Positions 1 through 64,000 of a stretch of DNA of 64,000 nt are shown piece by piece (position 1 is the first letter of the stretch; each line of letters opens with the position of its first letter). The notes beneath the pieces were generated by a model. That model worked only from the letters and a program-made list of their open reading frames with translations, ran no database searches and was not told the DNA's origin. The DNA comes from Collinsella phocaeensis. GTDB lineage: Bacteria > Actinomycetota > Coriobacteriia > Coriobacteriales > Coriobacteriaceae. The translations under genes were made by a program, and so were the position numbers. The stretch spans positions 1 to 64,000 of the forward strand of contig NZ_FQLR01000004.1 of the NCBI RefSeq assembly GCF_900119895.1, in the 5' to 3' direction.

Positions 1-148
1 CGCAGTATCCGGTTCTCAAGGTGCCCGCCGCGGCCCGCCCTCGGGGCGCCGCGCGGCAAGGAGATATATTGCCAGACCGCGGGCGGGCCGGGGGCGGGGA
101 TCCGGGCCTCCACGGGATGCACACATTCGGATAGCCCGTCTGCATCGC

Positions 149-1549
149 TTACCCTAGTTCCCCGGTGCGAGCCAATTCGCATCCCGCTTCGAGCAGTGCG
201 TCCCTCATTTCGACGGTTGGTGCCTCCGCGTACACGCGCACCACCGTCTCCGTCCCCGAAGGGCGCAACAGCAACCAGGACTCATCTTCGAATTCGAGAC
301 GCAAGCCGTCCATGTGGCTTACCGCCGCAGGCGCTCTTCCCGCCACCCGTGCTGGATTCAACCCCGGCAAGACGGTGCGGAGCATCTCCACCTCTTCATT
401 AGCCAATCGAAGATCGCGCCTGGCATACGACATCGAGCCGCACGCGCCCTCCAGCTCCTCGAGAAGCGTGACGAGGCTCTTGTTCTCCCACGCCATCAGC
501 TCGCAGAGCAACAAGGCGCTCAACAGACCATCGCGCTCGGGGAAATGAAACGGATAGCCGAAGCCTCCCGTCTCCTCTCCGCCCATCAGGATCGTGCCCT
601 TGAGCATCTCTCTATATATATGTTTAAAGCCGACCGGTTTCACCACATAGCGGCAACCAAGGTTACGGGCGGCTCGACGCACCAACGTCGAGGTCGAGAG
701 ACCGAGCGCGACGTTTCCCGACATACCGCGGTTGCGGACCAGATGATGCAAGATGAGCGCCATCAGCTTTTGAGGACTCACGAATCGCCCGCGCTCGTCG
801 ATGGCGGCAACACGGTCCGCATCGCCATCGTTGACGATCCCGATATATCCATCCCGCGCGGCAACCTCCTGCTCGCACTCGTCGACCCACGGCTCGATGG
901 GCTCGGGGCGCATCTCGTCCCTTCCCTCGTCATCCGCTCCGTGAATCTCATGGACCTCGATACCCAGCCGCCTCATCGCAGAGGCCAGGTACCCCGCTCC
1001 CGAGCCGAACATCGGGTCGTAGACGACCTTGATTCCCGCTGCAGATATCCTTCTGCGATCGACACGGGACACCAACTCATCTATATAGGGCGAAACGAAA
1101 TCGACGGTCTTGTAGACGCCGCGCGCGGGCGTCGGGTCGGAATCAATCGCACGCTCAACATCGTCGACGAAGTCGGCAGACCCCGCGCCGCCATCGGATA
1201 CCCGGAACTTAATGCCAAGATAGTCGTACGGATGATGCGATCCGGTGACCATGAGGGCGCCGCATGCGCGCTCATCTCGCGAAACCGTCCAGGATACGGC
1301 CGGCGTAGGCACACATGCGCGCGCGAGGCGCACGCTCAGGCCGCGGGCCGCCAGGACGCGGGCGCAGAGCACCGCGGCATCACGAGCACCGGTGCGCGTG
1401 TCGTACCCCACGTAGACGACCGCACCGGGATTGCGCTGGGACCACAGCGCAGCGGCGGCGTCTGCCACGCGCACGACGTTTTCCTCACGGAAATCCCCAT
1501 CGAGGCGGGCGCGCCATCCATCGGTGCCAAATCGAAGTATCGTGCTCAT
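149..1549 (-). CDS. Phosphoglucomutase/phosphomannomutase family protein
   Basis: Alpha-D-phosphohexomutase of 466 residues, interconverting hexose 1- and 6-phosphates in the cytoplasm. The four family landmarks are in order: the phosphoserine loop around residue 104 (TGSHHP in place of the usual TASHNP), the metal-binding DGDADR at 241-246, the sugar-binding GGEETGG at 323-329 and the phosphate-binding RPSGTE at 429-434. Length is normal. The ATG at 1549 opens directly into the conserved FGTDGWR motif. A second, longer mutase lies at 39482-41176, so this copy may prefer another sugar (glucosamine, mannose or glucose). Substrate is not readable from sequence. Upstream and downstream spacers show no clear terminator. 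Confidence 0.9.
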   Translation of the reverse strand: MSTILRFGTDGWRARLDGDFREENVVRVADAAAALWSQRNPGAVVYVGYDTRTGARDAAVLCARVLAARGLSVRLARACVPTPAVSWTVSRDERACGALMVTGSHHPYDYLGIKFRVSDGGAGSADFVDDVERAIDSDPTPARGVYKTVDFVSPYIDELVSRVDRRRISAAGIKVVYDPMFGSGAGYLASAMRRLGIEVHEIHGADDEGRDEMRPEPIEPWVDECEQEVAARDGYIGIVNDGDADRVAAIDERGRFVSPQKLMALILHHLVRNRGMSGNVALGLSTSTLVRRAARNLGCRYVVKPVGFKHIYREMLKGTILMGGEETGGFGYPFHFPERDGLLSALLLCELMAWENKSLVTLLEELEGACGSMSYARRDLRLANEEVEMLRTVLPGLNPARVAGRAPAAVSHMDGLRLEFEDESWLLLRPSGTETVVRVYAEAPTVEMRDALLEAGCELARTGELG

Positions 1550-1685
1550 AGCACCTACGCTCCCGTTCCTAATTCATAGTTCCTGCATCCACCTTACCCG
1601 CACCGGGCGGGCGCCAAACGATACGTGGCCCATCTTCAGAGGAACCTAAGGGGTCGGTCGATTCGATGCGCTGCAGCGGCAAATC

Positions 1686-2654
1686 TCACCAGGCGGCGCG
1701 ACCGTCCTCGATCACCTCGGCCATCGCCGACAACGTGCGCGGACCCGCACCGCAGCACGCCCCGACGATACGGGCGCCGTCCGCGCACCACCGCTCGCAC
1801 GCTTCGGCAAACGCGGCGGGATCCTCATCCCACATAAGCTCCCCCTCGTCGGTGCGATGCGGCATCCCGGCATGGGGACGCACCATGATCGGCCGATCGG
1901 TAAGACGCGCAAGGCGACGTACGGACTCCGTCGCGGCAGGGATGGAACAGCAGTTGACGCCCACGGCGCAGGCGCCAGCATGAAGCGCCTCCAGACAGGC
2001 CGCCTCAATGCTCAGGCCGTCCCCCAGAAGACTGCAATCGTCATCTACCGCGAAGCTCACCAACAGGGGCATGCCGTACAGGACGGAACCCACGCCGTCG
2101 AGAGCAGGAACGACATCCCGCATCGAGCAGAACGTCTCCAGCAGAATCCCCGATGCTCCCGCTTCGAGCAGACTTCGCGCCTGTTCCCGATAGGCGCCGA
2201 CAGCCTCGGCGTGCCCGGCATCGCCCGCGAGCGTCCACTCCACCCCGCAAGGCCCCATGGATCCCAAGGTGCACGGAGCGGCGGCGCGGCGGGCGCAAAA
2301 CACCGCTGCGCGGTTAACGCGCTCGACCGACTCCGGAATCGCATCTCTGGCGAGGGCGGGACCGCTCGCTTGAAAGGTGTTCGTTATCGCGATGTCGGCC
2401 CCCAGCAGACGGTAGAGCCCGTGAATCCGCTCGACCTCCGCACGCTCCGCGATGTTCCAATACGCCGCGGGGATGTCAGCGGCGCCGACCTGAGATTGAA
2501 GCAGCGAACCCATGGGGCCCTGGGCCAGCAAGACCCCGCGTTCGAGATGCTCCAGCAGCCATTCGGCGGCAGGCCGGTCATAAGTGGTGGGATCCGTCCG
2601 ATCCGACTCGGAACCCGAGGCGAACCGGTCCCCGTCCACGAACAATTCGCTCAT
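1686..2654 (-). CDS. Homocysteine S-methyltransferase domain protein
   Basis: Stand-alone zinc methyltransferase of 322 residues resembling the N-terminal module of MetH and betaine/S-methylmethionine-homocysteine methyltransferases. It would transfer a methyl group to homocysteine to make methionine. Zn ligands are visible as Cys235 in GVNCC and the Cys300-Cys301 pair in GACCG. The early GPMGSLLQ loop near residue 47 is also typical. A longer reading frame exists upstream, but the ATG at 2654 sits 5 nt after the stop of the DtxR-type regulator with a GGAG-like ribosome site, so translation is probably coupled to it. The methyl donor is unknown. Confidence 0.88.
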   Translation of the reverse strand: MSELFVDGDRFASGSESDRTDPTTYDRPAAEWLLEHLERGVLLAQGPMGSLLQSQVGAADIPAAYWNIAERAEVERIHGLYRLLGADIAITNTFQASGPALARDAIPESVERVNRAAVFCARRAAAPCTLGSMGPCGVEWTLAGDAGHAEAVGAYREQARSLLEAGASGILLETFCSMRDVVPALDGVGSVLYGMPLLVSFAVDDDCSLLGDGLSIEAACLEALHAGACAVGVNCCSIPAATESVRRLARLTDRPIMVRPHAGMPHRTDEGELMWDEDPAAFAEACERWCADGARIVGACCGAGPRTLSAMAEVIEDGRAAW

Positions 2655-2659
2655 CTCCG

Positions 2660-3082
2660 CTAGCACGAGGACGGCGAGACGTGGCGGTCGAGGAACGCCA
2701 CCAAGCGATTCATGGTGTCCTCGGACAGCGCGTGCTCCATCTGGCATGCCTCGCTGTCCGCGCGCTCGAAATCGACGCCGAGCTCAAGCACGAGGAAGTT
2801 GCGCAACGCCTGATGCCGTGCCCACACCGCTCGACCGATCTCGCGACCGAGGTCGGTCAGCATGACCTTGCCGTAATGGGACTGCTCGACGAGCCCCTGT
2901 TCCTTGAGCACGGTGACCGCTTTGTTCACCGAGGCCTTGGAGACGTCGAGCGCCTGGGCGATATCAACCGAACGGATCCCCTCGGTTGCCGGCGCCTCCT
3001 CCTCGAGACGGACGATGCACTCGAGATAGTCCTCGTTCGCCATGGTGAGATGCAGATGGTGGGCTGTGTCAGTGGTTTCCAT
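2660..3082 (-). CDS. DtxR/MntR-family metal-dependent transcriptional regulator
   Basis: Protein of 140 residues with an N-terminal winged helix (YLECIVRLEEE...VSKASVNKAVTVLKEQGLV) followed by the metal-binding dimerisation region (GREIGRAVWARHQALRNFLVLELGV; then E-A-C-Q-M-E-H). The family senses Fe(II) or Mn(II). The C-terminal SH3-like domain is absent, as in MntR and short DtxR forms. Start at 3082 is chosen because AAGGAG lies 7 nt upstream; upstream in-frame codons lack family similarity. The homocysteine methyltransferase follows 5 nt after its stop. The pairing of a metal regulator with methionine synthesis is unusual. Confidence 0.85.
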   Translation of the reverse strand: METTDTAHHLHLTMANEDYLECIVRLEEEAPATEGIRSVDIAQALDVSKASVNKAVTVLKEQGLVEQSHYGKVMLTDLGREIGRAVWARHQALRNFLVLELGVDFERADSEACQMEHALSEDTMNRLVAFLDRHVSPSSC

Positions 3083-3291
3083 GAATCCGTTCTCCTTCGA
3101 GCGTTTGGTGAGGACAGTGTAGCGCAATCCCATGATGGCGAGATGTCGTCGAGGCGGCGACCCCATCCCACCGCCTACTCGACGAGCGGATCGACAAGGG
3201 GATCGCGGGGAGGGAGGCCGAGTCATATTACTATGGACACGACCGCATTCCATGTCCGCCCGCGAGGCGGGCCCACCTTGAGGAGTTGCCC

Positions 3292-4533
3292 ATGAGCACG
3301 CATCAATCCGATGTCCTCGAGCGCTTCCTGCGCTACGTCCAGGTCGATACGCAATCCGCAGACGAGCACTGCGACCGGGTGCCTTCGACCGACATTCAGT
3401 TCGATCTCGCCCGCATGCTTGCCGACGAGCTCGGCGAGCTCGGGGCTCGCGATGTCAACGTTTCCGACCACGCCTACGTCACCGCATGGATTCCCGCCTC
3501 CGAAGGCGCGGGCAACCGTCCGCGCCTTGGTCTCGTCGCGCACCTCGACACCACCGAGCAGGCGCCCGGATACGGCGTCAAGCCCCATATCGTCTCTTAC
3601 AACGGAGGCAACCTGGTGTGCGGAACCGTCGACGGCGTCGATGTCTCGCTCTCCCCCGCAAAGGTCCCGGCGCTCGACGAGCTGATTGGAGAGGATCTTG
3701 TCTGCACCGACGGCACCACGCTGCTGGGCGCCGACGACAAGGCCGGTGTCGCAGAGATCATGGCGCTCGTCGCCTTGCTGAAGCAGAACCCCTCTCTCCC
3801 TCATCCGGAGATCGGCATATGCTTCTGCCCCGATGAGGAGATCGGACACGGAGCGGAGCTTCTGGATATCGAGGCATTCGGGTGCGCCTACGCCTACACC
3901 GTCGACGGCGGCCCCATCGGAGAACTCGAATGGGAATGCTTCAACGCTGCGGAGGCGACCGTCCGTTTCCAGGGCTTCTCCATCCATCCCGGAGATGCCA
4001 AGGGACGCATGGTCAACGCATCCGAGCTGTTCTGCCGCTTCCACAGCCTGCTGCCCGCCGTGCAACGCCCCGAGTACACGGAAGGATACGAGGGCTTCTA
4101 CTACCTCGAGGGCGTAAGCGGCACCGTCGAGCACGCTACAGCGCGCTACATCATCCGCGACCACGATGCGAAAAAATTCCAGGCGAAAACCGACCACCTG
4201 CTGCACGCAGCCCGTTTCGTAAACGAGGAGCAGGGGGAGGAGCGCGTGACGGTCGAAGTGAAGCAGCAGTACCGCAATATGGCGGAGGTCGTCTCCGAGC
4301 ATCCGGAGCTCATCGCCGTGGCGCGCAGCGCCTTTGAGGCCGCCGGCGTGACCCCGAACGTCATCCCCATTCGCGGCGGCACGGATGGCGCCCAGCTCTC
4401 CTTCCGGGGACTTCCCTGTCCCAACCTTTCGACCGGCGCATATTGCTGCCACGGTGTCAACGAGTTCATCCCCGTCTCGTCCCTGAGCACGATGGTCGAT
4501 GTTCTCGTCCAGCTGGTCGCCCGCTTCGCATAG
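3292..4533 (+). CDS. pepT: Peptidase T (tripeptide aminopeptidase)
   Basis: M20-family zinc aminopeptidase of 413 residues that removes N-terminal residues from tripeptides in the cytoplasm. Metal ligands are seen in HLDT (around residue 82), LGADDKAG (bridging Asp, around 147), CPDEEIGHG (catalytic Glu pair, around 181), DGGP, and the C-terminal GAYCCHG histidine. The IRGGTDGAQLS motif near the C terminus is typical of PepT. ATG at 3292 follows GAGGAG with 6 nt spacing; a TTG two codons earlier is less likely. It is encoded against the direction of its neighbours and ends at a bidirectional hairpin terminator. Confidence 0.95.
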   Translation: MSTHQSDVLERFLRYVQVDTQSADEHCDRVPSTDIQFDLARMLADELGELGARDVNVSDHAYVTAWIPASEGAGNRPRLGLVAHLDTTEQAPGYGVKPHIVSYNGGNLVCGTVDGVDVSLSPAKVPALDELIGEDLVCTDGTTLLGADDKAGVAEIMALVALLKQNPSLPHPEIGICFCPDEEIGHGAELLDIEAFGCAYAYTVDGGPIGELEWECFNAAEATVRFQGFSIHPGDAKGRMVNASELFCRFHSLLPAVQRPEYTEGYEGFYYLEGVSGTVEHATARYIIRDHDAKKFQAKTDHLLHAARFVNEEQGEERVTVEVKQQYRNMAEVVSEHPELIAVARSAFEAAGVTPNVIPIRGGTDGAQLSFRGLPCPNLSTGAYCCHGVNEFIPVSSLSTMVDVLVQLVARFA

Positions 4534-4571
4534 CCGCTCGGTGCCGCGACGCAGCGAATCCAACATAACGA

Positions 4572-4601
4572 CGAAGGCCCGGAATTGCTTCCGGGCCTTC
4601 G
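4572..4601. terminator. Bidirectional hairpin between pepT and the LCP gene
   Basis: Perfect 11-bp stem CGAAGGCCCGG / CCGGGCCTTCG with an 8-nt loop, 38 nt past the pepT stop and 33 nt past the convergent LCP gene stop. Flanking T-runs are short, so termination strength is uncertain. Confidence 0.75.
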
Positions 4602-4634
4602 CTTATCCACGCGCTGCTGCCAGCATCGAGTCAT

Positions 4635-5798
4635 CTATTCCGACTCGGTTTCCTCGGATTCAGCCTCCGAACTCGCGATCGTCGCGGTTCCGTTCGACCA
4701 GTCGCTCGACTCGTTGCTCACCAGGTCACCGGTAGTTGCGGAATCATCGCCACCTTGGCCCATGGTCTGAGGACCCTTGGGGTTCTCGCCGTTATTCACG
4801 CGCTCCATCATCTCTGCGAGCTCGTCCTCGTAAACAAACACATAGCTCACGCCATCGATATAGGTGTCCTCGCCGGCCCATGAGGGCAGGTTGGCGGTCC
4901 AAATGTTATCGGTGTCCATGCCACGCATGGAGTTGGCAAGCGCCACGATATCTTGAATGGACAGATCGGTCACGACCATGTCGGACAGCGAGTTCACGAG
5001 ACCCACCAGATTGCTCGCATCGACCTTGTTGAGGATCGCGTTCGCGAGGGCCGATAGGAAGATGCGCTGATGGCGCATGCGCGTGTAATCACCGTCGACA
5101 AAGGCGCGCGAGCGACAGAAGGCGAGCGCCGAGGCGCCGTCGAGCGTCTGGAGGCCCGGCTCGATCACCATGTCGCCCGCCTTGGGATCGTCGATCTTGT
5201 CGGGCACGTTCACCTCGACCCCGCCCAGGGCATCGACAAGCTGAACCATGCCGTCGAAACTGATCTCCGCATAATGCGAGATGTCCACGCCGCACAGGTC
5301 GCTGACCGCCTCCACCATGCCGGCGGCGGCGCCGTAGGTGTGCACGGCGTTGATCTTCATCGTCTCGCCCTGATACTCAACCTTGGTGTCGCGCGGAATC
5401 GAGATGAGCGTCACCTGCTTCTCGATCGGGTCGATTCGAGCCAAGACGATAGAGTCCGCGCGATAGGAGGTCTCGCCGGGCCTGCCATCGGTTCCCAGCA
5501 AGAGCATGTAAAACGGGTCCTTTGTGACGTTCGAGTCGGTAAGGGTCTCGAGCAATCCGCTCGTGATGACGCTGTTGTTGTTGAGCTTCCCCGCAATGGA
5601 GCCGACCCACACGCCGGCAGCGGTGACGGCGCAGGCCAGAACGCCCACCACGGACAAAAGGATGCCGCGCCGGACAGCTCGACGGCGTCGGCGCTGACGC
5701 GCGCGCTCGGAATAGCGGCTCACGTTCTCGCGGCTGTAGATTCTGCTCACGGCGCCGATACTGGGTCGGCGAGATTCCTGCACGGGCTTCTTCTTCAT
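4635..5798 (-). CDS. LytR-CpsA-Psr (LCP) family cell-wall ligase
   Basis: Membrane-anchored phosphotransferase of 387 residues attaching glycopolymers to peptidoglycan. After a basic cytoplasmic N terminus (RARQRRRRRAVRR) there is one TM segment at about 45-70. The extracellular LCP domain carries LLLGTDGRPGE, the RADSIVLARIDP strand with the phosphate-binding Arg/Asp, and ISIPRDTKV. The C-terminal tail is Ser/Glu-rich. Start MKKKPV at 5798 is preferred; a longer frame overlaps the murA end. It lies just downstream of murA, so it is probably co-transcribed with cell-wall synthesis. Confidence 0.92.
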   Translation of the reverse strand: MKKKPVQESRRPSIGAVSRIYSRENVSRYSERARQRRRRRAVRRGILLSVVGVLACAVTAAGVWVGSIAGKLNNNSVITSGLLETLTDSNVTKDPFYMLLLGTDGRPGETSYRADSIVLARIDPIEKQVTLISIPRDTKVEYQGETMKINAVHTYGAAAGMVEAVSDLCGVDISHYAEISFDGMVQLVDALGGVEVNVPDKIDDPKAGDMVIEPGLQTLDGASALAFCRSRAFVDGDYTRMRHQRIFLSALANAILNKVDASNLVGLVNSLSDMVVTDLSIQDIVALANSMRGMDTDNIWTANLPSWAGEDTYIDGVSYVFVYEDELAEMMERVNNGENPKGPQTMGQGGDDSATTGDLVSNESSDWSNGTATIASSEAESEETESE

Positions 5799-5812
5799 AC
5801 GGATACCTGAAT

Positions 5813-7096
5813 CTAGTCGTCGATGGGATCGGGAACGGCGACGCGCTCGACATGCGCGCCGAGTGCGCACAGCTTCTCGACGAAGTGCTCGTACCCGCGG
5901 TCGATATGATGGATGGCCGACACCTCGGTGTAGCCTTCGGCGATCAGGCCGGCAACGGCAAGCGCGGCCCCGCCGCGCAGGTCGGGTGAGGTCACCTGGG
6001 CACCGGAATAGCCGTCGACGCCGTGGATCATCGCATGATGGCCCTCTATGCGGATATCAGCGCCCATGCGAACGAGCTCGGAGGCGAACATGAACCGGTT
6101 CTCGAAAATGTTCTCCGTGATAACGGAGCTGCCCTCGGCAAGGGCGGAGAGAACCATGGCCTGTGCCTGCATGTCGGTCGGGAAGCCGGGGAACGGCAGC
6201 GTCTGGATATCAACCGGACGGATGCCTCTGGCGCGATGCACGCGGACGCCCTCATCGGTGCGCTCGACGTCGATACCCATAAGCTCGAACTTCTTGAGGA
6301 CCATACCGAGATGGGCGGGGCTGAAACCCGTCACCTCGATGCCCTCGGGACCGGCGGCAAGCGCGCCGGCGACGATAAATGTACCGGCCTCGATGCGGTC
6401 CCCGATCACGCGATGCGTGACGGGGTGCAGCTCGTCGACTCCCTCGATCTGGACCACGGGCGTTCCGGCGCCCGTGATGCGCGCGCCCATCTCGTTCAAC
6501 ATGTTGGCGAGGTCCACGATCTCGGGCTCGCGGGCGGCGTTATCGATAACGGTGGTCCCCTCCGCGCGGACGGATGCCATGATGAGATTCTCCGTCGCGC
6601 CGACGCTCGCGAACTCGAGCGTCACCGTGGTACCCGAAAGGCCCTGCGGAGCCGAAGCGTGAATGTATCCGTGATCCGTGTCGAATTCGACACCGAGAGC
6701 CTCAAGGCCGAGGATATGCATATCGATCTTGCGGGCACCGAGGTTGCAGCCGCCGGGCATGGCGATCTTCGCGCAGCCGAAACGCCCGAGCAGCGGGCCC
6801 ATGACCGCGGTGCTCGCGCGCATCTTGGCGACGAGCTCGTACGGCGCCTCCCATGAATCGACCGCAGAGGTGTCGATCGCGAGGCTGTGCTCATCCACCA
6901 CTTCGATCGTGGCGCCCATGCGCTTGAGAACCTTGCCCATCACATGGACGTCGGAGATATTGGGAACATTGGTGAGCGTCGTGACGCCAGGCGCAAGCAG
7001 CGTGGCGGCCATAAGCTTGAGCGCGGAGTTCTTTGCTCCGGAGACATGGACGGCGCCCGCAAGCGCGTGCCCACCCTCGACGCGAATGATATCCAA
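5813..7096 (-). CDS. murA: UDP-N-acetylglucosamine 1-carboxyvinyltransferase
   Basis: First committed enzyme of peptidoglycan synthesis: transfers enolpyruvate from PEP to UDP-GlcNAc. The 427-residue length is typical. Lys22-Asn23 of AKNSALKL and the fosfomycin-target Cys117 in MPGGCNLGAR are present, so the enzyme has the sensitive-type cysteine. A RAST substrate-binding motif lies near residue 93. It follows the ATP synthase operon on the same strand; a strong hairpin at 7120-7146 separates the two. The LCP gene follows 14 nt after its stop. Confidence 0.96.
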   Translation of the reverse strand: MDIIRVEGGHALAGAVHVSGAKNSALKLMAATLLAPGVTTLTNVPNISDVHVMGKVLKRMGATIEVVDEHSLAIDTSAVDSWEAPYELVAKMRASTAVMGPLLGRFGCAKIAMPGGCNLGARKIDMHILGLEALGVEFDTDHGYIHASAPQGLSGTTVTLEFASVGATENLIMASVRAEGTTVIDNAAREPEIVDLANMLNEMGARITGAGTPVVQIEGVDELHPVTHRVIGDRIEAGTFIVAGALAAGPEGIEVTGFSPAHLGMVLKKFELMGIDVERTDEGVRVHRARGIRPVDIQTLPFPGFPTDMQAQAMVLSALAEGSSVITENIFENRFMFASELVRMGADIRIEGHHAMIHGVDGYSGAQVTSPDLRGGAALAVAGLIAEGYTEVSAIHHIDRGYEHFVEKLCALGAHVERVAVPDPIDD

Positions 7097-7119
7097 GCCT
7101 CAACCCTTTCAATAGAATC

Positions 7120-7146
7120 ATGCCCGGGGCACAAGGCCCCGGGCAT
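7120..7146 (-). terminator. GC-rich hairpin between atpC and murA
   Basis: ATGCCCGGGGC / GCCCCGGGCAT, a perfect 11-bp stem with a 5-nt loop. It lies between the atpC stop (7180) and the murA start. The T-run after it on the minus strand is poor (GATTCTATT), so it may be a leaky terminator or RNA-processing site that lowers murA relative to atp expression. Confidence 0.55.
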
Positions 7147-7179
7147 GGTGCATCTCGTCGATGTAGCACTGCCTCTACG

Positions 7180-7578
7180 CTAGGCTCCGAGAAGCAGCTT
7201 GCACCAAGCTATTTCATTATAAAGATAGGCGCGCGTCGCATCGTTCTCCGACAAAACGCTCAGCTTCTCTTCAAAACCTTGAATCTCAGCTTGAACTTCA
7301 TCCTTATCGACCGTTGCGATATCTTTGGCCCGGTTGGCCAAGATGATCAGCTCGTCATTGGCGACCTGAGCATAGCCGCGCGTCACCGCGAACGTGTGCT
7401 CGACGGTGCCGAGCGCTTTCTCCGCTATGCGGATGTAACCTGGCTCGATGGTGCAGATGCTGCTCGCATGGTGCATCATGATGCCGATCTCGCCGTCCGT
7501 CGAGGGAATGCTCGCAAACACGGCACTCCCCTCGAAGGCGTTGAACTCGGGACAGACGATGCGAACATGCATGGACAT
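7180..7578 (-). CDS. atpC: ATP synthase F1 epsilon subunit
   Basis: Central-stalk and inhibitory subunit of F1, 132 residues. The N-terminal beta-sandwich (MHVRIVCPEF...STDGEIGIMMHHASS, then IEPGYIRI) is followed by the C-terminal helical hairpin. The start is 4 nt after the atpD stop; ATG at 7578 or 7572 (MHVRIV) are both possible. It is the last gene of the atp operon. Confidence 0.92.
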   Translation of the reverse strand: MSMHVRIVCPEFNAFEGSAVFASIPSTDGEIGIMMHHASSICTIEPGYIRIAEKALGTVEHTFAVTRGYAQVANDELIILANRAKDIATVDKDEVQAEIQGFEEKLSVLSENDATRAYLYNEIAWCKLLLGA

Positions 7579-7582
7579 GGAC

Positions 7583-9939
<2,357 letters not shown>

Positions 9940-9944
9940 GTGGC

Positions 9945-11558
9945 TTAGTTCTCCTCAGTCTCCTCGCTCGAGGCCTCCGGGGATTCGGCTGCCTTGTTGG
10001 CGAGGAACTCGTTCTTGTAATCAGCGATCGCCTGACCGAGCTGGTCCGCGAGATCGTCTCCGATCTTGGTGTCGCCGATCCTTTCCATAAGCTTGCCGTA
10101 CGCACCGTTCAGATACTCAAGCAAGCCGTTGCGGAAGGGCACCACGTCCTCGATCTCGAGGTCGTCCAGGAAACCCTGGTTGCCCGCGTAGAGCACCGAG
10201 ACCTGGTCCGCGACGGTAAGCGCATGGAATCGAGGCTGCTTCAGAAGCTCCGTCATACGCGAACCATGCGTCAGCTGGTGCTGAGTCGCCGCGTCGAGAT
10301 CGCTGCCGAACTGGGTGAATCCCTGCAGCTCACGATAGGAAGCGAGGTCGAGGCGCAGATTGCCGGCCACCTGCTTCATCGCCTTGGTCTGAGCCGAACC
10401 GCCCACGCGCGACACCGAGATGCCCACATCGACTGCCGGACGCTGTCCCTGGAAGAACAGATCGCTCTGCAGGAAGATCTGACCGTCCGTAATCGAGATG
10501 ACGTTGGTCGGGATGTAGGCGGAGACGTCTCCGTCCTGGGTCTCGATGATGGGAAGCGCCGTGAGCGATCCCCCGCCGAGTTCATCAGACAGCTTGCAGG
10601 CGCGCTCCAGGAGACGCGAGTGCAGGTAGAAAATGTCACCCGGGTAAGCCTCGCGTCCCGGCGGACGACGAAGCGTCAGCGACATCTGACGATAGGCGAC
10701 GGCCTGCTTGGACAGGTCGTCATAGACGACGAGCACATGCCCTCCGGGATTGGAGGCGCTCGCAGGCTTACCGTCCGCGCCGTTATACATGAAGTACTCG
10801 CCGATCGCGGCTCCCGCCATCGGGGCGATGTACTGCAGCGGAGCCGACTCGGCCGCAGTGGCCGAGACGATGACGGTGTAGTCGAGCGCGCCGTGCTGAG
10901 CAAGCGTCTCGCGAATCGCCGCGACCGTCGACGCCTTCTGGCCAATTGCAACATAGACGCAGGTAACGCCCTTGCCGCGCTGGTTAAGAATCGCATCGAT
11001 CGCGATTGCGGTCTTGCCGGTCTTGCGGTCGCCGATGATCAGCTCACGCTGGCCACGGCCGATGGGCACCATGGAGTCAATCGCGAGCAGGCCCGTCTGG
11101 ACCGGCTCGCATACCGGCTGTCGCTGAATGACGCCCGGGGCCTTGAACTCGATCGGGCGACGCGAGGTCGCACCGATGCTGCCCTTGCCGTCGATAGGCT
11201 GGCCGAGCGGGTTCACCACGCGGCCGAGCATGCCACGTCCCACCGGGATATCCATGACGCGACCGGTGGTGCGGCAGGGATCGCCCTCCTTGATGGTGTC
11301 GACGTCGCCGAACAGGACGGCGCCGACCTCGTCGCGGTCGAGGTTCTGCGCAAGACCGTAGACGGTCTTTCCGGTGATGCCGCTCGTGAACTCGAGCAGC
11401 TCCCCGGCCATGGCGCTCTTGAGGCCGACGACATGAGCGATGCCGTCTCCGACCTCGGCCACATGGGACACTTCCTGGGTATCGACGGTAGCGGTCAGCT
11501 CGAAAAGCCTCTGCTCCAGGACACGCTCGATGTTCTCGGCGCTAATTGCCTCGGACAT
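9945..11558 (-). CDS. atpA: ATP synthase F1 alpha subunit
   Basis: Non-catalytic nucleotide-binding subunit of F1, 537 residues. Walker [14 protein letters not shown] is near residue 170 and the signature [17 protein letters not shown] near 370. The C terminus is a Glu/Ser-rich tail ([12 protein letters not shown]), somewhat longer than usual. GGAGG lies upstream of ATG 11558. Spacing to atpG is 5 nt. Confidence 0.97.
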
Positions 11559-11563
11559 GTAAG

Positions 11564-12037
11564 CTATACCTCCGTCTTCTTGACATTCTGGGTCATGATC
11601 TTGCGCGCAGCCTCGAGCTGCGTCTTGATAGACGCATCCCTGCGCTTGCCGTTCGCCGAAATGATCAGGCCCCCGATGATGCTGGGGTCGACGCGCTCGA
11701 TAAGGAACACGTTGGCGCCCAGATCAAGTTCGCATTTCTGCGTGATAAGCATGCGCAGCTCGGCATCGAGCGGCACTGCGGTCGTCACGGTGACGCCGAC
11801 CGTCTGCTGATCGCCCTCCGCCATATCGCTGTACATCTCGAGCACCTCGGGAAGGTGATCGAGGTCGCCGTTCGCGGCCATCGCCGACAGAACGGACAGC
11901 ACCTCGGGACTCGCATCGGCCTCAGCCTTGAGCGGGGTGATGTTCTCGTAGACGCGATCCTCGGTCTTCGCCGCTTCGAGGAGCGTACGGGCATACGTCT
12001 CGAGCTTGCGCTTCTGCATGCGGTCCATATCAGCCAT
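11564..12037 (-). CDS. atpH: ATP synthase delta subunit
   Basis: Peripheral-stalk protein of 157 residues joining F1 to subunit b. Weakly conserved family; assignment rests on position between atpF and atpA, length, and the C-terminal half ([31 protein letters not shown]) with the typical I-x-G-G motif. Its start overlaps the end of atpF by 8 nt. Confidence 0.9.
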
Positions 12038-12620
12038 TAAGCGTCACTTCCGAGATGTACTTCTTGATGATCTCGCGCTGCTTGGCTTCATCGTTGGCGA
12101 GCGTGTCGCCGACGATACGTGAGGCCACGGCGACAGAGACCTTCGCGATGGAGTCCGTGGCGTTCGCATAGGCGCGACGCATCTCGTCATCTGCGCGCTC
12201 GCGGGCCTTCGTGATGATCTCCTCGACCTCGGCGTGCGCGTCGGCCACGATGCGGGCGCGCTCCTTCTCGGCGTCGCCGCGAGCGGCGAGAACGATCTCG
12301 GACGCCTGGCGGCGCGCATCGGCGATCACAGCATCTGCCTGGTCGCGAATCTCAGACGCCTTCTCCTTGGTCTCGTTCGCCTCATCGATGGACGCCTGGA
12401 TGGTCTTCTCGCGCGTGTCGAACATACTGAGGACCTTGGGCCAGGCGAGCTTGGCGAGCAGGAACCAGATGATCAGGAAGATGATCAGGGCCGGGATGAA
12501 CTCGGCGGGCTTGGGGATCAGGATGTCGGCACCGCTGGTCTCCTCTGCCACCGCCACCGCCGGAATCGCCCCGACGAGCGCCGCGACGGCCGCAGATGCA
12601 CGAATGTTTGCTGCTTTCAT
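12030..12620 (-). CDS. atpF: ATP synthase Fo subunit b
   Basis: Peripheral-stalk subunit of 196 residues. The membrane helix FIPALIIFLIIWFLLAKLAWPKVL (about 41-64) leads into a long charged coiled coil (EANETKEKASEIRDQADAVIADARRQASE...). Before it is an extra hydrophobic N-terminal stretch, residues 8-26, ending in AVAVAEE, that looks like a cleavable signal peptide. Overlaps atpH by 8 nt. Confidence 0.94.
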   Translation of the reverse strand: MKAANIRASAAVAALVGAIPAVAVAEETSGADILIPKPAEFIPALIIFLIIWFLLAKLAWPKVLSMFDTREKTIQASIDEANETKEKASEIRDQADAVIADARRQASEIVLAARGDAEKERARIVADAHAEVEEIITKARERADDEMRRAYANATDSIAKVSVAVASRIVGDTLANDEAKQREIIKKYISEVTLNG

Positions 12621-12665
12621 AGCTACTCTCCCTTGGAACAGCCTCGATGTCCCGTGACGGGCGGT

Positions 12666-12860
12666 TTACTTCACGACGAGCGCGACCACGAAGCCGATGA
12701 GGGCAAGTGCCTCAGCGAACGCGGAGCCCATGATGAAGACGGTGAAGACGCGATCCTGGACCTCAGGCTGGCGCGCCATGGCGTTCGCAACACCGTGAGC
12801 GGCGAGGCCGATGGCCAGACCAGCGCCGATAACACCGAGACCGTAACCGATAACTCCCAC
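12666..12860 (-). CDS. atpE: ATP synthase Fo subunit c
   Basis: Rotor-ring proteolipid of 64 residues: two TM helices joined by the polar loop ARQPE. The ion-binding carboxylate is the Glu in SAFAEALALIG (about residue 50). Helix 1 lacks the Gln and helix 2 the Ser/Thr found in sodium rings, suggesting proton coupling. The GTG at 12860 is chosen since AAAGGAGG lies just upstream and this gives the normal helix 1 length; the longer frame runs into the leader. Spacing (4 nt) is slightly tight. Confidence 0.92.
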   Translation of the reverse strand: MGVIGYGLGVIGAGLAIGLAAHGVANAMARQPEVQDRVFTVFIMGSAFAEALALIGFVVALVVK

Positions 12861-12979
12861 AATTCCTCCTTTAGTTGCATGCGCCCTGTGCGCATAACAC
12901 ACAACCGATATCTCAAACGACAAAGCGTTTGGGAACGAATGGTAGCACCGCCGCGCGGCGGCACAGAAACGTCACACGC

Positions 12980-13777
12980 CTAGTGGCCCTCGGCCTCGGC
13001 GCCCTGAATATAGACGGCAGTCAGCACCGTGAACACGTACGCCTGAATGACGCCGACGAACATCTCGATGCCGTAGATGACCAGCAGGATCGCACCGAAC
13101 GCCAGAGAAGGAAGCGCGCCGACGACATTGGCGGCGGTCAACTGCTCGAGGAGCGGCTGGGCGAACAGGGTCACCATGATCGCGAAGGAACCCATGACGA
13201 TATGACCCGCAAACATGTTGCAGAAAAGGCGGACGGCGAGCGTGATCGGACGCAGCAGCGTCGAGATAACCTCGATGACCCAGATGAGTACGTTCAGCGG
13301 AAACGCGACGCCGGAGGGGGCCAGGCTCTTGATGTACCCGATGGGACCGTGAACCTTGACGCCGCACGCGATGAAGTAGATGAACGCGACGAGCGCGAGG
13401 GCAGCGGTGGTGGAAATGGTTCCAGAACCCGGCTTCATGCCCGGAATGATGCCAACGACGTTGTTGACGAAGATGAAGAAGAACAGCGTCGCCAGGAACG
13501 GGAAGTGCTTCTTCCAGGTCTTGCCGACGATGGCCTTGCCCACGTCCTTCTCGATGAACTGGATGATGTACTCCATCATGTTCTGGAACATCCCATGGGG
13601 AACGAGGCTCATGTTCTTGACGAACGCGAACATGATGATAAGGAGCAGGATGGCAGACACGATCATCCAGAAGGTGTACTGGGTGACGCCTGTCATCAGG
13701 TCGCCGACCACCGGAATGGAATGGAATTCCGAAACCAGGTGGTTGATCTCCTCTGGCAGCAATTCAAAAGCTTCCAC
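12980..13777 (-). CDS. atpB: ATP synthase Fo subunit a
   Basis: Stator channel of Fo, 265 residues, polytopic. The essential Arg is in helix 4 (ITLAVRLFCNMFAGH) and the final helix contains YGIEMFVGVIQAYVFTVLTAVY. The start is GTG at 13777, set by AAGGAGG with 7 nt spacing; the ATG 5 nt earlier is out of frame. Confidence 0.95.
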   Translation of the reverse strand: MEAFELLPEEINHLVSEFHSIPVVGDLMTGVTQYTFWMIVSAILLLIIMFAFVKNMSLVPHGMFQNMMEYIIQFIEKDVGKAIVGKTWKKHFPFLATLFFFIFVNNVVGIIPGMKPGSGTISTTAALALVAFIYFIACGVKVHGPIGYIKSLAPSGVAFPLNVLIWVIEVISTLLRPITLAVRLFCNMFAGHIVMGSFAIMVTLFAQPLLEQLTAANVVGALPSLAFGAILLVIYGIEMFVGVIQAYVFTVLTAVYIQGAEAEGH

Positions 13778-13814
13778 GACATTCCCTCCTTATGCGACGC
13801 CCGGCTGCGAGGCC

Positions 13815-14105
13815 TTACCTCCGACCGAGCGACATGGCCGCGAGAAGCGCCCACATCCCAAAGAAACCTATGGTCCCGCCCATGACGAACAGCAGGAAAC
13901 CCTCAGGGTCATATACCCAAGCGAATGCTCCCGTCAACGCAAGAAACGCTGTTGAAACAGCAATCGCCGCCAGACCCCGGGCAACGGTCGGTCGGGCACC
14001 CGGCCTGCGCGTCGCGAGGACCGCAGCAAGCAGCGGAGAGAAACCGATCGCACCTATCGCAACGCCCGCCAGGGCCATGACGGCATCCGGAAGGCATAGC
14101 GACAA
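13815..14105 (-). CDS. Small membrane protein at atpI position
   Basis: 96-residue hydrophobic protein with about three TM segments (ALAGVAIGAIGFSPLLAAVL; GLAAIAVSTAFLALTGAF; GFLLFVMGGTIGFFGMWALLAAM). First gene of the atp operon, where many bacteria encode AtpI, a c-ring assembly factor or Mg channel. Sequence similarity to AtpI is weak; the call rests on position and topology. TTG start at 14105 is preferred: GAAAGGGG precedes it and no ATG fits. A long leader with a palindrome lies upstream. Confidence 0.65.
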   Translation of the reverse strand: MSLCLPDAVMALAGVAIGAIGFSPLLAAVLATRRPGARPTVARGLAAIAVSTAFLALTGAFAWVYDPEGFLLFVMGGTIGFFGMWALLAAMSLGRR

Positions 14106-14128
14106 GAGTACACCCCTTTCATCACAAC

Positions 14129-14150
14129 GGCACACCTCAGGAGGTGTGCC
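14129..14150. promoter_or_regulatory. Palindrome in the atp operon leader
   Basis: GGCACACCTC-AG-GAGGTGTGCC, a perfect 10-bp inverted repeat between the atp promoter and the first start codon. The 2-nt centre makes it better suited as a protein-binding site than a simple RNA hairpin. Confidence 0.5.
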
Positions 14151-14166
14151 GTCCTAGCGTGCCCAC

Positions 14167-14172
14167 ATTATA
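14167..14172 (-). promoter_or_regulatory. Probable -10 element of the atp operon promoter
   Basis: A perfect TATAAT on the minus strand about 62 nt before the first start codon. No consensus -35 is seen at 17 nt; TTTACT at 19 nt is the best candidate. Nothing similar lies nearer the gene. Confidence 0.55.
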
Positions 14173-14329
14173 CTCGTTTGTCCTTACAGTGAGTAAATGG
14201 ACATATGACGCATATCTCTGCGAGCGAAGAGATTATATCCCTGGACGATCGCAGGGCAACCGATGCGCGAATCCGTCACCTTGCCTACATATTGCAAGGC
14301 AGAAACGGTCGCATTGCAGTCGAGAGGCC

Positions 14330-14977
14330 CTATAGCGTGCCGAATATCCGGTCCCCCGCATCCCCGAGGCCGGGGACGATGTAGGCCGCCTCGTTCAAAC
14401 CCTCATCCACCGAGCACGTGTAGACGCGCACCGCGTCGTCTGAGTCGAGCACGGTCTTGAGCCCCTCGGGGGCAGCGACGATGGACAGGAAGCGGATGTC
14501 CTGGGCGCCCTGCTTGCGGAGGTACTGAAGCGCGGCGACCGCCGAGCCGCCCGTGGCGAGCATGGGATCGACCACCAGGCAGATGCGCTCCGCGATATCT
14601 CCGGGGAGCTTCGCGTAGTACTCATGCGGCTCATGGGTGACCTCGTCGCGATACATGCCGACATGGCCGACGCGGGCAGCGGGGATCAGGTCGAGCAAAC
14701 CGTCGACCATGCCGAGGCCGGCGCGGAGAATGGGGACGATCGCGAGCTTGCGGCCGGCGATCTTCTTGCAGGTGGCCTCGCAGATCGGCGTCGTGACGGA
14801 AACGTCCTCCAGCGGGAGGTCGCGTGTGGCCTCATAGCCCTCGAAAACCGCCAGCTCGCGGATAAGGTCGCGGAACTGCTTGGTTCCGGTCTGCTCGTCG
14901 CGCAGAATGGAAAGCTTGTGCTGGACGAGCGGGTGGTCGACCACGGTAACGCGGTCGGAATCAAACGGTACGGTCAT
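14330..14977 (-). CDS. upp: Uracil phosphoribosyltransferase
   Basis: Salvages uracil to UMP with PRPP. The 215-residue length is normal. The PRPP loop reads [15 protein letters not shown] (about 134-148), and the C-terminal uracil-recognition region [13 protein letters not shown] is intact. GGGGAG precedes the ATG. It follows rpiB by 26 nt on the same strand. Confidence 0.97.
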
Positions 14978-15003
14978 CTTCTCTCCCCTGAATCGATGGG
15001 AAC

Positions 15004-15441
15004 CTAGTCGAGCGCCATGATCTTAGCGACGCGGTCCGCATGGCGGCCGCCTTCGAATTCCGTCGTCAAGAAGACCCGGACAATCTCGCGGTTGACCTCC
15101 GGCTCCACGAAGCGGCCGGAGAGGCACACGACGTTGCCGTCGTTGTGCTGGCGGAACAGCTCCGCGAATTCAGGCGTGGTGATGGAGGATGCGCGAATGC
15201 CGGCGACCTTGTCGGCGGCGAGCGCCACGCCGATACCCGTGCCGCATACGAGCACACCGCGGTCGGCATCGCCCTGAGCGACGGTGCGGGCGACAAGGGC
15301 GGCGTAATCAGGGTAGTCCACACGCTCTTCCGAGTCGGGACCAAGATCGATCACATCCTGGCCGAGCTCCGACGCGAGATAATCGACGAGGGCCTGCTTC
15401 TGCTCAAAGCCGGCATGGTCGGATCCGATTGCGACACGCAT
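15004..15441 (-). CDS. rpiB: Ribose-5-phosphate isomerase B
   Basis: Interconverts ribose 5-phosphate and ribulose 5-phosphate. 145 residues. IGSDHAGF at the N terminus, the active-site Cys in [15 protein letters not shown] (about residue 66), and the GGRHADRV phosphate-binding motif at the C terminus are all present. Lies between glpK and upp, where it can feed PRPP supply to the nucleotide salvage gene next door. Confidence 0.95.
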
Positions 15442-15495
15442 AGGTAGATACCCTTTCCCAGTTAAGGCGACAGATTGCGGGCGATGGGCCCCGAC

Positions 15496-17040
15496 TCACT
15501 GTACCACGGTTCTCGTGCGCGCCACCGCATCATGCCAACCGGACAGGCAATGCGCGACCCGCTCCGGCTCGTTGACCGGCTCGAAGCGCTCCCCGACGGC
15601 ATGGTTCTGCATCAGCTCGTCTCGGTCCTCCCAATAGCCCACGGCGAGGCCGGCGAGATACGCGGCGCCGAGCGCCGTCGTCTCGACGGCTTCCGTCTGG
15701 ACGACGGGAATGCCGAGCAGGTCTGCCTGGAACTGCATGATGAATCCGTTGCGCGAGGCGGCGCCGTCGACCGACAGGCTTCCCAGCCGATGATGCGCGT
15801 CCGCCTCCATCGCCCGCAGGACGTCGAACGTCTGGTACGCCATGGATTCACAGGCGGCGCGGACGAGCGTCGCCCGGTTCGAAGCCGCCGTCAGCCCGGT
15901 GATCATGCCGCGGGCGCCGGGATCCCACCAGGGCGCTCCCAGCCCGGAGAACGCGGGGACCAGATAGCACCCATCGTTGCCCTCGACGCTCAGGGCTATC
16001 TCCTCGGTCTCCCGGGCGCCGCCGATGATGCCGAGCCCGTCCCGCAGCCACTGTATCGTCGATCCGGCATGGAAGATCGATCCTTCAAGGGCATAGGAAA
16101 TGCGGCCGCCTTCGGCGATTCCGATGGTGGAAAGCAGCCCGTTCGATGAGTGCACGACCTCGTCGCCCGTGTTCATGAGCATGAAGCACCCGGTGCCGTA
16201 GGTGTTTTTCGTATCTCCGGGCTCGAAGCAGCAGTGCCCAAAAAACGATGCCTGCTGGTCGCCGGCGACGCCGGCGATGAGCGGCATATGCGTCATGATC
16301 TCGCTCGAGACGCGGCCGAACTCCCCCGAGCTCCAACGGACCTCGGGCAGCATGCTCCGTGGGATATCGAGCATCGCGAGAAGCTCGTCATCCCATTCGA
16401 GCGTGTGGATGTTGAACAGCATCGTGCGGCTCGCGTTCGTGTAATCCGTCGCATACACCTCGCCGCCGGTCAGGTTGTAGATCAGCCAGGTATCGATGGT
16501 TCCGAACATGAGCTCGCCTGCGTCGGCGGCCTCGCGGGCACCGCTCACGTTGTCAAGAATCCACCTGATCTTAGTCGCGGAGAAATACGCATCGGGAGCA
16601 AGCCCGGTCTTGGACCGAATCGACTCTTCGCACCCGTCGAACACGAGGCCGTCCACGATATCGGCCGTGCGGCGGCATTGCCATCCGATGGCGCTGTAGA
16701 TAGGCTGGCCCGAGTCGCGGTCCCACACGACGCAGGTCTCGCGCTGATTGGTGATGCCGATCGCCGCGATGCTATCCGAATGGATTCCGCTTTTGAACTG
16801 AACCTCCATCATGACGGCGATCTGGGAGGCCAGAATTTCCATGGGATCCTGCTCGACCCAACCGGGCTGGGGGTAAAACGCCTTGACCGGCTTTGAGGCC
16901 TGGGCAACGATGCATCCGTACTCATCGACGATGATGGCACGCACCGATGTCGTGCCGGAGTCGAGGGCCATGATGTACCCGCTCGGCTGCAGCGGATACA
17001 CGCGGTCGACAAGCCCCAAGTCCTTCAGGCTGAACGCCAT
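15496..17040 (-). CDS. glpK: Glycerol kinase
   Basis: FGGY-family kinase, ATP + glycerol to glycerol 3-phosphate, 514 residues. The N-terminal ATP-binding MALDSGTTSVRAIIVD starts about residue 24, so there are about 20 extra residues before it compared with E. coli GlpK. GWVEQDP, NQRET, and the C-terminal DGAASRNGFIMQFQADLLG signature are present. ATG 17040 is one nt past the tsaC stop (TGACATG), so it is coupled to tsaC. No glycerol facilitator or dehydrogenase is nearby. Confidence 0.93.
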   Translation of the reverse strand: MAFSLKDLGLVDRVYPLQPSGYIMALDSGTTSVRAIIVDEYGCIVAQASKPVKAFYPQPGWVEQDPMEILASQIAVMMEVQFKSGIHSDSIAAIGITNQRETCVVWDRDSGQPIYSAIGWQCRRTADIVDGLVFDGCEESIRSKTGLAPDAYFSATKIRWILDNVSGAREAADAGELMFGTIDTWLIYNLTGGEVYATDYTNASRTMLFNIHTLEWDDELLAMLDIPRSMLPEVRWSSGEFGRVSSEIMTHMPLIAGVAGDQQASFFGHCCFEPGDTKNTYGTGCFMLMNTGDEVVHSSNGLLSTIGIAEGGRISYALEGSIFHAGSTIQWLRDGLGIIGGARETEEIALSVEGNDGCYLVPAFSGLGAPWWDPGARGMITGLTAASNRATLVRAACESMAYQTFDVLRAMEADAHHRLGSLSVDGAASRNGFIMQFQADLLGIPVVQTEAVETTALGAAYLAGLAVGYWEDRDELMQNHAVGERFEPVNEPERVAHCLSGWHDAVARTRTVVQ

Positions 17041-17041
17041 G

Positions 17042-17752
17042 TCAGCACCCTCCTTCGGAAATCTGCGTCATATCGGAAATCACGGATAGAACCTGGCCGG
17101 CGGACAAGGCTCCCTCGCGCAAGATGGAGACCTTTCCGTCGCACGCGGCGACGATCGTCGAGGCGTCGCGACACCTGGTCGTGCCGGCGTCCACCGCCAC
17201 GTCCACCCCTGCGAGCACACGCCGCTCCACGTCATCAAACGACGCGGGGGCTGGCGCGCCGTGCGTGTTCGCGCTCGTCACCGCAAGCGGGCATCCGCAG
17301 GAGCGGATGATCGCCTGGATGACCGGGGATGCCGACGCGCGGAGCGCAACGGTCCCGTCACCTGCCCGCATGAATGCGGGAACACGATGAGAGGCGGGCA
17401 CGACGACGGTCAGCGCGCCGGGCCACAACGCAGATGTGAGCGCCCTGATCTCCGGTGCCACCGATTCGCCGTACTCATCAAGCGCCTCGGGTCCCGAAAC
17501 CAACCAAGGAACCGTCTGCGTCAGCTCTCGGCACTTCAAGCTGAATATCCGCCGATATCCACTTTCGGGCCCGGGCATATCCCCCTGCGCCGCCGCCTCG
17601 GCCGCCGACACCGCGACGCCGAGTCCGTACACCGTTTCGGTAGGAAGCAGCGCAAGCGACCCCGCGCGCAGCATGGCGGCGACGTCCCGAGCCACCAGCG
17701 GATGCGGAGCGGCGTTCCCCCATGTCCGATAGACTCGTCGCATGCTCGCCAT
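17042..17752 (-). CDS. tsaC: L-threonylcarbamoyladenylate synthase (Sua5/YrdC/TsaC)
   Basis: Makes threonylcarbamoyl-AMP for the t6A37 modification of ANN-decoding tRNAs. 236 residues: LLPTETVYGLG (substrate loop), IFSLKCRELTQTVPWLV in place of the usual KxR...P loop, LRASASPVIQAI and PLAVTSANTHGAPAP. Only the YrdC domain is present; no Sua5 C-terminal domain. ATG at 17752 or 17743 are both possible; the longer upstream frame is discounted. Sits 3' of prmC in the common prmC-tsaC order. Confidence 0.92.
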   Translation of the reverse strand: MASMRRVYRTWGNAAPHPLVARDVAAMLRAGSLALLPTETVYGLGVAVSAAEAAAQGDMPGPESGYRRIFSLKCRELTQTVPWLVSGPEALDEYGESVAPEIRALTSALWPGALTVVVPASHRVPAFMRAGDGTVALRASASPVIQAIIRSCGCPLAVTSANTHGAPAPASFDDVERRVLAGVDVAVDAGTTRCRDASTIVAACDGKVSILREGALSAGQVLSVISDMTQISEGGC

Positions 17753-17931
17753 CTTCCCTTTCTCGTTATGCCTTGCGTGCAGATGTGCACAATCCAGGGC
17801 GCATTGTCTCACGCATCATGCGGTCGCGCATTCCGTCGCGACGAGCGACCGGCCAAACGGGCGAGGCCTTCGGCGAAATGGCCCGTTCGTGACCACATTG
17901 TGAACCGTCGTGCGCAAAACGCGCACAATCG

Positions 17932-19068
17932 CTACGCTGGCGCCCGTCCGTCTTCCTCTTCCGCGCGGGCGACAACCGATGCGGGAACGCGCGCCAAAAG
18001 GTGACGCGGGCGGCCGGCGAGATCCTGCACGATCTCGACGTCCTCGAATCCTGCGCGGCGGGCGAGGTCCGCGGCTTTCCCCAAGGCGTCTTCATGAAGC
18101 TCGCATGCGAACAGCCCATCCGCCCGCAGCATGTGCGGAGCGGCCCGCAAAAGCCTCCGATATATATCCAGGCCATCCGTCCCGCCCGCCAACGCAAGCT
18201 CCGGCTCATAGGCCGACACCTCTCGAGGAAGCTTGCGCATCACATCAGTCGGTATATACGGGGGATTCGAGACCAAGACGTCAAACGTCCCCCATTCCGT
18301 CGCGCGGTCAAGCGGGGAGACGAGGTTGCCCTCCCGTACGTCCACGTCAGCTTCGGTCAACCCGAGCGCCCGTCGATTGCGCTTCGTCAGATCCACAGCG
18401 CGGGGCTCGATATCCGTCGCGACGCACCGAACCCTACCCGGGCGCTCGGATGCAAGCGAGAGCGAAATGACGCCCGTGCCGCAACCGACCTCCAGGACGC
18501 GGGCGCACGGCATCGCATCGGACGCGGGCACGGGCGCCTCCTCCGCAACCTCCTCGTCGGGCGCCTCGTCATGATTTCGGGCGTCCCGCGTGTCCCGGTC
18601 TTCACCTGCGGCGGCCTGCTCTTCGCGGCGCTGTTCCTCCACCATCTCGTTCCACGGCAGCACCGCGCGAGGGTGCGCGCGAGGGTGGGCGGCAGCATCG
18701 ACGGGTCGGGGACCCAGGACCTCGGCGTCGAGATAGGAAAGGACCTCCTCGACGAGTACTTCGGTCTCGGGACGGGGGATGAGCACCCCCGGCTCGCACG
18801 CGACGTCGATGGTCCTAAACGCGGTCTCCCCCGTGATGTACTGCAACGGCTCGCCCTTCGCGCGGCGAACGACAGCATCGTGCATGCGGGCAAGCTCCGC
18901 TGAATCAAGCGGGCGATCGAACTCGGTATACAGCTGGATGCGACTCATCCCCGTCACGGACGTCAGCAGCCATTCCGCGGAAACGCGCGGCCGCTCGATC
19001 CCCTTCCGGGCAAGATAGTCATTCGTCCAGTCCAAGCAGCGTTTGATCGTCCACATCTCGTCGGTCAT
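17932..19068 (-). CDS. prmC: Release factor glutamine N5-methyltransferase with a long insertion
   Basis: Methylates the GGQ glutamine of release factors. 378 residues, against about 280 in most bacteria. The N-terminal RF-binding domain ends at IPRPETE (99-103); SAM motif I is EVGCGTG (193-199) and the catalytic NPPY is 268-271. The extra length is a hydrophilic, Glu/Asp/Arg/Ala-rich insertion at about residues 117-187, between the two domains. prfA is not adjacent, unlike in many genomes. GGGGTG precedes the ATG. Confidence 0.93.
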   Translation of the reverse strand: MTDEMWTIKRCLDWTNDYLARKGIERPRVSAEWLLTSVTGMSRIQLYTEFDRPLDSAELARMHDAVVRRAKGEPLQYITGETAFRTIDVACEPGVLIPRPETEVLVEEVLSYLDAEVLGPRPVDAAAHPRAHPRAVLPWNEMVEEQRREEQAAAGEDRDTRDARNHDEAPDEEVAEEAPVPASDAMPCARVLEVGCGTGVISLSLASERPGRVRCVATDIEPRAVDLTKRNRRALGLTEADVDVREGNLVSPLDRATEWGTFDVLVSNPPYIPTDVMRKLPREVSAYEPELALAGGTDGLDIYRRLLRAAPHMLRADGLFACELHEDALGKAADLARRAGFEDVEIVQDLAGRPRHLLARVPASVVARAEEEDGRAPA

Positions 19069-19415
19069 GGCACACCCCGTCCTTCATCGCGCTGTCGTCT
19101 GGTGAGGATTCTAATGCACGCGATCGGGACAGGCGACGCGGTCGGCAAGAAGCAGCACAGCGCGCGCCACCTCGCCATTCCTCCATACAATCCAACAGCG
19201 AACACGAAGGTGCCGACCCCGCTCCGACACGCATGCGGTCGGCGAGACGACCGGGGCGGCGCGATGCGGGACGCCGTCCGAGCATCCAATGCGTGACCCG
19301 CAGACATCTCGCCTCACCGACGGCTCCACGGACATCAGGTTGACGCCCATGTAAAAGCGGGCCCGGACAACGGACGTCCAGACCCGCTCGATGGCTCGCG
19401 TACCGTGCGCAGCGC
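19069..19415. other. Gene-free spacer between prmC and purN
   Basis: 347 bases with no convincing gene on either strand. It holds the purN terminator at 19353-19389. Several short open frames of arbitrary composition were examined and not called. Confidence 0.6.
19353..19389 (-). terminator. Rho-independent terminator of purFMN genes
   Basis: On the minus strand AGCGGG...CCCGCT with an inner GGAC/GTCC stem, followed by TTTTAC, 27 nt after the purN stop. Confidence 0.7.
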
Positions 19416-20246
19416 TTATCCGCGCGGGCGCACCTCGACCGTCAAATCCTCACGGACGTGCACGCGCCCGTCGGCAAGGAGCTGGACGACATCGGGGTAC
19501 AGCGCGTGCTCGATCGCGTGGATATGTTCCTCCAGCATCTCGACATCCCATCCCTCCTCGACCGCCAGCGCGCGCTGGGCGATGATGGGACCCATATCGT
19601 AGGCCGCATTGGCGATATGCACGGTCACGCCGGTGACCTTGACGCCGCGGTCAAACGCATCCCGGATACCATGAGCCCCGGTGAAGCTCGGCAGGAGCGC
19701 GGGATGGATGTTGATCACGCGATTGGGAAACGTTGCCAGCAGCGGGGCGTGAACCATGCGCATGTAGCCGGCCATGACCACGTACTCGCATCCGGCGGCC
19801 AGCAGTTCATGCGCGATGACCTCGTCGGCCTGGATGGGATCCGCGTAGACGTCTTTCGAGAGCGTGAGCGTCTGGATGCCCGCCGCCTCGGCACGCTTGA
19901 GGCCATACGCTGAAGGACGGCTGGCGACGACGAGCTTGATCTGGGCATTGAGCGTCCCAGCGGCGATGGCGTCGATGAGCGCCTGCAGGTTGGTTCCCGA
20001 ACCGGAGAGCAGCACACCGATGGGAAGCGGAGCGCGCGAGGAGGCTTCCTGCGCCGCGCGCGCATCCTGCAGATCGTTGATGTCGAGCGGCTTGCGGACG
20101 GCGGCGGCGCGGCCGGCATCGACCTCGCGCTCGGCGCTTTCGTCGAAAAACACTTCGCCCGGCAGGGCCTCGGGAGAAAGCTCCGCGCCCTCGACCAGGC
20201 AGCGGTATTCCTCGGAGGCCGTGACCGAATCGTCCCTACTGCTCAT
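19416..20246 (-). CDS. purN: Phosphoribosylglycinamide formyltransferase with N-terminal extension
   Basis: 10-formyl-THF-dependent step 3 of purine synthesis. The catalytic core begins at Ile76 (IGVLLSGSGTNLQ) and contains Asn179 and His181 in NIHPALLPSF and Asp217 in YDMGPII, matching the Asn-His-Asp triad. Residues 1-75 are an acidic extension with no recognised domain. The ATG at 20246 lies within the last codons of purM (11-nt overlap), supporting the long form; no internal ATG precedes the core. Confidence 0.93.
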   Translation of the reverse strand: MSSRDDSVTASEEYRCLVEGAELSPEALPGEVFFDESAEREVDAGRAAAVRKPLDINDLQDARAAQEASSRAPLPIGVLLSGSGTNLQALIDAIAAGTLNAQIKLVVASRPSAYGLKRAEAAGIQTLTLSKDVYADPIQADEVIAHELLAAGCEYVVMAGYMRMVHAPLLATFPNRVINIHPALLPSFTGAHGIRDAFDRGVKVTGVTVHIANAAYDMGPIIAQRALAVEEGWDVEMLEEHIHAIEHALYPDVVQLLADGRVHVREDLTVEVRPRG

Positions 20247-21345
20247 CGGTGTACTTCACCTCGCCGGAACCGGCGATGCACGAACCCACGCGGAACGGCT
20301 TCTCGCCCAGAGCGGCGAGGGCCTCGGCCACAGCGGTCTCGTCCTCGGGAGCCACGATCAGCATCAGGCCGACACCCATGTTGAACGTCTTGCAGGCCTC
20401 GTTGGGGGCAAGCCCGGCATGCTCGGAGACATAGGTGATGACCGGCGGGACGTCCCAACCCATCCGGGAGCCGTCGCGCTGCACGAGCGCATCGACATCC
20501 TGGGGCAGGGCGCGGTTAAGATTCTCGGTAATGCCGCCGCCGGTGATGTGCGCGATGGCGTGCACCTTCGAGCCCGCCTCGCCACGAAGCAGCTCGAGGA
20601 TGGGCTTGACGTAGATGCGGGTGGGAGCGAGAAGGGCGTCGGCGAGGTTGAGGCCGGGCGCGACCTCGATACCCTCGAGCTCTGCCTTCTTGGCAGCGGC
20701 CTCCGGCGTTCCGGGAACGATCCCGTCGACACCGATGACCTTGCGAACGAGCGAGTACCCGTTGGAGTGAACGCCGGTGGAGGGCAGGCCGATGATCACA
20801 TCTCCCTCGCGCACGTTGGCCGGGTCGATCATCTTGGGACGGTCGACGACGCCCACGGTAAAGCCGGCGAGATCGTAATCATCCGGGCGCATGACGCCGG
20901 GGTGCTCAGCCATCTCGCCGCCCACGAGCGCGCAGCCCGCGAGCTTGCAACCGTCGGCCACGCCGCGCACGATCTTGGCCATGTGATCGGCCTCGATATG
21001 GCCGATGGCGACGTAATCGAGGAAGAAGAGGGGCTCGGCGCCGGAAGCGAGGATGTCGTTCACGCACATAGCCACGAGGTCCTGACCCACCGTCTCATGG
21101 CGATCGAGGATCTGGGCGAGGACGAGCTTGGTGCCGACGCCGTCCGTACCGGAAATGAGGATCGGGTCCTCCATGTCCTTAAGGGCGGCGGCGGAGAACA
21201 GGCCGCCGAAGCCGCCGATGCCGCCGATGACCTCAGGGCGATTCGTGTCGGCGACCATCTGCTTGATCGCATCGACCGCACGGCCGCCCTCGGCCGTATC
21301 GACGCCGGCGTCCTCATACGTTACATGCTTAGGTGTATCGGCCAT
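20236..21345 (-). CDS. purM: Phosphoribosylformylglycinamidine cyclo-ligase (AIR synthetase)
   Basis: Step 5 of purine synthesis, ATP-dependent ring closure to AIR. 369 residues. YEDAGVDTAEGGRAVD at the N terminus, DGVGTKL (ATP/Mg loop), DILASGAEPLFFLDY and GLPSTGVHSNGYSL are all conserved. Overlaps purN by 11 nt. Confidence 0.97.
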   Translation of the reverse strand: MADTPKHVTYEDAGVDTAEGGRAVDAIKQMVADTNRPEVIGGIGGFGGLFSAAALKDMEDPILISGTDGVGTKLVLAQILDRHETVGQDLVAMCVNDILASGAEPLFFLDYVAIGHIEADHMAKIVRGVADGCKLAGCALVGGEMAEHPGVMRPDDYDLAGFTVGVVDRPKMIDPANVREGDVIIGLPSTGVHSNGYSLVRKVIGVDGIVPGTPEAAAKKAELEGIEVAPGLNLADALLAPTRIYVKPILELLRGEAGSKVHAIAHITGGGITENLNRALPQDVDALVQRDGSRMGWDVPPVITYVSEHAGLAPNEACKTFNMGVGLMLIVAPEDETAVAEALAALGEKPFRVGSCIAGSGEVKYTDEQ

Positions 21346-21491
21346 GAGAGGTTCCTTTCGACCCAGGGAATTCCTAACTCAGCATGATAGCAGGCACTAT
21401 CGCGCGGGGCACCTCAGGAGCTCGCGTCGGCCACCTCGCCTCAGAGATGAGGCGGCCGACGCGCCCGCGAGGTCTTGCGACGATGCCAAGA

Positions 21492-21517
21492 CCCCAAATG
21501 GGGGCAGGCGCTTAATT
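21492..21517. repeat. Palindromic repeat, copy 1 (degenerate)
   Basis: CCCCAA...TTGGGG arms around the core GGGGGCAGGCGC. The arms are shorter than in the other copies, but the core fits the shared pattern GGGRRCAGNCNC. Confidence 0.45.
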
Positions 21518-21631
21518 GGGGCAGCGACAGGAGGGGACGCCGGGCGCTGAAGAGACGGCGGTCGAATGTCCCGGCCGCCGAATTGCGCGCCGTCCGCGCG
21601 CCCGCCTTCGGATTCGCGCCCCGCCTCAATC

Positions 21632-21668
21632 CCGCCTCAATGTAGGGACTGCCCCCAAATTGAGGCGG
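21632..21668. repeat. Palindromic repeat, copy 2
   Basis: Perfect 10-bp arms CCGCCTCAAT / ATTGAGGCGG. Reverse-strand core reads GGGGGCAGTCCC. CCGCCTCAAT is also duplicated directly just before the left arm. Shares arm core CCTCAAT with copy 5. Confidence 0.75.
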
Positions 21669-21681
21669 ATCGGCATGGAGG

Positions 21682-23349
<1,668 letters not shown>

Positions 23350-23636
23350 ATCTTCCCCTGTCCGTCCCAGGATTGCCGTTACCTGCCCATTATGTCACGT
23401 CCCCATGCGCCGCGGCATCGGACGACACGCATTTCCGCGTTCTTTACAGGCCCCTTCCCCGCGTGTCAAAAGGAACGTACCCTAACGGCGCGCGGGGCGC
23501 CGTCGACCGGAGCGAAGCGCGCGCTGACGGCGAGAGCCGCTCGATCCGAACTCGAGCGGACGGAAATACCCCAGGACGTGTACCATGGATGCGCCCGGGA
23601 AACCGCCCGCGCGCATCCGACCCGAAAGCCGCACGC

Positions 23637-24473
23637 ATGCACCTGATCTACCCGATACTGTGCTCCGCCTCCATCACGGCGATAACCGCCGTGCGCGCCG
23701 CGGAGTCCATGGTTCCCGTACCCGTGTGGATGGAGATGGTCGCCATCGTCGTCGCGTCGATAACCGGCACCCTCGCGGCGCGGGAACGCAAGCTCGACCT
23801 GGTGGGAGCCATATGCCTCGCCGTGCTCGTCAGCCTGGGCGGCGGTCTGCTCCGCGACGTCATCCTGCAGGTCGGCAACGTCTACATCCTCAACCAGCCC
23901 CTCGCGCTACCCGTCTCCGTGATCACCGCGGCTCTGACCTTCGTCTTCCCCTCGCCCTTTCTCAAGCAGGATCGAGTCATCGCGCTGCTCGACATCTTCT
24001 CCGTCGGCCTCTACGCAGCCACGGGCGCAGATAAGGCCCTGGTATACGGGTTTGAGCCCATGGTCTGCGTGATGATGGGCTTCTTCACGGCAGTCGGCGG
24101 CGGCATGCTGCGAGACGTGTGCCTCGGAGAAACGCCTCGCATCTTCCAGCGCAGCACCTTCTACGCCGTCGCGGCGATCGGCGGGTCGGTCTCCTACACC
24201 CTTCTCACCGGCATCGGGTACTCCCATATCGTCGCCCTCGTCGCCTGCGTCGCCGTGACCATCGCCCTGCGTTTCCTCTCCCTGCACTACAACATTCAGA
24301 GCCCGACCGATGAGGACATCGCGCGGGCCGCGCACAAGGTCAAGAATCGCGCATCCGCCCTCCGCAGCGCAGAGAGCCTCGAGCGGCGTCGCGGACGCAT
24401 CCAGGCCGATATCTCCAGAAGGCAGCGCGAGGAGATTCGCCGCGCCTGGAGGGGGCGCTACCGCAGACGCTGA
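23637..24473 (+). CDS. UPF0126/TRIC-type membrane protein
   Basis: 278-residue polytopic protein with the two-repeat UPF0126 architecture: GGGLLRDVIL in the first half and GGGMLRDVCL in the second, each following paired TM helices, about seven TM segments in all. Bacterial relatives include TRIC-like cation channels; some family members are linked to amino-acid transport. The C-terminal 55 residues are a highly basic cytoplasmic tail (RRRGRIQADISRRQREE...). ATG 23637 has only a weak ribosome site. Encoded against its neighbours. Confidence 0.82.
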   Translation: MHLIYPILCSASITAITAVRAAESMVPVPVWMEMVAIVVASITGTLAARERKLDLVGAICLAVLVSLGGGLLRDVILQVGNVYILNQPLALPVSVITAALTFVFPSPFLKQDRVIALLDIFSVGLYAATGADKALVYGFEPMVCVMMGFFTAVGGGMLRDVCLGETPRIFQRSTFYAVAAIGGSVSYTLLTGIGYSHIVALVACVAVTIALRFLSLHYNIQSPTDEDIARAAHKVKNRASALRSAESLERRRGRIQADISRRQREEIRRAWRGRYRRR

Positions 24474-24531
24474 CGGCGCGGACGGCTTGCACTCGACCGG
24501 GGGGCGCCCCGGTCCCGCCGCCCTCGGATGC

Positions 24532-25344
24532 CTACGCCACCCGTGCACCGACGGCGCGCTCAAGGGCGGCGAGCAGCGATGCACGGCTCCTGTTCATGAT
24601 GAGCTCCTCCGGGAAGTGGATCTCCGCGAGCATCTCCTCCGCCCGCGGGAACTTCCCGATGCGGCTCGCCATGTGCGCGTCGCTGGATACGGTGATGCCG
24701 CACCCCATCTCGGCGGCGCGCTCGGCGATGTGGGAACACGCCGCGTGGTAGCGGCCGTCCGGCGCGTCCACCGCGAGGCTGTGCTCATTGATCTCGACGA
24801 GCTTTCCGAGCTCGGCGGCTCGCTTCAGCACCGTATCGACATCGTAGCGAATGCCCGCGCGACCCGTATGGCCCAAGATGAACACCTTCGGGTTCTCCAG
24901 GGCTGCCAGGTACATATCGGTTCCCTGGGCTATGGTGGCCCCGTCGGCGAAGCTCGTGGCATGCACGCTTGCGACCAGATAGTCGAGATGGGCGGTGACG
25001 CGATCGATGAGCGGCAAGTCCTCCCCGTACGGCGTGTCGAGGATGGTCTCGGGGCACGAGATGTTCTCTCCGAACAGCGTGCCGTCAAGGTCGACGATGT
25101 CGACTTCGGCGCCCCTCAGAAGCGTGACGCCGTCCCATTCACGCGGCCAGATCCTCTGGTTGATGAAGAACTGGAAATTCTTGATCGTAGGCTCATCGAA
25201 GAGCATGGGGCTGAAATGGTCCGCACTTCCCAGGACCTCGAGGCCGGCCGCGCGTGCGGCGGCCACGTTCTCGGCGATCGTGGAATACGCGTGGCGCGTG
25301 AACAGAGTGTGGGTATGAAGATCGCCTGCGATACGGTACGACAT
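24532..25344 (-). CDS. PHP-domain phosphatase/hydrolase (YcdX-like)
   Basis: 270-residue metal-dependent hydrolase. DLHTHTLFTRHAYST at the N terminus, SADHFSP, the Glu in LLRGAEVDI, SVHATSF, LGHTGR and SSDAHMA supply the His/Asp/Glu ligands of a trinuclear PHP site. No polymerase or histidinol-phosphatase context, so the substrate is unknown. ATG 25344 is chosen over an upstream GTG because GGGGTG lies at proper distance. Overlap-spaced after the aminotransferase gene. Confidence 0.85.
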   Translation of the reverse strand: MSYRIAGDLHTHTLFTRHAYSTIAENVAAARAAGLEVLGSADHFSPMLFDEPTIKNFQFFINQRIWPREWDGVTLLRGAEVDIVDLDGTLFGENISCPETILDTPYGEDLPLIDRVTAHLDYLVASVHATSFADGATIAQGTDMYLAALENPKVFILGHTGRAGIRYDVDTVLKRAAELGKLVEINEHSLAVDAPDGRYHAACSHIAERAAEMGCGITVSSDAHMASRIGKFPRAEEMLAEIHFPEELIMNRSRASLLAALERAVGARVA

Positions 25345-25352
25345 GGGCACCC

Positions 25353-26534
25353 CTAACGGTAGCTTTGGGCAAGCGCCTCCCAGGCGGGAAGCGAGCGCTC
25401 GATGGTCTCATGGCTCACACAGTACCCGATACGGACCCAGCCCGGCACGCCGAAGCTGTCCGATGGAACCGGGAGCAGCTCATAGGCTCGAGCGCGGGCG
25501 CAAAACGCCTCGGCATCTTCCTCGAGCGCGCGCATCCATAGGTAGAACGCTCCGTCGGGTTCGACATAGTCGTATCCGTACTCGGACAGCGCCCGCGTGA
25601 GAACCTCTCGATTGCGCGCATAGGACTCCACGTCGCACGGCTCGTCCACACAATCGATGACCACGCGCTGGAACAGCGCGGGCGCGCATACGAACCCGAG
25701 GCATCGGGCCGCACCGGCCACAGCGGCCATGATGCGGTCATGATCGGCGCACGTGTCGGGAACGAGCACCCATCCGACGCGTTCGCCGGGAAGCGACAGC
25801 GACTTCGAATACGAATAGCACACCACCGTGGGAGCATAGATGCTCGGCACCCAGGGAACCTCGGCCCCGTAGACGACCTCGCGATACGGCTCGTCCGAGA
25901 TGAGGAAGATCGGCTCATCGCGCCCCGCCGAGGCCTCCTGGAGGGCGGCGGCGAGCGCCTCGAGCGTCGCGCGCGTGTACACGGCCCCCGTCGGGTTGTT
26001 GGGGGAATCGATGATGACGGCGGCCGTGCGCTCCGTTATCGCCGCGCGCAGCGCATCGACGTCGATCTGGAACGTCTTCTGATCGGCTAGGACCTCGACG
26101 CAGGTCGCGCCGGCGTTCTCGATCCATACGGCGTACTCGGGGAAGTACGGCGCGATGACGATGACCTCGTCCCCTGGGGCGACGAGCGCGTGGAGGCAGC
26201 AGCTCACCGAAGCGGCGGCGCCGACGGTCATGAAGACATCTTGGGCGCCATACGCCGTCCCGAACCGACGGTTGAGCGATGCCGCGACGGCCGCGCGGGC
26301 GGCGGGCAGACCGGGCGCAGGCGTATACCCGTGCAGCACCGCGGGATCGACCTCCGCGACCGAGCGCTCGATCGAGGCCCGGACGGAAGCCGGGGCGGGG
26401 ACGCTCGGGTTGCCCAGGCTGAAATCGAAGACGTTCTCCGACCCGATTTGAGCCTTCCGTTCGCAGGCGTACGCGAAGATCTCGCGAATCTTCGAGCTCT
26501 CTGCTCCGCGTTCATACATCGTCCGGTTCACCAT
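25353..26534 (-). CDS. PLP-dependent aminotransferase class I/II
   Basis: Fold-type I aminotransferase of 393 residues. SLGNPSVPAP near the N terminus, DSPNNPTGAVY (PLP-binding Asn), ISDEPYREVVY (Asp and Tyr), and YSYSKSLSLPGERVGW with the PLP-binding Lys and following Arg. The C-terminal Arg (VRIGYC) would hold the substrate carboxylate. Resembles aspartate/aromatic aminotransferase-like enzymes; the amino acid is not predictable. GGGGAGG precedes the ATG. Confidence 0.9.
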   Translation of the reverse strand: MVNRTMYERGAESSKIREIFAYACERKAQIGSENVFDFSLGNPSVPAPASVRASIERSVAEVDPAVLHGYTPAPGLPAARAAVAASLNRRFGTAYGAQDVFMTVGAAASVSCCLHALVAPGDEVIVIAPYFPEYAVWIENAGATCVEVLADQKTFQIDVDALRAAITERTAAVIIDSPNNPTGAVYTRATLEALAAALQEASAGRDEPIFLISDEPYREVVYGAEVPWVPSIYAPTVVCYSYSKSLSLPGERVGWVLVPDTCADHDRIMAAVAGAARCLGFVCAPALFQRVVIDCVDEPCDVESYARNREVLTRALSEYGYDYVEPDGAFYLWMRALEEDAEAFCARARAYELLPVPSDSFGVPGWVRIGYCVSHETIERSLPAWEALAQSYR

Positions 26535-26568
26535 GGACGCCTCCCCTTTCTTGCGCGCAACGACGCAA

Positions 26569-27393
26569 TCATACCGTCCGCCGGCCGCGCCCGCGGCGCA
26601 CCCGCGGTATGAAACGCGCTGCTAACGAGCGACCGTCGCGCGTCTTCACATATGCATAGCCGATCACTGCGAACACGAGGGCACCGATGAGGTTCACGAT
26701 GAGGTCGGCCATGGAGTCGTGGATACCGATGTCCAGATAGCCACCAGGAATCTGGACGACCTCACCCGAGGTCAGCAGGATCTGCGTGGATGCGATCCCC
26801 TGCACCGGTACCGTCACGTTGGAGTTGGTCGGATCGAGCCATACGGTGTTGAAGCCCTGGACGAGCGTATCTTTCTGCATGTCGACACCGATGAAGCAAT
26901 CGGCGCCGTACTCGAAGATCTCCCAGCACGCGCCGATGCACATGGAGAAGGCGGCGGCGGAGACCGCCATATAGAGTGGCGTCAGGTGAATCTTGGACGA
27001 CTCGCTGCGATTGAGGATATCAAAGAGGGCGAATCCGATCCCCGCGCAGAGAAAGCCCCACGTAGTGTGGAGAATGGTATCCCAGAAGGGAATGCGGATG
27101 TAGAACGCATCGATCTCACCGAGTATCTCGGCGGCGAAGATGAAGAGCAGGATGATCGATTCAAGAAGATCAGGCAAGTCGATATCGAGCGTATGCTCGA
27201 TGAACGAGGGAATGAGCAGGAGAACCAGGGTGAGCACGCACAGCATCATGTGTTCGTAGTGACCGAGGAACGCGGAGCGAACCAACGTCACCAGGACGAG
27301 GGCGCGCAGGACGAAGTAGAGGACGAACACCGTGGGCTCCTCTTCCCGCTTTCGGTGCATGACCTCTTTCGAGCGCTTGATGAAACCCGACAT
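26569..27393 (-). CDS. Multi-pass membrane protein, unknown function
   Basis: 274 residues with a charged cytoplasmic N terminus (KRSKEVMHRKREEE), about six TM segments, a soluble loop of about 50 residues before the last TM, and a basic C terminus. Conserved-looking polar motifs FWDTILHTTWGF and ACWEIFEYGADCFIG recall DUF2238/YjdF-type membrane proteins, but the match is not certain. AAAGGAAAGG precedes ATG 27393, which is why the longer frame is not used. Confidence 0.7.
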   Translation of the reverse strand: MSGFIKRSKEVMHRKREEEPTVFVLYFVLRALVLVTLVRSAFLGHYEHMMLCVLTLVLLLIPSFIEHTLDIDLPDLLESIILLFIFAAEILGEIDAFYIRIPFWDTILHTTWGFLCAGIGFALFDILNRSESSKIHLTPLYMAVSAAAFSMCIGACWEIFEYGADCFIGVDMQKDTLVQGFNTVWLDPTNSNVTVPVQGIASTQILLTSGEVVQIPGGYLDIGIHDSMADLIVNLIGALVFAVIGYAYVKTRDGRSLAARFIPRVRRGRGRRTV

Positions 27394-27495
27394 GACCTTT
27401 CCTTTCGAGCGCGGGCGGAAACGCCACGCGTGACGACTCGGCACGCGCGAAGTCTGATGGGAACTAAGCGGCCAAACCTGACCGTAAAGAGCAGG

Positions 27496-27529
27496 GAGGC
27501 GCCACGGCGCTCATGCACCGCAGCGCCTC
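27496..27529 (-). terminator. Possible terminator after ftsH
   Basis: GAGGCGC/GCGCCTC outer stem with an inner CGG/CCG pairing, 24 nt past the ftsH stop. No good T-run, so weakly supported. Confidence 0.4.
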
Positions 27530-27553
27530 TTCGTGCGTGAAACGTCGTTTCCC

Positions 27554-29758
27554 CTACGCGTCGGTCGGGGGAGCGTCGACGGAAGCATCCGATGCGGACC
27601 GCTCCGCCGCAACCGCCGCCTCGGCGAATGCAGCCGCGGCGGCGGCGATCTCCTCGTCACTCTGCCTCGACTTCTTCGAAGGCGCGGGGCTCGAAGGAGC
27701 CTCGCCCTCCGCTTCCTCGGATGCGACGAACTCGTCCCAACGCCCGTCGAGCAGCGCCTCGACGGCGGCGCCCTCGACGGTCTCGCGCTCGAGCAGCACG
27801 CGCGCCATCAGCTCGAGCTGGTCGCGATGGTCGGTGAGGATCTTCTCGGCGCGCTCGTGGGCCTGACGCATGATGCGCTGGACCTCCACGTCGATGCGGT
27901 GGGCCGTCTCCTCGGAATAATCCTGATGATCCGCATAGTCTCGGCCCAAAAACACCTGGTGGTCAGCCTCGCCGAACACCTGGGTTCCCAGTTCCTCGCT
28001 CATGCCGAGGCGCGTGACCATCTGTCGCGCCATCTTGGTCGCGCGCTCGAGGTCGTTGCTCGCGCCGGACGTGATGTCATCGCACATGAGCTCCTCCGCC
28101 ACGCGGCCTCCGAGGAACACGGCGAGGTCGTCGAGCATCTCGTTTTTCGTCGTGAGGAAGTGATCCTCCTCGGGACGGGACATGGTGTAGCCCAAGGCCT
28201 GCCCGCGCGGGATGATCGTGATCTTATGGACCGGATCGGCGTGCTCGAGCAGGTGGCCCACAAGGGCGTGCCCGCTCTCGTGGTAAGCGATCGTCGTGCG
28301 CTCCGTCTCCGTCATGACGCGGGCCTTGCGCTCGGGACCGGCTATCACGCGGTCGATCGACTCCTCGATCTCGGACATGGAGATGTCCTTGCGGTGGCGA
28401 CGCGCCGCCAGCAGGGCGGCCTCGTTCAACAGGTTCGCGAGGTCTGCGCCGGTGAACCCGACCGTGAGCTGAGCCAGGCGCTTGAAGCTCACGCCGTCCA
28501 CAAACGGCTTGTTCTGCGCATGCACGCGCAAAATCTGCTCGCGGCCCGCCACATCCGGACGGTCCACCGTGATCTGGCGGTCGAAACGGCCAGGACGCAG
28601 CAGCGCCGGATCGAGGATATCGGGGCGGTTGGTCGCGGCGATGAGGATCACGCTCTCGCTCTCCTCGAAGCCGTCCATCTCGACCAGCAGCTGGTTCAAG
28701 GTCTGCTCGCGCTCGTCGTGACCGCCGCCGAGACCGGCGCCGCGCTGGCGACCGACCGCATCGATCTCGTCGATGAAGATGATCGAAGGGGCCTGGGCCT
28801 TGGCGTCCTTGAAAAGGTCGCGCACGCGGCTCGCGCCCACGCCGACGAACATCTCGACGAAATCGGATCCGGAGATGCTGAAGAACGGCACGCCGGCCTC
28901 ACCGGCCACCGCTTTCGCGAGCAGGGTCTTACCGGTGCCCGGAGGGCCGACGAGCAAGACGCCGCGGGGAATCTTGGCTCCCAGCTTGCGGAAACGCTCG
29001 GGCTCCGCCAGGAAATCGCGGACCTCCTCAAGCTCCTCCACCGCCTCGTCGATGCCGGCGACATCGGAGAATTTCACCTTGGGACGCGTGGCCTCGTTGG
29101 TCTTCGCGTTGGTCTTCCCGAACTGCATCGCCTTGTTGTTCGCACCCGTCATCTGCCGCATGAAGTACATCATGAGCAGGATGAGCGCGAGGGTCGGCAG
29201 CAGGGTCATGACCAGGTCGGACCAGAAGTTCGGATCATCCGTATCAACCGTGTACGTGGTGTCGGGGTGCTTCGCCATGAGCTCGGACAGCGAATCGGAT
29301 CCAACGTAGGTCGAGGTGAACGGCACGAGGTTCTTGTCGTCATGCGCGGCGTCCTCAGGCCAGTACTCGCCCGTCATGGTTCCATCCATGACGGTATAGA
29401 CGACGCTATCCACGCGGTCGTCCTTCACGGCGGTGACGAACTCGCTCGTGGAAAGCTCCTTCGCATTCGAACCGCCTTGGAACGCGCCGCCCATGCTCAT
29501 CGCCATATAGCCCACGAGCGCGCAGGCGAGCAAGAAGTAGAGCCAGCTCACGCGGGACGGCGGCTTGCGTCCACCCGACCCCTCGGGCCCCCTGCCGGAC
29601 CCGCCGAACAGGTTTCCCTCGAGCTTGTCCATGAGGCCGCGGGAATCGTCTTCGGGCGCGTTGCCGCGCGGTGCGGAGCCGTCCTCCTTGCTGGGGCCGT
29701 CGCTCTCCGCGAAGCGCGCGGCCGAGCGGTCGTCGATACGGTTGTGCAGATTGGTCAT
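27554..29758 (-). CDS. ftsH: ATP-dependent zinc metalloprotease FtsH
   Basis: Membrane AAA+ protease of 734 residues for quality control of membrane and short-lived proteins. A 65-residue hydrophilic N-terminal extension precedes TM1 (about 71-90); TM2 is about 182-200. AAA domain: Walker A GPPGTGKT 271-278, Walker B IIFIDE 326-331, then [20 protein letters not shown]. The zinc site HESGH is near residue 490. The Ser/Ala/Glu-rich tail is long. ATG 29758 is one nt after the hpt stop, so the two are coupled in the classic tilS-hpt-ftsH order. Confidence 0.96.
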
Positions 29759-29759
29759 G

Positions 29760-30308
29760 CTACGAATAAACCTCCGGCTTGAGCACGCCGACGTAGGGAA
29801 GATTGCGGTAGCGCTCGGCGTAGTCCAGGCCGTAGCCGACGACGAACGCATCCGGGCAGTGAGTGCCGACGTATTTGGGATTCACGGCAGCCTGCTTGCC
29901 CTCGACGTCCTTCCACAGGAAGGTGGCGACCTCCAGGGAGGCGGGCTTGCGGCTGGCAAGGTTCTTCATCAAGTACTTGAGCGTGAGGCCGGAATCGAGG
30001 ATGTCCTCGACGATCAGGACGTCGCGGCCCTTGATGTCGATGTCGAGGTCCTTGATGATGCGGACGATGCCCGAGGACTTGGCGCCGTCTCCATAGCTGG
30101 AAACGGCCATGAAGTCGATGGCGACCGGACAGTCGATGGCGCGCATGAGGTCGCCCATGAAGACGACGGCGCCGCGCAGCACCGCGATGAGAACCAGGTC
30201 GCGGCCGGCATAGTCGCGGGAGATCTCCTCACCCATACGCTTGACCATGGCGGCGATGTCCTCTTCGGAGAAGAGCACGGTTTCAACATCCGGATGCATT
30301 GCGTTCAT
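29760..30308 (-). CDS. hpt: Hypoxanthine(-guanine) phosphoribosyltransferase
   Basis: Purine salvage enzyme of 182 residues. PRPP loop VLIVEDILDSGLTLKYL with the paired acidic residues, LRGAVVFMGDL near residue 45, and the purine-contacting CPDAFVVGYGLDY are conserved. GAAAGG precedes ATG 30308. Sits between tilS and ftsH on one strand. Confidence 0.96.
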   Translation of the reverse strand: MNAMHPDVETVLFSEEDIAAMVKRMGEEISRDYAGRDLVLIAVLRGAVVFMGDLMRAIDCPVAIDFMAVSSYGDGAKSSGIVRIIKDLDIDIKGRDVLIVEDILDSGLTLKYLMKNLASRKPASLEVATFLWKDVEGKQAAVNPKYVGTHCPDAFVVGYGLDYAERYRNLPYVGVLKPEVYS

Positions 30309-30347
30309 GACTTGCCTTTCTTGACGTCCGGGCCGGTATGTGTGAGC

Positions 30348-31907
30348 TTACCCCATCGCCGCGTCCTCGGGGGCGCGATTCAAGGGACGAACAGCCAATT
30401 TTATCAGCAGCCGTGAAGCCGGCGTGCATTTGAAACGGTCGTCCAGCCGAATACCCGCAACCCACACAACGGCCCCTCCGGGCGCGGTGCGCACCACGGG
30501 AACCGACGGACGGTCCGCCACGGACACGTGGGCCTCGTTGAGAATATCCGAGAGCTTTTTCGTCCGGCCGCTCATCCCGAGCGGGCACATGATGTCGCCG
30601 GGGGCGGGGGCGTCCACCCACAAGCGCGCGGAGCGCACGTCGGCCGGGATCGTCGCGTCGGCGCCGCGCAAATGGGACGGATCGTGCACCGCATACCCTA
30701 ACGCCGCCGCATCGATGTACGCCACCGATCCGTCGGCGGCCCCCCGATCATCCAGGGCGAGCGCGACGGGGTTCGTCCCGGAGGGCACGCGCACGAGCTC
30801 GGAGACGAGCATCGCCTGATTCGCCAAGGGGATCGAGGCGGGAACCCCCAGCCATGCGGCGACCAGGCGCTCGCGCGCACATGGAGTTCGAAACGCAAGC
30901 GCGCCGAACTCCATGCGCGCGTCGACGCCGCCCGGAAGGCTCAACGAGCCGCTCCCCGAGGCGACGCAGGCGAGCACCTGCTCCACATGGCGCATCTCGA
31001 TGCGGGCATCGGGAGCGAGGCGCTTGTGGGCTAGGCGCACCATGCGGCGCGCAAGCGCCAGCTCGGCCGAAGCCAGGCGCGAGGCGTCGATGACCATGAG
31101 CCCCTCATCGGTCCTCAACGTGCAGGCCCGCAGGGCGCTGGCGGCGAGATGCGCCATGAACGCATCCTCCTCCCCAAGAATGTCGCAGGTCGATCCAATC
31201 GCCCGCTCCAGCTCCGGATTCCTTTCCCGGGCCTTCGGGACCACGCGGTGCCTCACGAAGTTGCGCAGGTAGGAGATATCGCCATTTGACTCATCCTCGC
31301 GCCAGGGAATACCGGCCACCTCCAGGTAGCGGCACAGGTCCTCATGCGTGCGCTCGATGAGGGGCCTCACAATGATGTTGCGGCGGCGGGGGATGCTCGA
31401 GAGCCCTGCCGGCCCCGACCCTCTGATCGCATTCATGAAGAACGTCTCCGTGCGATCCGAGGCCGTGTGCGCCGTGAGGATGCGCGCGGCCGACCGAGGC
31501 GTCCCCAGCTTCTCGGACAGCTCACGCACGTAGCGCCGCGCGGCGGCATAGCGAACCTCCCGAGCGGCCGCCTCGAGATTCGACCCCCCGAGATCGGAGA
31601 AATCCGCATGCTCGACGCAGAGCGGCAGGCCGAAACGATCGCACAGCTCGCGCACGTAGCGCTCGTCGCCGTCCGATGCGTCCCCGCGTAGATGGTGGTT
31701 TACATGCAGGACGTGCAGTCGCTCGCGGGCGACGCGGGCGGTGCCGCGGCCATCTCCGATATCAAGCCGAGACGTGCACGCCATGACGAGAAGCGCCGTC
31801 GAGTCCGCGCCTCCTGATACCATGAGCACCACGGGCGCCGCGGCGGGCGGGGCCCCCGCGGCCGCCCGCGCGGGTACCGTCCTGTAGTGCTGCGCAACCG
31901 TCGGCAT
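30348..31907 (-). CDS. tilS: tRNA(Ile)-lysidine synthase
   Basis: Converts C34 of the CAU-anticodon tRNA-Ile to lysidine so that it reads AUA. 519 residues. PP-loop SGGADS at 31-36, HVNHHLRGDASDGDERYV and AHTASDRTETFFMNAIRGSG are family signatures. The C-terminal third contains the TilS substrate-binding domain ending around MSGRTKKLSDILNEAHV. An Ala/Pro-rich N terminus precedes the PP-loop. Confidence 0.93.
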   Translation of the reverse strand: MPTVAQHYRTVPARAAAGAPPAAAPVVLMVSGGADSTALLVMACTSRLDIGDGRGTARVARERLHVLHVNHHLRGDASDGDERYVRELCDRFGLPLCVEHADFSDLGGSNLEAAAREVRYAAARRYVRELSEKLGTPRSAARILTAHTASDRTETFFMNAIRGSGPAGLSSIPRRRNIIVRPLIERTHEDLCRYLEVAGIPWREDESNGDISYLRNFVRHRVVPKARERNPELERAIGSTCDILGEEDAFMAHLAASALRACTLRTDEGLMVIDASRLASAELALARRMVRLAHKRLAPDARIEMRHVEQVLACVASGSGSLSLPGGVDARMEFGALAFRTPCARERLVAAWLGVPASIPLANQAMLVSELVRVPSGTNPVALALDDRGAADGSVAYIDAAALGYAVHDPSHLRGADATIPADVRSARLWVDAPAPGDIMCPLGMSGRTKKLSDILNEAHVSVADRPSVPVVRTAPGGAVVWVAGIRLDDRFKCTPASRLLIKLAVRPLNRAPEDAAMG

Positions 31908-31967
31908 ATCACATCTCCCGTCTTATCGTCCGCCCATATTGTATCTGCACGAAAGGTCGTACGCCGC

Positions 31968-32795
31968 ATGCCTTCTTCACGGGACAGACTGCATCTCTAC
32001 GTTCTCGCCAGCGGCTCAAAAGGCAACTGCTCCATCGTCGCGGGCCCCGGCGGCCTCGTCATGATCGATGACGGGCTTTCGCGTCGCGAGGTTCTTTCGC
32101 GGATGGAGGCCTGCGGGCTGCGACCGCACGACGTCCGGGCGCTGGTACTCACCCATGAGCACGGCGACCATACAGGGGGCATCGCCGTATGGCACCGAGC
32201 CTTCCCCGTCGAACTCTTCGCATCCGAGGGCTCGACCGAACTGCGGCGGGCCCTCCGCGAGCTCCCGTTCAATCACTTCGCCCCCGGAGAAACCCTCGAG
32301 CTCGCCGGGATGCGCGTCGACACCTTCTCGACTTCCCACGACATCGCAAATCCGGTCGGGTTTCGCTTCTCGTGCGACGGCGACGCCATAGGGTACGCCA
32401 CGGACACCGGGATCATGACAGCCGCGATGCGCAGCGGACTGCGTGGCGCGCGCATCATTGCGCTCGAGGCCAATCACGACGTCCCGATGCTTGCGTGCGG
32501 CCCGTACCCCCGCTATCTGCAGGACCGCATTCGCTCAGACCGCGGCCACCTCTCGAACGAGCAGGCGGCGAGCGCGGCCGCGGAAGTTGTTGGCGAACGC
32601 ACCGAGCACCTCATCGCCATGCATATCTCCCAAGAGAACAATAGGCCGAGCCTTGCTGTGCGCGCGATCGCGGGGACCCTCGGCGCCGAGCTCGATGACG
32701 AGTTGGGGTCGACGGCGACGCTCGAGCGCAGCGGCGGTCTCCCTTCTCTGCATATCCGTGCGGCCGGCCAAAACCGTCCGGTCGCCATCCTCTGA
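31968..32795 (+). CDS. Metallo-beta-lactamase fold hydrolase (YycJ/WalJ-like)
   Basis: 275-residue MBL-fold protein starting LASGSKGNCSIV, as in YycJ-type proteins. Metal ligands are in THEHGDHTGG (around residue 62-68), TSHD, ATDTG and AMHISQENN. Relatives are exonuclease-like or cell-wall-linked hydrolases near walRK; no such context here. ATG 31968 gives the family-typical N terminus. Encoded divergently from tilS. Confidence 0.85.
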   Translation: MPSSRDRLHLYVLASGSKGNCSIVAGPGGLVMIDDGLSRREVLSRMEACGLRPHDVRALVLTHEHGDHTGGIAVWHRAFPVELFASEGSTELRRALRELPFNHFAPGETLELAGMRVDTFSTSHDIANPVGFRFSCDGDAIGYATDTGIMTAAMRSGLRGARIIALEANHDVPMLACGPYPRYLQDRIRSDRGHLSNEQAASAAAEVVGERTEHLIAMHISQENNRPSLAVRAIAGTLGAELDDELGSTATLERSGGLPSLHIRAAGQNRPVAIL

Positions 32796-32796
32796 T

Positions 32797-32822
32797 CGAT
32801 CACGCGTCCTGACGCGCGATCG
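32797..32822 (+). terminator. Hairpin after the MBL gene
   Basis: CGATCACGCGT / ACGCGCGATCG with a single A-C mismatch and 4-nt loop, two nt past the stop. No T-run, so its role is uncertain. Confidence 0.4.
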
Positions 32823-32902
32823 GCCCAACGCCCCAATCTTCTCGTACCGCAGCACGGATCGCACGCGATCGCGCGCCGGCACCTATCTCGCGCCGGCGCG
32901 CC

Positions 32903-32941
32903 AAAAAAACGGGGCGGGCGCACACCGTGCACTCGCCCCGT
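32903..32941 (-). terminator. Rho-independent terminator of hsp20
   Basis: Minus-strand stem ACGGGGCG / CGCCCCGT followed by seven Ts, 36 nt past the hsp20 stop. Confidence 0.85.
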
Positions 32942-32976
32942 CCTTGCGTACCCCACCTTGGCGGCAACGCGTTCGA

Positions 32977-33411
32977 CTAGTCGATAGCGATCTTGGTCAC
33001 GTTCTTCTTCTCCACGATCTTGGGGACCGTGACCGTAAGGACGCCGTCCGCGTAGCGGGCGGACAGCCCCTCAGAAGAGGCGTCCTTCAGGTAGACGCCG
33101 CGCGTGGCGCTATAGGACGCGAACTCCTTCTGCAGGTAGTTCTTGCCCTGATCCTCCTCCTTCTCCTCAACGTTGACGGAGATGGAGAGGCGACCCTCAT
33201 TGAGCTCGACATCGATATCGTCCTTCGAGACGCCGGTGAGGTATGCCTTGACCTCGTAGGCATCCCCCTTGTCCTCGACGTCGATGGGGAACGCCTTGCT
33301 CGAAAGCGGCGCGGATGCGAAATCCATCATGTCGTCGAACGCGTCGAGAAGGGAAGCGGTGCTCGCCGGACGCAGACCGAACACCGAACGATACGGAACC
33401 ATGCTTGCCAT
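32977..33411 (-). CDS. Small heat shock protein, Hsp20/alpha-crystallin family
   Basis: 144-residue holdase chaperone. The alpha-crystallin domain runs from about residue 40 (FPIDVEDKGDAYEVKAYLTGV) through NEGRLSISVNVEEKEEDQ to the C-terminal ADGVLTVTVPKI motif. ATG 33411 is chosen because GGAG lies upstream and the protein begins as expected (MVPYRSVFG). A HAIR-like inverted repeat lies about 130 nt upstream, implying HspR-type control. Confidence 0.93.
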   Translation of the reverse strand: MASMVPYRSVFGLRPASTASLLDAFDDMMDFASAPLSSKAFPIDVEDKGDAYEVKAYLTGVSKDDIDVELNEGRLSISVNVEEKEEDQGKNYLQKEFASYSATRGVYLKDASSEGLSARYADGVLTVTVPKIVEKKNVTKIAID

Positions 33412-33738
33412 TACGACCACTCCTTTGATGTCGCGCCGCACCCGCACGAGCGGATGGGGCCTTCTCTTGACGCTTGGAGTTATTCCCGCTCCACCTTGAT
33501 TTAAACCATATGCCGAAGATTTTTTAAGCGTCACACCATCATCAAATCTAAGTCACTTCTACTTAAGTTTGAATGCGACCCGTCGGCGGTCGCGAGACGG
33601 CAAAAGCGAGACGATGCTCGACGAAGACGTAGCGACGACTCGGATGCATCCCGATTTTGTGTCGCAACCTATTAATCCGGTACGAATACCTCAACCCCCA
33701 TACAATGAGCTCGTGACATCACGATCCAAGGTGGCCCG
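33412..33738. other. Intergenic region between hsp20 and a small membrane protein gene
   Basis: 327 bases with no gene. More AT-rich than its surroundings at 33500-33570, where the heat-shock operator lies. TACAAT at 33701 could be the -10 of the plus-strand gene, without a clear -35. Confidence 0.55.
33544..33570. promoter_or_regulatory. HAIR-like heat-shock operator upstream of hsp20
   Basis: Inverted repeat TCTAAGT-N7-ACTTAAG at 33547-33567, flanked by AAA and TTT to make a 27-bp near-palindrome. The 7-7-7 layout equals the HspR-binding HAIR element (CTTGAGT-N7-ACTCAAG). The same 27-bp layout, with an identical left arm AAATCTAAGT, occurs before the clpB fragment at 38502-38528. Confidence 0.7.
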
Positions 33739-34092
33739 ATGAGCGAAGACAACGAATCCATTCGTTCCGCGCGAAGCGAAACGCACCGCAGCCAGGCGGG
33801 CGTGCGGCATGGCAGACACCTGGACATGGGAATCGCGTCGAGCGACCCCGACTACCTTGCAACAGGCGACGGCACGGCGAACCATCCGTTTCGGGGCAAC
33901 ACGCCAAGCGGAGCCAGAAGGCCGATGCCGGAGGGACGGCCCGACTTCGCTCACCTGCTCGAATCGCCGGCGCCCGGCAAGCCCATCTTCATCGCCCAGC
34001 GCAAGCGAAAGGCGCGGCGCGGGCGGATCGCAGCCATCGCCGTGATCGCGATAGCGGCCTTCATCCTCATCTGGTACGCCGTCACTCGCTGA
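33739..34092 (+). CDS. Hypothetical protein with a C-terminal TM anchor
   Basis: 117 residues: a polar, Arg/Asp/Gly-rich N-terminal 90 residues with no recognisable fold, then a basic stretch (RKRKARRGR) and one TM helix (IAAIAVIAIAAFILIWYAV) at the extreme C terminus. It would be tail-anchored with the N terminus inside. AAGGTGG precedes the ATG. It is the last gene before the left end of the split insertion element. Confidence 0.65.
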   Translation: MSEDNESIRSARSETHRSQAGVRHGRHLDMGIASSDPDYLATGDGTANHPFRGNTPSGARRPMPEGRPDFAHLLESPAPGKPIFIAQRKRKARRGRIAAIAVIAIAAFILIWYAVTR

Positions 34093-34236
34093 CACGGACC
34101 GCGCCACCCAATCGATCCAACAGACGATATGAGTTGAACATTGGGACCCCTCCTCTTGTAGCTCTATCGTGGGTCGGGCGACAATGGTCGTAGCGCCAAC
34201 CGTGGCCGCGCGCCACATGCGACGGAGAGGGGCTCC

Positions 34237-34500
34237 ATGTCCAATTATGTCACAGCCATCGGTCTCGACGTCCACGCCAGGAGCATCAAGGCCTGCGCCC
34301 TGAACCCCATGACCGGGGAGGTCGAGCGCGCGTCGTTCGGCTACGACCCGGCCTCGGTCGCCGAGTGGGCGCTCTCCTTCGAGTCGCCCAAGGCGGTCTA
34401 CGAGTCCGGCGCGACCGGCTTCCACCTCTGCCGCGTCCTGCGCGCCCTCGGCCCCGACTGCGCGGTGGGCGCCGTCTCCAAGATGCAGCGCCCCGCCGCC
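34237..34500 (+). pseudogene. IS110-family transposase, N-terminal fragment
   Basis: First 88 residues of a DEDD transposase: AIGLDVHARSIKACAL holds the first catalytic Asp, followed by YESGATGFHLCRVL and VSKMQRPAA, after which intact relatives continue into an R/K-rich segment with the next acidic residue. Here the similarity stops at about 34500 and the frame runs into unrelated sequence, ending at 34596. GAGAGG precedes the ATG. The rest of the gene lies at 38731-39090. Confidence 0.8.
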
Positions 34501-34528
34501 GGGGCCCTGGCTGGCTACCCCCTACCTG

Positions 34529-34681
34529 ATGACTCCCTCGCAGGTCGCCGCTTTCACCCAGACGACCCCCGCGGGCGTGAGAAAACTCCTCTCTAGCGGA
34601 AGGCTCAAGGGGAGCAGGATGGGATCCCGGTGGGTCATACCTAAGTTCTGCCTCCTGCGCTACCTGAACGGGGCCGGCTAG
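34529..34681 (+). CDS. Excisionase-like small HTH protein
   Basis: 50 residues read as MTPSQVAAFTQTTPAGVRKL followed by LLSSGRLKGSRMGSRWVIPK. This is the winged-helix pattern of Xis/MerR-type DNA-binding modules: TP-x-x-VA, a recognition helix, then GRLKG...W.IP. It directly follows the transposase break point in another frame, and may be the 3' part of a larger gene because the frame is open a little upstream. Probably a relic of an integrative element. Confidence 0.5.
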   Translation: MTPSQVAAFTQTTPAGVRKLLSSGRLKGSRMGSRWVIPKFCLLRYLNGAG

Positions 34682-34720
34682 GCCGGGGGGGCGAGAGGGG
34701 CTTGCCGTGGAGAGGCTGAG

Positions 34721-34999
34721 ATGCGACAAACCGTACGACGTCGACGAGGCGCGGGCGAGGAAGGGTCTCCCTCGGAGGAAGAGGAAGAACCCGAGGTCGA
34801 CCTGCTCGAACTCGTGATTCGCATCCCCGAGGAGTGCCAGAGCGCGCTCGGGAGGAAGAAGGTCACGAGGACGGTCTACGCCGTCAACAAGCGCGAGGAC
34901 CTCAAGGGCCAGATCAGAGATTTCAAGGGGAATGAGCCCCGCGCCGCCGCTGGTGCGTACATAGATATGCAGTCGTCTGCCGCTATAGTACCGATTTGA
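34721..34999 (+). CDS. Hypothetical protein, possible integrase arm-domain fragment
   Basis: 92 residues. An acidic Glu-rich stretch (SEEEEEPEVD) precedes IRIPEECQSALGRKKVTRTVYAV and LKGQIRDFKG, which recalls the arm-type DNA-binding domain of tyrosine integrases. The last 20 residues look unrelated and no catalytic domain follows. Position after an Xis-like gene supports an integrase relic, but the identification is weak. Confidence 0.3.
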   Translation: MRQTVRRRRGAGEEGSPSEEEEEPEVDLLELVIRIPEECQSALGRKKVTRTVYAVNKREDLKGQIRDFKGNEPRAAAGAYIDMQSSAAIVPI

Positions 35000-35038
35000 G
35001 CAAACAAAACGCTCTCATCAATCTCAAGGAGGATTCAT

Positions 35039-35455
35039 TTGTTTGGCATCGTCGCAGAAATCATCAACCGTCGTTTCAGCGATTGCCGCGTGCTTAATTG
35101 GATCGTGCTGCTAAGCTTTCTGCTAAACGTTTCCGTATTCCTTGGATACAAGTGGATGCTGCCGTATTTTCTGACATTATCTGTCCCGAGCGGCACCGAC
35201 TGCGCGTCGCTTGCTGAATATACATCCATTGCCCTCGCGCCGATCTTCCTCGTCGACCTTGCAAGCTGGATGCGCTTCGTCTGCTCGTGGAAGAAGAGTT
35301 CCGGGAAAAGCGACGGCGAGCTGATGGCGGCCGTTTCGGCCTCGACCCTCATGAGATGGTCGAGCGGCTCCCTTGGATACGTCGTCGGCCAGATTGCCTC
35401 GGCACTGCTCCTTTCGGCCAATCTGTTCGAAGACGCTTGCTCGGAGCTCGCCTAA
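35039..35455 (+). CDS. Orphan membrane protein
   Basis: 138 residues with about three hydrophobic segments: NWIVLLSFLLNVSVFLGY, SIALAPIFLVDLASWM and LGYVVGQIASALLLSANLF. No family recognised. The start is TTG at 35039, fixed by a strong AAGGAGG six nt upstream. GC is lower at its 5' end than in the core genes. Lies inside the split insertion element, directly before an IS3 tail. Confidence 0.55.
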   Translation: MFGIVAEIINRRFSDCRVLNWIVLLSFLLNVSVFLGYKWMLPYFLTLSVPSGTDCASLAEYTSIALAPIFLVDLASWMRFVCSWKKSSGKSDGELMAAVSASTLMRWSSGSLGYVVGQIASALLLSANLFEDACSELA

Positions 35456-35550
35456 GCCTTTGCCACTGGAACCACGTGAGGCGCCAGAGGAGGCTGAAGG
35501 GCCTGACCCCGGTTGAGTTCCGGGAGCAGGCCCTTCGGGAGGCCGCCTAG
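35456..35550 (+). pseudogene. IS3-family transposase, C-terminal remnant
   Basis: About 28 codons ending in RRLKGLTPVEFREQALREAA and a stop. This matches the extreme C terminus of IS3/IS150-type OrfB (WN-x-x-RRQ-x-x-LKGLTPVE[FY]R). Everything upstream of it is missing. Confidence 0.65.
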
Positions 35551-35618
35551 TGGTTATGATTTAGCGCGTCCAAGTTTTGGGGTGCAGTTCATTATCGGGG
35601 CGGCTTCTTTTTGTCGAA

Positions 35619-35654
35619 AACCACCACAAAGGTGCCTGCCCCTTTGTGGTGGTT
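35619..35654. repeat. Palindromic repeat, copy 3 (terminator-like)
   Basis: Perfect 14-bp stem AACCACCACAAAGG / CCTTTGTGGTGGTT with an 8-nt loop. Core on the minus strand is GGGGCAGGCACC. It starts 8 nt after the oleate hydratase stop and is followed by TTTTCG on that strand, so it probably acts as its terminator. Confidence 0.8.
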
Positions 35655-35662
35655 CTTGTGTG

Positions 35663-37534
35663 CTAGATTGCGCCGTACTCCTTGAGGAGTTTGGCGATGT
35701 CGGTTCCCTCGACCTTCTTGAGCACTTCTTTGAGAGCAATCCGCTCAACCATAGGCAGCTTCATGCTGGTGATGGGCTCACCGTCGCGTAGTTTAACGCT
35801 GCTCATAAGGAGGTCACGCACGTCAAAGACCGAACCCCAGACTTCGGGTACGCCGCGGTCGACATCGCAGAGCGTGTAGACGGCTTCCATGCCGGTGCGC
35901 ATGGAGTACTCAGTCGTAAAGATCGTGTCACGCGGCGTCTCGGCAAACTGGCCCAGGAACGCGAAGTTCACGGCGCCATCGGGCACCACGTCGGGGCGGT
36001 CGCCTGCTTCACGCGGCATAAAGAAGGCGGTGATGTAGGGCATCATGACGGGCACGGTGTTGGCGTGATTTGCCGCCAGCTCAGCAATCTTATCCTCGGG
36101 AACGCCCAGGTGATACAGCCATTCCTGGCAAATCTCCTCGCCGGTGCAGTCGCGCATGGTCTTCTTAACGTAGTCGCCGGGCTTGTCGGTAAACAGGCCA
36201 TACACCCACACGCAAAGCTGGTCTTTGGGCTGATCGCGGAACTGCTGTTGGCGGTTGATCGTCCAGCTCATAAGCCAGCCCGAATCCTTGCAGGTCACAA
36301 TGCCACCGGTCACGACGTGCCCGGTAAAGGGATCGCGATGGCAGATCCTTTGGATATAGGGCACAATCTCGCCGTCGAGCGTGGTGACCGTGGCGCTCAT
36401 CCAGTTGCTCTTCTCGGGGTCACCGCAGAATTTATCGGGATGACCAAAGCTCGGATCTTGCGCTGCGATACGACGCCACATGTCCCAACCGCCACCGGGG
36501 CGAATCGTCGGATCCCATGCGGCGGGCTTATCCTGCGCGCCGATCGTCGAGTTTTCCACACAGCCGCCGTTGGTGATAAAGACCAGGTCATCCTCAGTGA
36601 GGTCGATGTTCGAAATCTCGCCTGCATGCGTCACGGTGATGCGACGCGCGACCTTCTTGGTGCTCGTACTGTAGGGGTTGCGCGCAAAGGCGGCCTGCTG
36701 GATGCGCTGAATCGTGTCCTGGCCGGTGCCAGTGACGGCGCGGCGCGGACCCTCGCCGCCGCCAACCTCAAACACCACGTTTTCGACCTTGGTGTCAAAG
36801 TGGAACTGCACGCCGTGCGCCTCGAGATAGCGCTGCATGGGCAGAATCATCGACTCGTACTGGTTGTAGCGGGTGAAGCGCAGGGCGCTAAAGTCGGGCA
36901 GTCCCGCGATGTGGTGGATGTAGCGGCGGATATAGAGCTTCATCTCGAGCGCCGAGTGCCAGTTCTCAAAGGCGAACATGGTGCGCCAGTACATCCAGAA
37001 ATTCGAGTTGAGCACCTCGTCGTCAAAGAAATCGGTGATCGGACGGTTCGCCAGTTCCTCGTCGGGCGTAAAGAACAGGTCCATGATCTCGGTCGCCGCC
37101 TTGTCCGACAGGCCGAACTTGCCATCGGTGCCGCCGTCTTGGCCACGGTTCTTAGTCGAGCGGCACAGCGAGTAGTTGGGATCCTCCTTATTGAGCCAGT
37201 AGTACTCGTCGAGCACGGAGATGTCCGGATCTTCAATCGAGGGAATGGAGCGGAAAAGATCCCACATGACCTCAAAGTGGTTGTCCATCTCGCGGCCGCC
37301 GCGCATGACATAGCCCACGCCGGGGATGTCGGCACCATCGCAGGCGCCGCCCGCAACGGGGTCCTTTTCGAGGATATGGATGTGGCTTCCGGGCATTTGC
37401 GCGTCGCGCACCAGATAGCAGGCTGCGGTAAGCGCGCCCAGGCCGGTGCCGATGATGTAGGCGCTCTTGTGGTCGATGCCCGCAGGCTTCTTGGGACGAG
37501 CAAAGGCTTCGTAGTTTCCGCTTGAATAGTACAT
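35663..37534 (-). CDS. ohyA: Oleate hydratase (myosin-cross-reactive antigen family)
   Basis: FAD-dependent fatty-acid double-bond hydratase, 623 residues, converting oleic acid to 10-hydroxystearic acid at the membrane surface; in gut bacteria linked to detoxifying host and dietary unsaturated fatty acids. FAD-binding AYIIGTGLGALTAACYL is at about 25-41, with GGREMDNHFEVMWDLF and the substrate-pocket region RFTRYNQYESMILPM as in the family. A strong AAGGAGG precedes the ATG. It lies downstream of a TetR regulator with palindromes in the spacer. GC is somewhat lower than in the flanking core genes. Confidence 0.95.
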   Translation of the reverse strand: MYYSSGNYEAFARPKKPAGIDHKSAYIIGTGLGALTAACYLVRDAQMPGSHIHILEKDPVAGGACDGADIPGVGYVMRGGREMDNHFEVMWDLFRSIPSIEDPDISVLDEYYWLNKEDPNYSLCRSTKNRGQDGGTDGKFGLSDKAATEIMDLFFTPDEELANRPITDFFDDEVLNSNFWMYWRTMFAFENWHSALEMKLYIRRYIHHIAGLPDFSALRFTRYNQYESMILPMQRYLEAHGVQFHFDTKVENVVFEVGGGEGPRRAVTGTGQDTIQRIQQAAFARNPYSTSTKKVARRITVTHAGEISNIDLTEDDLVFITNGGCVENSTIGAQDKPAAWDPTIRPGGGWDMWRRIAAQDPSFGHPDKFCGDPEKSNWMSATVTTLDGEIVPYIQRICHRDPFTGHVVTGGIVTCKDSGWLMSWTINRQQQFRDQPKDQLCVWVYGLFTDKPGDYVKKTMRDCTGEEICQEWLYHLGVPEDKIAELAANHANTVPVMMPYITAFFMPREAGDRPDVVPDGAVNFAFLGQFAETPRDTIFTTEYSMRTGMEAVYTLCDVDRGVPEVWGSVFDVRDLLMSSVKLRDGEPITSMKLPMVERIALKEVLKKVEGTDIAKLLKEYGAI

Positions 37535-37548
37535 GGCTCCTCCTTGCC

Positions 37549-37561
37549 AACGAAGTTCGTT
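37549..37561. promoter_or_regulatory. Palindrome next to the ohyA ribosome site
   Basis: AACGAA-G-TTCGTT, perfect, 3 nt upstream of the ohyA AAGGAGG. Candidate operator or translation-control element. Confidence 0.45.
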
Positions 37562-37597
37562 AACAAGCTTTTGCCCTGATCAGCGCGGCCTAACCGA

Positions 37598-37617
37598 TAC
37601 AAGATCGTCACCTTGTA
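37598..37617. promoter_or_regulatory. Candidate TetR operator upstream of ohyA
   Basis: TACAAG-N8-CTTGTA inverted repeat in the ohyA leader. A related palindrome TTGTACAA lies at 37642-37649, sharing the TGTA/TACA core. Both are in the spacer between the TetR gene and ohyA. Confidence 0.5.
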
Positions 37618-37674
37618 CGATTTTTAATCAACGGGGGCGGATTGTACAAATCTGCTTGGCTTTGGTCTCCCAAG

Positions 37675-37695
37675 GTCACGCCGGCCCGGCGTGAC
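37675..37695. repeat. Strong palindrome between tetR and ohyA
   Basis: GTCACGCCGG-C-CCGGCGTGAC, perfect 10-bp arms around one base, extended outside by CCAAG/CTTGG. It lies 34 nt after the regulator stop. No T-run follows, so it could be a binding site, mRNA 3' stabiliser or weak terminator. Confidence 0.6.
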
Positions 37696-37729
37696 GCACT
37701 TGGCCGCTTTGCGCTCCAACGTGTAATAG

Positions 37730-38281
37730 TCAAAATCTCGCCAGCGCTGCGTCAATCTGGCCTTCGCATATTTTGGAAACGCGCTCGGCTACTGCGCTCG
37801 GGTCCTCGGCCATGCCTGCGGCAATCCAGTCGAGCATTACACCGATAAATGCATGTGCGAAAAAGCGGGACAGAAAGACCTTGTCGCTTTGTGAGACGCT
37901 CTTGCCTGCGGCGTGCTCTTCGACCACGCCTTCGATCAGGTCGAATGTCACGGGCTGCAGAAAACGCTGGATGCGCTCGGCGCTCACACAGTGATAGACG
38001 TTCATGATAAAGGGCTTGTTGTCGCGCACCGCGAGCATGATGTTTTCCAGGCCCACCTGCCAGGTATCGGCCGTCTTGTTGTTGGCGAGCGCGCGGCCGG
38101 CGTCTTCCTCACATGCCCATTCAACCAGGTCGTAGATGTCCTGAAAGTGATAGTAGAACGTCATGCGGCTGACCCCACAGTCCTCAGTGAGGTCCGCGAT
38201 GGTGATCTTAGTCAGTGGCTTTTGAAGCAGTAGTCGCTTAAGAGAATCTTCCAACGCGCGCTTTGTCAGTTGTCCAGCCAT
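37730..38281 (-). CDS. TetR/AcrR-family transcriptional regulator
   Basis: 183 residues. The N-terminal HTH reads KITIADLTEDCGVSRMTFYYHFQDIYDLVEW (about 24-54); the C-terminal ligand domain resembles the DhaS/TetR_C_8 type. Its position upstream of ohyA on the same strand, with palindromes between, suggests it senses fatty acids and represses ohyA. It is inside the split insertion element. No activator partner is seen. Confidence 0.88.
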   Translation of the reverse strand: MAGQLTKRALEDSLKRLLLQKPLTKITIADLTEDCGVSRMTFYYHFQDIYDLVEWACEEDAGRALANNKTADTWQVGLENIMLAVRDNKPFIMNVYHCVSAERIQRFLQPVTFDLIEGVVEEHAAGKSVSQSDKVFLSRFFAHAFIGVMLDWIAAGMAEDPSAVAERVSKICEGQIDAALARF

Positions 38282-38345
38282 TGCTCTCCCGCCATCGAAG
38301 TTGAATCATGAAATATTCCCATGGTACCCCGCATGCAATCACCAT

Positions 38346-38372
38346 CCACGAAGGGAACAGACACCTTTGTGG
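38346..38372. repeat. Palindromic repeat, copy 4
   Basis: CCACGAAGG / CCTTTGTGG arms (one mismatch) around the core GGGAACAGACACC. Arm sequence matches copy 3. Confidence 0.6.
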
Positions 38373-38501
38373 CGGCTCGATTCGTCTCAATCTGTAACAT
38401 CTAGAGCCAGAAACAGCCGCTAGATGTTACGGCTTGAGATAGTAAGGGGACGAGGCCGTAGCGGGTGAGCGTGCCTGCTCCCTATCTCTCAACCACTCAG
38501 A

Positions 38502-38528
38502 AAATCTTATATATGGAGACTTAGATTT
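38502..38528. promoter_or_regulatory. HAIR-like heat-shock operator upstream of clpB fragment
   Basis: 27-bp inverted repeat with AAATCT / AGATTT ends. Read on the minus strand it begins AAATCTAAGT, identical to the first 10 bases of the hsp20 operator, with the same total length and 7-7-7 spacing. About 90 nt upstream of the clpB ATG. Confidence 0.65.
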
Positions 38529-38617
38529 GTGTATAAGATCGTACAAAGCTTGCAATAATACTTCTCGAACAACGTGAAGCCGCGCCGTAGGGCGGCCGCC
38601 CCAAGAGAGGTGATTCC

Positions 38618-38730
38618 ATGAGAATCGATAAGCTAGCAATGACGTCGCGCGAGGCGCTGCAGACCGCCATGATCACGGCTGCCGACGCGCAGGCCGGCGC
38701 GGTAGAGCCGATTCACCTGCTATCCGCCCC
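38618..38730 (+). pseudogene. clpB: clpB, N-terminal fragment
   Basis: About 37 codons reading MRIDKLAMTSREALQTAM then ADAQAGAVEPIHLLSA, the start of the ClpB N-terminal domain of actinobacterial disaggregases. Similarity ends at about 38729, where the IS110 C-terminal fragment begins in another frame. AGAGAGGTGA ribosome site and an upstream HAIR-like operator are intact, so the promoter region of clpB has been preserved without its gene. A complete clpB elsewhere is expected but not visible here. Confidence 0.7.
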
Positions 38731-39090
38731 GCCCGGTTCCCGAGCGCGCCGTCGTTCGCCTCGCGGTGCGGGCTCGCGCCCTCGGAGCACTCGAGCGGCG
38801 AGACCTCGTCGAGGGGCGGGATAACCCGCGCGGGCAACGCCCACGTGCGCCGCGCGCTCGTCGAGTCCGCCTGGCACGTCCCGATGTCCTCGCACGACCC
38901 GAAGCCCCTCGCGCCCGGCCAGGAGGTCGCGCCCGCGGTGCGGCGCCACGCGACGAAGTGCAACCGCAGGCTGATCGAGCGCAGGGAGGCCATGGCCGCC
39001 GCCGGCAAGAGGCCGTGCGTGGCCAACTGCGCCACGGCGCGGGAGATGGCGTGCTGGGTGTGGGCGATAGCGCGGATGGCGACCTCGTAG
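38731..39090 (+). pseudogene. IS110-family transposase, C-terminal fragment
   Basis: About 119 codons: RFPSAPSFASRCGLAPSE, then GGITRAGNAHVRRALVESAW and the end VWAIARMATS. This is the IS116/IS110/IS902 C-terminal domain, with the Ser-containing SSGE region typical of the family. No start codon; it follows the clpB fragment directly. Same strand as the N-terminal fragment 4.2 kb upstream. Confidence 0.8.
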
Positions 39091-39397
39091 CGCGGGCGCC
39101 CCGGACAACAGGGTCCGACCCCGGCGCGCGCCGCGCTCGAGGCCGTTGGGAGGCCACTCGAGTTCTTTTTTTGGGCGGCGGGGACACCGCCACGCCCGCC
39201 AACAGACTCCGATTTCGCCGCGAGGCCCCCAGCCGTAGCAACGAAATGCGCAGCCGAGAAGGCCACGCGCGGATATTAGAATGCCGAACGTGCGTCGAGA
39301 AGACACGCCCTCAAACGGCGCGGTCGCCGGGTGAAGATAGGTAGGCCCGGCCGTGCGCGGTAGCTCCGCGGACGGCCGGGCCGGTTTTGCCTCTTGA
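39091..39397 (+). other. Right non-coding end of the IS110-like element
   Basis: Non-coding stretch of about 307 nt between the transposase stop and the right inverted repeat. It contains a strong hairpin GGCCCGGCCGT (39344-39354) / ACGGCCGGGCC (39372-39382) with inner GCGG/CCGC, followed by GGTTTTG. In IS1111-type elements the guide (bridge) RNA is encoded in this position; no RNA boundaries can be set from sequence alone. Confidence 0.45.
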
Positions 39398-39418
39398 CAA
39401 TGTTCAACTCATATTAGA

Positions 39419-39454
39419 AAAAAGCGGCTCCGCCCCCTAACGGGACGGAGCCGC
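39419..39454 (-). terminator. Rho-independent terminator of the phosphoglucomutase gene
   Basis: GCGGCTCCG / CGGAGCCGC stem with extra GGG/CCC pairing, followed on the minus strand by six Ts. It directly abuts the right inverted repeat of the IS110-like element. Confidence 0.85.
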
Positions 39455-39481
39455 CTCACTTCGCGATGGCGTCGCAGCAGG

Positions 39482-41176
39482 CTACGAGAGCAGCTCGCGG
39501 CCGGACGCCTCGATAGCGTCGAGCAGCGCGTCTGCGGCCGCCGCGTCCTCGCCCTTGGCGAAGACATACAGCTTGATCTTGGGCTCGGTGCCGGACGGGC
39601 GCACGATGGCCTTGTTGCCGCCCTCGAGGTCGAACTCGACGACGTCGGCCTTGGGCAGGCCGTTCACGCAGGTGGCGTAGTCGACCACGGCCTCGACCTT
39701 CGCGCCCGCGATCTCGGTCGGTGCGTTCTCGCGCAGGCCCGCCATGATGCCGGCCATCTTGGCGGCGCCGTCGGCGCCGGGATAGCTCAGCGAGATGGTG
39801 CGGTTGTGATAGTAGCCGTACCTCTCGTACAGCTCGCGCATGGCCTGGACCAGGTTCTTGCCCTGCAGCTTGTAGCACTGGGCCATCTGGCAGATGAGCA
39901 GCGATGCGTTGACGGCGTCCTTGTCGCGCACGTGGTCGCCGGACAGGTAGCCGTAGCTCTCCTCGAAGCCGAAGATGTAGCGATCCGCCTCGCCGGCGTC
40001 GGACAGGCCGGTGATGATGTCGCCGATGTACTTGAAGCCGGTGAGGCAGCGACGCAGCTCGAAGCCGTACTCCTCGGCCAGGGCGTCGACCATGGCGGAG
40101 GAGACGATGGTGGTGACGGCGACCTTGCTGGAGAGGTCCTCGCCGCGCTCGGCGCGCATCTTGCAGATGTAGTCGAGCAGCAGCACGCCCATCTCGTTGC
40201 CGGTGAGCAGCGTGTAGTCGTCGCCGTCGGCGCAGGCGACGCCCACGCGGTCGGCGTCGGGGTCGGTCGCCAGGAGCAGGTCGGGATGGACCTCGTCGCA
40301 CAGCTCGATGCCCTTCTGCATGGCCTCGCGGATCTCGGGGTTGGGGTACGGGCAGGTGGGGAAGTCGCCGTCCGGGTCGCGCTGCTCGGGGACCACGGTC
40401 ACGTCGGTGATGCCGGCGCGGGCGAGCACGGTGGTCACCGGGATGAGGCCGGTGCCGTTGAGCGGCGTGTAGACGAGCTTGAGCGGAGCGCCCGCGATCT
40501 GCTCGTCGGTGAGGTTGTTAACGGACTGGGCGAGGACGGCGTCGTAGTAGGCGTCGAGCACCTCGTCGTCGATCCATTTGACCAGGCCCTGCTCCACGGC
40601 CTCGTCGAAGTCCATGGTCTTGACGTCGGCAAACGGGTCGGTGGCCTCCATGGCAGCCGAGATGGCCGCGGCCGCCTCGGACGTGATCTGGCAGCCGTCA
40701 GGACCGTAGGCCTTGTAGCCGTTGTAGGGCGCGGGGTTGTGGCTCGCGGTCATGCAGATACCGCCGGAGCACTTGAGATAGCGCGTGGCCCAGGACAGCG
40801 TGGGCACGGGGGAGATCTTCGGATACACGTAGGAGGTCACACCGTTGGCAGCGAGAATCGCGGCGGTGGTCTTCACGAAGAGCTCGCCCTTGTTGCGGCT
40901 ATCGCGCGCGATCGCCACCGTGGGGTTCTCGAAATTCTTCACCAGGTAATCGGCGAAACCCTGCGTAGCGCGGCCGACCGTATAGATATTCATGCGGTTG
41001 GTGCCGGCGCCGATCGTACCGCGCAGGCCAGCGGTGCCGAATGCGAGGTCCTGGAAGAACGCATCGGTGATCGCGCCCTCGTCGCCGGACTCCTTCATGC
41101 TCTTAAGCTCTTGCAGCAGCTCCTCGTCGGTGACGTGGGCGATCCACGCATCGAGCAGCTCGTGTACATCAACCAT
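39482..41176 (-). CDS. Phospho-sugar mutase (phosphoglucomutase, PgcA-like)
   Basis: 564-residue alpha-D-phosphohexomutase of the long Firmicutes/actinobacterial type, probably glucose 1-phosphate/6-phosphate interconversion. FGTAGLRGTIGAGTNRMN near residue 48, phosphoserine loop CMTASHNPAPYNGYK, DPDADR metal loop, GFEESYGYL sugar loop and RPSGTEPKIKLY phosphate loop are all intact. ATG 41176 is chosen because GAAAGGG lies upstream and the first residues (VDVHELLDAW) are family-like. Confidence 0.93.
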   Translation of the reverse strand: MVDVHELLDAWIAHVTDEELLQELKSMKESGDEGAITDAFFQDLAFGTAGLRGTIGAGTNRMNIYTVGRATQGFADYLVKNFENPTVAIARDSRNKGELFVKTTAAILAANGVTSYVYPKISPVPTLSWATRYLKCSGGICMTASHNPAPYNGYKAYGPDGCQITSEAAAAISAAMEATDPFADVKTMDFDEAVEQGLVKWIDDEVLDAYYDAVLAQSVNNLTDEQIAGAPLKLVYTPLNGTGLIPVTTVLARAGITDVTVVPEQRDPDGDFPTCPYPNPEIREAMQKGIELCDEVHPDLLLATDPDADRVGVACADGDDYTLLTGNEMGVLLLDYICKMRAERGEDLSSKVAVTTIVSSAMVDALAEEYGFELRRCLTGFKYIGDIITGLSDAGEADRYIFGFEESYGYLSGDHVRDKDAVNASLLICQMAQCYKLQGKNLVQAMRELYERYGYYHNRTISLSYPGADGAAKMAGIMAGLRENAPTEIAGAKVEAVVDYATCVNGLPKADVVEFDLEGGNKAIVRPSGTEPKIKLYVFAKGEDAAAADALLDAIEASGRELLS

Positions 41177-41484
41177 CGAACGTACCCTTTCAGACCATCG
41201 GACTCCCGGCATGCGGGAGGGGCGTAAAACACGCACCCACCGTTACTATACGCCATCTTGATAAAGCGTCCCTCCACGTTGCGGCAAGCGCGCCGTTGCG
41301 TATGCGGACGGCCGGGCCCCACGAGCTCCTCTATTCGAAAACGCCTCGATTGGGAATAGACGCTTTCTTGAGACCGTGCGAAGTCATCGTTGGGGGAGTG
41401 CACCCCCCTCGACACGCCGGACCTCAATGTGGGGACTGTTCCCGAATTGAGGTCCGGCGGGGTTCGATCCCGTGCAGCGGTAAC
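41177..41484. other. Intergenic region between phosphoglucomutase and tRNA-Ala
   Basis: 308 bases without a gene; contains palindromic repeat copy 5. Confidence 0.6.
41415..41459. repeat. Palindromic repeat, copy 5
   Basis: Perfect 14-bp arms CGCCGGACCTCAAT / ATTGAGGTCCGGCG around a 17-nt centre. Core on the minus strand is GGGAACAGTCCCC. Inner arm CCTCAAT is shared with copy 2. Confidence 0.8.
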
Positions 41485-41490
41485 AAAAAA

Positions 41491-41511
41491 GCCGGGGCAC
41501 GCGGCCCCGGC
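41491..41511 (-). terminator. Rho-independent terminator of the tRNA genes
   Basis: GCCGGGGC / GCCCCGGC with a 5-nt loop, followed on the minus strand by six Ts; 12 nt past tRNA-Ala. Confidence 0.85.
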
Positions 41512-41523
41512 TCGTACATTCTA

Positions 41524-41599
41524 TGGTGGAGGTTAGGGGGATCGAACCCCTGACCTCAGGCTTGCAAAGCCCGCGCTCTCCCAGCTGAGCTAAACCCCC
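41524..41599 (-). tRNA. tRNA-Ala (TGC)
   Basis: 76 nt including an encoded CCA. Cloverleaf is complete: acceptor GGGGGTT/AACCTCC with the G3-U70 wobble pair that identifies alanine tRNAs, D loop AGCTGGGA, anticodon loop CTTTGCAAG, T loop GTTCGATC. Confidence 0.97.
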
Positions 41600-41605
41600 A
41601 AGAGT

Positions 41606-41650
41606 AATAAACACCCCAGCGGCGACTCGGCTCTCGCTGGGGTGTTTATT
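41606..41650 (-). terminator. Long hairpin between the two tRNA genes
   Basis: Perfect 16-bp stem AATAAACACCCCAGCG / CGCTGGGGTGTTTATT with a 13-nt loop, 13 nt past tRNA-Ile and 6 nt before tRNA-Ala. Could partly terminate or direct processing of the tRNA precursor. Confidence 0.6.
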
Positions 41651-41663
41651 GCGAAAGAAAAGG

Positions 41664-41740
41664 TGGTGGACCTGACAAGATTCGAACTTGTGACCTCCCG
41701 GTTATCAGCCGGACGCTCTAACCAACTGAGCTACAGGTCC
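41664..41740 (-). tRNA. tRNA-Ile (GAT)
   Basis: 77 nt with encoded CCA. Acceptor GGACCTG/CAGGTCC, anticodon loop CTGATAAC with GAT, T arm CAAGTTCGAATCTTG. Upstream of tRNA-Ala on the same strand. This pair is often found in rRNA spacers, but no rRNA is here. Confidence 0.97.
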
Positions 41741-41754
41741 TTCGCACTTGACCT

Positions 41755-41783
41755 ATAGTACAGGAGCCCTATCGCGTATGCAA
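41755..41783 (-). promoter_or_regulatory. Promoter of the tRNA-Ile/tRNA-Ala unit
   Basis: Minus strand -35 TTGCAT (41778-41783), exactly 17 nt, -10 TACTAT (41755-41760), ending 14 nt before the tRNA-Ile 5' end. Confidence 0.65.
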
Positions 41784-41978
41784 CAAGATTTTCCAATTAT
41801 TTTGAAAATGATTCGCGCATGCCGACACGCGCTCCCGACCTGCGCTTTTGCAGCCCATCGTCGAACGAACCCCTAAGCGAGTGGACAGAATGCATGTATC
41901 TTCCCTTCGCTCGACAAGAATTGGGTACCATGTCCGATACCCAATCGCGGCGAACGAACCAGACCAGGAGGTGCCATC

Positions 41979-42476
41979 ATGATTCGCGTTGACGTTGAGA
42001 CCATTCTCATGGCGGGCGGGCCGATGCCCTCCGTCGTCGTCCTGCGCGAGAGGCAGGCGAGTGAATCCGACGAGGCGCCGTCGCGCTCCCTCTCCATTCA
42101 GACCGGCGCATTCGAGGCGGCGGCCATCGGGCGCGGCATCGACGTGGGCCGCTCGGAGCGTCCCCTCACCCACGACATCATGCTCGACGCCATCGACGCG
42201 CTCGACGCCAGGGTCGAGCGCGTCGAGATCACGCGGGTCGACGCCCCGGTCTTCTATGCATCGGTCGTGATCTCCGGCAGCGGTGCGGAGCACCAGCTGG
42301 ATGCGCGGCCGAGCGATGCCATCGCCCTCGCCGTGCGCTCAAACGCCCCCATCTACGTCGAGGACGACGTCATGAACCGTGCGGGCACGGCCAGTTCGGC
42401 GGATGCGGAGGACGGCGAAGGGGAGCTCGAGCGCTTCGACCGCTTCGTCCAGACGCTCTCCCCCGACGACTTCTAA
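41979..42476 (+). CDS. Bifunctional nuclease family protein (DUF151)
   Basis: 165 residues. The family core GAFEAAAIGRGIDVG...RPLTHDIMLDAIDAL...FYASVVIS and DARPSDAIALAVRSNAPIYVEDDVM matches the bifunctional (RNase/DNase) nuclease family, whose biochemical role in bacteria is poorly defined. An acidic C-terminal tail (SADAEDGEGELERFD) follows the domain. AGGAGG-like site precedes the ATG. Plus strand, single gene. Confidence 0.88.
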   Translation: MIRVDVETILMAGGPMPSVVVLRERQASESDEAPSRSLSIQTGAFEAAAIGRGIDVGRSERPLTHDIMLDAIDALDARVERVEITRVDAPVFYASVVISGSGAEHQLDARPSDAIALAVRSNAPIYVEDDVMNRAGTASSADAEDGEGELERFDRFVQTLSPDDF

Positions 42477-42544
42477 CGCATAGCCGCCATCATCGCCCGC
42501 GGCCCGGCATGATGCGCCCTCCTCGCGGCGGGGCGCCCGGCGAG

Positions 42545-44986
42545 CTAACTCCCATCTCTCGCATCGCGGAGATGCAGCATCTGCGCCAGACCTTTCATCA
42601 TGGACGCAAAACCGCGCAGGCGGCGGCCGTTGAGCATCTCCACGAAGCCGTCCACGGCGGCGGCGGGAACGCCGCTCGTGATCATGGACCGCAGCGGCAT
42701 GTCCCGCGCCATCTCGCGCATCATTTCACGCTGGTCACGATCGAGCTTCCTCGCCGGCTCGTCAAGCACGAGGCGAACCAGGCCAAGCACCCGCCGCCCC
42801 AAAAACGTCGCGGCCAGGTCGGTGACGGGGGAATCCTTTGTATAGGGCGGGACCGGGTCTGGTTCGGGCGCGGGCCCGCCGTTCAACATGTCGAACATGG
42901 CGCGCGTGTACCCGCCGGAGGGGACATCGACATAAGGGGCGGGCCACGCAACGGGGGAGCGGCCGACGTCGCCTCCGTAGTCGTGGACGTCAAACGGTGC
43001 GCTCGAGGCGGCCAGCTCGATCACGCTGTGCAACCTCATGTCCCGGCTCGAGGATGCGGCGAACAGGTCGTAGAGGCCCTCCACCGCGACCCACGCGCCC
43101 GCCGAGCGGTCCCAAACGCGGAAGGCATCGAAGTCGAGGCGCATGTGGGCAGCGGTCATTTCACCGGGCGGCACCGACACGCGCTGAAACCCGACGAGAC
43201 GGCGGGGGCAGGCAAAGAGACTCCGGTCCCGGGCGGCGAGATAGAGCTGGACCACCTCAGCCCCCTCCCGAGACCCCGTGTTCGCCACCTCGACCCTGAC
43301 CTCGAACGCCCCAGGCACGCGGGACACCGCGATTTCCGTGTAGTCGAACGTTGTGTATGAAAGCCCGTATCCGAATGGATACGCAGGATCGGTTCCCGTG
43401 GCATCGAAGTATCGATACCCCACATGCGGACCCTCCATATAGCGCACCGTGCGGTCGAGGCAGGGATACGTCCCGCCGAGAGCCGTGTCATCCAACTTGA
43501 CGGGCCAGGTCTCCGCGAGCCGTCCGGAAGGGCAGGCGCGCCCATAGAGCAGGCTGACCGTTGCGGCGCCTCCCTGACATCCGGAAAGATGCATGAGCAG
43601 GATCGCCGCGGGCAGATCTCTCCAAGGCATCTCCATCGGCGCACCGCCCTGGAGCACGACGACCGTGTTGGAGTTCGCGGCGCACACCGCCTCGATGAGC
43701 TCGCGATGGCCGCGGGGCATGACCATCTGCTTGCGATCGAATCCCTCGGACTCATATCTCCCGGGCAATCCGGCCACCACGAGCGCGACATCCGCACGGG
43801 CGGCCGCACGGGCGGCCGCACGGATGTGGCGGGGGTGCGCATCGCCCGTCTCCGGATCATAGCCGTCCTCATATGTCAGGTCGGCGCCCATGAGCCCCAT
43901 CTGATACCAGATGTTGTCGAGACGGACAGGGTTTATCCTCGAGGAGCCCGACCCCTGGTAGCGGGGGCGGCGAGCGAACGAACCGATAACCGCCACGGAC
44001 AGCTGGGGGTCGAGGGGGAGGAGGCCGTCGTTTTTGAGCAGGACCGCGGACCGCTCGGCCGCCACCCGGGCAAGGGCGAGGTGCGCATCGAGATCGAAGC
44101 GATACGGGATGCAGGAGCCGCGACGGACGCGGTCCGCGAGCTCGATGATGTTTGAGGCCGCGGCGTCGAGGGCGGCGGGGTCGAGGGCACCCGCAGCGGA
44201 GGCGGCGCACACCGCAGAGGCGTGATCGGGCCGAGGGCCGGGCATCACCAGATCGAGCCCGGCGGCGACGGCGGCGACCGAATCGCTGAGCGCCCCCCAA
44301 TCGGATATCGTCGCGCCGTCGAACCCCCATTCACCTCGCAGCACGGTCCCGAGTAGCCACGGATGCTCCGAGCAGTACGTGCCGTTCAGGCGATTGTACG
44401 CCGTCATGATCGACCAGGGCCGCGCATCGCGCACGACGCGCTCGAACGGAGCGAGGTAGATTTCGCGGAGCGTGCGCTCGTCGATTCGGGAATCCGAGAT
44501 GAGCCGGGCGTGCTCCTGGTTGTTCGCCGCGAGATGCTTCACGCACGCGGCGACGCCGCGCGACTGGATGCCGCGGACCATCGCCGCCCCCATGATGCCG
44601 GAAAGCAGCGGATCCTCGCTGAAGTACTCGAAATTCCTTCCGCACATAGGGCTGCGCTTGATGTTGACGCCCGGACCGAGCACAACGCCGACACCCTGCT
44701 CGCGGGCCTCCTCGCCGATTGCCGCGCCCACGCGCTCGACGAGGTCGGGGTCGAACGAACAGGCAAGCGCGCTGGCGGTCGGATAGCACACGGATGGAAC
44801 GCTTTGACCGATACCGAGATGGTCCGCCTTCCCCTCCTGTTTGCGCAGGCCGTGCGGACCGTCTGAAAGCCACAGCGGAGGAACGTCGAACTCCGGAGCC
44901 GCATGCGTCTCCCAATGGGTCGCGCCGGCGAGCAGGCGCGCCTTGGCGCTCGGGGCCATCCCCGCGACGGTCCGATCGACATCCAT
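42545..44986 (-). CDS. Glycoside hydrolase family 3 beta-glucosidase
   Basis: 813 residues, no signal peptide, so cytoplasmic. GH3 domain with LWLSDGPHG, GPGVNIKRSPMCGRNFEYFSEDP, KHLAANNQE and the nucleophile Asp in TISDWGAL (around residue 248). The (alpha/beta)6 domain has LLKNDGLLPLD and the fibronectin-III-like domain begins after YPFGYGLSYTTF. A C-terminal region of about 100 residues (RKLDRDQREMMREMARDMPLRSM) follows, as in gut-bacterial GH3 enzymes of Coriobacteriia and Firmicutes. GGGAGG precedes ATG 44986. Substrate is probably a beta-glucoside or plant/host glycoside. Confidence 0.93.
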   Translation of the reverse strand: MDVDRTVAGMAPSAKARLLAGATHWETHAAPEFDVPPLWLSDGPHGLRKQEGKADHLGIGQSVPSVCYPTASALACSFDPDLVERVGAAIGEEAREQGVGVVLGPGVNIKRSPMCGRNFEYFSEDPLLSGIMGAAMVRGIQSRGVAACVKHLAANNQEHARLISDSRIDERTLREIYLAPFERVVRDARPWSIMTAYNRLNGTYCSEHPWLLGTVLRGEWGFDGATISDWGALSDSVAAVAAGLDLVMPGPRPDHASAVCAASAAGALDPAALDAAASNIIELADRVRRGSCIPYRFDLDAHLALARVAAERSAVLLKNDGLLPLDPQLSVAVIGSFARRPRYQGSGSSRINPVRLDNIWYQMGLMGADLTYEDGYDPETGDAHPRHIRAAARAAARADVALVVAGLPGRYESEGFDRKQMVMPRGHRELIEAVCAANSNTVVVLQGGAPMEMPWRDLPAAILLMHLSGCQGGAATVSLLYGRACPSGRLAETWPVKLDDTALGGTYPCLDRTVRYMEGPHVGYRYFDATGTDPAYPFGYGLSYTTFDYTEIAVSRVPGAFEVRVEVANTGSREGAEVVQLYLAARDRSLFACPRRLVGFQRVSVPPGEMTAAHMRLDFDAFRVWDRSAGAWVAVEGLYDLFAASSSRDMRLHSVIELAASSAPFDVHDYGGDVGRSPVAWPAPYVDVPSGGYTRAMFDMLNGGPAPEPDPVPPYTKDSPVTDLAATFLGRRVLGLVRLVLDEPARKLDRDQREMMREMARDMPLRSMITSGVPAAAVDGFVEMLNGRRLRGFASMMKGLAQMLHLRDARDGS

Positions 44987-45140
44987 GCGCTCAACCTCCC
45001 GCTCACACCGCATTTCCAAGGGCAACGCTCGGTACCCGTTATCTCACAGTTTCCCCTTGGGGATGGACGAAAGCCCGCCCGCGGCGCGAAACGGCGGACA
45101 GGTGACGGGCGAGCCCGCCCGCGGGGGACGGATGCAACGA

Positions 45141-45175
45141 GGCCCGCCACCGGGATGCATCTCCGATGGCGGGCC
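45141..45175 (-). terminator. Terminator-like hairpin after gyrA
   Basis: GGCCCGCCA / TGGCGGGCC 9-bp stem, 25 nt past the gyrA stop. Poor T-run. Confidence 0.5.
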
Positions 45176-45200
45176 CGGCGGGCCTCATGTCTCAGGACGG

Positions 45201-47972
45201 TTACTCGTCGAGCAGGTCCTCGAGAGCCTCGTCGCCCGATCCGATGTCGACGTGGCCCTCATCGCTCGAATCTTCCGCCGCTCCCGGCGCAGGCAGGCCA
45301 GAATCCTCCTGGCCCTCCGCAACATCCGCCTCCGCGGCCTTCTTCTTGGCGCTCGTCATGCGGGCCACGGCGCACACGCGGTCGCCCTCGTCCACGGACA
45401 TCATCTTCACGCCCTGGGTGGCGCGGCCCGTCTGCGAGATCTCGGTCGTCTTCACGCGGATGACGGTAGCGCCCTCGGTGATGATGAACAGCTCGTGCTG
45501 CGGGCCGACCACCTTCATCGCCGCAAGGGCGCCCTTGCGATCGGTCATCTGGATGGTGTAGACACCCTGGCCGCCGCGGTTCTGCTCGGGGTAGTCGGCG
45601 ATCGGGGTGCGCTTGCCGTAGCCGCGCTCGGTGACCACGACCAGCTCGCCGCGACCGTTGGTGATCTCCATGCCCAGAACCTTGGCGCCGTCCTTCATGG
45701 ACATGCCGCGGACACCGCTCGTGTCGCGGCCGGTGGCGCGGACCTGATCCTCGGAGAACATGATCGCCTTGCCCGCCGAGGAGGCCAGGATGATCTTGTC
45801 GCCGGGCTTCACGCGGCGGACGCCGAGCAGGGCGTCCCCGCTCTTGAGGTTGATGGCGATGATGCCGTCGCGCCGGCTGCGGTCGTAGGCACTCATGACG
45901 GTCTTCTTGACCATGCCCTCCGCGGTGGCGAACATCAGGTACTCGTCGTCCGGGAACTCACGGCAGGAGATCACGCTCGCGATCTGCTCTCCATCCTCGA
46001 ACGGCAGCAGGTTCACGATCGCGGTGCCGCGCGCCTGGCGCGTGCCCTCGGGCAGCTCGTGGACCTTGAGGCGGTACACCTTGCCGCGGTTGGAGAAGAA
46101 GAGCACGTACTCATGGGTGCTGGCGATGAACATCTCGTCGATGACGTCATCTTCCTTGAGGTTCACGCCGGAGACGCCCTTTCCGCCGCGCTTCTGGGCG
46201 CGGTAGGCGGCCACCGGGATGCGCTTCACGTAGCCGGTATGGGTGATGGTGACGACCATGTCCTCGTCGGCGATGAGGTCCTCGACGTTGAGGTCCTTCT
46301 CGGCGGCGGTGATCTGGGTGCGGCGCTTGTCGCCGAACTTTCGGGCGATCTCGCGCATCTCCTCCTTGATCACGCCGAGGATCTTCTCCTCGTGCGCGAG
46401 CAGGTCCTCGTAGTAGGCGATCGCGCGGCGCAGGCCCTCGAGCTCTTCCTCGATCTTGTCGCGCTCGAGGCCGGTGAGGCGGCGGAGCTTCATCTCGAGG
46501 ATGGCCGCGGTCTGCTCGGGGGAGAAGCCGAAGCGCTCGATGAGGCGGCTGCTGGCCTCGGCGTCCGTCCGCGATGAGCGGATGATGGAGATGACCTCGT
46601 CGATGTGATCGAGGGCCATGAGGTAGCCCTCGAGGATGTGCGCGCGGGCACGGGCCTTCTTGAGGTCGAAGCGGGTGCGGCGGGTCACCACGTCGACCTG
46701 ATGGTCGATGTAATGCTGCAGCATCTCGCGCAGCGACAGGCGCTTGGGGATACCGTTCACGAGCGCGAGGTTGTTCGCGCCGAAGGTGGTCTGCAGCGAG
46801 GTGTACTTATACAGGTTGTTGAGCACGACCTGCGGGATGACGCCCTTCTTGAGCTCGATGACGAGGCGCAGGCCCTTGCTCGTGGACTCGTCGCGCATGT
46901 CGGAGATTCCCTCGATGCGCTTCTCGTTCACGAGGCTCGCGATCTTCTCCTGCAGGGTGCCCTTGTTCACCATGTACGGGATCTCGGTGAACACCAGGCG
47001 GTTGCGACCCGTCTTGGTGGACTCGACGTGCGCCTTGGCGCGCACGGTGATGGAGCCGCGACCGGTCTCGTAGGACTGGCGGATGCCGTCGGTGCCCATG
47101 ATGAGGGCGCCCGTGGGGAAGTCGGGGCCTGGCATGATCTGCATGAGCTCGTCGACCGTCGCGTCGGGATGGTCGATGAGGTAGCAGGTCGCCTCGACGG
47201 CCTCCCCCATGTTGTGCGGGGCGATGTTCGTGGCCATGCCGACCGCGATGCCCTGCGAGCCGTTCACCAGCAGGTTGGGGAAGCGGGCGGGCAGCGCCGT
47301 GGGCTCGGCGAGGGACTCGTCGTAGTTGGGCTGCCAGTCGACGGTGTCCTTCTGCAGGTCGCGCAAGAGCTCCATGGCGGGCTTGGCCAGGCGGGACTCG
47401 GTGTAACGCATGGCGGCGGCGCCGTCGCCGTCGATGTTGCCGAAGTTGCCGTGGCCGTCGATGAGCGGGGTGCGCATGGAGAACCACTGGGCGAGGCGGA
47501 CCATGGTGTCGTAGACCGCGGAGTCGCCGTGCGGGTGGTACTTGCCGATGACTTCGCCGACCGTCCAGGCGGACTTCTTGTGCGGGCGGTTGGGGAAGAT
47601 GCCGCTCTCGTTCATCGCGTACAGGATGCGGCGGTGGACGGGCTTCAGGCCGTCGCGGACGTCCGGCAGGGCGCGGGCGGTGATGACCGACATCGAGTAC
47701 TCGATGAAGGACTGCTTCATTTCCTTGCCGAACTCGCTGATCTGCAGCGAGCCGCCGTTCACGTCCGTGCCGGCGTCCTCGCCGCGGTCGTTGGCGCCGA
47801 AGCTCTCCTCGAGCTCCTCGTCGTCATCCTCGTCCTCGTCGGACTCGACGTCCGGATCGTAGCCAGAGGCGTCATCCTCGCTGGCGCGGGCGAGCAGGCG
47901 CCTGAGGTCCTCGGGCATGCCCTCGGACGCACCGCCCCGCTCGAGCTCGTCGTTGTTCATATCGTCAGCCAC
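45201..47972 (-). CDS. gyrA: DNA gyrase subunit A with acidic N-terminal extension
   Basis: DNA breakage-reunion subunit, 923 residues. The catalytic Tyr190 is in [10 protein letters not shown]. Quinolone-region residues are Ser151 and Asp155 (E. coli 83 and 87), the susceptible type. The C-terminal beta-pinwheel contains the gyrase box QRGGKGVSG. Residues 1-75 form an extension with a run of Asp/Glu (about 42-56) before [10 protein letters not shown], about 68 residues longer than E. coli. GTG at 47972 is chosen because AAGGAG is 5 nt upstream; ATG at 47960 is the alternative. Downstream of gyrB. Confidence 0.96.
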
Positions 47973-48145
47973 GTAAACTCCTTATCGGTCGTGGTTTCGT
48001 TTCGACTTGTAGGTCGAGTACTCAGTCAGCGAGCGGCTGGCAAGTGCCTCGGATTGCCGTGAAAGAGGAGGGAAGCGTACTTGGGTACGCGACCGACGAT
48101 TGAACGGCAAGACGTGGTGCTTGACAGTCGCGCAGCGTCGAGTCA

Positions 48146-48171
48146 TTCCGCCGTTTGTTAAAACGGCGGAA
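48146..48171 (-). terminator. Perfect hairpin in the gyrB-gyrA spacer
   Basis: TTCCGCCGTTT / AAACGGCGGAA, 11-bp stem with 4-nt loop, 2 nt past the gyrB stop. No T-run follows, so attenuation or mRNA processing is as likely as termination. A smaller GCGTAC/GTACGC hairpin lies at 48075-48090. Confidence 0.5.
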
Positions 48172-48173
48172 CA

Positions 48174-50198
<2,025 letters not shown>

Positions 50199-50324
50199 GC
50201 ACATCCCCTTCTCTTGAACGATATGGTGTGAACCTAACCATTCTACCGGAGATTATCGGGCATCCCTTCAACGTTGAAATACCCCTACAAAGCCACCAGA
50301 CGCCGTTTGCGGCGCGTTGGGGGG

Positions 50325-50870
50325 CTACCCGGTGACCTCATGCTCAAAACTCGCCTTCATGGCGTTTTTGAGCGCTCGGGCGAGGCGCTCGTCGGCGATC
50401 GGGCTCACGCTCTCGTCGAGGGCGGACTCTTGCTCGGGCGTGAGCCCGATCGCCGACGAGCCGCCGCGGCGACCATCCTGGGCGGACCCCGCCGCCGCGG
50501 CGGCCGCGCGCTGGGCGGGAGACTGATACTCGGCGCGCGAGACCTTGATCACGAACCCGTCGATGCTCGCGCCGGCGCGCTCCATGCGGGCGCGCAGGAT
50601 CTCGCGCGCCATCGTGAGCTCGCAGGCCATCGCCTCCGAGTCGGCGTACACGAGCAACTTGTTGGATTCTGGCAGGTAGCGAACGCCGCTCACATGCGCC
50701 GCCTCGCGCGTGCCGGCGACGACGGCGCTCCAGGCGCGGATCACGCGCGCCGACCCCTCGGCGGCGCGCATCTGCTCGCGCCGCTCGGGGGTCGCCGCCG
50801 CGAGGATGCGGGCGCGCTCGGCCGCCATGAAGTCCCCGACGCCGCGCGCCCCGCCGGCCCGGTCGCTCAT
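50325..50870 (-). CDS. dciA: DciA-like protein (DUF721)
   Basis: 181 residues. The core VIRAWSAVVAGTREAAHVSG...NKLLVYADSEAMACELTMAREILRARM is the DUF721 fold found in DciA, the ancestral bacterial loader/operator of DnaB helicase. Ala-rich linker and an acidic C terminus follow. The ATG overlaps the recF stop (ATGA). The dnaA-dnaN-recF-dciA-gyrB order is the same as in mycobacteria, supporting the call. Confidence 0.85.
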   Translation of the reverse strand: MSDRAGGARGVGDFMAAERARILAAATPERREQMRAAEGSARVIRAWSAVVAGTREAAHVSGVRYLPESNKLLVYADSEAMACELTMAREILRARMERAGASIDGFVIKVSRAEYQSPAQRAAAAAAGSAQDGRRGGSSAIGLTPEQESALDESVSPIADERLARALKNAMKASFEHEVTG

Positions 50871-51970
50871 CGATCCCCTCCGATCCGGACGACCCGGGAG
50901 GATTCCAGGGCCCCCTCGTCGAAATACCCAAGGTTCGTCGTGGTTATGACGGTCTGGACCTCGTCGGCGGCGAGCTCCATGATGGCTGCCCTGCGCACCG
51001 CGTCGAGCTCGCTCATCACGTCGTCGAGCAGCAGGAGCGGCGGGCGGCCGAGGATATCGCGCGTGACGCGGACCTCGGCGACCTTCCACGCGAGCACGAG
51101 GCTTCGCTGCTGCCCCTGGCTCGCGAAGGAGCGGGCGGGGCGGCCGTCGACGAGGAATTCGACCTCGTCCCTATGGGGGCCCACGAGCGTCATGCCGCGG
51201 CGCGCCTCCTCTGGGGCGCTGGATGCAAGCGCGGCGCGGAAGAGGTCCGCGATCTGCTCGCGGTCGCGGGGCAATCCGGCGGCGGCGTCCGGCAAGACCG
51301 TCGAGCGGTAGCGGACGTCGACCGTTTCACGTGGAGCGATCGCCGCGTACGCGGCGACGAGGTGCGCCCGCACCCGCTCCAGCAGGGCCGACCGGTGCTG
51401 AAGAACCGCCGATCCGGCGCGGACGAGCGCCTCGTCCCACGCGAACAGGAGATCGCGCGAGGCGCACGGGTCCTTGAGGAGGCTGTTCCGCTGCTCGACG
51501 GCACGCGCGTAGGAGGACACGAGCTGGGCGTATCCGGCGTTGAGCTGGACACCGAAACCGTCGAGCGCCTCGCGGCGCACGCGGGCGCCGCGCTTCACCA
51601 TGTCGAGGTCGTCGGGGCAGAACAGGATGCTCGGGAGCACGCCGCGGATGGACGCGGCTCGGCAGCGCTTCCCGTTGCGCACGAACGAGCGCTTGCCGCC
51701 GTCCACCGCGACCCCCAGCTCGAGCACGCGCCCCTCGCCCTCGAGCGCGAGCTCGAGGGCACATCGGTGCTCCCCATGCCGAACCAGGTCGGCCGGCGAG
51801 GGGCGGCGGAACGAAGCGGCTGAGCAGCAGAGCTGCAGGGCCTCCACGAGATTGGTCTTCCCCGCGGCGTTGGGACCGACGAGCACCGTGGTGCCCGCGG
51901 AGAGCTCCAGGAGGTAGTCGGCGTAGCTGCGGAAGTTGCGCACCGCGAGGGTGCGGGCGGTGATGGACAT
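50867..51970 (-). CDS. recF: DNA replication and repair protein RecF
   Basis: SMC-like ATPase of 367 residues acting in daughter-strand gap repair. Walker A VGPNAAGKTNLVEAL near residue 32, signature SQGQQRSLVLAWKVAEV and Walker B LLLDDVMSELD near the C terminus. Starts 10 nt after dnaN; its stop overlaps dciA. A degenerate parS-like sequence lies inside at 51323-51338. Confidence 0.96.
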   Translation of the reverse strand: MSITARTLAVRNFRSYADYLLELSAGTTVLVGPNAAGKTNLVEALQLCCSAASFRRPSPADLVRHGEHRCALELALEGEGRVLELGVAVDGGKRSFVRNGKRCRAASIRGVLPSILFCPDDLDMVKRGARVRREALDGFGVQLNAGYAQLVSSYARAVEQRNSLLKDPCASRDLLFAWDEALVRAGSAVLQHRSALLERVRAHLVAAYAAIAPRETVDVRYRSTVLPDAAAGLPRDREQIADLFRAALASSAPEEARRGMTLVGPHRDEVEFLVDGRPARSFASQGQQRSLVLAWKVAEVRVTRDILGRPPLLLLDDVMSELDAVRRAAIMELAADEVQTVITTTNLGYFDEGALESSRVVRIGGDR

Positions 51971-51980
51971 GCGAGGGGCG

Positions 51981-53084
51981 CTAGATGCGGACGGGCATGA
52001 CGAGATACAGGTAGTTGATCTTGTCGTAGGACTTGAAGATGCCCGCCTGGCTGTAGGACTGCAGCTCGAGCGTGATCTCCTTCTCGCGGGAGATGGCGTT
52101 CAGGCACCCGAAGATGTAGTGGTAGTTGAACGCGATGACGCCGGACGCGCCCTCGACCTCGACGTCGACGGTCTCGCTCGCGAGGTCCTGGTCGTTGGAG
52201 ATCGCGGAGAGCCCCATGAGGCCCGCCTCAGCGTCGATCTCGAACTTGACCGCCGAGTTCGCCTGCGCGATGACGGCCACGCGCTTGAGCGCCGCGGAGA
52301 ACGCTTCGACGTCGATCTTCACCTTGGTGGCGCAGCTGGCGGGGAGCAGGGCCTTGTAGTTGGGGTACACGCCCTCGATACGGCGAGACACGTAGGTGGT
52401 GTTGCCTGCGACGAACACGACCTGGGTGTCCGTCGACCCGATCATGATCATGCCCTGGCCGCCGGTGATGGACAGCGCGTCGTTGAACGCCTCCGCGGGC
52501 ACGTTGAGCTCGAAGCTCCCCTCGAGCGAGGATGTCTCGACCTGCGTGTCGCACACCGCGAGACGGTAGGAATCCGTCGCGACGAGACGCACGGTGTTGT
52601 TCTCGACCGTCATGTACACGCCGTTGAGGACGGGGCGGTTCTTGTCCGTGGACGTAACGCGCCACACGCGCCCCACCATCTCCGTGAGGATGTTCGCGGG
52701 CAGCTCGACGGAGCTCTCGAGCGCGAAGGCCGGGAACTCCGGGAAGTCGCCCGCATCGAGCGTATTGAGCCTGAACGAGCTCTTCTCGCAGGTGATGGAG
52801 ACCTGGCGCTCGGCGACCTCGAAGGAGACCGGGGCATCGGGGAGGGTCTTGGTGATGTTCGAGAGCATCTTGCACGGGACGACCATCTCGCCCTCTTCCT
52901 CGACGCGGGCGGCGATGCGATGGCGGATGGAGATGGTGTAGTTGGAGGTCTGGAACTCGAGGACCCCGTCGGTGGCGCGGATGAGCACGCCGGACAGGAT
53001 GGGGAGCGTGCTCGCGCTCGCCACGCCCTTCATGACGGTGGCGAGTGCCTCGGAGAGTGCCGGCTGGCTGACGGTGAACCTCAT
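51981..53084 (-). CDS. dnaN: DNA polymerase III beta sliding clamp
   Basis: Ring-shaped processivity clamp, 367 residues in three repeated domains. N terminus MRFTVSQPALSEALATVMKGV, mid NGVYMTVENNTVRLVATDSYRLA, and C-terminal YLVMPVRI (hydrophobic clamp-binding pocket end) are all typical. GAAAGG precedes the ATG. The origin region lies directly upstream. Confidence 0.97.
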   Translation of the reverse strand: MRFTVSQPALSEALATVMKGVASASTLPILSGVLIRATDGVLEFQTSNYTISIRHRIAARVEEEGEMVVPCKMLSNITKTLPDAPVSFEVAERQVSITCEKSSFRLNTLDAGDFPEFPAFALESSVELPANILTEMVGRVWRVTSTDKNRPVLNGVYMTVENNTVRLVATDSYRLAVCDTQVETSSLEGSFELNVPAEAFNDALSITGGQGMIMIGSTDTQVVFVAGNTTYVSRRIEGVYPNYKALLPASCATKVKIDVEAFSAALKRVAVIAQANSAVKFEIDAEAGLMGLSAISNDQDLASETVDVEVEGASGVIAFNYHYIFGCLNAISREKEITLELQSYSQAGIFKSYDKINYLYLVMPVRI

Positions 53085-53094
53085 GTGCGTGCCT

Positions 53095-53320
53095 TTCTTT
53101 CTTATATCTATAGATATATATGAGTAAATAGTAGTAATAAGTCGGTGGACGATGTGGAAAATCGGAATCTGCGCAGGTGGGAGCAGGAAAAGAATCCACG
53201 GTGCCGCTGTGGAACACCGGGGTGCTTTTCAACAGCCCTCAAGCGGCCGTCCAGAGTTCCACTCATGATGCGCGCTTTCCAACTGCTTTTCAAACGAGTT
53301 TCCCGTGGGTTTTCCACATG
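53095..53320. other. Replication origin (oriC), dnaA-dnaN spacer
   Basis: An AT-rich tract at 53097-53140 stands out against the GC-rich background. It ends in five consecutive triplets AAA-TAG-TAG-TAA-TAA (53126-53140), matching DnaA-trio elements. A 12-nt GC-richer spacer follows, then a DnaA box TGTGGAAAA at 53153. More boxes: TGTGGAACA 53208, TTTTCAACA 53226, TTTTCCACA 53310. This is the Bacillus-style basal unwinding layout. Coding strand changes nearby, as expected for an origin. Confidence 0.85.
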
Positions 53321-55108
53321 CTACGAGCGAAGCCGAATGATGTTGCGCAGCTGCTGGATATCTTCGGCGAAGTGCGGGTCCCCCTCCTTGTCCTGAAGCT
53401 TCTTCTCGATGACCTTGAGGCTGTGGAGCACGGTCGTGTGGTCGCGCCCGAACTCCGCCCCCACGGCCTTGAGCGACATCTCGCACATCGTGTTGATGAG
53501 GTAGATGGCGACGTGGCGGGGGAAGGCGACGTTCTTCGTCTGCTTGCGTCCGATGAGGTCCTCGTGGCTGACCTGGTAGAAGTCCTCCACGACCGCCTGC
53601 ACGGTTCCCGGTCGAATCACCTTGTGCTGCGTGTCGAAGTACTCCTCGGCGACCGCGTCGATGTCGGAGCTCGCGAGCGCCGATCCGGCCTGCTCGCGCT
53701 CGGCGGAGAGGCCGGCGCACCGCTCGCAGAAACCCTCGAGCTCGCGGATGTTGTTGCCCGATATCTCGGCCATGTGACGGAGCTGCTCGTCGGTCAGCTC
53801 CCCCACCGTGAACGGGGCGGACCCGAGGATCGACGGCCCGGACGTGCGGGCCTCCTCGGCGCTTCGGCGCGCCCGCTCGTGGTAGTTCTTGAGGATGGTG
53901 TACTTCATCTCGAAGCCGGGTTCCGAGACCAGGCAGAGCATGCCGGCGTTGAAGCGGCTCGTGAGGCGCTCGTCCATGCCGAGCTTCTTGGGCGCGCGGT
54001 CGGACGCGATGGCGAGCTTCTTGCCCGTGCGCATAAACTCGTCCACGAGCTGGAAGAAGAACTCGACGCTCGCCTGCTTGCCCACGATGTTTTGGATGTC
54101 GTCGATGATCAGCACGTCCGCGTCCCGGTACTCGCTCATGATCATCTCGCCGGGCTTGCGCTGGAGCCCCAGGTTGCGCATGTAGTCGTTGAGGTACGAC
54201 TGGCTGTTGGCGTATTTGACGCGCGTTCCGGGGAGCTCGTGCTCGATGTAGTTCTTGATGGCGAAGAGCAGGTGGGTCTTGCCCAGGCCCGAGTTTCCGT
54301 AGATGAACAGGTTCGTGTACTGCCCCGGCTCGTCGGCGAGCGCCGCGAAATACTGCGCGCTGCGGTACGCGTGCATGTTCTCGGCGCCCGAGACGAAGTT
54401 CTCAAAGGTGAATTTAGACATGACGCCCACGGCCGCCCCGGCGCTTTCCGCCGGTTTTTCGGTTGCCTGCTCGATCGCCGCCGGAGCCGCCGGCTCCGCC
54501 TCGCGTCCGATCATCGCCTGGAACGCCTTGGGGGACATGGTGTTGTTGATGCGAACCTGCCGCGCGCCGTCGGGCGCCCCGAGCGGCGCGCGGCCCGGAT
54601 GGGGCGCCGCCTGCCATCCGCTGGCCCCCGTGGCCGGGGGCTCTGCTTCCTGCTGGCCCATCGCCGCCCGCGCCGCCGCCGCGGCTGCGCGTATCTGGGC
54701 GAGGGCGTCCTCGGCCGGCGCTCCCGCCTGCTCCCGTGCGTTCGATGCCGGCGGCATGGAGGCTCCGGGGGCGGCGGTCCGTGCGGCGGCGCCCGACGGG
54801 CGCGTCGCGGGCGCCTGCTCCGGGGTCTGCGGGTTCGACGGCTCGACCGGGCTCGCCGCCGCCCCCTCCGCGACGAGCTCGAGCGCTATCGGTGCGAAGG
54901 CGATCTGCTCCAGGTATCCCTCTATGGTCGCCCGTTGCTTTTCCAGGTAGGTGTGGGCGAATCGGCTCGGCGCCTGGACGGTGAGCGTCTCTTCGGTAAG
55001 GCGTATCGCCTGAGATTGCGACAGCATGTTGATGAGCCGCGCCTCCAGGCCGTCGCGCCGGCAGAAGTCGATGGCGTCATCGAGTAGCATCTGGGCTTCG
55101 TTATCCAT
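53321..55108 (-). CDS. dnaA: Chromosomal replication initiator DnaA
   Basis: 595 residues, longer than the usual 450-500 because domain II (about residues 83-230) is a long Ala/Pro/Gly-rich linker. Domain I is residues 1-80. Domain III: Walker A GNSGLGKT 271-278, Walker B VLIIDD 332-337, sensor region SRFNAGMLC. Domain IV DNA-binding signature GRDHTTVLHSLKVI near residue 565. Flanked on both sides by DnaA-box clusters, allowing autoregulation. Confidence 0.97.
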   Translation of the reverse strand: MDNEAQMLLDDAIDFCRRDGLEARLINMLSQSQAIRLTEETLTVQAPSRFAHTYLEKQRATIEGYLEQIAFAPIALELVAEGAAASPVEPSNPQTPEQAPATRPSGAAARTAAPGASMPPASNAREQAGAPAEDALAQIRAAAAAARAAMGQQEAEPPATGASGWQAAPHPGRAPLGAPDGARQVRINNTMSPKAFQAMIGREAEPAAPAAIEQATEKPAESAGAAVGVMSKFTFENFVSGAENMHAYRSAQYFAALADEPGQYTNLFIYGNSGLGKTHLLFAIKNYIEHELPGTRVKYANSQSYLNDYMRNLGLQRKPGEMIMSEYRDADVLIIDDIQNIVGKQASVEFFFQLVDEFMRTGKKLAIASDRAPKKLGMDERLTSRFNAGMLCLVSEPGFEMKYTILKNYHERARRSAEEARTSGPSILGSAPFTVGELTDEQLRHMAEISGNNIRELEGFCERCAGLSAEREQAGSALASSDIDAVAEEYFDTQHKVIRPGTVQAVVEDFYQVSHEDLIGRKQTKNVAFPRHVAIYLINTMCEMSLKAVGAEFGRDHTTVLHSLKVIEKKLQDKEGDPHFAEDIQQLRNIIRLRS

Positions 55109-55126
55109 CTTGCGTCACTCCCGCCT

Positions 55127-56407
55127 TTACTGTCCTTGCAGCCACATGCTGCCCATATCGGTCAATACGTACTTCTGGCCCTGTTTGATGATGAGCCCGC
55201 TGCGCGCGAGCGTTGCGAGCTCGCGCGACCACGTCGGGTTTGAGGACCCGAGCGCGCAGGTGAGCTCCGTGGGGCCGCAGCTTCCATGCTGCTGGATGTA
55301 TGCGAGCGCAGCCTGGCCCCGCTCGCTTGCATGGTAGGCGCCCGCGGCCTGCGCTCCCGGGGCGCCCGGCGCTCCGGCCTGACCGGGCGCGGTGGGGTAG
55401 CCTCCGCCCATCGGCTGCGGCCAGCCGCCTCCCCACGGCATCGCCTGGGGCTGCTGCCATGCTGCCGGGCTTTGCTGGACGTGCCAGCTTCCCTGGTTCC
55501 AGGGTTGGCCGTATGCGCCGCCCTGGGCCTGCTGTTGAGGCCAGGGGATCTGATTCGTCCACGGCTGTGCCTGCATTCCGCCCATTGCCACCTGTGCCTG
55601 CGCTCCCGCGGGCATCTGCTGCGGGTATGCCATCGGTTGCTGCGGGCCGAGCGCCTGGCCGCCCGCCCATGGATCGGACGGCGCCGCGGGTGCGCCTCCG
55701 CCCCACGTTGCGCTGTCGGCCGTCACCTGGGGCTGAGCCGGCCACGCACTCGGCCCGGCCGGCGTCCATCCCGAGCAGTCGGGCCGAACGGCCGCCCCCC
55801 GGGCATGCGCCCGCTCGATCTCGACCACGCGGGCGGGGTCGAGCGTGACGGTCACGACCGTTCCCGCGCCCATGTTGTCCTCTATGGACACCGCGCCCCC
55901 CATGTGGGTCAGGTAATCCTGGACGATGGGGAAACCCGATCCCGTGCCGCGTATGTAGCGTTTCTGCTCGCGGTCGGCGCTCGTCACGCCGAACTCGAAC
56001 GCGCGCTCCTTGTCCGCAATCCCGGGACCCTGGTCCGCGAAGCGTATGGTGTTTCCCCCGTCGAGGACGGAGATCGTCGGCTCCTGGAAGTCCGCATGGA
56101 TGAAGTTTTCGCAGATCTCGCGGATCACCTGAAGGGAGATGGAGCCTCCCTGCTCCTTCATGCAGCGGTAGACGGTATTGGTGATCTCCTCAAGGAATGT
56201 CCGGACGTCCGACGGCGCGATGACGATGACGCGCGGTGCCGACAGCATGTCGTCGTACACCGCGATGCGGCAAGCGTATGCAGCGGCCCGCCCGCCCGGG
56301 GCCTCTTCCGCCCCCGGGGACTCCGGCCGTTCCGGCCTCCCGGTGAGGTGAGCGTTGTCCGGGGTCGGGTCCCCGGAGTCAACGAAGGGGTAGAAATCAT
56401 CAGACAT
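55127..56407 (-). CDS. GHKL ATPase with low-complexity linker and winged helix
   Basis: 426 residues in three parts. Residues about 60-195 form a histidine-kinase-like ATPase: N-box EICEN (97-101), G1 DQGPGI (125-130), G2 GTGSGF (154-159); no phospho-acceptor His domain or TM segment, so it resembles anti-sigma-factor kinases more than sensor kinases. Residues about 205-355 are Gln/Trp/Pro/Gly/Ala-rich. Residues about 360-426 look like a winged helix (HGSCGPTELTCALG...ELATLARSGLI). It is 18 nt upstream of dnaA on the same strand, next to a DnaA-box cluster. Role unknown; regulation of initiation or of dnaA transcription is the natural guess. ATG 56407 chosen over a longer frame. Confidence 0.75.
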   Translation of the reverse strand: MSDDFYPFVDSGDPTPDNAHLTGRPERPESPGAEEAPGGRAAAYACRIAVYDDMLSAPRVIVIAPSDVRTFLEEITNTVYRCMKEQGGSISLQVIREICENFIHADFQEPTISVLDGGNTIRFADQGPGIADKERAFEFGVTSADREQKRYIRGTGSGFPIVQDYLTHMGGAVSIEDNMGAGTVVTVTLDPARVVEIERAHARGAAVRPDCSGWTPAGPSAWPAQPQVTADSATWGGGAPAAPSDPWAGGQALGPQQPMAYPQQMPAGAQAQVAMGGMQAQPWTNQIPWPQQQAQGGAYGQPWNQGSWHVQQSPAAWQQPQAMPWGGGWPQPMGGGYPTAPGQAGAPGAPGAQAAGAYHASERGQAALAYIQQHGSCGPTELTCALGSSNPTWSRELATLARSGLIIKQGQKYVLTDMGSMWLQGQ

Positions 56408-56433
56408 GGTGCCGCCGCATTCTCTTTGACGTG

Positions 56434-56581
56434 TGTTCCACAAGGATACCAGCTGGCCCGTGGAAACATTCAGCGGGCAGCTGCATTCTTTCAACAACTT
56501 TTCAAAAGATGTTGAAAAGTGAAGAAAAGAACTGAAAAGTTATCAACATCTTCAAGTTTGCCTGTGGAAAAGTCTGTGAAA
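56434..56581. other. Second DnaA-box cluster upstream of the dnaA operon
   Basis: Boxes: TGTTCCACA 56434-56442, TGTTGAAAA 56510-56518, TTATCAACA 56540-56548, TGTGGAAAA 56573-56581, plus near matches such as CTTTCAACA at about 56488. AT-rich relative to surroundings. The whole spacer 56408-56786 (379 nt) holds no gene apart from the rpmH promoter at its right end. Confidence 0.75.
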
Positions 56582-56680
56582 GATGATGAAAAGTAGAGTG
56601 GAGACCTCATCGGTCGTCGGATGTCCATTCGCGAGGTCTGCACAGTTTGGGCGCAGTTGCAACGATTTCATGAGGTTTCG

Positions 56681-56710
56681 TTGACATTCCATGCGGCGAT
56701 TCCCTACAAT
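56681..56710 (+). promoter_or_regulatory. Promoter of rpmH operon
   Basis: -35 TTGACA (56681-56686), 18 nt, -10 TACAAT (56705-56710), about 75 nt upstream of the rpmH ATG. Confidence 0.75.
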
Positions 56711-56786
56711 CTTAAAGCTCACGTGTCTATATCGTGTGCGCATCACGCGTGCGCACAACGCAAAATGCAGCAGGAGGACTACCACC

Positions 56787-56930
56787 ATGAAGCGTACTTA
56801 TCAGCCGAACAAGCGTAAGCGTGCCAAGACCCACGGCTTCCGTGCCCGCATGGCGACCAAGGGCGGCCGCGCCGTTCTCGCTCGTCGTCGCGCCAAGGGC
56901 CGCAAGCGCCTCACCGTCAGCGACAAGTAA
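56787..56930 (+). CDS. rpmH: Ribosomal protein bL34
   Basis: 47 residues, [31 protein letters not shown], the full conserved L34 sequence of the large subunit. GCAGGAGG precedes the ATG at 56787; a longer open frame upstream is not coding. First gene of the rpmH-rnpA-yidD-yidC-jag run. Confidence 0.98.
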
Positions 56931-56945
56931 ACTCGCGCGTCTCGC

Positions 56946-57287
56946 ATGAGGACGATTAAGTCTCGGCAGGATTTCGAACGCGTATTCACGCAAGGCAGGC
57001 GCTTCAACCATCCGAACATTCGCATGGTCGTGTCCGATTGCATTCACGAAGGCGACCCCGGACGGGTCGCCTTCGTCGCAGCTAAGCGCCTCGGGTGCGC
57101 TCCGCTGCGCAATCGCTCGAAGCGCGTGCTCAGAGAGGTGGCCCGCGCTGTGGGTCTGCCCGCTTCCGGCTGGGATGTCATTCTGCTCGCGACCCCCGCG
57201 ACGGCATCGTCCTCCCCGCAAGAGATGCAAGATGCCCTGGTGCGCCTGTGTGCGCGAGCCGGTATCGAGCGTACGCATGCTGCGTAA
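56946..57287 (+). CDS. rnpA: Ribonuclease P protein component
   Basis: 113 residues. Assists RNase P RNA in tRNA 5' maturation. SRQDFERVFTQGRRF at the N terminus and the RNR signature GCAPLRNRSKRVLREVAR (about 50-67) are present. 15 nt after rpmH; its 3' end overlaps yidD. Confidence 0.95.
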   Translation: MRTIKSRQDFERVFTQGRRFNHPNIRMVVSDCIHEGDPGRVAFVAAKRLGCAPLRNRSKRVLREVARAVGLPASGWDVILLATPATASSSPQEMQDALVRLCARAGIERTHAA

Positions 57288-57510
57288 TCTGTCGCACCTA
57301 CCCCGGCGCCTCGTCGTCGGGGCGGTGCGTTTTTATCAACGCGCCCTGTCGCCGCTGTTTCCGCCTGCATGCATCTATACGCCCAGCTGCTCGCAGTACA
57401 TGATCGAGGCCGTCGCCCGATACGGCGCCCTCCGCGGCATCTGGATCGGGTTGCGCCGTATCGTTCGCTGCAATCCGCTGCACCACGGAGGTTATGACCC
57501 CGTGCCGTAA
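57277..57510 (+). CDS. yidD: Membrane protein insertion efficiency factor YidD
   Basis: 77 residues. The signature CIYTPSCSQYMIEAVARYGALRG...RRIVRCNPLHHGGYDPVP is complete, with three conserved Cys. Amphipathic N terminus (VVGAVRFYQRALSPLFPPA). ATG 57277 lies inside the end of rnpA, the usual overlap for this gene pair. Confidence 0.95.
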   Translation: MLRNLSHLPRRLVVGAVRFYQRALSPLFPPACIYTPSCSQYMIEAVARYGALRGIWIGLRRIVRCNPLHHGGYDPVP

Positions 57511-57541
57511 GGGCACGATTCGTATCGGAGGAAACAACACC

Positions 57542-58318
57542 ATGTGGGATTGGATCGTTAACATCCTGTTCGAAATCCTGAAGCTCATCCAGGGTTTCAC
57601 GGTCGACTGGGGCCTCGCTATCATCATCCTGGTCGTCATCATCCGTCTCCTGCTCACGCCGCTGATGGTCAAGTCGTCCAAGGCTACCGCTCGCATGCAG
57701 GTGCTGCAGCCCAAGCTCATGGAGATCCAGGAGCGCTATGCCGACGATCCTCAGCGCCAGGCCGAGGAGATGCAGAAGTTCTATGCGGAGAATCAGTTCT
57801 CGCCCCTGGGCGGGTGCCTGCCCCTGCTGATCCAGATGCCCATCCTCGTCGCGCTCTTTACGCTGCTCCGCGACCTGCCGCATTATTTCGGCGGCGAGGT
57901 CTCCACCTTCGCCTTCTTTAACATCCTGCCGGATCTTACTGCCACGCCTGGCTCCATGTTCGGCCAAGGTCTTGCCGTCTCCGCGCCTTACATGATTGCC
58001 CTGCTGCTGTTCGGCCTGCTCATGATCATTCCGCAGCTGTACATGTCTCGTAATCAGACGGGTGCTCAGGCGCAGACCATGCGCATGACCTCGGTCATCA
58101 TGACGATCATGATGCTTTGGATGGGCTGGGGCCTGCCCGCGGGCGTTCTCCTGTATTACGACGTATCCTCGACGTGGCAGGTTGTCCAGCAGATCTTCGT
58201 CACCCAGAAGGTTATCGACAAGGCCAAGGCCGAAGAGGAGGAGCGACTCGCGAATGCTCCCATTGAGGTCGATGTGGTTCGCCGTGAGCGCAAGGCGCGT
58301 CCGCACAAGAAGAGCTAG
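57542..58318 (+). CDS. yidC: Membrane protein insertase YidC
   Basis: 258 residues, five TM segments, short Gram-positive type without a periplasmic P1 domain. The groove Arg is in ILVVIIRLLLTPLMVK; GGCLPLLIQMPILVALF and GLPAGVLLYYDVSSTWQVVQQ are family motifs. No lipobox. The C-terminal tail is basic (RRERKARPHKKS). ATG 57542 follows CGGAGG; an earlier ATG is not used. Confidence 0.95.
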   Translation: MWDWIVNILFEILKLIQGFTVDWGLAIIILVVIIRLLLTPLMVKSSKATARMQVLQPKLMEIQERYADDPQRQAEEMQKFYAENQFSPLGGCLPLLIQMPILVALFTLLRDLPHYFGGEVSTFAFFNILPDLTATPGSMFGQGLAVSAPYMIALLLFGLLMIIPQLYMSRNQTGAQAQTMRMTSVIMTIMMLWMGWGLPAGVLLYYDVSSTWQVVQQIFVTQKVIDKAKAEEEERLANAPIEVDVVRRERKARPHKKS

Positions 58319-58374
58319 TCAATACACATACGTGGGATTCGAACTTTGTTTGGTACCTAAGTAATGGAGTTACC

Positions 58375-58929
58375 ATGTCTGAAGAACTCAGCACAGAAGT
58401 CGTAGAGGTATCTGGGGCATACCCGGAGATTGCACGTAAGTACAAAGCTGGCGAGGAGCTGACCGATGAAGAGCTTGATACGGTCGCCGATGTTGCCATA
58501 ACGGTACTTCGAGATTTGCTCGCGTTTTTCGATGCCGCTGATTCCCCTATTGACGAGTATGAAGGCGACGAGGGTGAGCTCATTCTCGATGTTACGGCCC
58601 CGGATCTCGCTGTTCTCATTGGACGTCACGGCCGCACCCTTGAGTCTCTGCAGTCTCTGTTCTCTCTTTTAGTGAGCCGTAGGCTTGGATTCCGCTATCC
58701 CGTCGCTGTCGATGTTGAGGGTTATAAGTCTCGTCGTCACGACAAGGTTATCTCCATGGCACGGTCTGCCGCTTCTCGTGCTGTCCGTCAGCATGGTTCT
58801 GTGAGCCTCCCACCGATGAGTGCGTATGAGCGTCGTCTGGTGCACATTGCTCTGCGTGAGGATGAACGCGTCGATACGCATTCTGAGGGAACCGATCCTG
58901 AGCGTCGTGTCGTGATCGTTGCTCTTTAA
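58375..58929 (+). CDS. jag: Jag/KhpB-type RNA-binding protein (KH + R3H)
   Basis: 184 residues. KH-like domain with LAVLIGRHGRTLESLQSLFSLLVSRR (about 80-105), then an R3H domain with LPPMSAYERRLVHIALRED. N-terminal Jag_N domain is missing; an acidic segment replaces it. Follows yidC by 56 nt. Codon use and GC drop sharply from here on. Ends at a strong terminator. Confidence 0.92.
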   Translation: MSEELSTEVVEVSGAYPEIARKYKAGEELTDEELDTVADVAITVLRDLLAFFDAADSPIDEYEGDEGELILDVTAPDLAVLIGRHGRTLESLQSLFSLLVSRRLGFRYPVAVDVEGYKSRRHDKVISMARSAASRAVRQHGSVSLPPMSAYERRLVHIALREDERVDTHSEGTDPERRVVIVAL

Positions 58930-58948
58930 GCCTCCTTCTATAGTTTCC

Positions 58949-58981
58949 AAAGGGCGCATCCTTGTGATGCGCCCTTTTTTG
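58949..58981 (+). terminator. Rho-independent terminator after jag
   Basis: AAAGGGCGCATC / GATGCGCCCTTT, 12-bp stem with 5-nt loop and T-run; closes the rpmH-jag operon. Confidence 0.9.
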
Positions 58982-59035
58982 TCTCAAGTTCTTGATACAC
59001 TGATTTCAGTCACTCAACATGGAGAAGGGATCCTT

Positions 59036-59800
59036 ATGGGTGTTACCGATTCACGTCCCATCGTACTTAAAGATCTCGATCAATCACTTGTTTCTTCCTG
59101 TACAGACTCCCTGATCTCATTGGTGAAGTACATTTCCCCTACCTGCAATCCTGAGGATTTAAAGGTATGTGTCGAACACTTGCTCTATGTTGAGCAGGTC
59201 AATGAATATATCAATCTTACGCGTATTGTTGACTTGGACGATGCGATTGTCTTGCACATACTGGATTCTTTAACCCTTCTTCCGTATGTGCCCTCATCGT
59301 CTACCTATATGCTTGATATGGGAACCGGCCCTGGATTCCCTGGTATTCCGTTGGCTGTTATATGTTCGCTTAAGGCTGATCTTCTTGATTCTGTTGGAAA
59401 GAAGATCAAAGCTGTCAATGCGATCGTTGATGCGCTCAACATTGATGGTGTTCGCGGTGTGCACGCACGCTTAGAGGATCATGCACGTACGCATCGAAAT
59501 GCTTATGATCTTGTAGTTGCTCGTGCACTCGCCCCATTAAATGTTCTTCTTGAATATGCATCACCGCTTACCGCCAAAGAAGGGCACCTTATCCTCTCGA
59601 AGGGGAACCTTGATGACGATGAGCTCAACCAAGGAGTCAATGCAGCAAAACAGTGCGGTTTCTCCTTGATTGAGCACAATACCTTTGAGTTGCCCGGCGA
59701 TTACGGACATCGTGAGATTCTTAAGTTCAAGAAGTCTCATCAAGCAGCACTACTGCTTCCGCGTGCCACTGGTCTCGCAAGGAAGAACCCGCTTGCATGA
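59036..59800 (+). CDS. rsmG: 16S rRNA (guanine527-N7)-methyltransferase
   Basis: 254 residues, SAM-dependent. VEQVNEYINLTRI, HILDSLTLLPYV and the SAM motif MLDMGTGPGFPGIPLAVI are family signatures, with VVARALAPLNVLLEYASPL later. ATG 59036 is selected by GGAGAAGGG upstream; the longer frame extends into the preceding terminator. Loss of function is known to give low-level streptomycin resistance in other species. Precedes the parAB locus. Confidence 0.94.
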   Translation: MGVTDSRPIVLKDLDQSLVSSCTDSLISLVKYISPTCNPEDLKVCVEHLLYVEQVNEYINLTRIVDLDDAIVLHILDSLTLLPYVPSSSTYMLDMGTGPGFPGIPLAVICSLKADLLDSVGKKIKAVNAIVDALNIDGVRGVHARLEDHARTHRNAYDLVVARALAPLNVLLEYASPLTAKEGHLILSKGNLDDDELNQGVNAAKQCGFSLIEHNTFELPGDYGHREILKFKKSHQAALLLPRATGLARKNPLA

Positions 59801-59801
59801 T

Positions 59802-59817
59802 TGTTTCACGTGAAACA
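59802..59817. promoter_or_regulatory. parS site 1
   Basis: TGTTTCACGTGAAACA, a perfect match to the bacterial parS consensus, 1 nt after the rsmG stop. Confidence 0.95.
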
Positions 59818-59848
59818 TAATGATCTGTGATGATCAGTCTGTCTCAAG

Positions 59849-59864
59849 TGTTTCACGTGAAACA
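59849..59864. promoter_or_regulatory. parS site 2
   Basis: A second perfect TGTTTCACGTGAAACA, 47 nt (start to start) from the first, upstream of the parA GTG start. Confidence 0.95.
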
Positions 59865-59903
59865 TCCAGACATCCAAATACTGCAGAAACATGGGAGGGT
59901 GAC

Positions 59904-60704
59904 GTGGGTTTTAGAGACGTCAAGCGATCTAAAAGTGCAAAGGACACCAGAATCATTGCGATCATTAATCAGAAGGGTGGTGTCGGCAAGTCAACGACGG
60001 CGGTAAATCTTGCTGCAGCTTTAGGTGAGCAAAACAAGAAGACGCTCGTTGTCGATTTCGACCCACAGGGCAACACGACAAGCGGCTTCGGAATAGAAAA
60101 AGAAGAGCTTGAAAACTGTGTATACGATGCCCTGCTTCATGATGTGCCGGCAGAGCAGATCATACAGGATACAGGCTGTAAAAAGGTATTCGTTATTCCA
60201 GCAACTATTCAGCTTGCAGGAGCAGAGATTGAGCTGGTCTCCACGATGGCACGTGAGACGCGCTTGAAAGACCTGCTTGGACCGGTTGTTGACGAGTTTG
60301 ATTTCATATTCATCGATTGTCCGCCTTCTTTGGGCCTGTTGACAATCAATGCGCTTACAGCTGCGGATAGCGTGTTGATTCCGATTCAATGCGAGTATTA
60401 TGCTCTTGAGGGAGTAACCAAGTTACTTGAATCGATGAGAATGGTCAAAGGCCGAATCAATCGTGAACTCGATACGTTTGGTGTCCTTCTGACGATGTAT
60501 GATTCGCGTACATCGCTATCGAATCAGGTTGTTGAAGAGGTGCAGAATTACTTTGGAGATAAGGCGTTTAAGACTTGCATTCCGCGTTCGGTAAAGGTCT
60601 CAGAAGCCCCATCGTTCGGAATGTCTGTGGTCACGTATGCCCCGAATAATAAGGGTGCGAAAGCCTATGTGGACCTAGCGAAAGAGGTGATTCGTCGTGC
60701 CTAG
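59904..60704 (+). CDS. parA: Chromosome partitioning ATPase ParA (Soj)
   Basis: 266 residues. Deviant Walker A INQKGGVGKSTTAVNLA near the N terminus with the signature Lys, DFDPQGNTTSGFG and FIDCPPSLGLLT. The GTG at 59904 is preferred: GGGAGG lies 5 nt upstream and the length matches Soj. An in-frame ATG at 59820 would add 28 residues encoded across parS site 2, which is less likely. Overlaps parB. Confidence 0.95.
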   Translation: MGFRDVKRSKSAKDTRIIAIINQKGGVGKSTTAVNLAAALGEQNKKTLVVDFDPQGNTTSGFGIEKEELENCVYDALLHDVPAEQIIQDTGCKKVFVIPATIQLAGAEIELVSTMARETRLKDLLGPVVDEFDFIFIDCPPSLGLLTINALTAADSVLIPIQCEYYALEGVTKLLESMRMVKGRINRELDTFGVLLTMYDSRTSLSNQVVEEVQNYFGDKAFKTCIPRSVKVSEAPSFGMSVVTYAPNNKGAKAYVDLAKEVIRRA

Positions 60705-61569
60705 CCCAAAGCCGAAAAAGAAAGCACTTGGACGTGGTCTTGGTTCATTGATACAGGAGGCACAGTCTGAAACAGGCGGTTCAGCGGTGACTGCAGACTC
60801 GATGGTGGCCATCGAGTCCATTCATCCGAACCCTAATCAGCCTCGCACACATTTCAACGATGCAGAACTCAATGAGTTGAGTGATTCGATTGCTGAGCAT
60901 GGTGTGCTGCAACCTCTTCTGGTTCGTAAAGATGCCGAAGGTTATGAGATCATTGCGGGAGAGCGCCGTTACCAAGCTTCCAAAATCGCCGGACTTACAG
61001 AAGTACCGGTGATCATCAAAGATGTTGATGATCAGAAAATGCTCGAGATTGCACTGATAGAGAATCTACAGCGATCGGACTTGAATCCCATTGAAGAGGC
61101 AAAGGGCTATAAACAGCTCATTAAGCAGAGCGGAATGACACAGGAAGCACTGTCCAAGGCGGTTTCGAAATCCCGTTCTGCAATCACGAATTCCCTGCGA
61201 CTCCTTGATCTCCCCGAGCCCGTGCAGCAATATCTCTTTGATGGGAGGCTTACGGCTGGACATGCACGTGCAATTCTTGCCGTACCCTATGAAGAGCAGC
61301 GTATCAAACTTGCTGAAAAGGTAGTGCAGGAAGGATTGTCGGTTCGTGCGACTGAAAATCTTGCTCCACTGTTTTCAGTCGGAGATACGCCAAAAGCCCC
61401 AAGGCCTATCACTCCTCAATCGTTTAAGAAGGCTGCTCGAGTCTTGCGCGGTGTCTTCAATACCAATGTTCGTATCAAGTCGACAAGAGGCAAGAACAAG
61501 ATCGAGATCGAGTTTAAAGATGAGGATGAGCTGGCTCAAATCCTTGATCGTATGATGAACGGTGAATGA
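60697..61569 (+). CDS. parB: Chromosome partitioning protein ParB (Spo0J)
   Basis: 290 residues. N-terminal ParA-activating basic patch (KPKKKALGRGLGSLI), ParB/Srx CTPase domain with the ENLQRSDLNPIEEA motif and GERRYQA arginine patch, HTH TQEALSKAVSKSRSAITNSLRL, and a C-terminal dimerisation region. GTG start overlaps the parA stop; AGAGGTGA lies upstream. Targets are the two parS sites just upstream of parA. Confidence 0.95.
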   Translation: MPSPKPKKKALGRGLGSLIQEAQSETGGSAVTADSMVAIESIHPNPNQPRTHFNDAELNELSDSIAEHGVLQPLLVRKDAEGYEIIAGERRYQASKIAGLTEVPVIIKDVDDQKMLEIALIENLQRSDLNPIEEAKGYKQLIKQSGMTQEALSKAVSKSRSAITNSLRLLDLPEPVQQYLFDGRLTAGHARAILAVPYEEQRIKLAEKVVQEGLSVRATENLAPLFSVGDTPKAPRPITPQSFKKAARVLRGVFNTNVRIKSTRGKNKIEIEFKDEDELAQILDRMMNGE

Positions 61570-61829
61570 TGGTATCGAAGAAGAAGATCATCGGAGCTGG
61601 CTGTATCGTGCTTGGAGTTGCATGCGGTGCGGCTGTCGGGTATGCGATTGCAACGAACTCTGAACTTCGTACGGCTATCGGATCGCTAACGCACGGCATA
61701 TTGAAACGTTCGAAAGATCGGATGAGCGAGATGAGCGAGGAAGTTGCGCTGCATACAGCTCAGGTAACTCGAAATCCAAAATTCAATCAGGATTGGGTTG
61801 CAAGCCAGTGGGAATCGATCGGATATTAA
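61566..61829 (+). CDS. Small membrane protein, YtxH-like
   Basis: 87 residues: one TM segment near the N terminus (IIGAGCIVLGVACGAAVGYAI), then a charged helical tail (KRSKDRMSEMSEEV). Resembles YtxH-type stress proteins in layout only. The ATG overlaps the parB stop (ATGATG...), so it is translated with parB. Function unknown. Confidence 0.65.
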   Translation: MMVSKKKIIGAGCIVLGVACGAAVGYAIATNSELRTAIGSLTHGILKRSKDRMSEMSEEVALHTAQVTRNPKFNQDWVASQWESIGY

Positions 61830-61844
61830 TACGTCGTTCTTTAT

Positions 61845-61874
61845 AAACAGAGGGGCAGCAATGCCCCTCTGTTT
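61845..61874. terminator. Bidirectional terminator parB operon / rlmN
   Basis: AAACAGAGGGGC / GCCCCTCTGTTT, 12-bp stem with 6-nt loop followed by TTTAT; between convergent genes. Confidence 0.85.
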
Positions 61875-61932
61875 TATAGGATGTCAGGCTTTAGCCCGCG
61901 TGCCGTACAGCACGACGCAATATGGGAAGCCA

Positions 61933-62979
61933 CTAGGAGAGATACACTCTTTTCTGTTTGAGCTGACCGCAGGCTGCGTCGATATCGTTACCGCGAGAGT
62001 TGCGAATGGTGGTTTCAACGCCATGCATGGTGAGCCTTCTCTGGAGCGTCTCGATTTTGTGGACAGGAGACGGCTTGAGAAGCGAGCCGGGAGTATCGTT
62101 AAGCTGGATGAGGTTGACGTGGCAAAGTGTGCCAGCGCAGAAGTCGATAAGGGCATCCATCTCGGGGGTCGTGTCGTTGATGCCATCGATCATGGCGAAC
62201 TCGTAGCTCGGACGACGGCCGGTCTTTTCCACGTAGGTCTGCAGGGTCTCATGGAGACGTTGAAGGGTGTACTTTCTAACACCCGGCATAAGTTTGTTGC
62301 GCGTTGACTGAATGGCAGAATGCAGGGAAATTGCAAGCGTGAATTGTTCGGGAAGCTCCGCAAAACGCTTGATGCCAGGGATAACACCGCAGGTTGAGAC
62401 CGTAAGGTGGCGCGCACCAATATTGACACCCTCTGGATCGTTGAGCATGCGAAGAGCGGTCACCGTGTTATCGAAGTTGGCGAACGGCTCTCCTTGACCC
62501 ATGAAGACGACGCTTGTGACGCGCTCGCCGAAATCACGCGCTACATGGTGGACCTGGTCGACGATTTCCTGTGCGCTGAGCGAACGTGCGAGGCCGTTGA
62601 AACCGGTCGCACAGAAGACGCACCCCATGGCGCAGCCCGCCTGCGTCGAAACGCAGACGGAGAGTTTGTTTCGCGAGGGCATGCCGACGGTTTCGACAGA
62701 GGTCCCATCGGGGAACTCCAACAGATATTTGCGCGATCCGTCGCGGGAGACCTGCTTGACGATTTCCGTAGGCACCCCGAAGGTGAAGCGCTGGGACAGT
62801 TCGTCGCGAAGGGTTTTGGGCACATTGGTCATCTCGTCGAACGAACAAACGTTCTTAGAAAAGATCCATTCGTAAATCTGCTTGGCACGGAAGGCTGGCT
62901 GATTGAGATCGGCGAGCACCGCTTTGATGTCGTCAAGCGTAAGCGAGCGGACATCCCTCATACGTTTTGTGTGTTCCAT
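61933..62979 (-). CDS. rlmN: Dual-specificity 23S rRNA/tRNA m2A methyltransferase RlmN
   Basis: Radical-SAM enzyme of 348 residues. The cluster motif is CAMGCVFCATG (about 115-125); GQGEPFANFD, STCGVIPGI and the C-terminal resolving Cys in IDAACGQL are present. Methylates A2503 of 23S rRNA and A37 of some tRNAs. Encoded on the minus strand, convergent with the parAB operon and divergent from ddl. Confidence 0.95.
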   Translation of the reverse strand: MEHTKRMRDVRSLTLDDIKAVLADLNQPAFRAKQIYEWIFSKNVCSFDEMTNVPKTLRDELSQRFTFGVPTEIVKQVSRDGSRKYLLEFPDGTSVETVGMPSRNKLSVCVSTQAGCAMGCVFCATGFNGLARSLSAQEIVDQVHHVARDFGERVTSVVFMGQGEPFANFDNTVTALRMLNDPEGVNIGARHLTVSTCGVIPGIKRFAELPEQFTLAISLHSAIQSTRNKLMPGVRKYTLQRLHETLQTYVEKTGRRPSYEFAMIDGINDTTPEMDALIDFCAGTLCHVNLIQLNDTPGSLLKPSPVHKIETLQRRLTMHGVETTIRNSRGNDIDAACGQLKQKRVYLS

Positions 62980-63113
62980 AAGCGTCCCTTCAAAGAACGG
63001 TCAAGCCATAGTTACCTATACAATAAGGGAATATGACGATCGGCGTACCTGTCTGGTCCATCCGGTCGAGGAAAGAACATCAGCACGTCGCTGGGCGAAA
63101 AGGAGCAGGTGAT

Positions 63114-64000
63114 ATGGAAAGGGTGAAGCGCGACATCAAGGTTGCGGTCCTTGCAGGAGGGACCTCATCCGAGCGCGAGATCTCGCTTAATTCCGGCAAG
63201 AACGCGCAGGCCGCGTTGTGCGAGGCGGGTTACGAGCATGTCGATCTGCTCGATCCGGCCCAGGATCGATTCCTCGATTCCATTCGCTCCGGATACGATG
63301 TGGCGTTCCTGGCCTTGCATGGCGCCGGCGGCGAGGACGGCCAGATACAGCATGTGCTCGCATACCTCGGTATCCCCTACACGGGTTCGGATGCCGCGGC
63401 GAGCGTGCTCGCTGCGGACAAGGAGCTCTCGAAGGTCATGTATGAACGAGCGGGTATTCCGGTTGCTGCAGGAGTGGCCCTGGAGCGCGACGAGGCATAC
63501 GACGTAAACGCTGTCGCGCGGGCCGTGGGCGAGCACTCGTTCGTCAAACCAGCCATCAACGGATCGAGCTATGGCGTGAGCAAGGTGGACGACCCCTCTT
63601 TGCTGGGGGCAGCTATCGAGCGCGCATTCGAGTACGGTGAGAAGGTGCTGGTCGAAGAGTGCCTCGTGGGAACCGAGATCACCGTCGGTGTCTACGAGGA
63701 TGGTGATCTGAGGGCTTTGCCGGTCGTGGAGATCAGCTGTCCCGAAGACGCAGACTTCTACAACCTGGATGTCAAGTACGTCGATCCGACGGATATCCAT
63801 CGCATCCCGGCCCAGATCGACCCGGAGGATTATGCGCGTGCCCAAGAGCTGGCGTGCGCGGCACATCGCGCGCTCGGATGTTACGGGCTGTCTCGCAGCG
63901 ACTTCATCGTGACCGATCGGGGGCCGGTCATCTTGGAGACGAACACGCTCCCGGGAATGACGGACACCTCGCTGTATCCGGACGAGATTCGCCATGAGGG
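63114..64000 (+). CDS. ddl: D-alanine--D-alanine ligase (partial, 3' end outside)
   Basis: 295 codons visible. N terminus KVAVLAGGTSSEREISLNSG, then FLALHGAGGEDGQIQHVLAYLGIPYTGS, FVKPAINGSSYGVSKV, and the ATP-grasp metal region VILETNTLPGMTDTSLYP. Makes D-Ala-D-Ala for the peptidoglycan stem. AAGGAG lies 8 nt before the ATG at 63114. Only the last residues are missing, cut by the window end. The serine/tyrosine triad region suggests a normal Ddl rather than a D-Ala-D-Lac ligase, but this was not checked. Confidence 0.93.
   Translation, partial: MERVKRDIKVAVLAGGTSSEREISLNSGKNAQAALCEAGYEHVDLLDPAQDRFLDSIRSGYDVAFLALHGAGGEDGQIQHVLAYLGIPYTGSDAAASVLAADKELSKVMYERAGIPVAAGVALERDEAYDVNAVARAVGEHSFVKPAINGSSYGVSKVDDPSLLGAAIERAFEYGEKVLVEECLVGTEITVGVYEDGDLRALPVVEISCPEDADFYNLDVKYVDPTDIHRIPAQIDPEDYARAQELACAAHRALGCYGLSRSDFIVTDRGPVILETNTLPGMTDTSLYPDEIRHE

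Follow-up and report, generated by a model that had tools for sequence, protein, structure and literature searches.

Results

The ohyA locus of Collinsella phocaeensis

The window (the whole stretch of DNA analysed, 64,000 nucleotides of contig NZ_FQLR01000004.1) contains an oleate hydratase gene, ohyA, and a TetR-type regulator, which lie between two parts, in the same orientation, of an IS110/IS1111 transposase gene. The transposase parts are in turn bracketed by 17-bp inverted repeats, and the whole is located between a small ORF and an ORF that we take to be pgm. The features are as follows.

33739-34092, plus strand: ORF of 117 aa, the neighbour on the outer left; two relatives have a weak homologue between hsp20 and pgm
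34121-34126, plus strand: left terminal extension CAGACG, 6 of the expected 6-7 bp; matches the copy in genome G049
34127-34143, plus strand: left subterminal inverted repeat, 17 bp; exact repeat shared with 19 other copies
34237-34500, plus strand: 5' part of the transposase gene, 88 codons, open; DNA of this half 88% identical to the intact G049 element
34504-34936, plus strand: relic of a xis-int module, comprising xis (34529-34681) and a tyrosine recombinase gene of which the N-terminal part remains; 74% DNA identity to locus L274 of genome G050
35039-35455, plus strand: unknown ORF of 138 aa
35462-35591, plus strand: right end of an apparently IS3-family element with the last transposase codons; 94% identical to G000:C1:287988-288117
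35592-38737, no strand assigned: segment from a Collinsella stercoris-like donor; 98.8% and 98.0% identity to the C. stercoris stretch L020
35663-37534, minus strand: ohyA, oleate hydratase, 623 aa, intact; from NCBIfam and C. stercoris comparison
37730-38281, minus strand: tetR-type regulator, 183 aa; Pfam TetR_N and TetR_C_8
38618-38737, plus strand: 5' end of clpB, cut after ∼40 codons; C. stercoris has clpB at the same place
38737-39090, plus strand: 3' part of the transposase gene with stop, 117 codons, open; Pfam Transposase_20 and alignment to the G049 element
39091-39397, plus strand: non-coding region, candidate guide RNA (seekRNA or bridge RNA); aligns with eight other copies
39398-39414, plus strand: right subterminal inverted repeat, 17 bp; exact repeat shared with 19 other copies
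39415-39417, plus strand: right terminal extension TAG, 3 bp; all 19 other copies have TAA or TAG
39418-39457, no strand assigned: A-tract and hairpin, probable pgm terminator and insertion target, read from the sequence
39482-41236, minus strand: presumed pgm, from the ORF listing

Element ends and insertion site

The perfect inverted repeat described in the sequence-only reading is exact at 17 of 17 positions. Allowing up to three mismatches, the repeat occurs at two places only in the 64-kb window, while 100 shuffles of the window gave a mean of 0.04 places and none with two. The genome has 12 further copies with identical repeats, and the 367-codon transposase frame is complete in 11 of them; the repeat terminates all 19 of the other two-ended IS copies compared. 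Its length lies within the 7-17 bp range of the IS1111 group. The right extension of the window element, TAG, agrees with the TAA or TAG of all 19 copies. The left extension is (G/A)AGACG in all 19 and CAGACG in the window, a variant that is also present in the intact G049 copy; with the preceding base included, the window ACAGACG has two differences from the (C/T)(A/G)AGACG of the 19 copies. The extensions of 6 bp on the left and 3 bp on the right, whose outer limits are predicted, fit the IS1111 expectation of 7 (or 6) and 3. These features identify the 17-bp repeats as the subterminal repeats of an IS1111-type element, both ends of which look intact. The 17-bp repeat was also present in nine viral contigs, none of which matched the transposase or the insert within the stretches compared, and three of which share just 19-24 bp around the repeat.

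The right flank has an A-tract like that at other IS copies, which suggests that the element sits at its usual target type, the foot of a terminator. The left flank (33700-34126) had a DNA match in its own genome only (1 of 43), so the evidence for an empty site comes from the order of genes at pgm in related genomes and from weak similarity between ORFs. Among 23 pgm loci examined, hsp20 was found in two and the 117-aa ORF in four. Two relatives (G040 and G013) have the order hsp20, weak 117-aa ORF homologue, and pgm without an IS; the homologues share 33-36% protein identity with the window ORF (E 1.7e-7 and 2.7e-6). The outer flanks thus appear to be the left and right parts of a single ancestral intergenic site. 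Neither empty-site locus has the 17-bp repeat, which ends 19 of 19 other copies; the repeat is thus not ordinary flanking DNA.

Both transposase halves match one intact element

As proposed from sequence alone, the two transposase halves are in the same orientation, both on the plus strand. The left half (34237-34500) encodes residues 1-88 of an IS110/IS1111 transposase; this N-terminal piece alone gives a marginal Pfam match to DEDD_Tnp_IS110 (E = 0.097). The right half (38737-39087) matches Transposase_20 (1.3e-13). G049, from another genus, has an intact element whose protein matches both IS110 Pfam domains. DNA identity to this one element is 88.2% for the left half and 86-87% for the right half, and further features common to the window and G049 elements are protein signatures, the CAGACG extension, and a non-coding region with an 8-nt insertion. 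Relative to the G049 element, the transposase gene lacks ∼487 bp (positions 395 to 882 of the aligned stretch), and 4.23 kb (34502-38734) stands in its place, in line with the ∼4.2 kb replacement first noted. The DEDD transposase is incomplete, with residues ∼89-251 gone, and the window element is best described as a defective derivative of an IS1111-type element. Both transposase fragments are still open, and the split is consequently undated.

Different lineages for the two halves were hinted at by their identity to the resident subtype, ∼90% for the left half and 79% for the right coding part (86.7% and 78.7% for coding DNA alone). Control pairs of the same IS family gave left and right identities of, for example, 88.2/84.3, 81.2/67.3, and 96.5/80.8, with the right halves usually more diverged (few exceptions, such as pairs with the L125 copy). 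Pairs with the L238 copy, which is out of frame and misaligned on its right side, were left out of this comparison. The control pairs and the near-equal match to G049 rule out separate lineages and indicate that both halves derive from one IS lineage. Each window half is the only one of its IS subtype within the genome, and the subtype too may therefore have come from outside, possibly along with the cargo.

A candidate guide RNA region

As in the IS1111 group, a longer non-coding region follows the transposase gene, with 307 bp from the stop codon to the right repeat, compared with 110 bp from the start of the left repeat to the transposase start codon. Small gaps aside, this region aligns along its length with those of the eight other copies, and it has predicted stems with some compensatory changes, consistent with an intact candidate guide RNA region. 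Across the 22 elements listed, a candidate loop has 5-9 nt of complementarity to the A-tract target. The own site was the best match for the loops of the G049 and G010 elements and tied for that of G021; the window loop matches its own site over 7 nt, which is not distinctive. Matches of at least 7 nt occurred by chance in 0.2-0.8% of random 16-mers.

The insert is a mosaic with a foreign ohyA segment

The sequence-only reading had placed ohyA, a TetR regulator, an Xis-like gene, and other relics in the insert, and all were recovered. Oleate hydratases add water to unsaturated fatty acids. The ohyA product scores 928.3 bits against the NCBIfam oleate hydratase equivalog (cutoff 567), the regulator is of the TetR type with an NCBIfam DhaS score under the cutoff, and the Xis-like gene has an HTH_17 domain. 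The xis-int similarity to L274 extends over 34504-34902 (74% DNA identity), and in L274 a whole recombinase gene follows; the relic DNA had no match in phages and its 92-aa ORF none in plasmids. The 138-aa ORF had no match in Pfam or PHROGs. A frame overlapping the IS3-type end matches Pfam rve_2.

The 3.1-kb segment with ohyA, tetR, and the clpB 5' end is 98-99% identical to C. stercoris, with 15 synonymous and 6 nonsynonymous differences in ohyA, whereas the longer matches beside the insert have 64-87% identity. Among 43 Collinsella genomes, ohyA is found in two, the other being C. stercoris, in which the gene adjoins clpB. The C. stercoris hspR-ohyA-tetR-clpB locus (NZ_CP085935.1, L020/L021) has ohyA, tetR, and the clpB start in the same order; it differs in that clpB is whole (858 aa) and in that the 18-kb stretch L020 has no match to the IS1111 halves or the IS3 end. 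No match to either IS half was found in the C. stercoris genome. These comparisons point firmly to a foreign origin of the ohyA segment and document that a fatty-acid-hydrating enzyme was recently passed between species of Collinsella. The gene ohyA, for a regulated oleate hydratase, is probably the useful passenger. Separately, a 219-bp stretch at tRNA genes beside the insert is 96% identical to C. stercoris.

Other sources for the segment were considered. A rearranged clpB locus of the same genome is ruled out, since the resident clpB (C1:294283-296835) is whole and, over 114 bp, shares 84% identity with the fragment. A phage or plasmid vehicle was likewise rejected: in 16 phage records the match was confined to the ohyA-tetR and pgm parts, and 60 plasmid records matched, with 18 of the best 20 annotated as oleate hydratase under the match.

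The inner joins of the insert are abrupt, with ∼3 bp or less of common sequence, and look non-homologous. With at least three identifiable sources joined in this way, the insert is a patchwork that looks accidental.

Discussion

The likely explanation, in our view, is one IS insertion whose interior was afterwards lost and replaced by way of horizontal transfer and illegitimate recombination, with an order of events that we infer. A single IS1111-type element would have entered a Collinsella chromosome at the terminator that lies between the small ORF and pgm and later lost a central ∼487 bp of its transposase gene. The gap would then have been filled with 4.23 kb of mixed foreign DNA, namely the xis-int relic of an integrative element, the unknown ORF, the IS3-family end, and the C. 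stercoris-like segment, through non-homologous events sharing ∼3 bp or less. The element can no longer make its own transposase, but its ends and non-coding region survive. The comparisons support a single lineage, a single site, a foreign ohyA segment, and intact ends, and our best reading of the element is a dormant shell that could in principle be mobilized in trans, and not a proven cargo transposon.

The sequence-only reading had raised the idea of a cargo unit movable in trans. Its structural part stood, with intact ends, foreign cargo, and potential helper relatives; no sign of movement was seen. In the corresponding scenario, a 5.3-kb mobile insertion cassette was built elsewhere, was carried whole into the pgm terminator by transposase that an intact IS1111 relative supplied, and is still movable. 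The intact ends, extensions, and non-coding region, the usual target type, and the single occurrence of both the IS subtype and the cargo in the genome are consistent with this, as are the 12 other resident copies with identical repeats, of which 11 have the transposase frame complete. In PMC11187229, an engineered ISEc11 that carried catA1 in place of its centre moved once it was provided with transposase and non-coding RNA in trans. Because the ends and the candidate guide RNA region appear intact, movement in trans would be possible in principle. However, no second copy of the ohyA unit was found in the same genome or elsewhere among the 43 Collinsella genomes, so that ohyA-tetR with these ends is seen at no other locus; the other ohyA genome has no match to either IS half; the two junction patterns occur in 0 viral contigs; the insert is a patchwork of relics; and the left end ACAGACG departs at two places from that of the 19 copies. 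Variable-length copies in genome G038 were considered as further cargo carriers and ruled out, as the interiors of all six examined are runs of N. We consider such a cassette unlikely. It is similarly doubtful that a natural IS1111 (seekRNA/bridge-RNA) cassette with ohyA and its regulator has been spread among gut Coriobacteria by the transposase, and possibly the guide RNA, of resident copies.

The plainer alternative offered at first was a deletion between two IS copies. Two copies of the same lineage and orientation would once have flanked foreign DNA, the left one losing its 3' part and the right one its 5' part. The shared orientation, the complementary truncation, and the unequal identities to the resident subtype fit this account, but that inequality lies within the control-pair range and nearly vanishes against G049, and the account would require two insertions as well as two independent truncations. 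Since the halves appear to be of one lineage and the outer flanks of one site, we regard it as improbable, and less likely than one refilled copy. Repeats confuse assemblies, and the G038 copies contained N runs, but an assembly error that fused IS fragments with unrelated DNA is highly implausible given a 1.59-Mb contig, a window and 12 sister-copy loci that are free of N, and window halves that are each single in their subtype in the genome.

The IS1111 group has subterminal inverted repeats, asymmetric terminal extensions, a long non-coding region 3' of the transposase gene, and a specific target, according to sections of PMC11187229 and PMC11208160. The window element has all four; it differs in the lost middle of its transposase gene and in the unrelated DNA with a metabolic gene inside. 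The engineered mini-ISEc11 constructs carrying catA1 or mCherry, as presented in part of PMC11187229, similarly have IS1111-type ends around cargo, a replaced transposase centre, and a need for transposase in trans, whereas the window unit is natural, larger, and mosaic, retains its non-coding region in place, and is known from sequence. The term mobile insertion cassette (MIC) is used here in the sense of passages in PMC3129680 and PMC3281130, with MIC231 of Bacillus cereus as an example in a reference entry of PMC6542083. Like a MIC, the window unit has passenger genes between IS ends and lacks a working transposase gene; unlike these, it has IS1111-type ends, a candidate guide RNA, and leftover transposase fragments, in a single copy. 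It also differs from a composite transposon, in which two complete copies surround the cargo, in having two complementary fragments of one IS. No title or abstract found in the open-licence literature described a natural IS1111-type cassette, or ohyA in one.

RNA-guided IS110/IS1111 recombinases are under development as programmable DNA-insertion tools. Cargo transport by such elements has been demonstrated with engineered constructs (PMC11187229, in part). A natural shell with apparently intact ends, a candidate guide region, and a metabolic gene offers a test case for natural gene carriage. If the unit does not move, it would be an ordinary record of an IS as a landing ground for foreign DNA.

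The split element and its insertion site

The IS unit (34121-39417) most likely originated as a single IS1111 insertion at the pgm terminator that was later gutted and filled. In this scenario, one IS1111-type element would have inserted at the terminator, the middle of the transposase gene would have been lost later, and foreign DNA would have built up in the gap through illegitimate recombination and other insertions. The 17-bp inverted repeat that the sequence-only reading placed around a split transposase (34127-34143 and 39398-39414) is present, exact, and far above chance expectation in a shuffle comparison; an IS1111-type element has this sequence as its subterminal repeat. PMC11187229 describes IS1111 elements as extending 7 (or 6) and 3 bp past such repeats and as encoding an RNA downstream of the transposase gene. 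Apart from the window copy, 19 copies have both ends (12 in the same genome, one in genome G021, six in G038). In all 19, (G/A)AGACG precedes the left repeat and TA(A/G)AA follows the right one, and in many a G+C-rich hairpin, judged by eye, continues the right flank. The window copy has CAGACG at the left and TAGAAAAAAG at the right, followed by a hairpin after pgm. Because the intact element of genome G049 has CAGACG too, these bases are most likely part of the element. The six G038 loci (L241-L246) were also considered as real length variants of the IS and rejected, since the interiors of all six are runs of N.

Elsewhere in the genus, the 1.5-kb flank beside pgm was examined at 23 pgm loci. 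hsp20 was found in two (G040 and G013) and had no match in the flanks of the other 21. Between hsp20 and pgm, both G040 and G013 have an ORF weakly homologous to the 117-aa ORF of the window (33-36% identity), and the IS repeat is absent from both loci. At two more of the 23 loci, the 117-aa ORF is weakly matched without hsp20. The window order is hsp20, 117-aa ORF, IS unit, pgm. Because the same order occurs without the IS in G040 and G013, the outer flanks evidently represent the left and right sides of a single ancestral intergenic region.

Content of the insert

The insert between the transposase halves (34502-38734) is a patchwork of the following features.

34504-34936, xis-int relic, 74% DNA identity over 34504-34902 to a module of genome G050
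35039-35455, ORF without assigned function
35462-35591, right end of an element inferred to be of the IS3 family, 94% identical to C1:287988-288117
35592 to about 38737, Collinsella stercoris-like segment (ohyA, tetR, clpB 5′ end), 98.8% and 98.0% identity in two pieces

In the related G050 module (L274, C17), both xis and the tyrosine recombinase gene are complete, whereas the window retains just xis and the start of int. The xis query matched in 5 of 65 genomes, own included. Read from the sequence, the insert gives way abruptly to the IS at either end, with GGT common to both sides where clpB meets the IS and at most a couple of shared bases where the IS meets xis.

The window belongs to a Collinsella-type genome. 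Among 43 genomes of the genus (own included, one of them, G037, being C. stercoris, NZ_CP085935.1), ohyA was found in two. The C. stercoris locus reads dnaK, grpE, dnaJ, an hspR-like gene, ohyA, tetR, and clpB, with chaperone and regulator names assigned from the protein sequences; the window shares the order ohyA, tetR, clpB but keeps only the 5′ end of clpB. Outside the insert, the longer C. stercoris matches to 30001-42500 are 64-87% identical, except for 96% over 219 bp at tRNA genes. Genes for tRNA-Ala(TGC) and tRNA-Ile(GAT) are adjacent at 41524-41740, and Rfam at gathering scores detected no rRNA anywhere in the window. The ohyA gene is intact. Compared with its C. stercoris counterpart it has 15 synonymous and 6 nonsynonymous substitutions (dN/dS 0.11); tetR has 1 and 4, too few to interpret. 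Proteins 79-84% identical to the ohyA product occur in other Coriobacteriia and in bifidobacteria (best 80 of 565 matches), and part of tetR was also matched at all seven ohyA-relative loci compared, each from Coriobacteriia or filed as such. Related repeats of the AAAGGTGCCTGYCCC type flank ohyA-tetR (35628-35642 and, with two mismatches, 38354-38368); the former also adjoins ohyA in C. stercoris.

Candidate guide RNA and possible movement in trans

Small gaps apart, eight other copies align with the window's candidate guide-RNA region over its length. RNAalifold predicted 88 pairs; in nine of these, both partners are changed in one or more sequences. Some pairs, however, are disrupted in individual sequences, and covariation contributes little to the energy (-1.46 of -124.48 kcal/mol). 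In the 22 elements listed, a C/T-tract loop shows 5-9 nt of complementarity to the A-tract target; in random 16-mers, matches of at least 7 nt arise at 0.2-0.8% and of 5 nt at 8-14%. The loop tracts TCCCTTTT (G010), CCTTTTTTA (G049), and TCTTTTTT (G021) are each complementary to their own right flank. The loop matches its own site best in G049, at 9 nt, and in G010, at 8 nt; for G021, the window's guide ties with its own, and the window's own 7-nt match is not distinctive. We hypothesize that this loop is the guide. At the right ends of L240, L252, and L239, the loop seems to co-vary with the A-tract target, as expected of a guide.

The window element cannot supply a transposase itself. It could move in trans, because the ends and non-coding region are kept and related intact copies are present in the genome. 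PMC11187229 provides a precedent: an engineered ISEc11, with a resistance gene in place of its centre, moved with transposase and RNA supplied in trans. The window unit shares the replaced transposase centre, whereas movement was observed for the ISEc11 construct. The same paper reports that altering the target flanks beside the donor stopped movement, and two bases of the window left flank depart from the resident consensus. In addition, no second copy of the unit was found in the own genome or among the 43 genomes of the genus, the two inner junctions had no matches in viral contigs, and the content is a patchwork. Of the proposed mobile cargo unit, then, the intact ends and a trans-suppliable transposase stand, but signs of movement do not; that the unit has moved as a cassette is unlikely.

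One lineage for both transposase halves

The 12 resident copies (L227-L238) are 1527 or 1528 bp long, measured repeat to repeat, and 11 have a complete 367-codon transposase frame; in L238 the last third is out of frame. Of the nine copies equal in length to reference L230, the two 1528-bp copies being left out, eight carry 2-3 differences from it and the ninth carries 95. One IS1111 subtype has recently expanded here (contigs C1, C2, and C3), and each copy has an A-tract on its right flank.

The split element is 90% identical to the resident copies in the left half and 79% in the right coding part, which first suggested two lineages and would suit two truncated IS copies flanking the insert. 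Two lineages were rejected in view of control pairs, whose right parts are usually more diverged (for example, left/right 88.2/84.3, 81.2/67.3, and 96.5/80.8), and of G049. In a family-wide search of 65 genomes, the right half matched in nine at E ≤ 1e-60. G049, from another genus, has an intact copy whose uninterrupted 368-residue transposase matches both IS110 Pfam domains. The window halves are collinear with it at 88.2% (left) and 86-87% (right), lacking about 487 bp of transposase. In the right non-coding region, the window, G049, and G010 have in common an 8-nt insertion as well as further signatures. By these alignments, the halves are evidently one element, not two, and the earlier assignment to one IS110-family transposase is upheld, since the intact G049 element matches both nearly equally. 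A deletion between two IS copies is disfavoured given this single lineage and the single site of the outer flanks, and two truncated copies are slightly less probable than a moved cassette. An assembly error is very improbable.

We consider it probable that, functionally, the unit is an accidental mosaic, a reading favoured over the other three. In structure it fits the definition of a mobile insertion cassette, here bounded by IS1111-type ends, a form not found described in the portion of the open-licence literature searched. The unit carries an oleate hydratase that is likely functional and regulated.
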